Below are positions 1-41,813 of a stretch of 41,813 nucleotides of DNA, piece by piece. The translations under genes were made by a program, and so were the position numbers. How positions within the stretch are numbered: the first letter of the stretch is position 1; the number at the start of each line of letters is the position of its first letter. The notes under the pieces were generated by a model that did not search any database, was not told the origin of the DNA, and saw nothing but the letters and a program-made list of their open reading frames with translations. The DNA is from a virus. The DNA lies in the IMG/VR virus record IMGVR_UViG_3300009157_000006, positions 1 to 41,813 of that record. One strand, given 5' to 3'.

Positions 1-123
1 AGTTGAAAAAATTAAACTTTTATTAACAAAGTTAGAAGAAGAAAATGGGGTAATAATTAATGGAAATAAATAATCAAGAAGAGTTAATTCTACAGGAAAT
101 GCATACTGCCTTATCATCTAAGG
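1..123. repeat. Terminal direct repeat, left copy
   Basis: Bases 1-123 are identical to bases 41691-41813 at the other end of the window. This is what an assembler produces from a circular molecule or a terminally redundant, circularly permuted phage genome, and it gives a unit length of 41690 bp. The repeat lies inside coding sequence: it holds the 3' part of a 31-codon ORF and the start of the first ERF-like gene. A true short direct terminal repeat of packaged DNA cannot be excluded, but assembly overlap is the simpler reading. Confidence 0.95.
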
Positions 124-569
124 AAGCTTTTAAGACCTGGGTAAGAGATACAAGCAAACGTTTAAATGCCCTAGAGTCAAGACGCCCTTTTAGGGCAGAG
201 TCTACTGAGCAAGATAACTTACGCAAAGCTATTGCATCTGCTTCCCTAGACTGTAAAATACCAGGTCGAAGTAGTAGCAATATGTACAAGAAGCCTGTGT
301 CTTCCCTGGAGGATCTACAATCTGCTTCCAAGGAGGCATGTAAAAAGCATAACTTAGGAATTAACTTCAATGAGACAGAAGATGACACAGGAAGATCTGT
401 CCTCCTCACCACGGTCATCCACATTCCAACTGGTGAGTTTAAGGTTTATACAACTCCAGCAGAACCAGTAAAAAATGAAAACCCAGCTTATGCTAGGGCA
501 GGTGGGTATACATACGCTAAGAGAAAGTTACTTCAATCTTTATTTAATTTAGGTGGAGAGTTGGATTAG
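60..569 (+). CDS. Short ERF-like recombination protein (169 aa)
   Basis: The C-terminal half (about residues 84-169) has the pattern of ERF-family single-strand annealing proteins: a helix followed by a K-x-x-L-G segment, a strand pair ending in a T-G turn (H-I-P-T-G-E), and then a G-G-Y-T-Y-A-K-R-K helix, the counterpart of the family's conserved tyrosine/arginine helix near the end. It stops where most ERF proteins continue into an acidic tail and variable C-terminal domain. A second, full-length ERF-like gene lies at 2145-2951. The ATG at 60 is probably coupled to the upstream 31-codon ORF. ERF proteins anneal complementary single strands in phage recombination and circularisation. Identification is by eye. 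Confidence 0.55.
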   Translation: MEINNQEELILQEMHTALSSKEAFKTWVRDTSKRLNALESRRPFRAESTEQDNLRKAIASASLDCKIPGRSSSNMYKKPVSSLEDLQSASKEACKKHNLGINFNETEDDTGRSVLLTTVIHIPTGEFKVYTTPAEPVKNENPAYARAGGYTYAKRKLLQSLFNLGGELD

Positions 570-570
570 A

Positions 571-598
571 TTGACTTTCTGTGTTCTATCTGTAATAT
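571..598 (+). promoter_or_regulatory. Second early rightward promoter
   Basis: TTGACT (571-576) and TAATAT (593-598) are separated by 16 bp and lie directly after the stop of the first ERF-like gene, with the next gene starting at 691. The hexamers are identical to those of the promoter at 41582-41610. The predicted leader contains an AGGAGG-type purine run near 630 with no start codon at useful distance. Confidence 0.65.
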
Positions 599-690
599 CT
601 CCCTACTCATAAAAACATCCCTAATACGAGAGGAGGACAGATATATAGATAGATATAAATAGTGTCTTAATTTATGTATAGGAATCATAG

Positions 691-1392
691 ATGTTAAAAA
701 GACTTTTTATTACTTCAATTCTTACATCAGGAATGTGCCTGGCAACTGCACCACTAGAGATAGATAAATCACATTTACAATTGCCATCAGAGGTTAGTAC
801 AGCAAGTATTTTTTTAGATACAGGAACATTTAAGATGTTATTGGAAAATGATGCTGTATATACATTTAGTGTAGAGAATATAGATGCTGACCTACGTCAG
901 ATAGATCCTCTTACTCTATCTTACCGGCTTGGTATGATATGGAATATTGATTGCAATGGCATTAAAGTAGTAAGCGATTGTATTACACCTGAGAAGTTAC
1001 AAGCATTATCACCTAAATACCCACTCTTTATTGGAAATGTACAGAATATAAAATTCTTACTCGAATCTAAACCAGCAGGAGCATACCTTCAGATATACAG
1101 ATTAGATAACTGCGGTTATGGAATACATATTTGTCCTAGAATCAGTGGTGGTGGGTTATTTGATTTAATATGGCGTTATCTTATGGGTAAAAGTGTTAGG
1201 TCTGAAAATGGTGATACCTTACCCACTGATGCTGACATAATAAGAGCAGGTTCAGACAATAACTCTGTTTGGGAAGGAATACTTGCCAAAGAAGCAGCTG
1301 AAGACACCTATGTATGGCGTACTTGGCAGTACATGCAATTATGTGAAGCGGAGGAACATCGGGTGCATGATTCCTCAACAGATCTTGGATGA
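691..1392 (+). CDS. Secreted or periplasmic protein of unknown function (233 aa)
   Basis: The first 20 residues form a typical signal peptide: K-R, a hydrophobic stretch, then a small-residue cleavage region near A-T-A-P. The mature part carries several cysteines (C near residues 89, 97, 141, 148) that could form disulfides after export. I recognise no family. It follows its own promoter at 571-598 and is followed by an intrinsic terminator at 1456-1480, so it may be transcribed alone. A short stretch (L-G-M-I-W followed by I-D) faintly resembles V-G-L-I-W-V-T-D in the secreted protein at 30906-31358. An exported protein in the early region suggests action on the envelope, such as superinfection exclusion, but this is inference. 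Confidence 0.75.
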   Translation: MLKRLFITSILTSGMCLATAPLEIDKSHLQLPSEVSTASIFLDTGTFKMLLENDAVYTFSVENIDADLRQIDPLTLSYRLGMIWNIDCNGIKVVSDCITPEKLQALSPKYPLFIGNVQNIKFLLESKPAGAYLQIYRLDNCGYGIHICPRISGGGLFDLIWRYLMGKSVRSENGDTLPTDADIIRAGSDNNSVWEGILAKEAAEDTYVWRTWQYMQLCEAEEHRVHDSSTDLG

Positions 1393-1455
1393 GACTGTTA
1401 AAATATAAGAAATAGGGGTTATAGAATCCTTTCGTTTAGGGGATATTTTAAAGGT

Positions 1456-1480
1456 ATAGGGTGGGCAACCACCCTATTTT
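1456..1480 (+). terminator. Rho-independent terminator after the secreted protein gene
   Basis: ATAGGGTGG pairs perfectly with CCACCCTAT around a GCAA tetraloop (1456-1477) and is followed by TTTT. The 9-bp G/C-rich stem with a stable loop and U run is a textbook intrinsic terminator for rightward transcription. Confidence 0.85.
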
Positions 1481-1483
1481 AGT

Positions 1484-1666
1484 ATGCATAGGAGGTGGTT
1501 TAACATAGAAACAAAAAACAAAAGTAATTTTAAGAAACATTTTCTTAAAATATTAACATATAACTCATTCTATGAAGAAGAGAATGTATTCTTCTACCTA
1601 CGGGATTATCGCTTAAAAGAGATAATCTTAGGTAATGAAGTAGAAGAAGAGAAAGAAGCTAAATAA
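1484..1666 (+). CDS. Small unknown protein (60 aa, or 53 aa from an internal start)
   Basis: The frame is open from ATG 1484, but that ATG directly follows the terminator hairpin and has no ribosome binding site. A perfect AGGAGG lies inside the frame at 1490-1495, and nine bases later an in-frame ATA (1505) would begin a 53-residue product; ATA is a rare start codon. The product is rich in Lys, Phe, Tyr and Glu with an acidic end, and I recognise no family. It may be translated from a transcript that reads through the terminator. Moderate confidence that it is a gene, low for the exact start. Confidence 0.45.
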   Translation: MHRRWFNIETKNKSNFKKHFLKILTYNSFYEEENVFFYLRDYRLKEIILGNEVEEEKEAK

Positions 1667-1683
1667 TAAAGGTAAGGATTAGA

Positions 1684-1710
1684 ATGAATATGGTAAAATA
1701 TCATGTATGA
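1684..1710 (+). other. Possible 8-codon leader ORF overlapping the next gene start
   Basis: ATG 1684 follows AAGGA (about 1674-1678) and opens an eight-codon frame whose TGA (1708-1710) lies inside the first codons of the gene at 1703, which itself lacks a good ribosome binding site. This geometry would suit translational coupling. Such short frames also arise by chance. Confidence 0.25.
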
Positions 1711-2119
1711 GAAACAAGAATACAACTACAAGCGCTGCCCTGTCTGTAATGTTCCCAACCATAAATATAAAAAATGCGTATGTAAGCTGAAAGATCCCAA
1801 GAAGGTAAAGTGCAGAGTCAAGTATAAACAGTTTGTATATACAGGCGTGGCTGAGATTACTTGGTATGATACTCCTAAAGAAGAATTTAATAACGCGGAA
1901 GCTATAGACATAATCTGGGAAAGAGATCCATACGTTAATCCTTTCCAGCATTCAGTAGTAGACTTTGATTGCGTTTATTACAACCTAGCTTTAGCAAGAA
2001 AAGTATACTTTATGTCACCCAGCTGGGTATTATATCATAAGAAAGTTAATGAGGGATTTGAGAGATGTTATTGCTCAGGAGAGGGAGTATATTTAGAAAA
2101 TGAGGATTTTGAAGAGTAG
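1703..2119 (+). CDS. Zinc-knuckle protein of unknown function (138 aa)
   Basis: The N-terminus has closely spaced metal-ligand candidates C12, C15, C25 and C27 with H20 between, resembling a small zinc knuckle, followed by a Lys-rich stretch suited to nucleic acid contact. The rest (residues 40-138) is aromatic-rich with a late C-Y-C pair and an acidic tail; I recognise no family. It sits just upstream of the full-length ERF gene and may assist recombination or act as an early regulator, but nothing in the sequence decides this. The ATG at 1703 has a weak binding site. Confidence 0.65.
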   Translation: MYEKQEYNYKRCPVCNVPNHKYKKCVCKLKDPKKVKCRVKYKQFVYTGVAEITWYDTPKEEFNNAEAIDIIWERDPYVNPFQHSVVDFDCVYYNLALARKVYFMSPSWVLYHKKVNEGFERCYCSGEGVYLENEDFEE

Positions 2120-2144
2120 GTAACCCATAAGATAGGAGAAAGAG

Positions 2145-2951
2145 GTGGAAGAGAGAGTAGTAGAAACTGAGCCCTGCTTAGATGCAGGAGCTTCAGCCAA
2201 TATATTTATTGATAATTATAAGTTAATAAATTCCCTTCTAGAGGAGGAAAAGCAGAAGGATAGGGCTCGTAGACCTAGGGAGCCCTATAATTCTATTGAG
2301 GTGGCAGAATTATATACCGCCCTAGCCAAAGCGCAGGGTGAATATCAAACTGTTGTATTTAATAGAACTAACCCTTATCTTGATTTACAGTATGCAGATC
2401 TTTGTAATCTTATAAAGGCTACACGGCCAGCTTTAACTAAATATGGTTTAGCTGTAACTCAGTTCATTGAGACCCCTGATGATGGAAGTACCATCTTACA
2501 CACACGCTTATTACATAGCAGCGGCCAATGGATGGAGACTAGGCAACGGATTCTTCCAGTAAAGAATGACGTTGCAGCTTTTGAGTCCACTCTTAACTCT
2601 CAAAAGAGATTTTCTTACATGGCTCTTGTGGGAATAGTTCCAGTGGATGACCCAGGTGATGATGATGGGGAAATGGCTATGGTAAGGTCCAATGAGTATA
2701 TAGCAAGGGGACCATCAGAAAAGCTTAACCCAAAAAAGCAGTCAATGAATGTCATAGCCAAACACGAGTTGGAAGAGTTAGAGACAGAGTTAAGAGACTT
2801 TCCTAACATAGCTGAAGATCTATTAGATAGACTTAGGCTGCAAAGCTTGGCCGATCTACCTGCCTCCCAGTATAGAACAACCCTTATAAGAATACGTAAG
2901 ATAAAGGAAGAATATTCCAACAGTGATGGGAGGTCATCTAGTAAATTATAA
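2145..2951 (+). CDS. erf: ERF family single-strand annealing protein (268 aa)
   Basis: ERF proteins form rings on single-stranded DNA and anneal complementary strands, serving phage recombination and genome circularisation. Residues about 54-178 match the family pattern: a Y-T-A-L-A-K-A-Q-G opening helix, Y-A-D-L..I..A-T-R-P-A-L-T-K-Y-G-L, the H-T-R-L-L-H-S-S-G-Q-W strand pair, a Q-K-R-F-S-Y helix ending in G-I, then an acidic D-D-P-G-D-D-D-G segment. The GTG start at 2145 has a strong AGGAG six to seven bases upstream, better than any later ATG. The C-terminal third is charged and probably separate. SSB and RusA elsewhere in the genome are natural partners. Confidence 0.85.
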   Translation: MEERVVETEPCLDAGASANIFIDNYKLINSLLEEEKQKDRARRPREPYNSIEVAELYTALAKAQGEYQTVVFNRTNPYLDLQYADLCNLIKATRPALTKYGLAVTQFIETPDDGSTILHTRLLHSSGQWMETRQRILPVKNDVAAFESTLNSQKRFSYMALVGIVPVDDPGDDDGEMAMVRSNEYIARGPSEKLNPKKQSMNVIAKHELEELETELRDFPNIAEDLLDRLRLQSLADLPASQYRTTLIRIRKIKEEYSNSDGRSSSKL

Positions 2952-2961
2952 GGAAAAAGAC

Positions 2962-3222
2962 ATGGAAACCATTTATAACCCACCTAGTAAGTTCTTTATT
3001 AGAGCATATGGTACAATAGTAAGACAAATGGGTGATACAGTAGGAGACGAGGTTAGGTTTAATATTTATATCCAAACATCTAGACACCCAACCATAATGC
3101 GTTGGGTAGAATGGGGTGAATTTCTAGCTGAGTCTTTTAAGAATAGGACTTCAGATACACATCTGATTAATGAATCCCTAGAATTATACAATACATTCAA
3201 GGGAGAAGTAAAAGGAGAATAA
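2962..3222 (+). CDS. Unknown early protein (86 aa)
   Basis: The frame is open from 2923, but the ATG at 2962 has AAGGA seven bases upstream and starts after the preceding gene's stop, so I choose 2962. The protein begins with M-E-T-I-Y-N-P-P and has a central R-W-V-E-W-G-E-F segment that looks like a compact alpha/beta domain. There is no signal peptide, membrane segment or recognised family. It lies between the ERF gene and a lipoprotein gene in the same rightward unit. Confidence 0.65.
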   Translation: METIYNPPSKFFIRAYGTIVRQMGDTVGDEVRFNIYIQTSRHPTIMRWVEWGEFLAESFKNRTSDTHLINESLELYNTFKGEVKGE

Positions 3223-3223
3223 T

Positions 3224-3430
3224 ATGAGAAAGTTATTTTTTATGTTTTTTTTGGCTGTTATGATATCAAGTTGTAGCTCATGCTCAAAGAAAAGAGTCGT
3301 AGAAGATAGCGCATACTTAGATTACAAAGACTTTGAACTGGTAGATGAAAATGAAGACTTAATAGAGCCGCAAACTCAAAAAGAATATAATTTTAGATTT
3401 AAAATCGTACGCAAAACATATCTAGTATAG
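3224..3430 (+). CDS. Small predicted lipoprotein (68 aa)
   Basis: The first 19 residues are a classic lipoprotein signal: M-R-K, a Phe-rich hydrophobic core and the lipobox I-S-S-C, so the mature protein would start at Cys17 and be lipid-anchored. The remaining 52 residues are charged, with an acidic middle and basic end. AAGGAG sits seven bases before the ATG. It is the last gene of the rightward early unit. Small phage lipoproteins serve as outer-membrane spanins or as superinfection exclusion proteins. The early location, far from the endolysin, favours exclusion, but this is inference. Confidence 0.7.
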   Translation: MRKLFFMFFLAVMISSCSSCSKKRVVEDSAYLDYKDFELVDENEDLIEPQTQKEYNFRFKIVRKTYLV

Positions 3431-3436
3431 ATTAAA

Positions 3437-3454
3437 TGGGCCATTTAAGGCCCA
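3437..3454. terminator. Hairpin at the convergent junction, probable bidirectional terminator
   Basis: TGGGCC and GGCCCA form a 6-bp G/C stem with a 6-base loop between the rightward lipoprotein gene (ends 3430) and the leftward gene ending at 3461. Flanks are A/T-rich on both sides but lack a long U run. Its position exactly where the transcription units meet supports terminator function. Confidence 0.5.
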
Positions 3455-3460
3455 CTAAAA

Positions 3461-3778
3461 TTACTTATTTAAAGCCTCCTGTTTGGCTTTTTTTTCTGAT
3501 TCATATGTAGAACGATCCCTATAGTATTCCTGAGAGAATACAAGTTTAGAATATTCATCTTTATTTGTTGGAATCATATTTATTCCAGATGCTTCTAACT
3601 TACTATCCCACTCATTCTTTAATCTATTGAAACAGTTTATGTATTTACCTTCTACTGCTTCCCTTACTCTTCTTACCATATCATCTTGAAATTCTTCACT
3701 AAGGATATAGGTTTTTATAACCTTTTCCTGAATTTCAGTTAGCTCCAACACACAGATATCATTTATTACTATTTTCAT
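3461..3778 (-). CDS. Conserved-looking small late protein (105 aa)
   Basis: This is the last gene of the leftward late region, directly behind the 932-residue fibre gene. It starts with M-K-I-V-I-N-D and is then mostly helical and charged, with an I-P-T-N-K-D-E turn before an F-S-Q-E-Y-Y-R-D-R segment. I recall similar unnamed proteins (I-P-T-N-D-E and F-S-Q patterns) beside fibre genes in gut and marine phages, but know no function. A fibre-assembly helper is one possibility. There is no signal peptide or membrane span. Confidence 0.7.
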   Translation of the reverse strand: MKIVINDICVLELTEIQEKVIKTYILSEEFQDDMVRRVREAVEGKYINCFNRLKNEWDSKLEASGINMIPTNKDEYSKLVFSQEYYRDRSTYESEKKAKQEALNK

Positions 3779-3786
3779 GCTTTTCC

Positions 3787-6585
3787 TTAACCTATTAAAT
3801 ATCCCGATACTGTCGTATATGTGCCACCTACTCCTACAGTCTTAGTACCAACACTAGTCTGTAAGCCATATTGAAAATATGCTGTGTCAGCTGCATCCAT
3901 ATCTGCTATAGCTGTAAATGTAATTGTCTGCCTAGCAAGATCATTAGTATAAGATGTAACTGGATTTATTAGTGAATATGTCCTATTACTTGTAACTATA
4001 TTTATTGGATCAACTCTAGTTGTTGGAGGTGTTGGCGCCGTTGGAAGATTAACAACTAATACTGTACATATAAATAAATATAATCCAGTCTGCGGGGCTG
4101 TAAATAAAGCCTTAGTTCCAGCACCACTTCCTCCATAAAAGTCACTTCCGTAGTCATAAACCTCTGTTAATGTTGCAGATGTTCCAAGATTATACAGTGT
4201 TCCATCACCAGTTACGTTACTAGCAGAAACACCCTGAACTGCATGGAAAGCACACGTAGATACAGAACCGTATCTAAGATCTATGTATCCAGCCACACTT
4301 GTATCTATTTCTATTGTTCCATTTGTGGATCTTAATAATCTAAAACTAGGAGGAGTTGTTCCATTACCAGCAAGGACAGAGCCTAATAAAGGATCTTGAC
4401 CTAGGGCTGTTATTGAAGGTTTACCTAATTGACCACTAGCATCAACAAATACTGGAATGCTGTTATCTACATATTTATTATAAACACCAGCAACATAAGT
4501 TTCTATAGAAGTATTAGATACAGAGCCTATTCTTATTTTATAACTTTCTCCGGTAACTGCTGCATCTGTAGATATATAAGTATTTCCTACTCCACTAGTT
4601 AATGTTCCTCCAGCTGTATCTCCAATGGCTACATTATAAGTTCCTGTTGTTAAGTTTGGAAATACATCATAACCTATACCAACATTATGATTAGCAGTAG
4701 TAGCTGCACGAATTGCATGATATCCTACAGCAACATTAGATTCGGCGCTTGTAGAACCTCCAGATGCATTAAGTGTATATAATGCTTCACTACCAATAGC
4801 AACGTTGGTCATACCAACACTAGCTCCACCTGTAAGTGTATACAAAGCATTATTACCTACAGCCACATTCTCGCTACCTGATGTTACAGCCCTTAACGCA
4901 TTTGTTCCTATTCCTACGTTATTTGTACCATACGCTAATGTCAGTGATAAATTTCCAGCATTCTGTCCTAGAAATGTATTGCCAGTACCAATTGCATGCA
5001 TAAACTTAACTGAATTTAAACTCATACCGCCAGCTGTACCTGCTGAATTAGTTGCTGGTAGAGAAATCCAGTCATCTAGGTTGACTACTACGGAATTAGG
5101 TGCTGTTGATGTGTTGATATTTGTGCCACCTATGATATCAATCTCTCCCAATAAAGGTAATGCAGGTGTGCCAACATCAGCCCCTAGCTTAACTATACCT
5201 GATGATCCACCTCCACCTACTGCCACCATATCTAAACTATTTGCTCCTGACGTAAAAATTATGGAAGCGTCACTAGATGTTAATGTTGCCCATACAGGTC
5301 CAGTTCCACCACCTATTAATACCTGGCCATTAGTTCCATTTGATGAACCCAGTTTGCCAAGATTATCTATAGAGACTACTCCGTTTGTAGCAGCTATTGT
5401 ACTACCATAAATACCGGCTACATACGTATCAGTATGATCTGTAGAATTACCTATCCTTATGGTTGATGTATCTAGTGGAGAGCCTTCATTGACTAAATTT
5501 ATGTTGTGAGACTCTGACGTGTAATTTATTCCAGCATTCATTCCTAGTAATAAATTTTCATGTCCATTCACCAAGGCGGCCCCAGACATTGCTCCTAGTG
5601 CTGTATTGCCTCCAATTCCATCAGCTACCGCAGTTAAGCTTCCTACGCCAACCCCTGTATTGTTAGCAGAGTCAGTAAGATCATTAAGAACTCCTGTACC
5701 AAGACCGGTGTTACCAGTTGCAGAAACAGTTATTAGGGTAAAATTTCCTGAGCCTTCACCAACAAAAGTATTATCTAAGCCAAGATTTGTTATAAATCTA
5801 TTAGCGCCAAGTTTTATTATACCCTGAGTCGCACCAGCATTAGTTACAGGCAACGTAAGTATAGGCTCTAGGGTGATTGTAAGGGTATGACCCAAAGCGC
5901 TTGTGGTGATGTTTGTGGCATCTCCTAGTACGGATACCTTATTTAATAAAGGAACGGCTGTGCCTGTATCAGCATCTAGCCCTCCAAATACACCTCCGCC
6001 ACCTCCAATAGACTGAAAGTTAACAGTACCAGGAATAGAACCTGCCGTAATTGTAATAGATCCATCTTCTGATACTGGTGTATAGAACGATGGTGTAGCA
6101 CCTGTATTTCCTAGAAACATCTGTAGATCTGTTCCCTGAGCACCAACTACTAAGCCAACAGCATCAGTCGTTAAGACTGAGGATAATACAGGTGTTAATG
6201 TTAATGAGCTTACGATAGTCACATCATTCTCTAGCCCTACAGTTACTGTGTTACCACTGGAATATGTAGCTATATCGTTAGATCCATAAACATTAAGTAT
6301 TCCACTTACCTGTATAGCAGTGTTGCCATCATCAGTCTTAAAATAATTAGTTCCAGAACCACTTCCAGGATATAATTGTACCCACTTAGGACTAGCAGAT
6401 GGATTCTTATCTATCATCATCCATATTGTTGTTGGAGTAGAAACCATCCATATAGCTCCTAACTCGTATTCAGGAAAATCATTATCTGTTGGATTTCTTT
6501 GCTCTATAATTAGCATAGGCGGCGTTATTGGATCAACGCCAAGATACGCTAAGGGATTTATACCCGATCTTCTTTTAGCTTGCAT
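3787..6585 (-). CDS. Large tail fibre/adhesin with YadA-like repeats and C1q-like tip (932 aa)
   Basis: The N-terminus has a motif often seen at phage fibre starts (Y-E-L-G-A-I-W, later P-K-W-V-Q-L). The body consists of repeated N-x-x-x-G-x-x-A-L and N-V-A-I-G type units, the signature of YadA-like left-handed trimeric adhesin heads, in two blocks separated by beta-rich linkers (each block ends in I-R-I-G followed by T-Y-V-A-G). The last 150 residues look like a C1q/TNF-type jelly roll: A-F-H-A near its start and F-T-A-P-Q-T-G-L-Y-L-F. Such tips bind surface ligands. AGGAG sits six bases before the ATG at 6585. It probably forms a trimeric receptor-binding fibre and shares repeat types with the gene at 11571-13895. 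Confidence 0.8.
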   Translation of the reverse strand: MQAKRRSGINPLAYLGVDPITPPMLIIEQRNPTDNDFPEYELGAIWMVSTPTTIWMMIDKNPSASPKWVQLYPGSGSGTNYFKTDDGNTAIQVSGILNVYGSNDIATYSSGNTVTVGLENDVTIVSSLTLTPVLSSVLTTDAVGLVVGAQGTDLQMFLGNTGATPSFYTPVSEDGSITITAGSIPGTVNFQSIGGGGGVFGGLDADTGTAVPLLNKVSVLGDATNITTSALGHTLTITLEPILTLPVTNAGATQGIIKLGANRFITNLGLDNTFVGEGSGNFTLITVSATGNTGLGTGVLNDLTDSANNTGVGVGSLTAVADGIGGNTALGAMSGAALVNGHENLLLGMNAGINYTSESHNINLVNEGSPLDTSTIRIGNSTDHTDTYVAGIYGSTIAATNGVVSIDNLGKLGSSNGTNGQVLIGGGTGPVWATLTSSDASIIFTSGANSLDMVAVGGGGSSGIVKLGADVGTPALPLLGEIDIIGGTNINTSTAPNSVVVNLDDWISLPATNSAGTAGGMSLNSVKFMHAIGTGNTFLGQNAGNLSLTLAYGTNNVGIGTNALRAVTSGSENVAVGNNALYTLTGGASVGMTNVAIGSEALYTLNASGGSTSAESNVAVGYHAIRAATTANHNVGIGYDVFPNLTTGTYNVAIGDTAGGTLTSGVGNTYISTDAAVTGESYKIRIGSVSNTSIETYVAGVYNKYVDNSIPVFVDASGQLGKPSITALGQDPLLGSVLAGNGTTPPSFRLLRSTNGTIEIDTSVAGYIDLRYGSVSTCAFHAVQGVSASNVTGDGTLYNLGTSATLTEVYDYGSDFYGGSGAGTKALFTAPQTGLYLFICTVLVVNLPTAPTPPTTRVDPINIVTSNRTYSLINPVTSYTNDLARQTITFTAIADMDAADTAYFQYGLQTSVGTKTVGVGGTYTTVSGYLIG

Positions 6586-6601
6586 ACTACTCTCCTAAAT
6601 T

Positions 6602-7627
6602 TTAACCGTATATCTTAGCTACTCTAATTGTCTTATTGGTCTCATTGTACATACCCACTGCTAGAAATAATCCCCACTTATCAAATGCTGCGCCTAAACA
6701 TCCCTGTGATGTATAAGTTAGTGTATCAATCTCAGTTAAAGTCTCAGTGGTTCTTGAAAAACTATAATACTTAACATATGCTCCAGACGTGACACTTCCA
6801 CCAATAGCACACCCAACTACGTATCTATCATTAAAAATACCTATATCATATGCAGTAAGTCCTGCATTTATAGTCTGCTTTAAGGTTAATGCTGACCCAG
6901 AAAAGGCATATGTCCTAAAGGTCGTAGATGTAGAGTTAGCATCCGCTGTGAATAAATATGCATTATCAGTAGTCCATGCCATACCAAGAAGATCAGTTGT
7001 TGAACCAGAATTGTAGTAAGCCACTTCCGTTAAGGTATCAGTGCCGTTCCATGAATATACAGCAGTAAAATGTCCTGATTTTTCTGATCCTACTGCTAAA
7101 TAAGTACCATCTGGAGACCAGTTACATGCGTGAGATGTAGCTCCTAAATTAAGCGTACATACTGCTGTTAGAGTATCCGTACCATTCCAAGAGTAAACTA
7201 TTACTGACTGAGTAGAAACACCAGATGATATAGCTAAGAAATTACCATTTGGATGCCAAGATACACAGTATGCAACTGGATTTAAGTTCTTACTTGCTAC
7301 AGCAGACAAAGCTGATCCATTCCATGAATAAACCTGGATTGAATTAGTGGAATAATAATTAGCTACAGCAATAAAATTCCCATTGGGATGCCAAGATACT
7401 CCTATACAAGTTTGTCCAGTGTTTACAGTAGTTATTTCAGCAATAGTATCTTTACCATTCCAAGAAAACATAGCTATCTGCTTAGCTGAACTATTTCCAA
7501 CACAAGCTATATAACTATTATTAGGACTAAAGCGAACCTTATATCCATTTGCACCCTCATTGGCACTTGTGACATCAGTTAAATTGGCATGACGTCTCTT
7601 GCGGCTCAATCCTAGCAAGTTCATCAT
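6602..7627 (-). CDS. Seven-bladed WD40-like beta-propeller protein (341 aa)
   Basis: The protein is almost entirely seven repeats of about 40-45 residues. Each has a W/F-x-P-N-G-x-(F/Y)-(I/L)-A-V core followed by V-Y-S-W-N-G and a T-L-T-x-V strand, with blades clear from about residues 25 to 341. Blades 2-4 are the most regular and 5-7 more diverged. It therefore folds as a single WD40/YVTN-type propeller with no other domain, signal peptide or catalytic motif. It lies between two giant fibre genes and is read with them, so it is probably a virion or fibre-associated binding module. The ATG at 7627 has AGGAG seven bases upstream, inside a 15-bp direct repeat shared with the end of the upstream fibre gene. 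Confidence 0.8.
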   Translation of the reverse strand: MMNLLGLSRKRRHANLTDVTSANEGANGYKVRFSPNNSYIACVGNSSAKQIAMFSWNGKDTIAEITTVNTGQTCIGVSWHPNGNFIAVANYYSTNSIQVYSWNGSALSAVASKNLNPVAYCVSWHPNGNFLAISSGVSTQSVIVYSWNGTDTLTAVCTLNLGATSHACNWSPDGTYLAVGSEKSGHFTAVYSWNGTDTLTEVAYYNSGSTTDLLGMAWTTDNAYLFTADANSTSTTFRTYAFSGSALTLKQTINAGLTAYDIGIFNDRYVVGCAIGGSVTSGAYVKYYSFSRTTETLTEIDTLTYTSQGCLGAAFDKWGLFLAVGMYNETNKTIRVAKIYG

Positions 7628-8175
7628 GCTAGGTCTCCTGAGACTTTACCAGTTCCTCTTAATCCTTTGTTCCAAGGGATTTTGCCTTTATGTACATCGC
7701 TTAATTTCTTTCTTAATTCTATGCTCATCTTTTTTCCTTTTAACCAAGGTTCACCATTTTTTAACAAATTGCACTTTTCTTTTCCATGTAGTCTAGCATG
7801 GCATGAAGTACATAAAGTAATCCCATTAGACATATCAAAACGTAGATTGGGGAAATTATGCCAATCTTTAATGTGATGTGCATGAAGGCGCTTTCTAGAA
7901 AAACATTTAACACATTTATAATTATCACGCTTTTTAATTTTTTCCCGCCAAATTTTTAATTCTATAGATTGCCTACCTAGAACTTCCTTCTTGTTCCATG
8001 GAATATTTCCCTTATTATATTTTCCTAAATTAGGTTTTCCATAATTAGGGGAGTGCTTTAGATAACATCTTTTACAGTTTCCGGTATACCATGGCATACC
8101 AGTTCTCTTTGATATGCCATGCTCATAAAACTCTTCCAAAGGCTTAGACATCTTACATTCTTTACATATTTTCAT
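7624..8175 (-). CDS. NUMOD3/HNH homing endonuclease (183 aa)
   Basis: Residues 4-37 hold a CxxC...CxxC zinc module. NUMOD3-like DNA-binding motifs flank the nuclease (K-G-N-I-P-W-N-K near 55-62 and H-K-G-K-I-P-W-N-K near 162-170). The HNH nuclease spans about 84-131 with C88/C91, the H100-H101 pair, N117, C122/C125 and H130. HNH homing endonucleases cut a target allele and spread their gene by repair. The frame opens at a TTG (8205), but the ATG at 8175 has GGAAG eight bases upstream and is preferred. It sits alone between a fibre gene and the propeller gene. Its last codons (V-S-G-D-L-A) duplicate the fibre's C-terminal end, as expected if it inserted at that junction. Confidence 0.9.
   Translation of the reverse strand: MKICKECKMSKPLEEFYEHGISKRTGMPWYTGNCKRCYLKHSPNYGKPNLGKYNKGNIPWNKKEVLGRQSIELKIWREKIKKRDNYKCVKCFSRKRLHAHHIKDWHNFPNLRFDMSNGITLCTSCHARLHGKEKCNLLKNGEPWLKGKKMSIELRKKLSDVHKGKIPWNKGLRGTGKVSGDLA
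7630..7644. repeat. 15-bp direct repeat, propeller-side copy
   Basis: The plus-strand sequence TAGGTCTCCTGAGAC at 7630-7644 is repeated exactly at 8244-8258. Read leftward it encodes V-S-G-D-L at the end of the endonuclease and supplies the AGGAG ribosome binding site of the propeller gene. The two copies bracket the endonuclease gene. Confidence 0.9.
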
Positions 8176-8237
8176 AATGTATACTTCCGTAAAATATCTT
8201 AGCAAGTTTCATGTAATTTCCCCAGTAATTTATACCT

Positions 8238-11200
8238 CTAACTTAGGTCTCCTGAGACAATCCACTCGTCTGTACCAATCTTCACTAGAGTTGCAGATGA
8301 GTACTGTGTATATAGATTAAGAAGACTTCCTGGAGCCCTTAATGTCACATCACCATCTACAGGTGCTATTGTTGTTACACCTGCACCATATTGTGTTACG
8401 GCTACTATAGTCCCTGTAGCAAACGCTACGGCAGAGTTTTTTGGTACTGTGAGTGTATTGGCTGTTCCTTTGTTCATTATTATAAGTTTTCCAGCATCAC
8501 CTATAACTAGGGCATAAGTATCCGTCTGGGTATTACATGTAGTTGAAGTTGATGAAAGAGTTATAGATCCAGCTCCATTAGCAACAGTTATACCTGTTGA
8601 TGCTGTGAGTGTTGCCAAGACCGGATCTGCACCAGCTGATCCTATTGGCAGTTGGCCATTAGATGCTTCCCCTAGCGGCGTAATTGCTCCAGTGCCAGAA
8701 CCTAACAATATACCATGATCAGTAAGCGTTGAAGCTCCAGTGCCACCATCTGTAACTGCTACATCAGTACCACCAACTCTATATATATATGCAGTTCCAA
8801 TAGTTACATCTGTGTCTAAATCCATAGTTGGGGTATTGTTAGCAGTAAGGGTGGCGAATGTCTTATACGCAGTACCATCTACATCATAAGCCCTTAAAAG
8901 AAATGTATCAGCTGCTGTGGTACCAGTTCTTATAGTACCTGCATTAGGCATTGTTATATCTGCATCTAGATTAATTGTAACTGTAGCTGTACCTGCTACT
9001 GATGTAAGATTAGTCCCACCGGCAATAGTAACAGTAGAACCTGTGGCAGTACCAGAATCTCCGGCTAAGGTAACTATTCCATCAGCAGGATTAGCTTGAA
9101 ATGTAGGGGCTGTACCTGAACCATTTGCAGTAAGAACATATCCAGCTGTTGTACCTCCAGTAGCCACTCCAATGACATTGGCCGCTGAAGCCACTAGGAC
9201 ATCGCCTATGGCAACAGTTGCAGGATAGGTGGCTGTAGTCCACGTAGGATCGCTTGATGTCACACCGGTCAAAATCTGCCCAGTAGATGCTTCCCCTAGC
9301 GATGTAATTGCACCAGTGCCAGAACCTAACAGTACCCCATGATCAGTAAGCGTTGAAGCGCCAGTTCCGCCCTCTGACACTGCTAGATCTGTAGTTAACT
9401 GCAAATCATCAATAATAACTTTTCCTGTTCCTTTTGCTGTAATATTGATATTTATATCAGCGTCTGAACCATCAGCAGATAACGTAGTACCAGAAAGAGT
9501 TACTCCAGCTGCTGCTACATTAGTATCAAATGCAGTTGCATATATTGTAGAAACTGTAGGATTAGCACTCCAAGATGGATCTGCCGAGGTATTCCCAGTT
9601 AATATGGTACCGTCTGTACCAGCCGCTATAACCCCTAGGGCAACACCAGTACCATTACCTACTACCAAACATTTGTCTGTTGTTCCAGCACCCCAGTTAT
9701 CTATGGTATCTAGGGCTGACTGAACATTGGTGTCAGATCCAGACAAGATTCCATTAAAACCAGTTGTATTTGTGACAACTAAATTAGCCTGATTGGTTCC
9801 CCCACCACTGGAGATCGTTGCTCTCAGGGTAGATTTAGCTATTATCGTACTAACTATTGCTGCGGCAGCCTGTCCCCAAATAATAAACCCTAATTGGCAT
9901 AATTCCAAATCAAGCAACTCAGCTGTTGCTTTTGCAATAGTCCCATTAGATATTGCTGTTGTAGCAGCTCCCAAATTATTATATTCGCTTGTGTCCAAAA
10001 CTGCATAATAAATTGGAACAGCTGTGTTTAAATCGTCCTTACTGGCATATAGAGTATAAACACCAAACTTAGAAGCTCCCAATGCAGTAGGTGTTCCAGC
10101 ATTATTGTAATACCCCGCAAAGGTATCAGAAACATTTTGAACCGCCCACTTACCACCAGCAGTTGTATAAAACTTCTTCCATGTAACACTGGCTTCGGTA
10201 GTAATGGTTGTCTCTAGCCCATGATCCTGCAATACATCATCACCAGATATACCAACCTTAACATTAGCAGCGCCGAGAGGAGTTATATTAGCCCCTCCAT
10301 TCTGAACCACTGTTCCAATGATATGATGTTCCACATTAGAAACTGATACCTGATAGTTATATGCATGATTTTCTTTTACTGTGTGTTGAAGTTTAGTAAC
10401 TGGAGTTTCATCGTAAAGGCATTCAAAAAGAACTATATAATCCACAAATAAATCGTCAGTTCTTGTTGAGGTTTTACCTATGGTCCCTGTGGAATCTATA
10501 TAAATGTACCATGTTGCGCCTGACGTCATACCAGATATGTTCTGAGATACCCATGTAATGACCTTGCCACGTATGTAGCCAGTACCACCTACAAGCAATT
10601 GAAATGTCCCTAGGGTAGTATCATCAAAGTATGGTCCAACCGCTGCCCATGAGTAAAAGCCACTCATATCCATACGCAGGATAGTATTAGAATAATTTTC
10701 ACCAGTCTTAACTACGCCAGCAAGACCTTCTACCACAGTTCCTGCTAATCCTTTACTGTTGGCAAAGTTAACCTGATTAAAATTAACAGTTCCAGTGCCT
10801 CCAATTGCTACTACATTAGATGTATTTATATTTACATCACTTAAATTAACTGCCACCGCAGATGTAGTTGTAATAGCAGTTGCTGCTCCAGTTGATATTC
10901 TTGAGTTAGCAATGCTTAAATTAGCTGTAGCGCTAAGAGTTATTGCCCCAGAAAGAACACAACCGCCATCAATTGTAGATATAGCACTACCTGCAAGAGT
11001 AATAGGGCAACCTACAGATGAGTTAAATACGGTTAAAATGCCATTTATTGTCATTGGATTAGCAGTACCCACACCAATAGTATTATTATTCATTACCACT
11101 GTTGCAGTTGCAGTATTTAAAACCAATCCATTTATTGTGCTAGTATCAGAGCAGAATTCAAATGTTATTGCTCCAGTCCAATTTGTAATATTGCATACAT

Positions 11201-11558
11201 ACCCATTAGTTAAATTAAAAGCACACTGCGAGAATTTAATAGTAGCTGTACCAGCTACAGCAGATGATAGAATATGTGTGGCTGAAATTAATCCAAGATT
11301 TAATAACGCACATCTTCCAGCTGCTGGGGGTACATGTATACCAGTTATAGTTGTCTGAAAAGCGTTAGAGCCCTGAACTTCTATACCATCATACAGGGTT
11401 AAGTTTTCTGTATATGCACCAGCACGTACAAATATTGTAGCAGGTGTTCCTGCAGCAACTGCTGCATTAATGGCGGACTGTATTGTAGTGTATGGCAATC
11501 CAGTGCCTACCACATATTTAGTATTTTGGTAAAGATTACTACCAGTTTGCAAAGTCAT
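8238..11558 (-). CDS. Giant tail fibre/receptor-binding protein (1106 aa)
   Basis: The N-terminal 250 residues look like a pectin-lyase-type beta-helix (Y-T-T-I-Q-S-A-I-N-A-A near residue 25, followed by N/S/T-rich coils). The middle resembles the shaft of long phage fibres. The C-terminal half has tandem copies of G-G-T-G-A-S-T-L-T-D-H-G with L-L-G-S-G-T-G-A-I, a motif frequent in phage fibres. The last 90 residues match a widespread C-terminal receptor-binding domain (A-G-K-L-I-I-M-N, V-T-Q-Y-G-A-G, ending W-I-V-S-G-D-L-S). AAGGAG lies seven bases before the ATG at 11558. The final codons overlap the direct repeat that borders the endonuclease gene. It probably binds the host surface. Confidence 0.85.
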   Translation of the reverse strand: MTLQTGSNLYQNTKYVVGTGLPYTTIQSAINAAVAAGTPATIFVRAGAYTENLTLYDGIEVQGSNAFQTTITGIHVPPAAGRCALLNLGLISATHILSSAVAGTATIKFSQCAFNLTNGYVCNITNWTGAITFEFCSDTSTINGLVLNTATATVVMNNNTIGVGTANPMTINGILTVFNSSVGCPITLAGSAISTIDGGCVLSGAITLSATANLSIANSRISTGAATAITTTSAVAVNLSDVNINTSNVVAIGGTGTVNFNQVNFANSKGLAGTVVEGLAGVVKTGENYSNTILRMDMSGFYSWAAVGPYFDDTTLGTFQLLVGGTGYIRGKVITWVSQNISGMTSGATWYIYIDSTGTIGKTSTRTDDLFVDYIVLFECLYDETPVTKLQHTVKENHAYNYQVSVSNVEHHIIGTVVQNGGANITPLGAANVKVGISGDDVLQDHGLETTITTEASVTWKKFYTTAGGKWAVQNVSDTFAGYYNNAGTPTALGASKFGVYTLYASKDDLNTAVPIYYAVLDTSEYNNLGAATTAISNGTIAKATAELLDLELCQLGFIIWGQAAAAIVSTIIAKSTLRATISSGGGTNQANLVVTNTTGFNGILSGSDTNVQSALDTIDNWGAGTTDKCLVVGNGTGVALGVIAAGTDGTILTGNTSADPSWSANPTVSTIYATAFDTNVAAAGVTLSGTTLSADGSDADININITAKGTGKVIIDDLQLTTDLAVSEGGTGASTLTDHGVLLGSGTGAITSLGEASTGQILTGVTSSDPTWTTATYPATVAIGDVLVASAANVIGVATGGTTAGYVLTANGSGTAPTFQANPADGIVTLAGDSGTATGSTVTIAGGTNLTSVAGTATVTINLDADITMPNAGTIRTGTTAADTFLLRAYDVDGTAYKTFATLTANNTPTMDLDTDVTIGTAYIYRVGGTDVAVTDGGTGASTLTDHGILLGSGTGAITPLGEASNGQLPIGSAGADPVLATLTASTGITVANGAGSITLSSTSTTCNTQTDTYALVIGDAGKLIIMNKGTANTLTVPKNSAVAFATGTIVAVTQYGAGVTTIAPVDGDVTLRAPGSLLNLYTQYSSATLVKIGTDEWIVSGDLS
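8244..8258. repeat. 15-bp direct repeat, fibre-side copy
   Basis: This copy encodes V-S-G-D-L in the last residues of the 1106-residue fibre, in the same reading frame as the copy at 7630-7644. It marks the upstream boundary of the endonuclease insert. Confidence 0.9.
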
Positions 11559-11570
11559 TTATTTCTCCTT

Positions 11571-13895
11571 TTAGACTACAGTTATTACGCCCTGAACTGA
11601 CCGTACAACCCAATCTGTGTTAGCTGTTATGCATAGCAGCTCTATGCAGTCATATCTGGCCGTAGCCGCAAGATATCCAGTAATTCCAATAGTAGAGTCA
11701 AGTGTTCCAAAATGTATTACCTGTAGAGCATTTTGCGCTATTTTCCATAATCCAGCTCCTTTGCCTGCAATTGCAACTCTATCTCCTACCACTGCTGTAG
11801 CTGGAAGCGTAATAGTTACTAATGCGCCATTATTGGCTATGTAGCCGCTATCAACAACCGCTGCTTGAGATGTATCCGTAACTTCTGACCATGACAATAT
11901 ATTATTGGCCATAGCTCCTATCTGCCCTGTTGCTGAATCAACAGTTACAAACATCGTATTAGAAGTCGTAACTGCTGCTATGCCAGTTGCATACATTGTG
12001 CCATTTACAGTCAAAGCAGTACCGGAGTCAGGAGTGGCAATAACAACCTCACCAGTTGAAGCCACAGTCAATCTATGCAAGGCTGCTGTAGTAGAATCTG
12101 GGTGCGTCCAGAACTGTAGGGCTGTCGGTATCCTATTAGTTGCTATTGTTCCATTTGTATCAGCTATGATTGCTGCGCCAATGACATAATTTGTTCCATC
12201 ATGGCCCATAAATGTAATATTACCAAGCTCATCACCGGTAGTAATAACACCACCAGATCTTGATTTCTTAAGATCTAATTCAGTTGCTATATGATCCGCA
12301 GAAGAAGCGAGCATGGCTACATGACCATATGCATCTATAGCGTTACCACTGTCAGGAGCTTCTATGGTTAATGTACCAGCAGAATTGATAGACATTCGTT
12401 TAGCAGAAATAGCAACAGAATCAGGATGTGTGTAAAACTCAAGATTAGATGCCACCCTATTTGTGGCTATTGTACCACTAGATACACTTATTATTGACGA
12501 GCAATTAAGATTAGTTGAACCATCATCTCCGGAAAAATATATACCTCCTAGACCATCGCCTGATGTTATTACACCGCCTGACCTTGATTTTATCATCTGT
12601 ATGTACGATCCAGAAACGGCAACATCAGTATTATTTATAAATAAATTTCCATTTCCCATTGTTACATCGCCAGATGTGATCTCAGCTCCTCTGCTCTGCA
12701 CAGTAAGAGCGGTACCAGAATCTGGAGTATAAATATAAACCTCGCCTGTAGGCTTTACATCCATGCGACGCAGGGCTATTCCGGCTATGTCTGGAGAGGT
12801 CCAGAACTCTAAATCTGCTGCCACTCTGCCTGCTGCTATTGTTCCGCTAGATCTAGAAGTAATTTGTGCCGCAACATCATAAGATGTGCCGTCATACCCA
12901 GAGAATAGGACGTTACCTAGGACATCTCCTGATGTTATTACAGCTCCTATCCTTGATTTCTTAAATTGTAAGTTAGGCCCAGTAATAGCAACGTCTCTAT
13001 CACCTATATAGATATCATCATCCACAGCCTCTATGTAACCAAGCGTTGCGGATATATTACCTGCATCAGCGGTTATGTTACCCGCCGTACATACTATATT
13101 TCCCAGATCTGAGACAAGACCATTTGAGGCGTGCACTATTCCTGCTATATAAGCTGTATCCTGTTGGTTTGCTCCACTCCCATAGGTTCCTATACGTATC
13201 TTATTGGATTCCGCAGCGGTCCCTGAATTACCAATAACAATATTATAAGATTCAGTTCCAGTATATGATATGCCCGCCTGTCGGCCCACAAATGTGTTGC
13301 CAGAACCATTCATTAAAGAACCGGCTAGGGCTCCTATGGCAGTATTGGAAACTCCGGACGTTACCAGAGTCAAAGTAGCAGCACCGCAGCCTACATTATA
13401 GGACCCAACGGTTACACCGGTCAGAACTGCACTTCCAAGACCTGTATTGCCTACCGCGCTGCCAACCGTAAGGGCTAGATTGCCAGCTGTAGATCCTAGG
13501 AACGTATTATCGGTTCCTATGCCATGCATAAATCTATTGGCCCCCAGGGAGTAAAGTCCCTGAGTTCCGGAACTGTTGGTCACAGGCTGGATTATGGAGT
13601 CATCCAAATGGATTGTTACCGCATTAGTAGCTCCAGCGGTATTTAAATTATTACCTCCTAATATTCTTATAATTCCAAGTGCCGGAACCGCATTGCCAGC
13701 ATCTGTAGCATAAGTATTGGCTAAGCTACCAGCCTGACTAATTGTAAGTGTTCCAGTGATATCATTACCATTTACCGTGATATCACCTGAGCCTACTATG
13801 TTTATATTCCCTACTTGTGGGTGAACTATATCACCAGTATTACCAGTAAGCGTCTCTACGATCTCTTCAAAGATAAATTGACCTACTTGGGACAT
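11571..13895 (-). CDS. Large tail fibre with YadA-like head and three tandem ~105-residue repeats (774 aa)
   Basis: Residues about 125-260 are YadA-like repeats (N-T-F-L-G, N-T-G-L-G, N-T-A-I-G) closing with I-R-I-G and A-Y-I-A-G-I, as in the gene at 3787-6585. Next come three tandem units of about 105 residues, each with K-K-S-R-x-G-x-V-I-T-S-G-D, F-x-G-x-D-G-T, G-T-I-A-x-N-R and L-E-F-W-T-H-P-D-S, then P-D-S-G-x-A. The last 110 residues form a beta-rich tip (V-G-D-R-V-A-I-A-G-K-G-A-G-L-W-K) like C-terminal domains of other phage fibres. TTAGGAG precedes the ATG. It is probably a trimeric fibre; no chaperone-type self-cleaving end (S74) is visible. Confidence 0.8.
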   Translation of the reverse strand: MSQVGQFIFEEIVETLTGNTGDIVHPQVGNINIVGSGDITVNGNDITGTLTISQAGSLANTYATDAGNAVPALGIIRILGGNNLNTAGATNAVTIHLDDSIIQPVTNSSGTQGLYSLGANRFMHGIGTDNTFLGSTAGNLALTVGSAVGNTGLGSAVLTGVTVGSYNVGCGAATLTLVTSGVSNTAIGALAGSLMNGSGNTFVGRQAGISYTGTESYNIVIGNSGTAAESNKIRIGTYGSGANQQDTAYIAGIVHASNGLVSDLGNIVCTAGNITADAGNISATLGYIEAVDDDIYIGDRDVAITGPNLQFKKSRIGAVITSGDVLGNVLFSGYDGTSYDVAAQITSRSSGTIAAGRVAADLEFWTSPDIAGIALRRMDVKPTGEVYIYTPDSGTALTVQSRGAEITSGDVTMGNGNLFINNTDVAVSGSYIQMIKSRSGGVITSGDGLGGIYFSGDDGSTNLNCSSIISVSSGTIATNRVASNLEFYTHPDSVAISAKRMSINSAGTLTIEAPDSGNAIDAYGHVAMLASSADHIATELDLKKSRSGGVITTGDELGNITFMGHDGTNYVIGAAIIADTNGTIATNRIPTALQFWTHPDSTTAALHRLTVASTGEVVIATPDSGTALTVNGTMYATGIAAVTTSNTMFVTVDSATGQIGAMANNILSWSEVTDTSQAAVVDSGYIANNGALVTITLPATAVVGDRVAIAGKGAGLWKIAQNALQVIHFGTLDSTIGITGYLAATARYDCIELLCITANTDWVVRSVQGVITVV

Positions 13896-13904
13896 AGACT
13901 TCTC

Positions 13905-14249
13905 CTAATGTTCTTGGCCATAGAAGGCAGTGAAGTAAACAACTCCCTGAGTAGGATTAGTTGTTGGGGTCTTAACATAAAGACGTTCGCCCTCTGCTAT
14001 ATACCATCCACGATTTAGGGATTGATTGGCGGCTATATCCCAGAAAAAATAGCCATATGCTGGAAGGACAATGCCATCCTCAACTCCACCGATTGAAAAC
14101 GTAAGCGCCCTGTCTGTGTTATTAAATATATAAATACACCTAGTTGGATGAGGCAATGCAGTTCCTACCCCAGAATATGTGTTAGAAATTAAGCTCCACG
14201 CCAATGATCTCATGGGTTCATGACGAGCCCTAACGGATGTAATACTCAT
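13905..14249 (-). CDS. Small beta-rich virion protein (114 aa), paralogue of the next gene
   Basis: The central strands R-C-I-Y-I-F-N-N-T and F-S-I-G-G-V-E-D-G-I-V-L-P-A align with L-L-R-L-Y-N-A-S and I-S-Y-D-G-V-L-D-N-D-F-V in the neighbour at 14264-14596, so the two look like a duplicated small beta-sandwich family. Similar small proteins with a D-G turn and L-P-A strand occur in structural clusters of marine podoviruses as I remember them. Its place among fibre genes suggests a fibre base, decoration or assembly protein. AGGAG precedes the ATG. Confidence 0.7.
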   Translation of the reverse strand: MSITSVRARHEPMRSLAWSLISNTYSGVGTALPHPTRCIYIFNNTDRALTFSIGGVEDGIVLPAYGYFFWDIAANQSLNRGWYIAEGERLYVKTPTTNPTQGVVYFTAFYGQEH

Positions 14250-14263
14250 CTCTCTCCTAATAT

Positions 14264-14596
14264 TTATGATTCTAAGTAATAAGCAGATAGCGATATAAGA
14301 CCTGTGCCAGCACTATTACCCTTTATGTACACGACGGTGCCTTTTTTCATCATCGCTGCATAATTATTGGGAGCTGCATTGGCTTGGAAATTTAGTATTA
14401 AAGTATCACCTGCGCTTACAAAATCATTATCTAAGACGCCATCATAACTTATGATGATGTCTCTACTTGAAGCGTTATACAGCCTAAGAAGAACAGTGGG
14501 GCCCTTTAGGCCCCCTGCATTAAGTGCTTGATAGGATGTAGTAAGCCCAGAAGAATTAAAGATCTCGACATAATCTGCTTTTATACAATTCTTCAT
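14264..14596 (-). CDS. Small beta-rich virion protein (110 aa)
   Basis: This is the second member of the small beta-rich pair (see 13905-14249): similar length, the same central strand-turn-strand with I-S-Y-D-G-V, and the same order of strands. There is no signal peptide or membrane span. GGGGAA lies just before the ATG. It lies between two large fibre genes, which favours a structural or fibre-assembly role. Confidence 0.7.
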   Translation of the reverse strand: MKNCIKADYVEIFNSSGLTTSYQALNAGGLKGPTVLLRLYNASSRDIIISYDGVLDNDFVSAGDTLILNFQANAAPNNYAAMMKKGTVVYIKGNSAGTGLISLSAYYLES

Positions 14597-14609
14597 GGAT
14601 TCCCCTAAT

Positions 14610-14822
14610 TTAAGAAACTACGTCTGCCTTTACTTCTGGCACAGGCGTATCTTTTGGCTTTAAAGTATCAGTTGTTGCCTTTGCCTGCTCAGCGATTATG
14701 GACAGAAATTTAAACATTACGTCATAAGCCTCTCCAAGATGTGCATTTGATGGTATAATTATTTGATATTTATTTTCCCCAACTACTGCCTCATAGGTTG
14801 TATTCATCTTGATGAAATTCAT
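14610..14822 (-). CDS. Small unknown late protein (70 aa)
   Basis: AGGAG lies five bases before the ATG at 14822. The product has a beta hairpin-like start, a helical middle (A-Y-D-V-M-F-K-F-L-S-I-I-A-E-Q-A) and a Pro/Lys/Val tail. I recognise no family. It follows the terminator of the 998-residue fibre gene and is read together with the small beta-rich pair. The helix could support oligomerisation, so a small chaperone or tail component is possible. Confidence 0.6.
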   Translation of the reverse strand: MNFIKMNTTYEAVVGENKYQIIIPSNAHLGEAYDVMFKFLSIIAEQAKATTDTLKPKDTPVPEVKADVVS

Positions 14823-14850
14823 CTCTTCTCCTCATAAAAAAGATTGTTAT

Positions 14851-14884
14851 TAAAAATAATGGCCAGTACTACTTTTCCTGGCCA
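14851..14884 (-). terminator. Terminator after the 998-residue fibre gene
   Basis: Read leftward, TGGCCAG (14884-14878) pairs with CTGGCCA (14866-14860) around an 11-base loop and is followed by TTATTTTTA. It lies just past the fibre stop at 14904. It separates the first fibre from the rest of the cluster, so the downstream genes may depend on readthrough or another promoter. Confidence 0.75.
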
Positions 14885-14903
14885 CCCAGTTTCGTTTTCT
14901 TAG

Positions 14904-17900
14904 TTAACTTGCTTTAATAATCCAGAAAGTAAGAATTACATTGCTTGCCAATGAGGCTGCACCATTATTCTTTACTTTAACCACAAATGAACCTGTGCCA
15001 GGACATACGCGTTGAATTGTTAATTGAGCATCTTCTGCCCCTACGCTAGCTACTGTGCATAGAATTGCGGAAGTAGCTGTACATAGAGAGTTAGTCACTG
15101 TTAAAGTTTCTACCGCAGCAGCTGCTGTTGTTAGGCCAGTAAATGTGCCTACACCAACATTTGCATTGATAGTAACCGTAGCAGCTGCTTGTGTATCTGT
15201 TGCAGGCAACATTGTTACTATACCGGCTGCATTTATGGCAATGCCGCCTGTACCACCCTGTATGGTTGTAGCAGATGCTGTGGTTACTGAGCCTACTGTT
15301 GTAGCATGTTCTACGGCATTGGCACCAAACTGCATTACTCCTGTTCCACCATTTACAACTACTGATGATGTTGAAGTAGCAGAACCCATGGTCAGTGTAC
15401 GCGTACCAGCTGTACCAAGATTGATGTTTTGGTTTACAGCGTCATTACCTATGCCAATGATTCCAGCAGATGAATTTAATTCTAGAACTCCTGCAGCATC
15501 AATAGTAACTGCATCAGCTGAACCCAACGCTATATCACCTGTACCAGAGGTTACTACCACACCAGTCGTTGTAGTGTTATTACCTATGGTTATTGTACGA
15601 GCTGCTGCACCTGTACCTATATTGATGGCCTGGGCTACAGCATCTTGTCCAATATTGATTGCTGCTCCAGAGGAATTAAGATCCAGAACGCCAACTGAGT
15701 CTATAGTTACAAGACCACCGCTAGAAGCAACAATACTACCACCGGCAGTTATTCCTAACGTACCTGTTCCTGACCGTACTGTAGTTTCAGAGACACCAGT
15801 AACTGAACCAAGTACAGTTGTATGATCTGTAGCATTAGCACCAATGTCTACTCCTCCTGTGCCAGCGTTCAATACGATAGATGTAGCATCAGTAGCATTA
15901 CCTATAGTTATTATACGAGCTGCTGCGCCTGTACCAAGATTGATATTTTGGGCTACTGCATCATTACCAATTCCAATAACACCTGCAGAAGAGTTAAGTT
16001 CTAAAACACCAGCAGCATCTATTGTTACTGCATCAGCAGACCCTAATGCTATATCTCCTGTGCCAGAAGTTACTACCACACCAGTTGTAGTAGTGTTATT
16101 ACCTATGGTTATTGTACGAGCCGCTGCGCCTGTACCAAGATTGATATTTTGGGCTACTGCATCATTACCAATTCCAATAACACCTGCAGAAGAGTTAAGT
16201 TCTAAAGCACCCACCGCATCTACCGTAACAGCAGCACCACCATTTACTATTAATGCACCACCACCAGACTGGACTGTTGTTGCACTGGCTCCATTTGTTG
16301 AACCCAGGCGAGTTGTGTGAGCTGTGGCTGTTACGCCAAGATCAAGATTTCCTGTACCTGTGTCTATTACTACAGAAGAAGTTGCTGTTGCTGAACCAAT
16401 AGTTACTGTACGCGTTCCAGCTATACCAATATTAATATTCTGAGATACTGCATCCTGTCCAATTTGGATTACACCAGCGCTAGAATTTAACTCCAAAGCA
16501 CCTACTGCATCAAGAGTCATAGCCCCAGCAGATGTTTCTGCCAAAATGCCTCCACTTGCGAGGGTTAATGTGCCAGTACCAGTTTGTGCTGTAAAAGCGC
16601 TTACTCCAGTTGTTGAACCTATTCTTGTTGTATGATCTGTAGCTGTTACACCAATATCCAATGCGCCTGTACCATTATTTATTATTACTGAAGTTGCACC
16701 TGTAGCGTTTCCTATGGTTAAAGTACGAGCTGCACCGCCTGTACCAATGTTGATATTCTGGGCTACCGCATCATTTCCAACATTGATTGCTGCTCCAGAG
16801 GAATTAAGAGATAGAGCACCAACTGAGTCTATATCTACCACTCCAAGACTATTAATATTAATTCCATTAGATCCACTTTGAACTATGGTAGATGCTGTTG
16901 TGGTTGTACTTCCAAGAGTAACAACTTTAGCAGCTGCATCAGCACCAAGATTAAGAGCACCTGTGCCTGTAATTATATTAATAGGGCCATTAGAAGCTGC
17001 TACATTAATACCTGTAGACCCAGCATCAATATCAATGCCACCAGAGGCATCGGTAGCTGTAATGTTAATTGCATCAGCAGTTGCGAGTCCTGACGTGAGT
17101 GTAATTCCACCAACATCCGAGTGCATGTAGATTGAATCCACTGCATTACCTTGGTCAGCATGGATCTCAATTGTTTCTGTTGTACCAGCATTAGAATGCA
17201 GATATATGGATTTAGTAGCATTAACAGTTGATGTAATAGTAGCTACGCCAGATGTCATATTTAAATTAACACCTGCAGTTAGGGCTCCTGCTACAGAAAC
17301 TGTATCAGCTAGTCTCACTTTTACTGTATTAGCCGTTGCACCATCTGTAGTGATATTGGAATTATAACCACTAATTGTTAAAGCACCTGCAATAGGCGAA
17401 ACTGGCCCACCAACCTGAGTTACGTACGTACTAGCAGTTGCACCAGTGGCCCTAATATCAATTGAGTTGGCAGCATTAGCTACGGTTATGGATCCATCTC
17501 CAGATACTATTGCAGCCCAAGCAGGCACACCTGCCGTTGAACCTATTAGTATCTGGCCATTTGTGCCCTTAGATGATCCAAACGTTCCTGAACCATTTGT
17601 TTGTACAACACCAGAGGTTAAGGCTGTAGCAGTAATAGTTCCAGCTGACAAGGATAAGTTGCCACCAGTTAATGTTACATTACCAGTATTTACAGTAAGG
17701 GAGGAAAGTGTTTCAGCTCCTCCTCCTGTACCAACCCATGTTGCCTCATTATTTTTAATACTTGTTAACACATAGACGTCATCAAGGACCTTATCTATCC
17801 ATAATGTGCCTAATTCATACCCCTTATCATGAGTTGCAGGGGCACGCTTAGAGACTACGGGCGTAATGCCGGCATCTACTCTATAATCTTCATATGCCAT
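14904..17900 (-). CDS. Giant repetitive fibre/adhesin (998 aa)
   Basis: The frame is open from 17927, but the ATG at 17900 has AAGGAAGG upstream and begins the fibre-type N-terminus (M-A-Y-E-D-Y-R-V-D-A, then Y-E-L-G-T-L-W-I-D and A-T-W-V). From about residue 150 to 930 the protein is a chain of similar units built from L-E-L-N-S-S-A-G-V-I, I-G-x-D-A-V-x-Q-N-I-N, G-T-G-A-A-A-R-T-I-T-I-G and G-T-G-x-(I/L)-x-(L/I)-G. Adjacent copies share an exact 84-bp stretch (15922-16005 and 16123-16206), an offset of 201 bp. It is all beta and Ser/Thr/Gly/Ala-rich, as expected for a long trimeric shaft. It is the first fibre gene behind the tail module. Confidence 0.8.
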   Translation of the reverse strand: MAYEDYRVDAGITPVVSKRAPATHDKGYELGTLWIDKVLDDVYVLTSIKNNEATWVGTGGGAETLSSLTVNTGNVTLTGGNLSLSAGTITATALTSGVVQTNGSGTFGSSKGTNGQILIGSTAGVPAWAAIVSGDGSITVANAANSIDIRATGATASTYVTQVGGPVSPIAGALTISGYNSNITTDGATANTVKVRLADTVSVAGALTAGVNLNMTSGVATITSTVNATKSIYLHSNAGTTETIEIHADQGNAVDSIYMHSDVGGITLTSGLATADAINITATDASGGIDIDAGSTGINVAASNGPINIITGTGALNLGADAAAKVVTLGSTTTTASTIVQSGSNGININSLGVVDIDSVGALSLNSSGAAINVGNDAVAQNINIGTGGAARTLTIGNATGATSVIINNGTGALDIGVTATDHTTRIGSTTGVSAFTAQTGTGTLTLASGGILAETSAGAMTLDAVGALELNSSAGVIQIGQDAVSQNINIGIAGTRTVTIGSATATSSVVIDTGTGNLDLGVTATAHTTRLGSTNGASATTVQSGGGALIVNGGAAVTVDAVGALELNSSAGVIGIGNDAVAQNINLGTGAAARTITIGNNTTTTGVVVTSGTGDIALGSADAVTIDAAGVLELNSSAGVIGIGNDAVAQNINLGTGAAARIITIGNATDATSIVLNAGTGGVDIGANATDHTTVLGSVTGVSETTVRSGTGTLGITAGGSIVASSGGLVTIDSVGVLDLNSSGAAINIGQDAVAQAINIGTGAAARTITIGNNTTTTGVVVTSGTGDIALGSADAVTIDAAGVLELNSSAGIIGIGNDAVNQNINLGTAGTRTLTMGSATSTSSVVVNGGTGVMQFGANAVEHATTVGSVTTASATTIQGGTGGIAINAAGIVTMLPATDTQAAATVTINANVGVGTFTGLTTAAAAVETLTVTNSLCTATSAILCTVASVGAEDAQLTIQRVCPGTGSFVVKVKNNGAASLASNVILTFWIIKAS
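15922..16206. repeat. Exact 84-bp repeat within the fibre gene (201-bp period)
   Basis: Bases 15922-16005 and 16123-16206 are identical, with offset 201 bp (67 codons). More diverged copies surround them. The perfect copies imply recent duplication or gene conversion within the shaft, and make length variation by recombination likely. Confidence 0.8.
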
Positions 17901-17947
17901 TATTTTCCTTCCTTCTTTCTCCGCCAAGCGGATATTACTTACTTCTC

Positions 17948-18034
17948 AATACACTCCTATGTATTAAATCTACTCTGACACTAACTTCCATTGGTTACAA
18001 CAATGGTGTAATATAGTTCTAGAAGCGGTATAAT
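17948..18034 (+). promoter_or_regulatory. Control region of the rightward two-gene cassette
   Basis: Between the divergent fibre gene (starts 17900) and the rightward regulator gene are two short inverted repeats: AATACA/TGTATT (17948-17953, 17960-17965) and CCATTG/CAATGG (17988-17993, 18001-18006). A consensus -10 TATAAT lies at 18029-18034, but no good -35 is visible at the right distance. The repeats are plausible operators for the ribbon-helix-helix protein encoded next. Confidence 0.4.
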
Positions 18035-18275
18035 GGCTTTAAATATGGAGAAAAACGTGAGAAGAATAAAGAGACATATGGAATTGTTGCGCCCATGCAA
18101 TAAAAAGATTGACCATAGGGCTGAAAATATGTTTAATAAAACGATATATATAGAAACTACGCCAGAGATTCATCAACAGGTCAAAGCTAGAGCTATAGAG
18201 CATAATATCTCTATACGATTATGGGTTACTAGAGTTCTAATAAAAGGGCTCAGGAAAGAATTGGAATCACAATGA
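18033..18275 (+). CDS. Ribbon-helix-helix type DNA-binding regulator (80 aa, or 72 aa from GTG 18057)
   Basis: Residues 36-76 fit an Arc/CopG ribbon-helix-helix: a beta strand (K-T-I-Y-I-E-T), helix A (P-E-I-H-Q-Q-V-K-A-R-A-I-E-H) and helix B (I-R-L-W-V-T-R-V-L-I-K-G-L-R). These dimeric proteins bind operator half-sites through the strand. The ATG at 18033 overlaps a TATAAT box and has no ribosome binding site, whereas GTG 18057 has GGAGA just upstream, so the shorter protein may be the real one. It is one of only two rightward genes inside the leftward late region, and its stop overlaps the next gene, so the pair forms an operon. Autoregulation through the inverted repeats upstream is likely but inferred. 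Confidence 0.65.
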   Translation: MALNMEKNVRRIKRHMELLRPCNKKIDHRAENMFNKTIYIETTPEIHQQVKARAIEHNISIRLWVTRVLIKGLRKELESQ

Positions 18276-18427
18276 TGAAATCAATTTTATTATCTTTTGC
18301 AGGATCTACAGTAATATTTTCAGCACTTTTAATTGGTATACTAAGTTTACCAATGGCCTTAATAGGAATTACTGCTCTTTTTGCATATCCATTTAAAAAA
18401 GCTATATCCAAACATATGTTGGAATAA
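18272..18427 (+). CDS. Small two-span membrane protein (51 aa)
   Basis: An ATG at 18272 overlaps the regulator's TGA (ATGA) and opens a 51-codon frame. Nearly the whole product is hydrophobic: about residues 5-24 and 26-42 form two membrane segments with a Leu-Pro turn between, followed by a basic tail (K-K-A-I-S-K-H). This is the shape of a small class II holin or a superinfection-exclusion or toxin-type membrane peptide. It is on the opposite strand to the endolysin and far from it. Together with its regulator this favours an independently controlled 'moron' over the lysis holin, though holin remains possible. Confidence 0.6.
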   Translation: MMKSILLSFAGSTVIFSALLIGILSLPMALIGITALFAYPFKKAISKHMLE

Positions 18428-18525
18428 ATTAAAGCTTAGTTTTGTTTTTCTATATGTAATTTTATTCCTCGTTTGATTACCTTTCTCACTATTTCTTATC
18501 GCTAGGGCTATAATCTGTGTTCTTA

Positions 18526-19722
18526 TTAGCCTTTTGGCCCCAAGATAAGATCTCTTGGTAACATAAGGCTTTTCTTAACCGTGTGTCCTATTTCTCCTAA
18601 GAAACCTCTTTCTTTTTTGGGTTTTTGATAACCCATTTCTAATTTTTTGTCTATTTCATCTAGCTGCTTAGCAGCTCTTTTATCTATTAAAGTCTCTAAG
18701 TTCTTTGGAGCACGGCCACCATTCTCTTCTATAATATCATCCATGGCCTTTTTGCGCACCATAGAGCCCTGGTTCATCAACTTCATATTATAAATAATAC
18801 GCCTTTTCCCCTCTCTAGTTTGTAAAAGATCAGGAACCATCTTTAGGAAAGATTTCACGTCCATATCTGTTATCCTGCTTCCAAATATTGACTTGGCCTG
18901 TTTAAGCATAGATTTGCTTAACTTATCGAATTCCTGTGATTCTGGAGACTCTAGATGGTGGAAATCCAATCCAACTCCCCATATTCCATGTTCTAAAAAA
19001 TTTAGAAATGCCCTAGCCCTAGGCCGTGTTAATCTTCCAGTCTCAATGAGTTGCTCCATTCTCTTTAATGAATTCTGTGTCTCTAGAGCACTCTTATATT
19101 TATCAGATGTTTCTTTTATTATAGGTTTTGCTTCCTTTTCAGCATCCCTAAGGTCTTTTTTCTCTTCCTTAATGGCATCCCTTAAAAACATTGATCTCTG
19201 TGCGCGCGTTAATCCAGCAGGTATATTATATTTTAGGCTTATAGGTTCAGCCTGAGATACCGTCTCACTTGTTGTAGGGGCTTGCATTACTTCTGGACCC
19301 TGTTCCTGCTGTGGCATTAATCTTTGCCTTAATGCTTCCATTACTTGCTGGCCTGAGTTCATAGAATCGGTTCTGTCAAACATAGTATTAAGTTGGTCCA
19401 CCATAGCAGTAGGAGTAGCAGTAGATGGTAATGACTGAGCCTGCATTTGCTGTAGTTCATTTCCCCCAAGACCAAACATATCTGGGCGCTCCATCATAAT
19501 ATTACTCATATAAGCTTTTTGAACCTGTGGTGGTAGAGCTGCTATACCCTTAGGTAAACCCATATCTTCATATGCCTTACCCATTTTATCTCGCTCCTGA
19601 CGTTGCATTACATCTCGTAATTTATATTGAGCTAAAGTATTAAGACCGCCAGTTAAACCAGTCCTAATACCCTTACCTATCTCTCCACCCAGATTAAAAT
19701 CTGCGGGCAAAATTTGAGCCAT
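18526..19722 (-). CDS. Candidate internal virion/DNA ejection protein (398 aa)
   Basis: The N-terminus is Gly-rich and weakly amphipathic (about residues 12-32), followed by a Gln/Met-rich linker and a long charged helical region (about 170-230) with coiled-coil character. The C-terminal part is basic. There is no enzymatic motif. Podoviruses encode two or three ejection proteins, helical and Gln/Met/Ala-rich, next to the tail genes. This gene and the next occupy that place, so an ejection role is a reasonable inference. The ATG overlaps the previous stop (TAATG) and has GGGAGG upstream. A hairpin overlaps its stop (about 18511-18536) but lacks a U run. Confidence 0.55.
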   Translation of the reverse strand: MAQILPADFNLGGEIGKGIRTGLTGGLNTLAQYKLRDVMQRQERDKMGKAYEDMGLPKGIAALPPQVQKAYMSNIMMERPDMFGLGGNELQQMQAQSLPSTATPTAMVDQLNTMFDRTDSMNSGQQVMEALRQRLMPQQEQGPEVMQAPTTSETVSQAEPISLKYNIPAGLTRAQRSMFLRDAIKEEKKDLRDAEKEAKPIIKETSDKYKSALETQNSLKRMEQLIETGRLTRPRARAFLNFLEHGIWGVGLDFHHLESPESQEFDKLSKSMLKQAKSIFGSRITDMDVKSFLKMVPDLLQTREGKRRIIYNMKLMNQGSMVRKKAMDDIIEENGGRAPKNLETLIDKRAAKQLDEIDKKLEMGYQKPKKERGFLGEIGHTVKKSLMLPRDLILGPKG

Positions 19723-20285
19723 TATTGCATACCTCCCATCATTAATAGTGGTAATATTGAACCCATGCCTTGACCACCTTGATATTGATTCATCATTCCT
19801 CTACCAAATAAACCCATACCAGTTAATCCGCCAGTTGCGGCTCCCATACCAATTTGAGATAATAAAGGTGCTAGTTGCTGCATTAAACCCTGAGAACCCT
19901 GTTTATAGTAGTTCTGAAATCTAGGTTGCATACCCATTTGACCCAATTGCATCATTTGTCCCCTATTCTGCATACCATATTGGGCCCTCATGGCTGCAAG
20001 ACTTTCTTCAAGCCCAGCTCCAGCTCTCCCTAGGGCTGATTGAAATCCACTTGATCTTTGGGCTCCTTGACCCATAGATGTAAATCTCTCAGCAATGGAT
20101 GGAATAGACTGTTGGAATTGACTGCGTGCATGCTGTTCTATTGGTGCAAAGCCAGCATATGGATCCTGAATACCTTGTTGTGCTTGATTTAAGAAAAGAT
20201 TAGAAGCCGCTAGTTGCTGTGGATCCATAATAGAATATTGCTGCATCTTTCCTTTACTGCCAAATAACATATTTCCAAAATTCAT
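19722..20285 (-). CDS. Gln/Met/Gly-rich candidate pilot or ejection protein (187 aa)
   Basis: The protein is very rich in Gln, Met and Gly, with an amphipathic helical middle (about residues 50-110) and a glycine-rich C-terminus that could insert into membranes (I-G-M-G-A-A-T-G-G-L-T-G-M-G near 140-160). The composition resembles DNA pilot proteins of small phages and ejection proteins of podoviruses, but I see no diagnostic motif. TAGGAG precedes the ATG. It overlaps the following gene by one base, so the two are probably made in fixed ratio. Confidence 0.55.
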   Translation of the reverse strand: MNFGNMLFGSKGKMQQYSIMDPQQLAASNLFLNQAQQGIQDPYAGFAPIEQHARSQFQQSIPSIAERFTSMGQGAQRSSGFQSALGRAGAGLEESLAAMRAQYGMQNRGQMMQLGQMGMQPRFQNYYKQGSQGLMQQLAPLLSQIGMGAATGGLTGMGLFGRGMMNQYQGGQGMGSILPLLMMGGMQ

Positions 20286-20301
20286 ATCTTTCTCCTAGGC
20301 A

Positions 20302-20847
20302 TTAATTTTTTAAAAACTCTACTATTACATTACACTTCGTATAACTAGTCCTGTCACTACCAGTAACTATATAAATATTTGTTCCATCAGCATATAGTTC
20401 TATATTATTTGCTAAAGTAGGCGATGCATAAGGTAATGGAATTAAGCTTGTTCCTGCTGCGTTATTAGCAGCTCCACGCAATGTAACTAAGGTAGTAGAA
20501 GTATTAAATGTCAACCCATGCGCTACCGTTAATGTTCCTGTATTTGGAAGTGTTCCAGTAGTCAACATATTGATTACCTTGCGGAAAACTGGCCTTGGCG
20601 TAGTTTTTGTATTAGTGGCTGATGAAACACTGGGGCTAGGATAAAACGTTTCACCTGTGGCAAATTCTTGCGTATTAAATAAACCTGAGCCCTTTGAGTT
20701 AACTTGTTCAGCTATTCTATTTAGTTGTTGAGTAATATTTACTAAGAATTCCTTAAACTTAGGACTATTTAATTCCATCTGATTTATCTGAGATGGATCC
20801 CAAGCTTGAGTAGTTGGTAGTAAGTAACCTTTATTCTGCCCAGCCAT
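20302..20847 (-). CDS. Virion structural protein, possible tail or neck fibre (181 aa)
   Basis: The N-terminal 50 residues contain a helical segment (F-K-E-F-L-V-N-I-T-Q-Q-L-N-R-I-A) suited to trimerisation, followed by a beta-rich C-terminal domain from about residue 80 (G-T-L-T-V-A-H-G-L and Y-A-D-G-T-N-I-Y-I-V-T-G). This stem-plus-beta-head plan is typical of small phage appendages. Its start overlaps the stop of the nozzle gene (TAATG), so it is probably part of the tail complex. Confidence 0.6.
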   Translation of the reverse strand: MAGQNKGYLLPTTQAWDPSQINQMELNSPKFKEFLVNITQQLNRIAEQVNSKGSGLFNTQEFATGETFYPSPSVSSATNTKTTPRPVFRKVINMLTTGTLPNTGTLTVAHGLTFNTSTTLVTLRGAANNAAGTSLIPLPYASPTLANNIELYADGTNIYIVTGSDRTSYTKCNVIVEFLKN

Positions 20848-23282
20848 TATTTAATCCTTGTTGGTTGTGTATAAAGTATTAATCCCTCTAGGGTAAAATC
20901 TGATTCTGATATAGCTGCATCTCGCATCTGGTCATCAGATAGATATATTTTTATCTGCACAGAATCGCCTTCGCCATTAAAATAGAGAGGATGCCACAAA
21001 AGCCTTTGAAATTGCTCCAGAGGTACTAAGGAATAAGCGGAAGTCTCCAATACTAGTTCTCCAAGGATTTCATCTGAATGAGATGGATAATATTCCACAG
21101 TAACCTTACCAGATGATGTTCTATCTACACCAAAATCTATCTTTGATAGATGAAAAGACCTATTTTCACCTTTATATGGATTCCATTCTTTAGATAAAAT
21201 TTGAATCATTGGAACTCTGGCCAGGGTTCCTCCACCTGTATATGTTCCTGGATCAGATAATATCCCATTGATAACCACAGTGTTATCTGTAGTACTATAA
21301 ATCTGATGAATTCCACTAATTGTTGAACCATGAAAGTTCTCTAGCTTTATATAATCGCCCACATTCAATGAGTGATCTTTACAAGTTAAGGTAACCGTCT
21401 GATTAGCTAGTGAATAAGTTAATCCACTTACTATCAGATTTCCCACTTGGCTTGATGTGTCTCTAGTAATCTGAGTCACATAACCATGCTGGTTACCTGC
21501 TATAACATGTCTAAATTGAGCGGCATTAACATTTGAAGTCCAGGTCTGGTTTGCATTATCCCAGGTTCCTGCTACCTCAGCCCAGGTGATATCTGTTTGC
21601 TGTTCCCAGTACCCAAAAGTTGTTATACAGTCATCATTTAATGCCCAAGTACCATTTCTATAGTTATAAACAAACATCTTGTTGGGATAGTATTGAGCAT
21701 TAGGGTTATCGTCTGTTGGATAGGTCCAGTAGACCATCTCCGTATAATAATCTCTTACACCTGCTACACGCTGCATACCATGATTCTTAATTCTTATATC
21801 AAAGACCTCATCTGGCATCTTCTCATCTATACGGTCAACATTTATTCCATTGCATGACTGTATCCCATTAGGTCCAACATTTAAAATAAATTTATCAAAA
21901 GGGACAGTAGAGAATGTGGCCTCTGAGCCCAATTCTGTATTAACTTGCTGCCAAATAAAAGGAATAGCCTCATTACCTGTATAAGCTAATTCCCATGTTG
22001 AACGCTCAAAATATACTATACATCTATCCCTAATAAGTTCTGCTCCTATTATATCCTCTTCGGTAGGCCCATCTATGTATCCGCCTCCTAGCCAATTAGT
22101 TTCATTTGGTTCCAGAAAAGCATACGCATTGAGAGGAGATCCATTTTGCGAGTATCTGCATCTATTAGTATAGGCTGAATTAGTAGTTCCTGCAGAATCA
22201 CTCTCTACTGTACTTAAAAGCAATAACCTATTTTTAAATGGAATAATGATTCTACAGGTCTGAATAGAATTTCCTGCCCCGGCGCTTAGAAATTTAGGTC
22301 TCCATGCTTTCCAACTAGTATTATCAAAATAAAACATTGGATCACCATTAGGTCCAGCCCCAGTAGCAACATTGAAATTTGTTGTAAATAAGACTGTGGA
22401 AGAAGCCAATACTCCATCCCAGTTATAAGACCATATAAAATTATAATTTGCTCCCCTCCAATAAGGTATACTTTCCTTAAGCCATGATCCACCTGAGTAT
22501 CTATATGCAAACTGTGTATCAAAAGCATAAGCTGTCTGATTATGGACTGTTCCTAATTCATATTGAGTCAGTCCCATAACTGGCTCTGCTGAATAATAAT
22601 AAACGCTAGGAGCTGCTCCACAATTAGTAAAGCTATATTCGCCAGTAGTAGTATTCAGAGTACCTGTATATGTTCCGGTGGTCAATAAGGTAGTAGGTGT
22701 CCCTAGGGCCGTTACAGTAAGAATCTCATCTACAATAGTAAATTGCTGTCCTGCCTTAAACATCTCGCCAGGTAGTATACCAGTTATTATACCAGCCGCA
22801 GGAGCCCCATGGCCACCACCATCAGGATAAAAGTAAATTTGTGTTCCTGGTGTAGATCCAGCAAATACATAGACACCGGTTGTTGTATTATAGGTGCATG
22901 TGGTAGTTGTACCAGTTTTTGACATAGTTCCAGGCGCACCCTCTACAACCACTGTAAATACTTCTGTTCCTATAGAAAATTTCTGTCCTAGGCAGAAAAC
23001 AGTGCCAGGAACTGTTCCTGTAGCTGCTCCTGCACCATCAGTTGTACCTACACCTGATCCACCCGCTAAGGCAGCTTTAGTTGTTGGCAATAGAGCTCTA
23101 AGCCTTGAGCCGAATTGTCCCGTAGTTGCTGTTCCAGTATAAAGTGAACCTACTCGTTTCTTTAACCGCCCCCTAAAGATATAAGCATTATAAAGTTGCG
23201 CGTATGCTTGGTCTGGTATTTGCCATGCATTTAGATCGGTCCTTAGACCTTCCTCTAGAGGAGCAATTAGAAAGCGATCCAT
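20847..23282 (-). CDS. Tail nozzle/packaged-DNA stabilisation-like protein (811 aa)
   Basis: The opening pattern (P-L-E-E-G-L-R-T-D, P-D-Q-A-Y-A-Q-L-Y-N-A-Y, then G-R-L-K-K-R-V-G-S) is shared by P22 gp10-like and T7 gp12-like nozzle proteins, which form the lower tail tube and plug the genome. The length of 811 residues is close to T7 gp12. The middle is beta-rich with many aromatics. About residues 600-670 contain a short barrel-like module with H-S-L-N-V-G-D-Y-I-K-L, similar in pattern to modules in the proteins at 24985 and 25898. Neighbours are other neck and tail genes. Confidence 0.75.
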   Translation of the reverse strand: MDRFLIAPLEEGLRTDLNAWQIPDQAYAQLYNAYIFRGRLKKRVGSLYTGTATTGQFGSRLRALLPTTKAALAGGSGVGTTDGAGAATGTVPGTVFCLGQKFSIGTEVFTVVVEGAPGTMSKTGTTTTCTYNTTTGVYVFAGSTPGTQIYFYPDGGGHGAPAAGIITGILPGEMFKAGQQFTIVDEILTVTALGTPTTLLTTGTYTGTLNTTTGEYSFTNCGAAPSVYYYSAEPVMGLTQYELGTVHNQTAYAFDTQFAYRYSGGSWLKESIPYWRGANYNFIWSYNWDGVLASSTVLFTTNFNVATGAGPNGDPMFYFDNTSWKAWRPKFLSAGAGNSIQTCRIIIPFKNRLLLLSTVESDSAGTTNSAYTNRCRYSQNGSPLNAYAFLEPNETNWLGGGYIDGPTEEDIIGAELIRDRCIVYFERSTWELAYTGNEAIPFIWQQVNTELGSEATFSTVPFDKFILNVGPNGIQSCNGINVDRIDEKMPDEVFDIRIKNHGMQRVAGVRDYYTEMVYWTYPTDDNPNAQYYPNKMFVYNYRNGTWALNDDCITTFGYWEQQTDITWAEVAGTWDNANQTWTSNVNAAQFRHVIAGNQHGYVTQITRDTSSQVGNLIVSGLTYSLANQTVTLTCKDHSLNVGDYIKLENFHGSTISGIHQIYSTTDNTVVINGILSDPGTYTGGGTLARVPMIQILSKEWNPYKGENRSFHLSKIDFGVDRTSSGKVTVEYYPSHSDEILGELVLETSAYSLVPLEQFQRLLWHPLYFNGEGDSVQIKIYLSDDQMRDAAISESDFTLEGLILYTQPTRIK

Positions 23283-23879
23283 TTAAATTCCTAGTAATAA
23301 ATAATTAAATGTAGCAGTATTTGAACCAGAAAATGCTTTTATTGCATAAGCTGTGACTGTGTGGGCTGTTTCATCGAAACTACTATAAGAAACTATTAAT
23401 TCTGATGTTCCAACTTTTGTTACTATTCCCGATAATAACGTAGTAATTGTTGGTATGCTTGCTCCTGATATAAGGGTTGCAGTTCCATAAGCTCCACTAT
23501 TACTAGCAGTTACGCTTCCCGTACCCCATTTCATTATTACCCCGCAAGGCAAATAACACCAACCTAGCGTTGCTTTTGTGCCTCCAGTTATATTTATATC
23601 TCCAGTAACGGTACCGGCTGCTTTATTAGTTCTAAGAAACAAATCTCCAGATGCATTATAAAATGCCCATTCAGTAGCAGAAACTGCTGCTGGTATAGAT
23701 CCAGGGGTAACTGTAACTTGAGGTATTGTAACCAGATTATGTTTACCCTGATCGGATAGGCCAAAAGTGACATGATTTACATCTATGATAGCTTTTATTG
23801 CTGTAAAATTATCTTTTAATACACTCTGAGAAGATGATATGGTATCTGTAGCGTCAGGTTTATTTGCATTATAAGCCAT
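23283..23879 (-). CDS. Short fibre-like virion protein (198 aa)
   Basis: The start (Y-N-A-N-K-P-D-A-T-D-T-I-S-S-S-Q, then L-K-D-N-F-T-A-I) and the D-V-N-H-V-T-F plus Q-G-K-H-N segment are familiar from phage appendage proteins, where the N-x-P...S-Q-x-x-L-x-x-N-F element attaches to the tail. The rest is a beta-rich head ending in N-Y-L-L-L-G-I. Its stop nearly touches the nozzle start, so the two are read together. It is likely a small tail fibre or adaptor. Confidence 0.65.
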   Translation of the reverse strand: MAYNANKPDATDTISSSQSVLKDNFTAIKAIIDVNHVTFGLSDQGKHNLVTIPQVTVTPGSIPAAVSATEWAFYNASGDLFLRTNKAAGTVTGDINITGGTKATLGWCYLPCGVIMKWGTGSVTASNSGAYGTATLISGASIPTITTLLSGIVTKVGTSELIVSYSSFDETAHTVTAYAIKAFSGSNTATFNYLLLGI

Positions 23880-23957
23880 CTCCGCTCCTATTTTCTATGT
23901 AAAGTAATACTATAAATAATAAAATAATAAACAAACTAAAATAAAATAAAGGTTGCA

Positions 23958-24983
23958 TTAGAACCACCCTCCCCTACCCCAACCAGATACTAGAGTCTCT
24001 GTTTGGTCTGTATAAATGGTTGAGCTGCGTTCATTCTTCTGTTGATCATAGGTTCTTGTAATACATAATTCCTGTTGCTTTATGAACTCTGGCGTTATTA
24101 TCTGTACTGACTCTGGGTCCATTCTATCCTCAAATATCTTCTTAGCCGCACCATATGCTATATATTGGTACATTTCAGAAAGTTCAGGCATAGAATTAGC
24201 ATTAAGAAATTCAGATGGACGCTGCATAACATCAATCTGTACAGTATAAGACTTATCTGGCACAGGCCTTAGAACAAATTTACTATCAAAATAAAGTACA
24301 GCTTGGGGTGTATTAACAGCATATTGAGTATATTGTATATATACTGTCTGTGATAGAGCTGGTGCTGTAGAAAATACACAAGTATATACACCAGTTATGT
24401 AATTTATTGTGCCATAAATGTCGCTAGAATTAGCTGGATTAACTATGTATCCTGTCTTAAGAGGATTACCAGTAGTAGGATCCAGCATTGGCACATCAAC
24501 ACCAATTATACCTAGTCCATTTGCATCTAAAGAAGATATAGTAAACGTATTTCTATAGATAGGAACTCCAGTTATTGTTCCAGAAAATGTCTTATTTGAG
24601 CCATCTCCTGTACCTGCTTGTAATTGATTAGGAATCTTTGGATATAACCTATAGAATTGGTCTTCGGATTGGGTGAAAAATACTTCACTTCCGCCAACAT
24701 AGACTGGTGGATGTACTGATAGGTATGTGTTCTTGAAATTGTAGAGTGGATCAAGTGTATTTACGGTATTTTCTGGATAAACATCTACATAAGGTTGAGT
24801 GTAAAATGTTAGATTTTTGCGTAAAGAAAACGTCCTAAGCCTCATTGGAATGTCATAAATCGTAAAAACATCAATATAGTTAGTTATTGTACTATCTGAT
24901 ATCTGATTTTGTGATGGACTTCTCGTTAAAAATCTAACTTTTTCTATTATGTTAGCTAACGTTGAATATGTACTATCTGACAT
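23958..24983 (-). CDS. Neck/head-tail connector candidate (341 aa)
   Basis: The opening (S-T-L-A-N-I-I-E-K-V-R-F-L-T-R-S-P-S, then I-T-N-Y-I-D and D-I-P) is a pattern I recall from structural proteins located between capsid and nozzle genes in N4-gp56-type podoviruses. The C-terminal region has R-P-S-E-F and a Y-I-A-Y-G-A-A-K-K-I-F helix. It probably forms part of the ring linking portal and tail. No enzyme motif is seen. Position, length and composition support a structural role, while the exact part is uncertain. Confidence 0.6.
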   Translation of the reverse strand: MSDSTYSTLANIIEKVRFLTRSPSQNQISDSTITNYIDVFTIYDIPMRLRTFSLRKNLTFYTQPYVDVYPENTVNTLDPLYNFKNTYLSVHPPVYVGGSEVFFTQSEDQFYRLYPKIPNQLQAGTGDGSNKTFSGTITGVPIYRNTFTISSLDANGLGIIGVDVPMLDPTTGNPLKTGYIVNPANSSDIYGTINYITGVYTCVFSTAPALSQTVYIQYTQYAVNTPQAVLYFDSKFVLRPVPDKSYTVQIDVMQRPSEFLNANSMPELSEMYQYIAYGAAKKIFEDRMDPESVQIITPEFIKQQELCITRTYDQQKNERSSTIYTDQTETLVSGWGRGGWF

Positions 24984-24984
24984 C

Positions 24985-25380
24985 CTAATCTCCTAATATA
25001 TTTCTGACTGATGCTGTAGTCATATCATCATCCTCAGCAAAAGGGACTACTTGTGGATACAATCCAACTTGCTGAATCCAAGTTCCAGGAATGACAAAAT
25101 CATCGAAGTCAGTAGAATTAATATCTATTGTAAATGTGTCACCAGCTGTGACAGTGATCTTTCCTGAAAGGTTATTTATTTGTGGCATACCGCACAAAGA
25201 AGTGCCCGGTATCGCAGTATTTATAAGATCTGGTACTAATATCCTAACCGTCATTCCAGTGTAATAACCATGCGCCTCCTCGGTAGTGATAGTTGTGGTG
25301 GACCCCTTACTTATAGAGGAGATTAAGCGCATAGTAGGCTTAAATGTTGGAGAGGATAAGTCAAAGAATCCACCACTCAT
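24985..25380 (-). CDS. Small structural protein with FCCH-like beta module (131 aa)
   Basis: Residues 25-90 contain T-T-I-T-T-E-E-A-H-G-Y-Y-T-G-M-T-V-R-I, then I-N-N-L-S-G-K-I-T-V and D-T-F-T-I-D-I-N. This H-G-x-x-x-G-x-x-V pattern followed by D-x-F-T-(I/L) is the small barrel often reported in phage proteins as an E1-FCCH-like domain. The same module occurs in the protein at 25898 and more weakly in the nozzle. Neighbours are capsid and neck genes in a tightly packed operon. Confidence 0.65.
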   Translation of the reverse strand: MSGGFFDLSSPTFKPTMRLISSISKGSTTTITTEEAHGYYTGMTVRILVPDLINTAIPGTSLCGMPQINNLSGKITVTAGDTFTIDINSTDFDDFVIPGTWIQQVGLYPQVVPFAEDDDMTTASVRNILGD

Positions 25381-25830
25381 TTATCTCTCCCCAGGATATC
25401 GTTCCACTGTAACTAATCCTGCCTGTTGCTCAGCTTCGCCAACATCAACAAAATCTAGTGGATAAAAGCCTGTTCTAAATATCTTCTGCTTAACTTTTAA
25501 TGCTGGAATGCCGCCTAATTCCTTAGCTTCCCTACTTTGCTCATATATTGGATAATATGTATTTTTGTTTAGGTGGGTAGCTACGCCCCTAGGGAGCGTA
25601 TAGATACCACCATCTACAAGCTCATAGGTTTCCACTTGGTCTTCTTTATGCAGTTTAATAGAGAATTTTAGGATTCCTCCTTGGTTTTCATGATATTTAA
25701 AAACACCTTTAACGGGTTCTCTGTCTTTATCTCTCTGTATCTTAAGTGTATTTCTAGTGGGCTTATTAGGCGATTTTTCTGTTGAAGAAATATCTATTAG
25801 CCCTGTAATTTCTTTAATTTTCTCAGCCAT
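25381..25830 (-). CDS. Unknown late protein of the capsid-neck operon (149 aa)
   Basis: The N-terminal 45 residues are charged and probably disordered. The rest looks like a compact beta domain (F-K-Y-H-E-N-Q-G-G, L-P-R-G-V-A-T-H-L-N-K-N) ending in Y-P-L-D-F-V-D. I recall unnamed proteins of this type near N4-gp56 capsid genes, without known function. It is packed against the neighbours without a gap. A head-completion or minor capsid role is possible. Confidence 0.55.
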   Translation of the reverse strand: MAEKIKEITGLIDISSTEKSPNKPTRNTLKIQRDKDREPVKGVFKYHENQGGILKFSIKLHKEDQVETYELVDGGIYTLPRGVATHLNKNTYYPIYEQSREAKELGGIPALKVKQKIFRTGFYPLDFVDVGEAEQQAGLVTVERYPGER

Positions 25831-25857
25831 CTCTCTTTCTCCTCTAACTTCTTAAAT

Positions 25858-25875
25858 GGGCTGCCCATGCAGCCC
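25858..25875 (-). other. Stable RNA hairpin between capsid-associated genes
   Basis: GGGCTGC and GCAGCCC form a perfect 7-bp stem with a 4-base loop in the gap between the genes ending at 25898 and starting at 25830. It lacks a U run, so it may be a transcript-stabilising or attenuating hairpin rather than a full terminator. Confidence 0.6.
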
Positions 25876-25897
25876 CAAGACTCAACATGAATAAAGA

Positions 25898-26860
25898 TTA
25901 TTCATTAGTTACGCTAAATGATTTACCAGCTGTCCAGTAAATGACATCGGATGTGCTACCAGCAGGTGAATTAGTACCGGCTGCCAACTTCATTCCAATA
26001 TATGCAGTGTTTCTTAAAGCATCGTCATTTAGGTCTGGATACAGGTTATTTTCGCCAACAGGTGTAACAAGCGCAGGCGTAAATGGTACTGCGGCTGTTA
26101 ATGGGAAGGCAAACGCAGTAAATGTTGATACATCAATATCTACTGTAATTGTACCTGTGCTTATAGCTGTAATATTTCCAGTAAGTCCATCGGCTTCTAC
26201 CATGCCAAATGCAGATGGGACAGTCAGTTTTACCTTTTGTCCTACTGTAAAGCCATGAGCTACTGTCATTGTTATAACAGCAGATGTTCCAGAAACAGTT
26301 ATCTTTGAAATAGTGCGTACACGTGGATAGAAAATAGGATCAAAGTTGATCTTTCTGAACGATCCAGTTGTACCAGCGACAGTCAATTGAGCCATGTAAG
26401 GGAGATCAAATGATACACCTGAACTGACGTTATTGACTGTAAAGTCATATCCACCCAACTGTTGAGCTCCTGTGATATTAATTAATCTAACAACATCACC
26501 ATTTGAGATGGTTGTTGTGTTAGTACTTACAACTGGAGTTGCAGCATTAGAAATAGCCGTGATTGAAGTTACAAGAGCTCCAATTGTATTAGCCGTTGTA
26601 TCAATAAGAGAAAATCCACCAGACGTCAAACATGTCATCAAAGTAGCATTAGTTGTGTCTGTCTTTTTCCATTCAAATGCACTATCTGTAGCCATACCTC
26701 TTTGCCAATAGTACTCATATCCAATACCAGTGGCTGGGGTAGCTAAGGCTTGCGTATAGTTTAATACACGCATCCAGTCTATATCAGAGCGCAAAGAGAT
26801 GACTTTTGCATTTCCATCAGCTGTAAATTTACCTTGTAAAATAATAGTATTATCTGCCAT
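25898..26860 (-). CDS. Capsid-associated or decoration protein with FCCH-like module (320 aa)
   Basis: The frame extends to 26905, but the ATG at 26860 has AAGGAG seven bases upstream and lies outside the capsid gene, so I choose 26860. The first 100 residues (T-I-I-L-Q-G-K-F-T-A-D-G) look beta-rich. About residues 190-265 hold an FCCH-like module (V-A-H-G-F-T-V-G-Q-K-V-K-L, then G-M-V-E-A-D-G-L-T-G). Located directly after the major capsid gene, it is a good candidate for an abundant head decoration protein. Confidence 0.6.
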   Translation of the reverse strand: MADNTIILQGKFTADGNAKVISLRSDIDWMRVLNYTQALATPATGIGYEYYWQRGMATDSAFEWKKTDTTNATLMTCLTSGGFSLIDTTANTIGALVTSITAISNAATPVVSTNTTTISNGDVVRLINITGAQQLGGYDFTVNNVSSGVSFDLPYMAQLTVAGTTGSFRKINFDPIFYPRVRTISKITVSGTSAVITMTVAHGFTVGQKVKLTVPSAFGMVEADGLTGNITAISTGTITVDIDVSTFTAFAFPLTAAVPFTPALVTPVGENNLYPDLNDDALRNTAYIGMKLAAGTNSPAGSTSDVIYWTAGKSFSVTNE

Positions 26861-26871
26861 GTTCGTGCTCC

Positions 26872-27819
26872 TTAAGCTAATGTGGATCTTAGGTTGAGAA
26901 CCCAAGCATCATTGGTTACACGGCAGGCCTGGGCAAATGTATAGCCCAACGTTACGTTTTGTGCTAATGGGCCTGAGAATATTGGTGGTCTATAAATGAA
27001 TTTTGCAGAATATCCATCTTGTTTAATGATGGTATAAGCATCCATACCAACACAGAATGTGTTATATACGTCTGCACCTGCATTAGAAGCGTTCTTGGTT
27101 AAGGATCCTACGCTTGAAAGCAAGAATCTCATATTACCAATTGAACCCCATTCTGATGGAAGAATATCCTTTTGTCCTGGATATTGGCTGTTATGGATAA
27201 ACCCTGATACATCCTCAAGCGTTTTGCTTAGGTTTGTATGGGTCAATGCAAAGAATGCATTTCTTACAGGCGCTGTTCCAAACTTATTTTGAGCCTCAAT
27301 ATTGTTTGAGATAGACCATGCATTGTTGCTTAACAATGTTCTAGTTGTCTCAGCAATGTCTGAGCGGGTCATTTCAGTTGGATTGTCACCATTTGTGCCT
27401 GCTGTACAGTTAATAACAGAGGCTGTTGCTGCCAACATATCTCTTGTAAGAGCATCTTCTGTCTCACGCAATGAGATACCTAATAGTTTAGCTGTCTCAT
27501 TAAGCACAGGGCATTGGTTAGTTAATGTCACTTGGTCATTGATTTCTACATAAGTTCCATAAAATTGTATCTCTGCATCAATGTTTACAGCATTCAATCC
27601 TTGGCCAGCTGGCGTCACACCTGAGTTTCCAAGTGGAACAAGGGCTGGTTGTAGTCTGCTGAACCTGGACATACGCATCTTCTTACCACCATTTCTAGGC
27701 ATAGCCTTTTGGGTAGAAGGAAGCGTATGGATAAAGTTGGGCGTAGGAATTGCTAGCAACTTATAGTCAAACGTTACCTGGACTGGCGCAGGCAACGTAG
27801 ATGTTGTAACTATTGCCAT
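26872..27819 (-). CDS. Major capsid protein, N4-gp56-like (315 aa)
   Basis: HK97-fold capsid proteins of the N4-gp56 family show the features seen here: R-M-S-R-F-S-R-L-Q-P-A-L-V-P-L-G near residue 50, a G-T-Y-V-E-I-N-D-Q-V strand, then a long helix with E-T-A-K-L-L-G-I-S-L-R-E-T-E-D, A-A-T-A-S-V, and a late beta region with F-C-V-G-M-D-A-Y. Length is somewhat shorter than many family members. The gene has its own promoter, a structured leader and a good ribosome binding site (AAGGA), fitting high expression. The scaffold candidate lies directly upstream beyond a terminator. Confidence 0.85.
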   Translation of the reverse strand: MAIVTTSTLPAPVQVTFDYKLLAIPTPNFIHTLPSTQKAMPRNGGKKMRMSRFSRLQPALVPLGNSGVTPAGQGLNAVNIDAEIQFYGTYVEINDQVTLTNQCPVLNETAKLLGISLRETEDALTRDMLAATASVINCTAGTNGDNPTEMTRSDIAETTRTLLSNNAWSISNNIEAQNKFGTAPVRNAFFALTHTNLSKTLEDVSGFIHNSQYPGQKDILPSEWGSIGNMRFLLSSVGSLTKNASNAGADVYNTFCVGMDAYTIIKQDGYSAKFIYRPPIFSGPLAQNVTLGYTFAQACRVTNDAWVLNLRSTLA

Positions 27820-27830
27820 AATATTTCCTT

Positions 27831-28017
27831 ACACATAAATGTGTTTAGAATAAATTAAACATTCTTGTCTAACTATCTAAGCGGAATGATTTCTTAGGTG
27901 AGCCAGAAAAGGCTCTTGCGATCCCTGGATTTTTCTGTATCTCTACAGCGGTTACTTCCAACCGGGGGGAACGACGCCCATACAGTTCTTATGTTTTTTG
28001 CTAGGACGCGATCCTAG
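27831..28017 (-). promoter_or_regulatory. Hairpin-rich leader of the major capsid mRNA
   Basis: The 322-base gap 27820-28141 holds no gene. Between the promoter and the capsid start at least five hairpins follow each other: 28001-28017 (CTAGGA/TCCTAG), 27949-27964 (CGGTT/AACCG), 27935-27948 (CTGTA/TACAG, 4-base loop), 27900-27915 (GAGCC/GGCTC) and 27831-27844 (ACACAT/ATGTGT), the last ending directly at the AAGGA ribosome binding site. Such a leader may stabilise the abundant capsid mRNA or control its translation. Confidence 0.6.
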
Positions 28018-28034
28018 GCCTTACGCTAATATCT

Positions 28035-28064
28035 ATAATAGATCTTAAGATCTATTAATTACAA
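28035..28064 (-). promoter_or_regulatory. Capsid promoter with a 22-bp palindrome in its spacer
   Basis: Read leftward, TTGTAA (28064-28059) and TATTAT (28040-28035) are separated by 18 bp. A perfect 22-bp palindrome occupies 28036-28057, covering the whole spacer except one base and most of the -10. A dyad between -35 and -10 is the classic layout for MerR-type activators, and it could equally serve a repressor. Confidence 0.65.
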
Positions 28065-28072
28065 GTTTGGAC

Positions 28073-28108
28073 AAAAAAACCGGCTAGGAGTGAATACTAC
28101 CTAACCGG
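28073..28108 (-). terminator. Strong terminator between scaffold and capsid genes
   Basis: Read leftward, CCGGTTAGG (28108-28100) pairs with CCTAGCCGG (28088-28080), nine pairs including one G-U, followed by seven T residues (28079-28073). An A run on the other side (28112-28118) would let it act in both directions. It ends transcription after the scaffold gene, so the capsid gene needs the promoter just downstream. Confidence 0.85.
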
Positions 28109-28141
28109 ATTAAAAAAAGGAGATTAGAATAAAATGAATTT

Positions 28142-28939
28142 TTATCTACCAGCAATAGACTCTTCTATCTCTCTTAGAAGCTGTTGCTGTAGTTCTGGAG
28201 TCATACCGCGTGCAAATCTATCTGCTTCAGCAAGAGGAGACTCTCCCTGCCTAGGGAAAACAGTAGCAGCACTTTTAGGCTTAGATAAGTTTTTTTGCGC
28301 TCTAGCCTTGTCATCTGCATATGGATCCTGATTACCTATCCCATAAGTCTTTATTAAATCATAAGCAGTAGCGTACTGAGCATACTGATCAGTGGATGTA
28401 AGTATAGTCCTGGCTACTTCTGGTTTTTTCCTGGCCAGCTCCTCCATATTTTCTGTTGTGACCACTTTAAATATGTCCGGATACTCAGCCCTAAGCCTAG
28501 CCTCTGCGGCAATCTTATCACGCTCTATACGCTCTTTTTGGATGGCATCATTTAGACTTCTTACTTCACGTTTTAAGGCTTTATAGGATCTACCCTCAAC
28601 AATATCGTCATCTTTTATGCCAAGATCATCTTCTGGATCAGGCTTTATCTCTTCCTTTTTTTCTTCTCTTTTCTTAATAGATTCTATCTCATTAAGCCTG
28701 CGTTCTAGTTCCTTATTTTGTTCCCTTAATCTACGCCAATTTAAATCAGCCTCGCTTGGTTCTGGTTTTATGCTTTTATTCTCTACTGGTGCTTCTTCTA
28801 CTGTTGGCGCTTCTGGTGTTTCTACAGGTTGAGTTTCTTCTGTTTCTACTGACTCTACTTCCTGAGAAGCGGTTGATTCAGCGGTAGCCTTATTAAGGGC
28901 TTCCCACTCCGCTCTCATGGCTTCTTGTGAGCTTGCCAT
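28142..28939 (-). CDS. Scaffolding protein candidate (265 aa)
   Basis: The first 75 residues are acidic and disordered (many Glu, Thr, Pro, Val). Residues about 75-165 are strongly predicted coiled coil with R/K/E heptads (L-R-E-Q-N-K-E-L-E-R-R-L). The C-terminus ends in a short charged helix (L-L-R-E-I-E-E-S-I). Length, charge, coiled coil and the position immediately upstream of the capsid gene all match phage scaffolding proteins, which guide procapsid assembly through a C-terminal helix. There is no protease motif. Confidence 0.75.
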   Translation of the reverse strand: MASSQEAMRAEWEALNKATAESTASQEVESVETEETQPVETPEAPTVEEAPVENKSIKPEPSEADLNWRRLREQNKELERRLNEIESIKKREEKKEEIKPDPEDDLGIKDDDIVEGRSYKALKREVRSLNDAIQKERIERDKIAAEARLRAEYPDIFKVVTTENMEELARKKPEVARTILTSTDQYAQYATAYDLIKTYGIGNQDPYADDKARAQKNLSKPKSAATVFPRQGESPLAEADRFARGMTPELQQQLLREIEESIAGR

Positions 28940-28967
28940 CTATCTTTCTCCTCATTAATTCATTACT

Positions 28968-29474
28968 TCAATGCGCAATGTCAAGACCCTCAACCCTTAC
29001 TACGGGGTTGACTTGACTTACCTTCTCTCCGTTTAATCTCTTAGCTTCTCTCTCTAAAGTTCCGTCATTAAATTTCATTATGAATTCCAAGAGGCATTTA
29101 TCCTCTGGCGCCAGATCAAAAGCATGTTCCATAAAATAAGCACATGTGTATGGGTCAGGAATGACCCATACGAACTCTACCTCATCTTTAAAATGAGAAT
29201 AATGATATACAGCTTGATCATAATCAGGCGTAGGACATGAAATCCTAGTAAAAAAATAATGGCGGAAGACATTCTGCATTAGCCTTTCTCTTTTAGTTAG
29301 AACAACCACAAAAAAATCCTGATTGGGCATAGCCTTCTTGCCTTTAGTTGTAGCCTCAATCAGATTTGGAATATAATCTTTTAATTGAGCCTCTCCTTGC
29401 TCGGCTATTGTGTGGTTGCCTGGATCTTTGGCTGAAAGCTCTACAGAAATCTCTCCCAGATTCTTCTTTCTCAC
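28968..29474 (-). CDS. Conserved-looking unknown protein of the head module (168 aa)
   Basis: The GTG start at 29474 has AAGGA four bases upstream. The core (F-F-V-V-V-L-T-K-R-E-R-L, F-R-H-Y-F-F-T-R, C-P-T-P-D-Y-D-Q-A-V-Y) and the later V-I-P-D segment recall an unnamed family found next to scaffold genes in N4-gp56-type phages, as I remember it. It is probably an alpha/beta domain. No catalytic motif is recognised. Expression with the scaffold suggests a role in head assembly or host takeover. Confidence 0.65.
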   Translation of the reverse strand: MRKKNLGEISVELSAKDPGNHTIAEQGEAQLKDYIPNLIEATTKGKKAMPNQDFFVVVLTKRERLMQNVFRHYFFTRISCPTPDYDQAVYHYSHFKDEVEFVWVIPDPYTCAYFMEHAFDLAPEDKCLLEFIMKFNDGTLEREAKRLNGEKVSQVNPVVRVEGLDIAH

Positions 29475-29533
29475 TTCTTCCTTTTGCTAGTCTACAAGCG
29501 TTTTATTTGATAAATTCCTTATGGACTAGTTCT

Positions 29534-29581
29534 GGGATATACCTTCTTTTCTCAAAACTTGTCTTGTAGTCGGTATATCCC
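29534..29581. repeat. Long-looped 10-bp inverted repeat
   Basis: GGGATATACC (29534-29543) and GGTATATCCC (29572-29581) are perfect arms separated by 28 bases, in the gap between genes ending at 29588 and starting at 29474. As RNA it would form a stem; as DNA it could be a pair of operator half-sites. There is no U run, so it is not a terminator. Confidence 0.65.
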
Positions 29582-29587
29582 ATTTAT

Positions 29588-29764
29588 CTAAAAGTAATTC
29601 AATGGAATCACTCTTTTTGCATCAATTAGATCATCTATACCAGATCTATCACGGTTTAAAGGCATTTCTGAATAAACAGTTGCCTTTTTCATGTTCTCTG
29701 GTTCACCTAGGATCTTATAAGCGATCTTCTTGTATTTATTATTTACTCTAGGCGCTGCTGGCAT
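29588..29764 (-). CDS. Small unknown protein (58 aa)
   Basis: An ATG at 29764 follows AAAGG at seven bases and opens a 58-codon frame ending in TAG at 29588. The product is basic at its start (R-V-N-N-K-Y-K-K-I-A-Y-K) with a charged helix later (D-D-L-I-D-A-K-R-V). No family is recognised. Its ribosome binding site lies in a small hairpin (AGACC/GGTCT), and an AACAC/GTGTT dyad sits just upstream, suggesting regulated translation. It belongs to the leftward string of small genes between portal and scaffold. Confidence 0.6.
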   Translation of the reverse strand: MPAAPRVNNKYKKIAYKILGEPENMKKATVYSEMPLNRDRSGIDDLIDAKRVIPLNYF

Positions 29765-29798
29765 AATTAGACCTTTCTGGTCTTAAACACTTGTGTTT

Positions 29799-30011
29799 TC
29801 AGACTTTCCTAGGATTCATTATGCTCTTCATCTTTGATGCATCTGAGCTGATCTGCTCATCAACCATACTAGGTCCATAAGAAGGATAATTCTCAGGAAG
29901 GGACATGCCCTCACTAGAATAATCTTTCATTATTACCTCTTGTGGAAGATTGGCTCTTGCGGACTTGTTATCACTAATCATTCCGCTTGAACTATCATGA
30001 TATCTTGCCAT
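29799..30011 (-). CDS. Small Ser/Met-rich protein (70 aa)
   Basis: The 70-residue product is polar and probably mostly disordered (S-S-S-G-M-I-S-D-N-K-S, P-E-N-Y-P-S-Y-G-P-S) with a short helix near the end (I-S-S-D-A-S-K-M-K-S-I-M). No family is known to me. It has a weak ribosome binding site. Compositionally similar short proteins occur in head modules of other phages. A minor virion component or assembly helper is possible. Confidence 0.5.
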   Translation of the reverse strand: MARYHDSSSGMISDNKSARANLPQEVIMKDYSSEGMSLPENYPSYGPSMVDEQISSDASKMKSIMNPRKV

Positions 30012-30146
30012 GACTACTACTCCTCGGACATGTGTCCAGAAACTACAGACAGATTAAAGACGCGTATGTGGCATATTTATGACACACCTTCAATCCCTGC
30101 AAGGTTAATAAATACCCAACATGGGTAACATGCTTGTGTATAACCG
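30012..30146 (-). other. 135-bp gap with small hairpins, no gene seen
   Basis: The gap contains GGACA/TGTCC (near 30026-30037) and TACCC/GGGTA (near 30112-30126) and no open frame with a start signal. I see no convincing promoter or terminator. Confidence 0.5.
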
Positions 30147-30392
30147 CTAACTATTGACGTCATCTTCCTCCTCAAAAATAGGTTCTATTTTTATATATTT
30201 AACCTTTTTGAGGTTTACCAAATTCCCCCCAACACTTAATCTAAAAAATCTTTCTGTATTGGCTTCTGATATCCTTTCCATAAGCCTGTCTGCCTCATCT
30301 GCATCAAGCTGTATAAATAGGTCAGCGCCATTCCATTCATCCTCTCCATCAAAGTAAAATTCAACTGAGTAACGCTTAATCTCTTCTTGCAT
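30147..30392 (-). CDS. Small acidic protein (81 aa)
   Basis: The protein is strongly acidic, with alternating beta strands and one helix: R-Y-S-V-E-F-Y-F-D-G-E-D, then L-D-A-D-E-A-D-R-L-M-E-R-I, F-F-R-L-S-V-G-G, V-K-Y-I-K-I, and a Glu/Asp tail. This order suggests a compact alpha/beta fold and an acidic surface such as seen in DNA mimics, but no family is recognised. AGGAG lies close upstream of the ATG. It is in the small-gene string downstream of portal. Confidence 0.6.
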   Translation of the reverse strand: MQEEIKRYSVEFYFDGEDEWNGADLFIQLDADEADRLMERISEANTERFFRLSVGGNLVNLKKVKYIKIEPIFEEEDDVNS

Positions 30393-30402
30393 GGCTCTCT
30401 CC

Positions 30403-30681
30403 TTACTTTATATTTGGTTCTATAACCTGGTGGTAAATATCCTGTGCCCAATCCATTAACTTATGTGAATAGGTCAAATTTTCAGGTATAAGTGCATGAC
30501 CCACATCAAAAAGAGGATGTAAGGTCTTGATAATGCTTAGTACTTTTTGATTTATAACCTCTATTTGAGCATCATTAGCCTTGCCAAAGCTGACCAATCT
30601 ACCTAATTCTAGATGGTTGGCCTCTATCTCTTTCAATAAAGAAATAACTACAGCTTGAGCTGCTGCTTCTATTGGATTCAT
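30403..30681 (-). CDS. Small helical protein (92 aa)
   Basis: The frame is open to 30708, but the ATG at 30681 has AAGGG five bases upstream and is preferred. The product is nearly all helix, starting with N-P-I-E-A-A-A-Q-A-V-V and S-L-L-K-E-I-E, with long amphipathic stretches ending M-D-W-A-Q-D-I-Y. No membrane segment or known motif is seen. Its stop lies 10 bases from the start of the acidic protein, so the two are probably co-translated. Confidence 0.6.
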   Translation of the reverse strand: MNPIEAAAQAVVISLLKEIEANHLELGRLVSFGKANDAQIEVINQKVLSIIKTLHPLFDVGHALIPENLTYSHKLMDWAQDIYHQVIEPNIK

Positions 30682-30751
30682 TTCTACCCTTCTCCATGGT
30701 AACCACATAACTACTCTCCAACTACTTCTGATAAAATTTACTTATGTAAAA

Positions 30752-30916
30752 TTATCTACACTTTTTCTTTGACTTTAGGCTCTTTACCTTTTTTAACAAT
30801 TTGGCTTCTTCTCTATCATGAAATCCCTCATGACGAGCCTCTTCAGCCTCTTCTTTGCGGTCATGGCGTTTCTCTTCTTTCTCATACTTCTTGGGTAATT
30901 TTACTTTATTCTTCAT
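30752..30916 (-). CDS. Small highly charged helical protein (54 aa)
   Basis: An ATG at 30916 overlaps the end of the upstream gene by 11 bases and opens a 54-codon frame. Two thirds of the residues are Lys, Arg, Glu, Asp or His (K-K-Y-E-K-E-E-K-R-H-D-R-K-E-E-A), predicted as one long helix with a Lys-rich end (K-S-L-K-S-K-K-K). Coding status rests on the overlap and strong amino acid bias. A nucleic-acid-binding or condensing role is possible, as for other Lys-rich phage peptides. Confidence 0.5.
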   Translation of the reverse strand: MKNKVKLPKKYEKEEKRHDRKEEAEEARHEGFHDREEAKLLKKVKSLKSKKKCR

Positions 30917-31358
30917 CTATGACCCTTATTCCTAATTTTTCACGCTCTGGATAATAAACTTCTAACTTTTTAGGATCTGGCATAGCTCGGATAATTGCTT
31001 GTTTTACATCTACTGGTAAATCCTCCATACCATAGAAAATTTCATGCTCTGAACTTCTAGGATATGGCTTAGATATAATGAATTGCATGTTTTCATAGTC
31101 TGTCACCCAAATTAGTCCGACCTTAATAAGCAAGTCAGCGGTAGAAATACCTATTAAATCAGGGGACACAAACCTATCCGATAGGTTGCATAACAGATAG
31201 TCCAACTCTATAAAAAATCCAGCCCGAGATGAGTACAGTAACTTTGCGTTGGATAAATTTTGTGGAAACTTTACATACTCAGGCGTAATTACTATCATTC
31301 CAAACAAACTTGTGGACATTAACAAGAAAACTACTGCTAAAATCTTCATGAACTTCAT
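30906..31358 (-). CDS. Secreted or periplasmic protein of unknown function (150 aa)
   Basis: Residues 1-20 form a signal peptide (K-F-M-K-I-L-A-V-V-F-L-L-M-S-T-S, then L-F-G-M). The mature part starts near I-V-I-T-P-E-Y-V-K-F-P and has a middle segment V-G-L-I-W-V-T-D-Y-E-N-M-Q-F-I. It faintly resembles the exported early protein at 691-1392 around L-G-M-I-W. No lipobox, catalytic motif or known family is seen. It is a late gene near the endolysin, so a role in envelope disruption or lysis timing is possible. Confidence 0.65.
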   Translation of the reverse strand: MKFMKILAVVFLLMSTSLFGMIVITPEYVKFPQNLSNAKLLYSSRAGFFIELDYLLCNLSDRFVSPDLIGISTADLLIKVGLIWVTDYENMQFIISKPYPRSSEHEIFYGMEDLPVDVKQAIIRAMPDPKKLEVYYPEREKLGIRVIDEE

Positions 31359-31386
31359 TATTTATCTCTCCTCTATAATTAAATAA

Positions 31387-31584
31387 TTACTTTTTCTTTT
31401 TAGGAATCTTAGCCCCGGCCTTACGAGCTTCACTTATAGCAATGGCAACCGCCTGCTTCCTATTGGTTACCTTAGGACCCTTTTTAGATCCACTATGCAA
31501 AGCTCCTTGCTTAAACTCATGCATTACTTTCTCAACCTTATTTTTTACAGGCTTCTTTGGTGTCTTCACCGATATCTTCTTCAT
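31387..31584 (-). CDS. Small basic protein resembling DUF6496 (65 aa)
   Basis: The pattern K-V-M-H-E-F-K-Q-G-A-L-H-S-G-S followed by V-T-N-R-K-Q-A-V-A-I-A-I and S-E-A-R-K-A-G-A-K-I-P-K-K-K-K is the familiar signature of the DUF6496 family, small basic proteins found in phages and bacteria with no known function. It is rich in Lys (about a quarter of residues), so DNA or membrane contact is plausible. Its start overlaps the secreted gene at 31538 by 47 bases in another frame. AAAGG is nine bases upstream. Confidence 0.75.
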   Translation of the reverse strand: MKKISVKTPKKPVKNKVEKVMHEFKQGALHSGSKKGPKVTNRKQAVAIAISEARKAGAKIPKKKK

Positions 31585-31789
31585 CTTTTTCTACCTTTTC
31601 CAATAAAAAATCACCTGAAACCATCACAAAGTGGTCATTCTCATCCAATGAGCAATATTGCGCATCAGATTGAGTAATCACATAATCTTGCATATCATTT
31701 ATTTCTTTTGATAAATCTTGAGGCTCTGTCTGGCTATCTATCCCAGATAGTAATAAAAACGCGCAGAGTAGCGTCACTCTTAGAATCAT
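31538..31789 (-). CDS. Small exported or membrane-anchored protein after the endolysin (83 aa)
   Basis: The first 17 residues are hydrophobic (I-L-R-V-T-L-L-C-A-F-L-L-L-S-G), a signal peptide or N-terminal anchor. The rest is acidic (D-E-E-D-I-G-E-D) with no lipobox. The ATG overlaps the endolysin stop (ATGA), so it is translated with the endolysin. The layout points to a lysis cassette in which this is a candidate holin/antiholin or spanin-like protein, although it has only one hydrophobic segment. Its 3' end overlaps the DUF6496-like gene. Confidence 0.6.
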   Translation of the reverse strand: MILRVTLLCAFLLLSGIDSQTEPQDLSKEINDMQDYVITQSDAQYCSLDENDHFVMVSGDFLLEKVEKDEEDIGEDTKEACKK

Positions 31790-32124
31790 ACAGGATCCTT
31801 CATCTCAAAATGGTTGCCGTCTGGGAGTTTTTTAGAGCGGCCTCCCCATTTATTAAACTTACTTAATGACTCCCAATATTTGCCTATGAGCAAATAATCT
31901 TCGCTCTTATTTAAATATTCACGCTTTTGTGAAAATAAGTTCAGATCTATAGCTAACCTATCCCTATGTTGGCTATCAAGAATACCTATATGCCGTTGTG
32001 CATTAATTAAGGCCTGTTCCTTGGTCCTAAACGCCTCACCTAGGGTGCAATAGTATCCAGAGCTAAATATAAAATTAATCAGTAAAGCCACATTTCTTGC
32101 AAATTCTATCTGTTGTAGGATCAT
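31786..32124 (-). CDS. Endolysin, M15-type peptidase (112 aa)
   Basis: M15-type L-alanyl-D-glutamate or D-Ala-D-Ala peptidases have a zinc centre built from S-x-H...D and a late H. Here S51-Q-H53-R-D-R-L-A-I-D60-L and P-D-G-N-H105-F-E provide H53, D60 and H105. T-L-G-E-A-F-R-T-K-E-Q before and K-Y-W-E-S-L-S-K-F-N-K-W-G-G after also match phage endolysins of this kind. The 112 residues cover just the catalytic domain without a wall-binding part, usual for Gram-negative hosts. There is no signal peptide, so a holin must release it. It overlaps the portal stop (ATGA), an unusual location. Confidence 0.9.
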   Translation of the reverse strand: MILQQIEFARNVALLINFIFSSGYYCTLGEAFRTKEQALINAQRHIGILDSQHRDRLAIDLNLFSQKREYLNKSEDYLLIGKYWESLSKFNKWGGRSKKLPDGNHFEMKDPV

Positions 32125-34217
32125 TTTGACACCTGTGTCCTTGTCCCTGCAGGCTTAGATTTTGCCAATGGCTTACGTTTCTGGGCTGTTTTTTTATCTT
32201 GGGATGGCTTTTTTACCCCTGAATTTTGACCACTTGGCTGCTCTTGGCCCTTAATAACTTGCATCATTTGCAATACTTTGTGTACGGCATCTATGTCTAT
32301 CGTGTCTATCTCTTTTATGGCTTTGACCATGTTAAGCATGGCTAAATTTTCATCTGAGATGGCAGCTGCTCTGCGTTCTTCAGCAAGAGCCTTGTTTTCT
32401 TCTATGCGAGACATGCGCTCATATCCAAGACCCGTATCTGCCTTAGCCCTAGCTTGTGCCAATTCCGTCTCAGCCTGTTCTTTATTAACTGCTGACTGAA
32501 GTTGCATCTGTTGCATTTGTGCTTCTTGTTCTTTGGACGCCTTAACAGTATCTATTAACTGCTTCTTATTCTGTAATGTCATAGCTTCAAGTATGGTCTC
32601 GTCTGGTATAGGAACTCCAGCCTCCCTAAGCTGTAATAGCTGAGCAAACTGCATTTGACGCTGTGTAGTGGTATTTAAACCCTCTTCCACAGCTGCGTCA
32701 TATACTCCAAAAGCCTTGTTATAGAACTGAGGCATTGGATCTTGTTCTATGATTCTTTTTACTTTCCCCGGCGTGAAATTGCTTTGTATTAATTTCAGCC
32801 TTAGCCGGCCTAGCATTTTCTGAGCAAAGTCAAGGTTATCAAATACGCCCTGTAAAGTTGTTAGCCCTGCGCCTTGTCTTAACATAGCCAATATACCGAC
32901 TTTCTCATCAATGGCCGATCCTAAGAGCTCACTATTCACGCCGGAGATATCCTCTATCTCTTTGCCTAGTGACTCAGACACCTGTAAGGTCGTAGGCGGG
33001 ATAGCAGGTGATTGTATCTGCATTATATCTGTAGCTATATTTGCTTCTGGTTTTATTCCTATTCCCTTACCCTGACCCGTCATATGTATATCACTAGGGT
33101 CTATAAGAGAGTCTGGCTTAAAGATAAAGCCGCTATTAAGCTGGCTTTCCAAGATATCTAATTCTATTATTTTTCTTCTGTTATATAAGTACTGAGAATC
33201 ACGCAGGCCGCGTACGATTCCTTGAACCCTTAGAGGATAATAAGGCACCTGTGGATTATAATATGCCACAACTGGAACAAATGGAAATTCATCAGTGCCC
33301 CCAGGGTTAGGACCATCAAAGACGACGCGGCCCTGAACTACAATAGTAAGCCTTACAGTTGGGACATCATTACTAGAAACTATTACTGATGGATAGGTTT
33401 TCAAAAATAGATCCAAAGCTTCTTTATCTTTACCTGCCCATTCCTTGGTTTCTCCTGTTTGGGTATCCACTAAAAGATCTTGTTTTCTATATGCACGGTA
33501 ATAGAACTCATCATATGTAAGTAAATTTCTATTATCATATGCAAAAGCCTCAGGCATAAATTGAAACTTCTCATCATGCCTACCAGCAGAGGTCATATTT
33601 TGGAATTCAGATACAAAATCAGGCAACAAGGAGTAAATAGAAGACTTAGTAAGATAACTTCTACGCATGATTCCTGTGCAGTCTGAAAGATCTCTCTTAC
33701 GGAAAAAAGGATCAATTACAAATGAGTTATAAGGGCAGTTATCTACCTTTATATCACCATTAACTGGATCCTTTCTATAATCCATAAAGACATGAAGGAG
33801 ATTCATACCTGTAATTAGTGATCCATGGAATGCCTCAGAAATGGTCTCTAGGACAGCTTCCTGTTGGTCATTCCACATTAAAATCTTAGTAAACTGGTCA
33901 GCTGTCTCCATGTCTCCATTTTCAACTGGAGTTGAAATAGTAGACTTCCTATTCCTGCGCTGATAGCCAGAAACCATATTAATAATGCGCCTAATGCGAT
34001 TGAAATTAAACATCTTACGGCGCGATAATGGGACATTACCATAAAATGACTCCCAGACTGTCTGGTCCCCACACTCAAAGCGGACATCAGTGTCAGCCTC
34101 ACCCCAATAAGTATTTATATATGGTTGAGCGGATAGATAAAAGTCCTCAACACGGCGTGCTAATACCTTTTCATTGGTATCATTCAACTCCATGCCAGGC
34201 CCATTGTATAGTGCCAT
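32121..34217 (-). CDS. Portal protein, P22-type (698 aa)
   Basis: The portal is the dodecameric DNA channel at one capsid vertex. Features seen: a first helix with F-Y-L-S-A-Q-P-Y-I, the motif R-F-E-C-G-D-Q (46-52) resembling the R-F..G-D-Q of P22-like portals, R-I-R-R-I-I-N-M-V-S-G-Y-Q-R-R-N-R near 75-92, and I-D-P-F-F-R-K-R-D-L in the wing. A Lys/Gln-rich helical barrel and tail region (about 560-698) ends in a basic disordered tail. The length is close to P22 gp1. The gene has its own promoter (34313-34340) and AGGAG upstream. Confidence 0.85.
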   Translation of the reverse strand: MALYNGPGMELNDTNEKVLARRVEDFYLSAQPYINTYWGEADTDVRFECGDQTVWESFYGNVPLSRRKMFNFNRIRRIINMVSGYQRRNRKSTISTPVENGDMETADQFTKILMWNDQQEAVLETISEAFHGSLITGMNLLHVFMDYRKDPVNGDIKVDNCPYNSFVIDPFFRKRDLSDCTGIMRRSYLTKSSIYSLLPDFVSEFQNMTSAGRHDEKFQFMPEAFAYDNRNLLTYDEFYYRAYRKQDLLVDTQTGETKEWAGKDKEALDLFLKTYPSVIVSSNDVPTVRLTIVVQGRVVFDGPNPGGTDEFPFVPVVAYYNPQVPYYPLRVQGIVRGLRDSQYLYNRRKIIELDILESQLNSGFIFKPDSLIDPSDIHMTGQGKGIGIKPEANIATDIMQIQSPAIPPTTLQVSESLGKEIEDISGVNSELLGSAIDEKVGILAMLRQGAGLTTLQGVFDNLDFAQKMLGRLRLKLIQSNFTPGKVKRIIEQDPMPQFYNKAFGVYDAAVEEGLNTTTQRQMQFAQLLQLREAGVPIPDETILEAMTLQNKKQLIDTVKASKEQEAQMQQMQLQSAVNKEQAETELAQARAKADTGLGYERMSRIEENKALAEERRAAAISDENLAMLNMVKAIKEIDTIDIDAVHKVLQMMQVIKGQEQPSGQNSGVKKPSQDKKTAQKRKPLAKSKPAGTRTQVSK

Positions 34218-34312
34218 GACTACTCTCTCTTTCTCCTAATGTCCCATAACTCCTTTTAAATTATGAGACCGGAATTTTTCTCTCTTCTCCCTAAGCCAAT
34301 ACCTAGGATGCA

Positions 34313-34340
34313 TTTATACTTACATAAATCTATGAGCCAA
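34313..34340 (-). promoter_or_regulatory. Promoter for the portal-endolysin operon
   Basis: Read leftward, TTGGCT (34340-34335) and TATAAA (34318-34313) are separated by 16 bp, about 100 bases before the portal ATG and directly after the terminator of the ssb unit. Confidence 0.5.
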
Positions 34341-34352
34341 TCAACTTTGGAT

Positions 34353-34392
34353 AAAAAAAAGAGGCCAGATGAGTTCGCATCTCAAAAGGCCT
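34353..34392 (-). terminator. Terminator after ssb
   Basis: Read leftward, AGGCC (34392-34388) and GGCCT (34366-34362) close an imperfect stem containing an inner AGATG/CATCT hairpin, followed by C and eight T residues (34360-34353). It separates the regulatory/ssb unit from the portal operon. Confidence 0.8.
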
Positions 34393-34433
34393 ATACTAAT
34401 TGGGGACAGAGTCCCGCCTATAAAGACTTTTTT

Positions 34434-35003
34434 TTAAAAAGGCAGATCATCCAGAACCTCTATTTCATCAGTAGGTTCAGAAGTATTTACCAAATTACTA
34501 TTTACACTTCCTTTATTAAAATATGCTGTTCTCTGCATAACCTGTTTAACATTATCAGCCATAGGTCCAGCAGGTTTAGGATCAACGGTTTTAGGTATCT
34601 CAGTAGGAACTGTGCCTGTGCCATGAGTACCTGTCCCATAGGTTTTTACTCCTCTATCTTTGGTATCCCCCTGGGTCCTGTTATCTATAAAAGAGAATTG
34701 CTCAACAACTAAAATATGCTTAGAACGCTCAGTTCCATCTTTAGCTTGCCATTTAGCCTGCCTAATCCTACCCTCTATAAGTACTGGATCACCGCGTTTA
34801 AGATATTTAACAGCAAGTTCAGCATCCCTATTCCAGGCCTCTACATCAAGAAAGCATGCCTCCTCAAGCACAGTACCATCTTTACGCTTACTACGTCTAT
34901 TAGTAGCAACTGCAAATTGAGAAAGGGCTTTCTCTCCTATCATTTTGCCTACAGGATCAACAGTTAAGTGTCCAACAAGAATCATTCTATTAAAACTCGA
35001 CAT
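34434..35003 (-). CDS. ssb: Single-stranded DNA-binding protein (189 aa)
   Basis: Residues 1-108 are a canonical bacterial-type SSB OB fold: F-N-R-M-I-L-V-G-H-L-T-V-D-P, F-A-V-A-T-N-R-R-S-K-R, F-L-D-V-E-A-W-N-R-D-A and K-R-G-D-P-V-L-I-E-G-R-I-R. A Gly/Thr/Pro linker follows, then the acidic tip D-D-L-P-F at the extreme C-terminus, which in bacterial SSBs recruits partner proteins. It protects single strands during replication and recombination; the ERF proteins, RusA and the initiator are likely partners. TTAGGAG precedes the ATG. The intact tip implies it can engage host SSB-interacting enzymes. Confidence 0.95.
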   Translation of the reverse strand: MSSFNRMILVGHLTVDPVGKMIGEKALSQFAVATNRRSKRKDGTVLEEACFLDVEAWNRDAELAVKYLKRGDPVLIEGRIRQAKWQAKDGTERSKHILVVEQFSFIDNRTQGDTKDRGVKTYGTGTHGTGTVPTEIPKTVDPKPAGPMADNVKQVMQRTAYFNKGSVNSNLVNTSEPTDEIEVLDDLPF

Positions 35004-35016
35004 CCACTCTCCTAAA

Positions 35017-35436
35017 TTACGTATTCTTAGTTATAAATTCCTTTAATTCTCTCCAGCACTTCCTACCAAAACCCTTCATTAACTTTAACTTAGGATTAAG
35101 CCAAGGATCCTCAGGGTTAATGCTTTCATAAAAAGCCAATAATTCTCCAAAATTCTTAATTCCTGAGTTTATAAGTGGTCTCTTTAATAACTGACTTATA
35201 TCTAAACTCTCTATCGGAGTATCCAGATCAAGTTGAAAAACATAAGAAGCTTTAATTAATGCTCTGCAAGCAATAATTACATCAACATCTGTCTTAGTAG
35301 GATCCTGCAATAACGCTAAAAGCTTTTCCTTACCTTCATCCCACACCTTAGACCTCTTATTTAAATACTCTCTCATCTTACTCAGCGAGTTATACTCACT
35401 TAATTCTCTCAAAAATGGACTATTCTCCACATCCAA
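35017..35436 (-). CDS. Protein with an RNA polymerase alpha-CTD-like domain (139 aa)
   Basis: Residues about 74-136 resemble the C-terminal domain of bacterial RNA polymerase alpha: P-I-E-S-L-D-I-S, L-I-N-S-G-I-K-N-F-G-E-L-L, then M-K-G-F-G-R-K-C-W-R-E-L-K-E-F-I. They match the I-x-x-L-D-L-S, L-x-x-x-x-I-x-T-(V/I)-G-(D/E)-L and N-L-G-K-K-S-L-x-E-I-K elements. By eye, G124 and K126 fall at the DNA-contacting G296 and K298 of E. coli alpha, while R265 appears replaced by Leu with Arg nearby. The N-terminal 70 residues are helical with no match to alpha-NTD. It could modulate host transcription or bind DNA through its helix-hairpin-helix. It lies between the zinc/HTH genes and ssb. Confidence 0.65.
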   Translation of the reverse strand: MDVENSPFLRELSEYNSLSKMREYLNKRSKVWDEGKEKLLALLQDPTKTDVDVIIACRALIKASYVFQLDLDTPIESLDISQLLKRPLINSGIKNFGELLAFYESINPEDPWLNPKLKLMKGFGRKCWRELKEFITKNT

Positions 35437-35469
35437 TCTCCTCTAATATTTAACTTAACATAAGTTTGG

Positions 35470-35646
35470 TTATCGGCCGTAAAGTGCTCTTCTATCCGCA
35501 TTAAGTGTTACATCTACACACTTATGTTCTATTTTCTCATCATAGTACCTATGACAATAAATACATTTCTTATATCCCACAAGATTAGGGTTAACATTCT
35601 TTGGATCTATCTGTTCCATATGATGTTTACGATCATATTCTTCCAT
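35470..35646 (-). CDS. Small CCHC-type zinc-binding protein (58 aa)
   Basis: The frame opens at 35676, but the ATG at 35646 has TGGAG seven bases upstream and is preferred. The middle holds C-I-Y-C-H-R-Y-Y-D-E-K-I-E-H-K-C, a CxxC followed by HxC, a small zinc finger. The N-terminal part is charged with several His, the C-terminal part basic. Probably a nucleic-acid-binding or protein-binding regulator. It is nearly continuous with the zinc/HTH gene upstream and so part of a putative regulatory operon. Confidence 0.6.
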   Translation of the reverse strand: MEEYDRKHHMEQIDPKNVNPNLVGYKKCIYCHRYYDEKIEHKCVDVTLNADRRALYGR

Positions 35647-35647
35647 T

Positions 35648-36283
35648 TTAAAACTCCAAATAAAATTTCTTTCCATCTTCTGTATTAATTAAAGTCATAT
35701 TTGAAGATATACTCTCTTCAGATTTTACCTTAACTACTGGTAAATCTGGAAGCATTTTCTTTAACGGCTCTGTTGGAATGGCGGGTAAAACCTCAGCTAA
35801 TATCTTCTTTATAGTAGTGACAGTACATCCAAAACGCTCATGGAGACCATTGACTGTGTCACCCCTCTTAAATGTCTCCTGTATCTGTCTTTTAATCTTA
35901 AGTGGTATCTCTTCCCGTACTTTACCATTAATTTTCCTACGATCATCCAATCCATGGCGTACTATTGTTGATTTATGCCCTAAGAAAAATACTACAGCAT
36001 CAGTAGGCAATTTAAGAAGTTTAGATATCTCTTCAGCGTTATAGCCCTTTAGTGCCCTCTCTATACAATCCGCAGCCTGCATTACATCTAAACCTGGTAA
36101 TTTACCAGAAAGAGTCAGAATTTCATCAAGCGTATGCCATACTATTAGTTCTAATCCATGACGTGGACAACAACATTCACGCTTTTTATCTGTATCTGTT
36201 TTTACTTCCCAGATAAATTCTTTCTTGCAGCTACCCAACTTACAAATAACAGGGTATTTCTCACCCCTCTTATATAGTGCCAT
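35648..36283 (-). CDS. Zinc/HTH DNA-binding regulator candidate (211 aa)
   Basis: The N-terminus has clustered Cys/His (C14, C19, C37-C39, H42) suggesting a zinc ribbon. Two helix-turn-helix-like segments follow: residues 82-105 (A-E-E-I-S-K-L-L-K-L-P-T-D-A-V) and 141-163 (D-T-V-N-G-L-H-E-R-F-G-C-T-V-T-T-I-K-K-I-L). It is the first gene after terL and starts just downstream of three 11-bp iterons, so it may bind them, either as an autoregulator or as a late or replication regulator. A small terminase role is less likely, given the better candidate at 37847. Confidence 0.6.
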   Translation of the reverse strand: MALYKRGEKYPVICKLGSCKKEFIWEVKTDTDKKRECCCPRHGLELIVWHTLDEILTLSGKLPGLDVMQAADCIERALKGYNAEEISKLLKLPTDAVVFFLGHKSTIVRHGLDDRRKINGKVREEIPLKIKRQIQETFKRGDTVNGLHERFGCTVTTIKKILAEVLPAIPTEPLKKMLPDLPVVKVKSEESISSNMTLINTEDGKKFYLEF

Positions 36284-36317
36284 CTCTCTCCCTCTCTTTT
36301 ATTTTATGGCATTAAAC

Positions 36318-36350
36318 TGACATCTATTTGACATATTTTTGACATATTTA
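36318..36350. repeat. Three tandem 11-bp iterons
   Basis: Three units, each starting TGACAT at 36318, 36329 and 36340, are spaced exactly 11 bp: TGACATCTATT, TGACATATTTT, TGACATATTTA. They occupy the short gap between the terL stop and the zinc/HTH gene. Head-to-tail sites at one helical turn are typical of operator arrays or initiator-binding iterons. Confidence 0.75.
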
Positions 36351-37715
36351 ATACTTATTTAAAGTGTCTTGGAACACTGGATTAATGTTCTGCTGTCTTC
36401 CATAGACCGCTTCCTCATAGGTTCTTCTGAGATCCTGCGCAGATAATCCGCCCTGAGTTCTAGGTAATGCCAGGCATAAGTACCTAAAAGCATCAGCAGC
36501 ATGACTATTAATATCATGTAAAGGATTATCTTTATAAACTTTTCTCTTGTCATCCCATTCCCTTCTATAGCTCTCTAGAGCCCTTATTAAAGAATCACAT
36601 CTTTTCTCATCTATCCATATCTTATTAAAACTCACACGAGCCAACTCAATCCCATCTTCCAGGGGAATGTTAGGTAATACCTGAAAGTTAATGCCCATTC
36701 TACGAGCTAGTTCCAATCTAGAAAGGCCAGTTGATAGCTCTCTAACTTTTATATCATGTGGTGCAAAGTGTGGATTTGCGCCTCCCCAGACATACGGCTT
36801 ATCTTTTATTAGCTTTGCATAATGATCCAGTCCTTTATCACAGTCCTCAATCATATCTATAACACGCACAACATTGCCCACAGTTTGCCAAATAAGAATT
36901 ACAGTCTTATCATGCACCCCAAGATCCCAAGCGCTGTAGCACTTAAATTGTGGCTCCCATGGCACTATACCTATCTGACCATTAAGGCGAGCCTTGTCTA
37001 AGTAGCGACCATAATAACTTCCAACTTGTCCTGCTGTATAAGAGCAAAAATACTCTTGCTGGATCATATCCTCAGAAAGCGTCTTGCGCTCACTGTTGAT
37101 TTCATCCATGGTTATTACACCTGTATCTAATACAGTCTTAGTACTACAGAACCAATCGGACGAATTCTTTGCTATCTCATGCATCTCAAAAGCATGATTG
37201 CGTCCTCTAGGTGTGGTTATAAAGAGTGCAAACCCTTGATTGTATAGAAGAGCTGGACGTATAAAGTCATATGCTGATGGCTCTGCAAGCGCCCATTCTG
37301 AAAATACTACTCCTTGAGGGTTAGTTCCAACAAGGGATTGGGGAGCAGTATCAGACCCTACTAGCTGTATAAGTGATCCATTAACCAGCGTGATCTTCAT
37401 TTCCTGGCCATTCTTGGATGCTATTAACTCAGGTGGTATAAAATCTAAAAACTTTTGTCCATTAGATAAGATACCATCCCATATAACTTTGCGTGCATGT
37501 GAGTAGGTAGGCAAAGCATAGAAATATACTCCAACTTTTTTTATAGCAGCCCTTATTACTAGGTTGAATGCTACCACATCTTTGCCACTTCTGCGGTGCC
37601 ATAAGCAGTATATCTTTTTGTAGCCGGCATTCTCTAAGGCATCAATGACTGGGAGCTGGTATGTCCTAGGGACAAAGCGTCTAAGATGCAGTTGAGTATT
37701 TAGAGCAACATTCAT
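36348..37715 (-). CDS. terL: Terminase large subunit (455 aa)
   Basis: TerL is the packaging motor: an N-terminal ATPase and a C-terminal RNase H-like nuclease. Visible are a Walker A variant H-R-R-S-G-K-D-V (40-47), Walker B V-V-F-S-E-W (137-141), coupling motif T-T-P (167-169), and nuclease acidic residues at W-D264-L-G, V-I-D287 and the late H-D-I-N-S-H-A-A-D409-A-F. The length of 455 fits the family. A terminator and promoter separate it from the putative terS upstream, so its expression can differ. The ATG at 37715 has only a weak purine-rich site. Confidence 0.95.
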   Translation of the reverse strand: MNVALNTQLHLRRFVPRTYQLPVIDALENAGYKKIYCLWHRRSGKDVVAFNLVIRAAIKKVGVYFYALPTYSHARKVIWDGILSNGQKFLDFIPPELIASKNGQEMKITLVNGSLIQLVGSDTAPQSLVGTNPQGVVFSEWALAEPSAYDFIRPALLYNQGFALFITTPRGRNHAFEMHEIAKNSSDWFCSTKTVLDTGVITMDEINSERKTLSEDMIQQEYFCSYTAGQVGSYYGRYLDKARLNGQIGIVPWEPQFKCYSAWDLGVHDKTVILIWQTVGNVVRVIDMIEDCDKGLDHYAKLIKDKPYVWGGANPHFAPHDIKVRELSTGLSRLELARRMGINFQVLPNIPLEDGIELARVSFNKIWIDEKRCDSLIRALESYRREWDDKRKVYKDNPLHDINSHAADAFRYLCLALPRTQGGLSAQDLRRTYEEAVYGRQQNINPVFQDTLNKY

Positions 37716-37759
37716 TACTATTCTCTTCTCTCTATTTTTACTTGATTTCTACCGCCAAT

Positions 37760-37806
37760 TTTATACCATTATAATCTCCTAGGGTTCAATAAATTACCTA
37801 GGAGAT
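37760..37806 (-). promoter_or_regulatory. terL promoter with inverted-repeat operator
   Basis: Read leftward, TTGAAC (37789-37784) and TATAAA (37765-37760) are 18 bp apart; a TATAAT (37773-37768) lies between. A perfect 10-bp inverted repeat (ATCTCCTAGG 37774-37783, CCTAGGAGAT 37797-37806) flanks the -35, its left arm lying within the spacer. The arrangement implies regulated transcription of terL and echoes the capsid promoter, which has a dyad in its spacer. Confidence 0.6.
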
Positions 37807-37811
37807 ACAAC

Positions 37812-37843
37812 AAAAACTCCCTTGGTTTGTGGCTGAGGGAGTT
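37812..37843 (-). terminator. Terminator between terS and terL
   Basis: Read leftward, AACTCCCT (37843-37836) pairs perfectly with AGGGAGTT (37822-37815), followed by TTT and G. It lies right after the stop of the putative terS gene (37847), uncoupling terS from terL. Confidence 0.75.
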
Positions 37844-37846
37844 AAT

Positions 37847-38659
37847 CTAACTCTTCTTATCCTTAGCCAACTTCTCTCTCACTTCCTCTGTTGGCAATAC
37901 AGGTGTAGTCATATCAAGCATCAAAGCCTTAAAGTCTACACCCGTTGCCTCTGCTTGCTTAACCTTAGCTGCCTCTCTCCTCTCCTGCTCTTCCCTCCAA
38001 TTTGGATCATATTGACCCATGGTAAACATGCCAACTGTTGGATTCCATTTGCCCTCGAGCATATTCCTCTCCCTAATATCCCCAAGGGCCTGGTTGGCAT
38101 ATTTTAAAGCCGCGTCCAAAATCTCATATTTTTTAGAAATCTTATGAAAATCCCTAAAGAAAATACCCTTTTCCTTAAAAAACTCTGTAACTTTGATTGG
38201 CTGTAGCTCTTCAGGCCCCCTAGGCTTATTGATCCATTCTACTAACTCTTTAGCAACTCTTTCAGCCCAATTTGCTGTGACTATCTTGCGTGAAAAAGTC
38301 TGTGTATCCAGATAACTATCTATATCAGATACTATACCTGCTCCCTTTGCCAGCTCTTTCCTTGCTAACTTTTCCTCAATAATAGCCCCTTCTTCCTCTG
38401 AATGTTGGGGAAGACCTTCTTTTCTACGCTCTATATTAACATATTCTACAGCGGTTGATCTCTCAGAAGCCATAGAACTTCTTTTAATAAACTTTCTATC
38501 TTTGGGTGTAAGTTTATCTTTAGACTCCAATTCCTTCATCTTATCTACCTGTCTCTCTTTATACCTTTTATTTAACTCAAAGCCTGTGATCAATGGAGGA
38601 TGTTTAACTGCAGAACGTCTTACTAAGTCTAAAATGCCTTCGCTTAGACCATTATTCAT
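37847..38659 (-). CDS. Putative terminase small subunit (270 aa)
   Basis: The C-terminal half (K-Y-E-I-L-D-A-A-L-K-Y-A-N-Q-A-L-G-D, then M-L-E-G-K-W-N-P and M-G-Q-Y-D-P-N-W-R-E-E) resembles small terminases I recall from gut podoviruses, where a helix pair ends with a Y-D-P-x-W motif. The N-terminal half is charged and helical and could carry the DNA-binding part. Position just upstream of terL supports the call. TTAGGAG lies upstream, and its start overlaps the end of rusA by eight bases. Small terminases recognise the packaging site, often within or near this gene. Confidence 0.65.
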   Translation of the reverse strand: MNNGLSEGILDLVRRSAVKHPPLITGFELNKRYKERQVDKMKELESKDKLTPKDRKFIKRSSMASERSTAVEYVNIERRKEGLPQHSEEEGAIIEEKLARKELAKGAGIVSDIDSYLDTQTFSRKIVTANWAERVAKELVEWINKPRGPEELQPIKVTEFFKEKGIFFRDFHKISKKYEILDAALKYANQALGDIRERNMLEGKWNPTVGMFTMGQYDPNWREEQERREAAKVKQAEATGVDFKALMLDMTTPVLPTEEVREKLAKDKKS

Positions 38660-39053
38660 CCAAATCTCCTATTTCACTAAAGACCAAAAGAGTTCCCGGA
38701 CCTTCCTGCCGATACTGTTTCTCTGCAACAATACGGCATATCTGCCTGTCATTCCCAAAACAGATATTGTCCTGACATAAATCCAAATAAAACTTCAATA
38801 GATTATCTAAGTCACTTAAATTACAGCAGTAATCAAAGTCTTTAATCTCTCTAGATTTTGGCTTTTGGAAGTAAAATGTTGCGTTGAGTTCAATCTTTCC
38901 CTCTAGTGGCAACTGATTGCCTTTGTAATGTAATATAATTGAACCTAATTGATTTTTAATACGTCTCTGAGTGTCATAACGTACAGATCGGCATTGCCCA
39001 GGCCTAGCCCATGAGATTGGCTTGCCTGGTATATAGATATTTAGCTTTCTCAC
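38652..39053 (-). CDS. rusA: RusA-like Holliday junction resolvase (133 aa)
   Basis: RusA-family enzymes are dimers that cut four-way junctions using Asp residues. Here S-D81-L-D83-N-L-L-K-F-Y-L-D91 and G-N-D102-R-Q-I match the D-x-D-N-L-x-K-x-x-x-D and D-D-x-Q-I elements, and I-P-G-K-P-I-S-W-A-R-P near the start matches the family's first strand. The length is about that of the family. The GTG start has AAGGAG upstream. It works naturally with the ERF proteins and SSB, and could also trim branched DNA before packaging, given the adjacent terminase genes. Confidence 0.9.
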   Translation of the reverse strand: MRKLNIYIPGKPISWARPGQCRSVRYDTQRRIKNQLGSIILHYKGNQLPLEGKIELNATFYFQKPKSREIKDFDYCCNLSDLDNLLKFYLDLCQDNICFGNDRQICRIVAEKQYRQEGPGTLLVFSEIGDLDE

Positions 39054-39329
39054 TCTCTCTCCTTAGCTTATGCTTCCTATCTTGAAGATAGATTAGCACT
39101 ATTTTTTCTAAAGCGTTCCTTTTACCCAAAAAAATAGTAAACTTCTTTTGTATTCTATTTTACGTCTCCCTATTCAGGAGAGACCTAAAATCACCTCAGG
39201 GGAGAGAAAAGGGATAGAATCCCTAACTCTTCTCCCCACATAACTTTGAAATTATGACATATAGAAACAGCCTGGGGTGAAGATGTGTAGTTATTTTAGT
39301 TGCAAGAATTTTTATGTTTCCCTGGGCTT

Positions 39330-39362
39330 TTAAGCTCTTAAATAGGCGGTATAAGCCAGCAT
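39330..39362 (-). other. Possible 10-codon leader peptide within hairpin C
   Basis: Read leftward, AAAGGAG (39374-39368) is five bases before ATG (39362-39360), which opens M-L-A-Y-T-A-Y-L-R-A and a TAA at 39332-39330. The peptide covers one arm of hairpin C, so a ribosome translating it would melt that stem, as in attenuators. Ten codons alone is weak evidence; the perfect ribosome binding site is the main support. Confidence 0.35.
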
Positions 39363-39563
39363 CCGTTCTCCTTTACTCACAGACACTGAATGTCAAAACC
39401 AGGCTCCAGCTTATACCGCCGCATCAGTTAGCTTCATTTACTACGATTGATAGAGGGCCTTCTTCTTCCTTTTCCCCCCCTGCCCTCTATCAATCGCCAC
39501 TAGACCCCGTAATACTTTTTGCTTTCTGTATTAGCGCTGTGCTATTGTTAGTTATTTATTAAT

Positions 39564-39597
39564 AAAAAAGGGCCAGATACTTTCACATATCTAACCC
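39564..39597 (-). terminator. Terminator after the initiator operon
   Basis: Read leftward, GGGTTAGATA (39597-39588) pairs with TATCTGGCCC (39579-39570), ten pairs with two G-U wobbles, followed by TTTTTT (39569-39564). The wobbles form only in the leftward RNA, confirming direction. It ends the unit containing the initiator and the 71-residue ORF. Confidence 0.9.
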
Positions 39598-39631
39598 TAT
39601 GAATAGGAATTATTTGTAAGTCTATTCTAAT

Positions 39632-39847
39632 TTATTTCTGCCATGGTAATTCCCCATTATCTTTTTGGTATTGAGTTATTCTCCATAGATCTCTTATTTG
39701 GTCTCCTGCTTGCTCATAGAATATTTCTTTTCTATCTTTATGGCATTCATGTAAAAAATCAATACAACAGAATAATTTCTTTACTTTCTCAGCCCTTGTA
39801 CGTGGTGTAGGAGGAATAGCTGGTAGGTATTTGCTTTTATTATACAC
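39632..39847 (-). CDS. Small protein downstream of the initiator (71 aa)
   Basis: The ATG at 39847 overlaps the end of the initiator gene by eight bases, and the frame closes just before a strong terminator, so the two form an operon. The product is basic at the start (P-P-T-P-R-T-R-A-E-K-V-K-K), has three Cys (C-C-I-D-F-L-H-E-C-H) that might bind metal, and a C-terminal helix. No family is recognised. A replication accessory protein is plausible by context. Confidence 0.6.
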   Translation of the reverse strand: MYNKSKYLPAIPPTPRTRAEKVKKLFCCIDFLHECHKDRKEIFYEQAGDQIRDLWRITQYQKDNGELPWQK

Positions 39848-40940
39848 TCAATGCAAATTGATGTTTTTTAACATGTCTAGATTTAGATAAAGCTGCTTCC
39901 AATTGGTTTTTTTCTTGGACTAATGCAGCTTGGTTGGCTTCCAATTGGTTTATTTTCTTATCTAAAATTGACATTTGCTCTAGCAATAGCTTCTCTTTGG
40001 CCTCCAAGGCCTCTCTTACGGCCCCCTTGCTGAATATCTTATTACATGAAATTGGGGCCAAATCGCCAACGATTATTGCCTTCTGATGTAATATTTCTTT
40101 TTTGGATATTCCATCCTGTGAGTTTCTTAACAAGTCTTCTACTACGGCTAGTCTTTGAATCATATTGCCTTGAGTAAACTCACTCTCTCTTTTTTCTGAC
40201 TCAGCCCATAGTTGTGATACATTGATTCCAAACGGTTGTTGAGACTTAGGGACATAGACACACTCCGGCTCATATGGCTCTGGAGACTTAGGATGTTCTA
40301 TATATCCTATGGTTTTCATAATACTACTCGATTTTTGGGAAATAAAATGGCATGGTCTGTCTACCAAGTCTTTGAGTTCCCCTAAGATTTTATTTATTTT
40401 CTCTTTTTGGTTTTTTTTAAAATTATAAGAGAGTTCAAAGAAATAGAACTTCTTATCCCCTAGGTAAGATTTTAATTTATAATAATAACCTTTAGTTTTA
40501 ATATAAAGGTGATCACTTATTTCATGTAATTTCTGGAAGCGTTTTGACAGCTCATTCATGAATGCTATTCCAGCTTCAGTAAAGAAAATATAATTCAAGG
40601 TATAGCGTAGTGAATGCTTTCCATGAGCTTTTGTTGTAAATGCCCCTAGGGCCTCCAAATCTCTTCTTGCCCTACGGCATGTTATAACAGGCATACCAGT
40701 AAGTTTAGACATATATGGAAAAGACATAGTAACCACACGGCCCTTAACTCTGCGGCATCCCCATAAGGCTTTAAGGAACTTTACCGCCCTGCTTGGTAGA
40801 CCCTTGAGTGGATCTAGAAATAGATCTGATTTTTGATCTTTCTGTTGACTTTTGGCTTGGGTTACTTTAGATTGTGTTTTCATCTTTTTTATCATCTCAG
40901 GCAGGTTTTTCTCTTTAGTAAGAGGCTTATTAACGCACAA
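39840..40940 (-). CDS. Winged-helix replication initiator candidate (up to 366 aa)
   Basis: Residues about 48-120 form a winged helix as in plasmid Rep and phage replisome-organiser proteins: L-P-S-R-A-V-K-F-L-K-A-L-W, M-S-F-P-Y-M-S-K-L-T-G-M-P-V-I-T-C-R-R-A-R-R-D-L-E-A-L-G-A, and a wing ending H-S-L-R-Y-T-L-N-Y-I-F-F. The middle is aromatic and basic, and residues 315-355 form a coiled coil. No polymerase or helicase motif is seen. It would recognise an origin and recruit host machinery. The frame opens at TTG 40940; ATGs at 40895 or 40883 are alternatives, and none has a good ribosome binding site. Confidence 0.6.
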   Translation of the reverse strand: MCVNKPLTKEKNLPEMIKKMKTQSKVTQAKSQQKDQKSDLFLDPLKGLPSRAVKFLKALWGCRRVKGRVVTMSFPYMSKLTGMPVITCRRARRDLEALGAFTTKAHGKHSLRYTLNYIFFTEAGIAFMNELSKRFQKLHEISDHLYIKTKGYYYKLKSYLGDKKFYFFELSYNFKKNQKEKINKILGELKDLVDRPCHFISQKSSSIMKTIGYIEHPKSPEPYEPECVYVPKSQQPFGINVSQLWAESEKRESEFTQGNMIQRLAVVEDLLRNSQDGISKKEILHQKAIIVGDLAPISCNKIFSKGAVREALEAKEKLLLEQMSILDKKINQLEANQAALVQEKNQLEAALSKSRHVKKHQFALSV

Positions 40941-41009
40941 TCTTGGCAGAATATGGTTCTTAGGCCGCGGTTAAAATTAAGACTTGTCAATTTATAAAAA
41001 TAGAGTCTA

Positions 41010-41020
41010 TCAGATTCTGA
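41010..41020. promoter_or_regulatory. Small palindromic operator candidate
   Basis: TCAGATTCTGA (five-base arms about a central T) lies in the gap between the MerR-like pair's terminator and the initiator gene, within an A/T-rich stretch suited to a promoter. It could be bound by one of the MerR-like proteins encoded just upstream. No clear -35/-10 pair is seen. Confidence 0.35.
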
Positions 41021-41067
41021 TCAAATTTGAGACTTTTTTTTATATTTTTTGTGGGGAAGGGTAAAAT

Positions 41068-41098
41068 AGCTCCAGGAGCCTTATAAACTCTTGGAGCT
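41068..41098. terminator. Terminator between the MerR-like pair and the initiator
   Basis: AGCTCCAGGAG (41068-41078) pairs with CTCTTGGAGCT (41088-41098), eleven pairs including one G-U on the plus strand, with a nine-base loop. The leftward U run is short (ATTTTA), and a T-rich run follows on the rightward side, so it may act in both directions. It insulates the regulator pair. Confidence 0.75.
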
Positions 41099-41107
41099 TT
41101 TCTCTTT

Positions 41108-41341
41108 TTAAGACAATTTACTATCTTTATACATTGTTTTTACAATTACCAAGTGTTCTTTTTTATACGCACATATATTATTTCTAAGCCCAAATTTTAA
41201 GAATGGTTTCAATATTCCCTTCTTTTGCCATTTGTAAACGGTATCAATTGATACCTCAAGAAACTTAGCCACATCTTTACTTGTATAAAGCTCAACCTCA
41301 AACTTCTTACCATCTATTACTGCTTCATGCTTAAATATCAT
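41108..41341 (-). CDS. MerR-like single-domain HTH protein (77 aa)
   Basis: Residues 19-65 match a MerR/excisionase-type winged HTH: Y-T-S-K-D-V-A-K-F-L-E-V-S-I-D-T-V-Y-K-W-Q-K-K-G, then I-L-K-P and a wing ending with K-K-E-H-L. It has no effector domain, like BldC and excisionases, which bind head-to-tail sites. The first 18 residues form an extra beta hairpin. It is the second gene of an operon; its ATG is two bases after the stop of the related protein at 41343-41546, so they may act together. No integrase is present, so an excision role is unlikely. Confidence 0.7.
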   Translation of the reverse strand: MIFKHEAVIDGKKFEVELYTSKDVAKFLEVSIDTVYKWQKKGILKPFLKFGLRNNICAYKKEHLVIVKTMYKDSKLS

Positions 41342-41342
41342 C

Positions 41343-41546
41343 CTAATTCTTACCCTTCTTATTTCTAGTTTCTATAAATTTATCTAAGTCCTCTCGTGAA
41401 TATACCCTTGTACCACCAGAAAGGGTAACAGTCGGCTTCAAAATCCCGTGCTTATCCCATCTCTTTACTGTTTGAGTCGATACTCCCAATATTCTTGATG
41501 CCATTGTCACTGAGCAATATTCCCCATCACCACATATAATTGTCAT
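41343..41546 (-). CDS. MerR-like single-domain HTH protein (67 aa)
   Basis: Residues 11-58 match a MerR-type domain closely: V-T-M-A-S-R-I-L-G-V-S-T-Q-T-V-K-R-W-D-K-H-G-I-L-K-P, then the wing S-G-G-T-R-V-Y-S-R-E-D-L. There is no effector or dimerisation domain, as in BldC-like proteins. It is the first leftward gene beyond the divergent promoters, the classic position of a switch regulator. Its candidate targets are the dyads and repeats at 41591-41627, 36318-36350, 37774-37806 and 28036-28057. GGAA precedes the ATG at 41546. Confidence 0.75.
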   Translation of the reverse strand: MTIICGDGEYCSVTMASRILGVSTQTVKRWDKHGILKPTVTLSGGTRVYSREDLDKFIETRNKKGKN

Positions 41547-41570
41547 ACTTGTTCCTATTAATGTTATATA

Positions 41571-41599
41571 TATAATACTTCTTGACTTTGTTACTTTAA
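41571..41599 (-). promoter_or_regulatory. Divergent leftward promoter for the MerR-like pair
   Basis: Read leftward, TTAAAG (41599-41594) and TATTAT (41576-41571) are separated by 17 bp, just upstream of the MerR-like gene starting at 41546. The element overlaps the rightward promoter, so RNA polymerase could not easily occupy both. This resembles a divergent regulatory switch. The -35 is imperfect, hence moderate confidence. Confidence 0.5.
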
Positions 41600-41610
41600 T
41601 AGTTTAATAT
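41582..41610 (+). promoter_or_regulatory. Early rightward promoter
   Basis: The -35 TTGACT (41582-41587) and -10 TAATAT (41605-41610) are separated by 17 bp, a near-consensus sigma70 arrangement. It sits about 60 bp upstream of the first rightward ORF at 41668. The same hexamer pair recurs at 571-598, so both probably drive early genes. An inverted repeat (TTACTTTA 41591-41598, TAAAGTAA 41620-41627) brackets the -10 and is a candidate operator. Confidence 0.7.
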
Positions 41611-41667
41611 ATAAAAATATAAAGTAAAGTACAATTTTAGTTAGGTGACTTTAGATAAAGGAATAAT

Positions 41668-41763
41668 ATGAACCCTAATAAGTTTAGGAAAGTTGAAAAA
41701 ATTAAACTTTTATTAACAAAGTTAGAAGAAGAAAATGGGGTAATAATTAATGGAAATAAATAA
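41668..41763 (+). CDS. 31-residue leading ORF of the early unit
   Basis: An ATG at 41668 follows a good ribosome binding site (AAAGGA, about 5 bases upstream) and opens a 31-codon frame ending in TAA at 41761-41763. Because of the terminal repeat, its 3' end also appears at 1-73. The product is small, basic and Lys/Leu/Glu-rich, and I recognise no family. It overlaps the start of the ERF-like gene (60, equivalent to 41750) by 14 bases. That gene lacks a strong site of its own, so translational coupling is likely. It is the first gene after the early promoter. Confidence 0.55.
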   Translation: MNPNKFRKVEKIKLLLTKLEEENGVIINGNK

Positions 41764-41813
41764 TCAAGAAGAGTTAATTCTACAGGAAATGCATACTGCC
41801 TTATCATCTAAGG
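41691..41813. repeat. Terminal direct repeat, right copy
   Basis: This is the exact second copy of bases 1-123. Joining the copies makes the rightward early unit continuous: the promoter at 41582-41610 and the small ORF at 41668 lie directly upstream of the ERF-like gene at 60. Confidence 0.95.

Follow-up and report, generated by a model that had tools for sequence, protein, structure and literature searches.

The 41,813-base virus record of an uncultured phage analysed here (the window) contains a cluster of hairpins in a gene-free gap in front of rusA, which we regard as real, significant and, judging from the relatives compared, lineage-specific. The cluster is located at an operon boundary and is plausibly an ordinary regulatory leader; it does not amount to the demonstration of a new kind of RNA. 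Our preferred, though tentative, reading is that the gap forms the junction between the early and the late operon, where an intrinsic terminator would precede the structured leader of a rusA-terS-terL transcript on the minus strand. The observations on which this reading is based are the stems themselves, the order of the genes, a site resembling a terminator, and a folded but sequence-unrelated gap that sister phages have in the corresponding position.

An earlier note had described a gene-free stretch at 39160-39533 upstream of rusA, terS and terL. The list of open reading frames bears this out and widens it to 578 bases (39054-39631), bounded by a 71-aa ORF and rusA. Although an 82-aa ORF on the plus strand (39314-39562) spans part of the gap, we kept the label gene-free because this ORF has neither a Shine-Dalgarno-plus-start match nor a Pfam family. 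The flanking genes, from the MerR-type HTH genes through the structural genes, are all on the minus strand. Upstream of the gap lie two MerR-type HTH proteins, a 366-aa ORF (39840-40940) and the 71-aa ORF (39632-39847), which matched no family, while rusA, a terS-like gene, terL and the structural genes follow downstream. The first gene past the gap, rusA (38652-39053; PF05866, E 3.1e-13), has a GTG start with AAGGAG upstream. The terS-like gene (37847-38659) returned no match in family searches and was assigned by position, being a homologue of the gene that precedes terL in the sister phage L002 (54% identity to L002/L004), and terL (36348-37715) matched the phrog_2 terminase large subunit with E 2.4e-30. 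The 366-aa ORF, without a family match, occupies the position held by O-like initiator genes in the relatives L010 and L008, and includes two 19-nt repeats spaced 42 nt that look like a coiled-coil coding repeat. Single-sequence structure predictions of this ORF and of a 139-aa ORF further downstream (35017-35436, minus strand) were of too poor quality for use. The C-terminal half of the latter shows weak similarity to the RNA polymerase alpha C-terminal domain (PF03118, E 2.9e-4, narrowly missing the cut-off), and the ORF has no homologue among the relatives compared; such a phage-encoded alpha-CTD-like protein could matter to late transcription.

The first 123 bases of the window are identical to its last 123. 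As a MEGAHIT k-mer list (23...123) used with IMG-annotated data tops out at 123 (PMC9302102), a circular assembly graph is the most likely source of this overlap, not true terminal repeats, and the contig ends are uninformative about a physical end at the gap. Two separate genes for Erf-type single-strand annealing proteins are encoded on the plus strand of this one small phage, at 60-569 and 2145-2951 (PF04404, E 3e-6 and 2e-6). Genome contigs searched with a terL profile yielded nothing, and a separate search gave one 50% match in a Methylococcaceae MAG contig, on which grounds we assign no host.

Inspection of the gap recovered the perfect 15-bp arms at 39444-39458/39482-39496 with their 23-nt loop and the perfect 12-bp arms at 39345-39356/39409-39420 with a 52-nt loop, both as previously described. 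The loop at 39459-39481 is wholly pyrimidine on the plus strand, again as described, and is part of a 24-base pyrimidine run (39458-39481), one of five runs of at least 18 in the genome. The larger of the two structures by arm length, hairpin A (39443-39497, 55 nt), gains a sixteenth pair in minus-strand RNA through one G-U, where its loop is all purine, and has folding energies of -23.7 on the plus and -26.3 on the minus strand. Hairpin B (39345-39420, 76 nt) extends from 12 perfect bp to 15 in minus-strand RNA with two G-U pairs and encloses a 52-nt apical region (-23.6 on the plus, -31.4 on the minus strand); together with the 22-nt linker, A and B span 153 nt. A further stem at 39269-39277/39320-39328 (39269-39328, -17.7) comprises 9 bp including two G-U pairs on the plus strand and, as the earlier note had stated, pairs fully only in plus-strand RNA. 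The series is completed by the nested, G+C-rich hairpin C (39199-39237; -19.8 on the plus, -21.4 on the minus strand) and by hairpin D (39157-39191) with the stems ATTTTA/TAAAAT and GTCTC/GAGAC. A dispersed repeat or mobile element was ruled out, since the arms are unique in the genome. We also dropped, by eye, a CsrA/RsmA-type reading of GGA-containing loops, as the purine-rich minus strand yields many GGA triplets regardless.

In five dinucleotide shuffles of the whole window (loop up to 80), perfect inverted repeats stayed at or below 11 bp, whereas the window holds perfect inverted repeats of 12 and 15 bp, both inside the gap. The 15-bp arm exceeds chance for this genome; the 12-bp arm by itself, extrapolating from these five shuffles, would not be significant genome-wide. 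Folding of the whole gap gave z values against shuffles of -5.6 (plus) and -4.9 (minus), with -5.1 and -3.5 for 39160-39533 and the strongest signal in 39330-39500 (-7.8 and -6.9), while 39160-39340 was weakly significant with z about -2. Folded as DNA, the minus strand of 39330-39500 reached z -6.0. For comparison, 16 coding controls mostly fell between +2 and -3, and in a coarse genome scan the gap accounted for three of the six 170-base windows with the strongest structure. These tests, together with the folded gap that the sister phages L002 and L004 have in the corresponding position, support the earlier assessment that the structure is probably not incidental. The most structured segment of the coarse scan was 8076-8245 on the minus strand, overlapping the region of a free-standing HNH/NUMOD3 endonuclease-like ORF (7624-8205, minus strand) amid large tail-type genes. 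Other intergenic gaps of the phage are folded as well, at 29475-29783, 27820-28141, 1393-1702 and 37716-37846; the first of these (z -7.8 minus, -3.8 plus) contains an 11-bp hairpin (29533-29582) and partly overlaps a possible 58-aa ORF. The gap in front of rusA is the densest spacer by perfect arms, not the sole folded one.

Just downstream of the 71-aa ORF, at 39598-39569 on the minus strand, we located an intrinsic-terminator-like hairpin of 12 bp (4 G-C, 3 G-U; -16.0 kcal/mol) followed by TTTTTATTAA, i.e. a G+C-containing hairpin with a U-run immediately after it. As the scan returned three such sites in the region versus 2.1 in shuffles, the weight given to this terminator rests on its position after the end of a gene. 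This hairpin with its U-rich tail and the uniformly minus-strand neighbours led us to the junction reading. Transcription of the upstream genes would stop at 39598-39569, and the remainder of the gap (about 39565-39054) would constitute a structured 5' leader or an intercistronic spacer of the rusA-terS-terL messenger. We infer that the gap is transcribed from the minus strand and that the hairpins may act in cis on this messenger, slowing its decay or setting the polymerase or ribosome traffic that reaches rusA and the packaging genes, with effects on decay, read-through and translation.

Such an arrangement resembles phage late operons in which a terminator-like hairpin with a U-rich tail closes the upstream genes and a long, folded, untranslated stretch precedes the genes for packaging and structure, which share its strand; it differs in that no late promoter was recognised here, the sequence is unique to this phage, and transcription is putative. 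The put RNA of HK022 suppresses terminators further along the transcript via the zinc-binding domain of the polymerase beta' subunit; if functional, the gap would be like it in acting in cis, through two hairpins of a phage transcript, and in operating without a dedicated protein. However, put comprises about 70 nt with two stem-loops joined at one bifurcation point and lies downstream of early promoters (PMC9378689), whereas A and B here are separated by their linker, are considerably longer in total, and precede late genes. A terminator between early and late genes is likewise found in Q-type late antitermination of lambda and 21, which needs a Q-binding element and a -10-like pause embedded in the late promoter (PMC6606751); the gap has no sigma-70-type promoter-like site at the scan threshold (a type that may not be the host's), and no Q-like family was matched among the scanned window proteins. 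Long hairpins in the spacer of a polycistronic phage operon also recall RNase III processing sites, for which the double-stranded minimum is about 22 nt (PMC5371410), but the longest continuous helices in the gap measure 16 and 15 bp. Rfam searches of the whole window gave no family at gathering score and nothing credible at E up to 10, and neither a tRNA nor a tmRNA was found.

A TerL search yielded 80 viral loci, the nearest of which (L002-L005) are 77-79% identical, with TerS proteins 54-58% identical; RusA and the 366-aa ORF, used as IMG/VR queries, returned no relative. In L002 and L004, a gap of 320 and 305 nt, respectively, lies directly before rusA, without detectable sequence similarity to the gap of the window, and the L002 gap folds with z -3.8 in sense and -4.6 in antisense orientation. 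A folded gap before rusA that shares no sequence fits the view that structure, not sequence, is kept. Part of the structure of the L002 gap is due to 15-nt palindromic tandem units; no obvious terminator was seen in this gap, and an Rfam search of it gave nothing credible. Some 30 relatives at greater distance usually have rusA overlapping the preceding same-strand ORF or at most about 120 nt from it (33 nt in L010, 35 nt in L006, -1 in L014), with larger distances in a few (L019, L024, L039, L045). Since rusA abuts the preceding gene in most of them, the structured gap appears to be specific to the lineage of the window and L002, probably inserted or grown between replication-type genes and rusA. 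Searches with the gap sequence against collections of phages, plasmids and viral contigs, and against the records of 33 relatives, returned no homologue, only short matches at chance level. Several observations speak against the junction reading: a promoter-like site on the minus strand of the gap is absent at the scan threshold, L002 has no obvious terminator and owes part of its fold to short palindromic repeats, most relatives have no gap, and L002 folds slightly better in antisense.

Two further features of the sister phages were recorded. Within the L002 terL ORF (8001-10379), over 300 residues are inserted in frame, a probable intein according to weak matches to Hint_2 (E 7.3e-5) and Intein_splicing (E 2.1e-4), both below Pfam cut-offs. 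The gene immediately preceding the L002 folded gap (5277-6062) encodes a protein weakly similar to that of window positions 691-1392 on the plus strand (22%, pairwise E 4e-4), both with signal-peptide-like N-termini and no family.

The strongest rival, which we nevertheless consider rather unlikely, is a neutral or selfish build-up, in which palindromes pile up in the non-coding spacers of this phage clade, the gap being the densest such spacer and having no dedicated role beyond the terminator. This would account for the other strongly folded spacers of the phage, for a gap sequence that is unconserved and absent from most relatives, and for the palindromic units of L002 and L004, which are located in spacers and even inside coding sequence. 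These 15-nt self-palindromic tandem units (e.g. AAGGACACGAGTGTC, AAGACACTTGTGTCT, TATCTAAGATACTTG; L002 5153-5231, 5349-5381, 6311-6360 and 6578-6650, L004 8264-8331) also lie within rusA and two further genes, where they repeat in frame with five codons each, and are absent from the window. The arms in the window, however, are not repeats, and without selection 15 perfect base pairs around a 23-nt loop would be expected to erode fast; the perfection of the two unique arms speaks against this rival.

Among the candidate roles proposed in the earlier note, these data agree best with a leader or an antitermination-type element, whereas a terminase site is disfavoured, as relatives sharing the rusA/terS-like/terL order lack the gap, and an origin is left without iterons. 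A DNA-level element neighbouring a replication-type gene, be it a replication origin or a single-strand initiation site, is improbable in our assessment. The place of the 366-aa ORF, where L008 and L010 have O-like initiators, the good folding of the hairpins as single-stranded DNA and the A+T-rich flanks of the gap (GC 0.30-0.31) would suit it. However, the lambda origin lies within O, iteron-like direct repeats are absent from the gap, direct repeats were not found in the corresponding genes of L008, L010 and L002, and L010 and L006 have no gap between the corresponding gene and rusA. Moreover, GC skew tracks gene strand without a switch at the gap, and the 366-aa ORF bears no initiator signature of its own.

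The earlier note had also seen a hint of a plus-strand RNA, here read as a phage small RNA antisense to the operon direction, which we rate as slightly less probable still. The stem pairing fully only on the plus strand and the somewhat stronger plus-strand z of 39160-39533, with a strand energy asymmetry of z -2.1, agree with it, but the inference was not supported on closer analysis. Pairs that form as G-U only in minus-strand RNA are at least as many (three in the terminator-like hairpin, two extending the 12-bp stem to 15 bp, one extending the 15-bp stem to 16), and the folding of A, B and C is more favourable as minus than as plus RNA. The asymmetry is weak and vanishes when 39160-39340 (z -0.7) and 39330-39500 (z -0.5) are taken separately; in addition, the gap scan gave no promoter-like or terminator-like site on the plus strand, and Rfam no match. 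Sequence alone leaves the strand undecided; the order of the genes and the terminator-like hairpin speak for minus.

A more elaborate version, in which an RNA switch gates rusA-terS-terL through folding, translation or read-through without a dedicated protein, appears quite improbable. It would combine two elements, the first being a pairing of the loop A purines with the 3' arm of hairpin C over 13 contiguous pairs in minus-strand RNA (two G-U), which was reached in 2 of 300 shuffles, a post hoc count for pairing between low-complexity tracts. The second is a possible 10-codon leader ORF on the minus strand (39330-39362; ATG CTG GCT TAT ACC GCC TAT TTA AGA GCT TAA) with AAGGAG upstream, whose codons 2-6 form the 3' arm of hairpin B; a leader ORF with Shine-Dalgarno is not above chance here, with one Shine-Dalgarno/start match versus 1.6 in shuffles. 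Finally, a terminase-recognised packaging site (pac or cos) is very unlikely, although the gap lies some 400 bp ahead of the terS-like gene, as rusA intervenes between gap and terS, relatives that carry rusA and a terL of the same family are gapless (L010, 33 nt before rusA), L002 with a TerS 54% identical has an unrelated gap sequence, so that no site is kept with its terminase in relatives, and the 123-bp end overlap, equal to the top k-mer of that MEGAHIT list, is uninformative about a physical end at this place.

If the gap is a late-operon leader, as the junction reading proposes, it would mark where and how this uncultured phage group passes from its early to its packaging genes. It would also represent the use of RNA structure at a place where relatives simply abut their genes, and offer a compact RNA for tests of read-through or stability control. 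If instead the hairpins arose only because palindromes accumulate, they would serve as a warning that in phages of this kind a strong folding energy alone is no evidence of a functional RNA.
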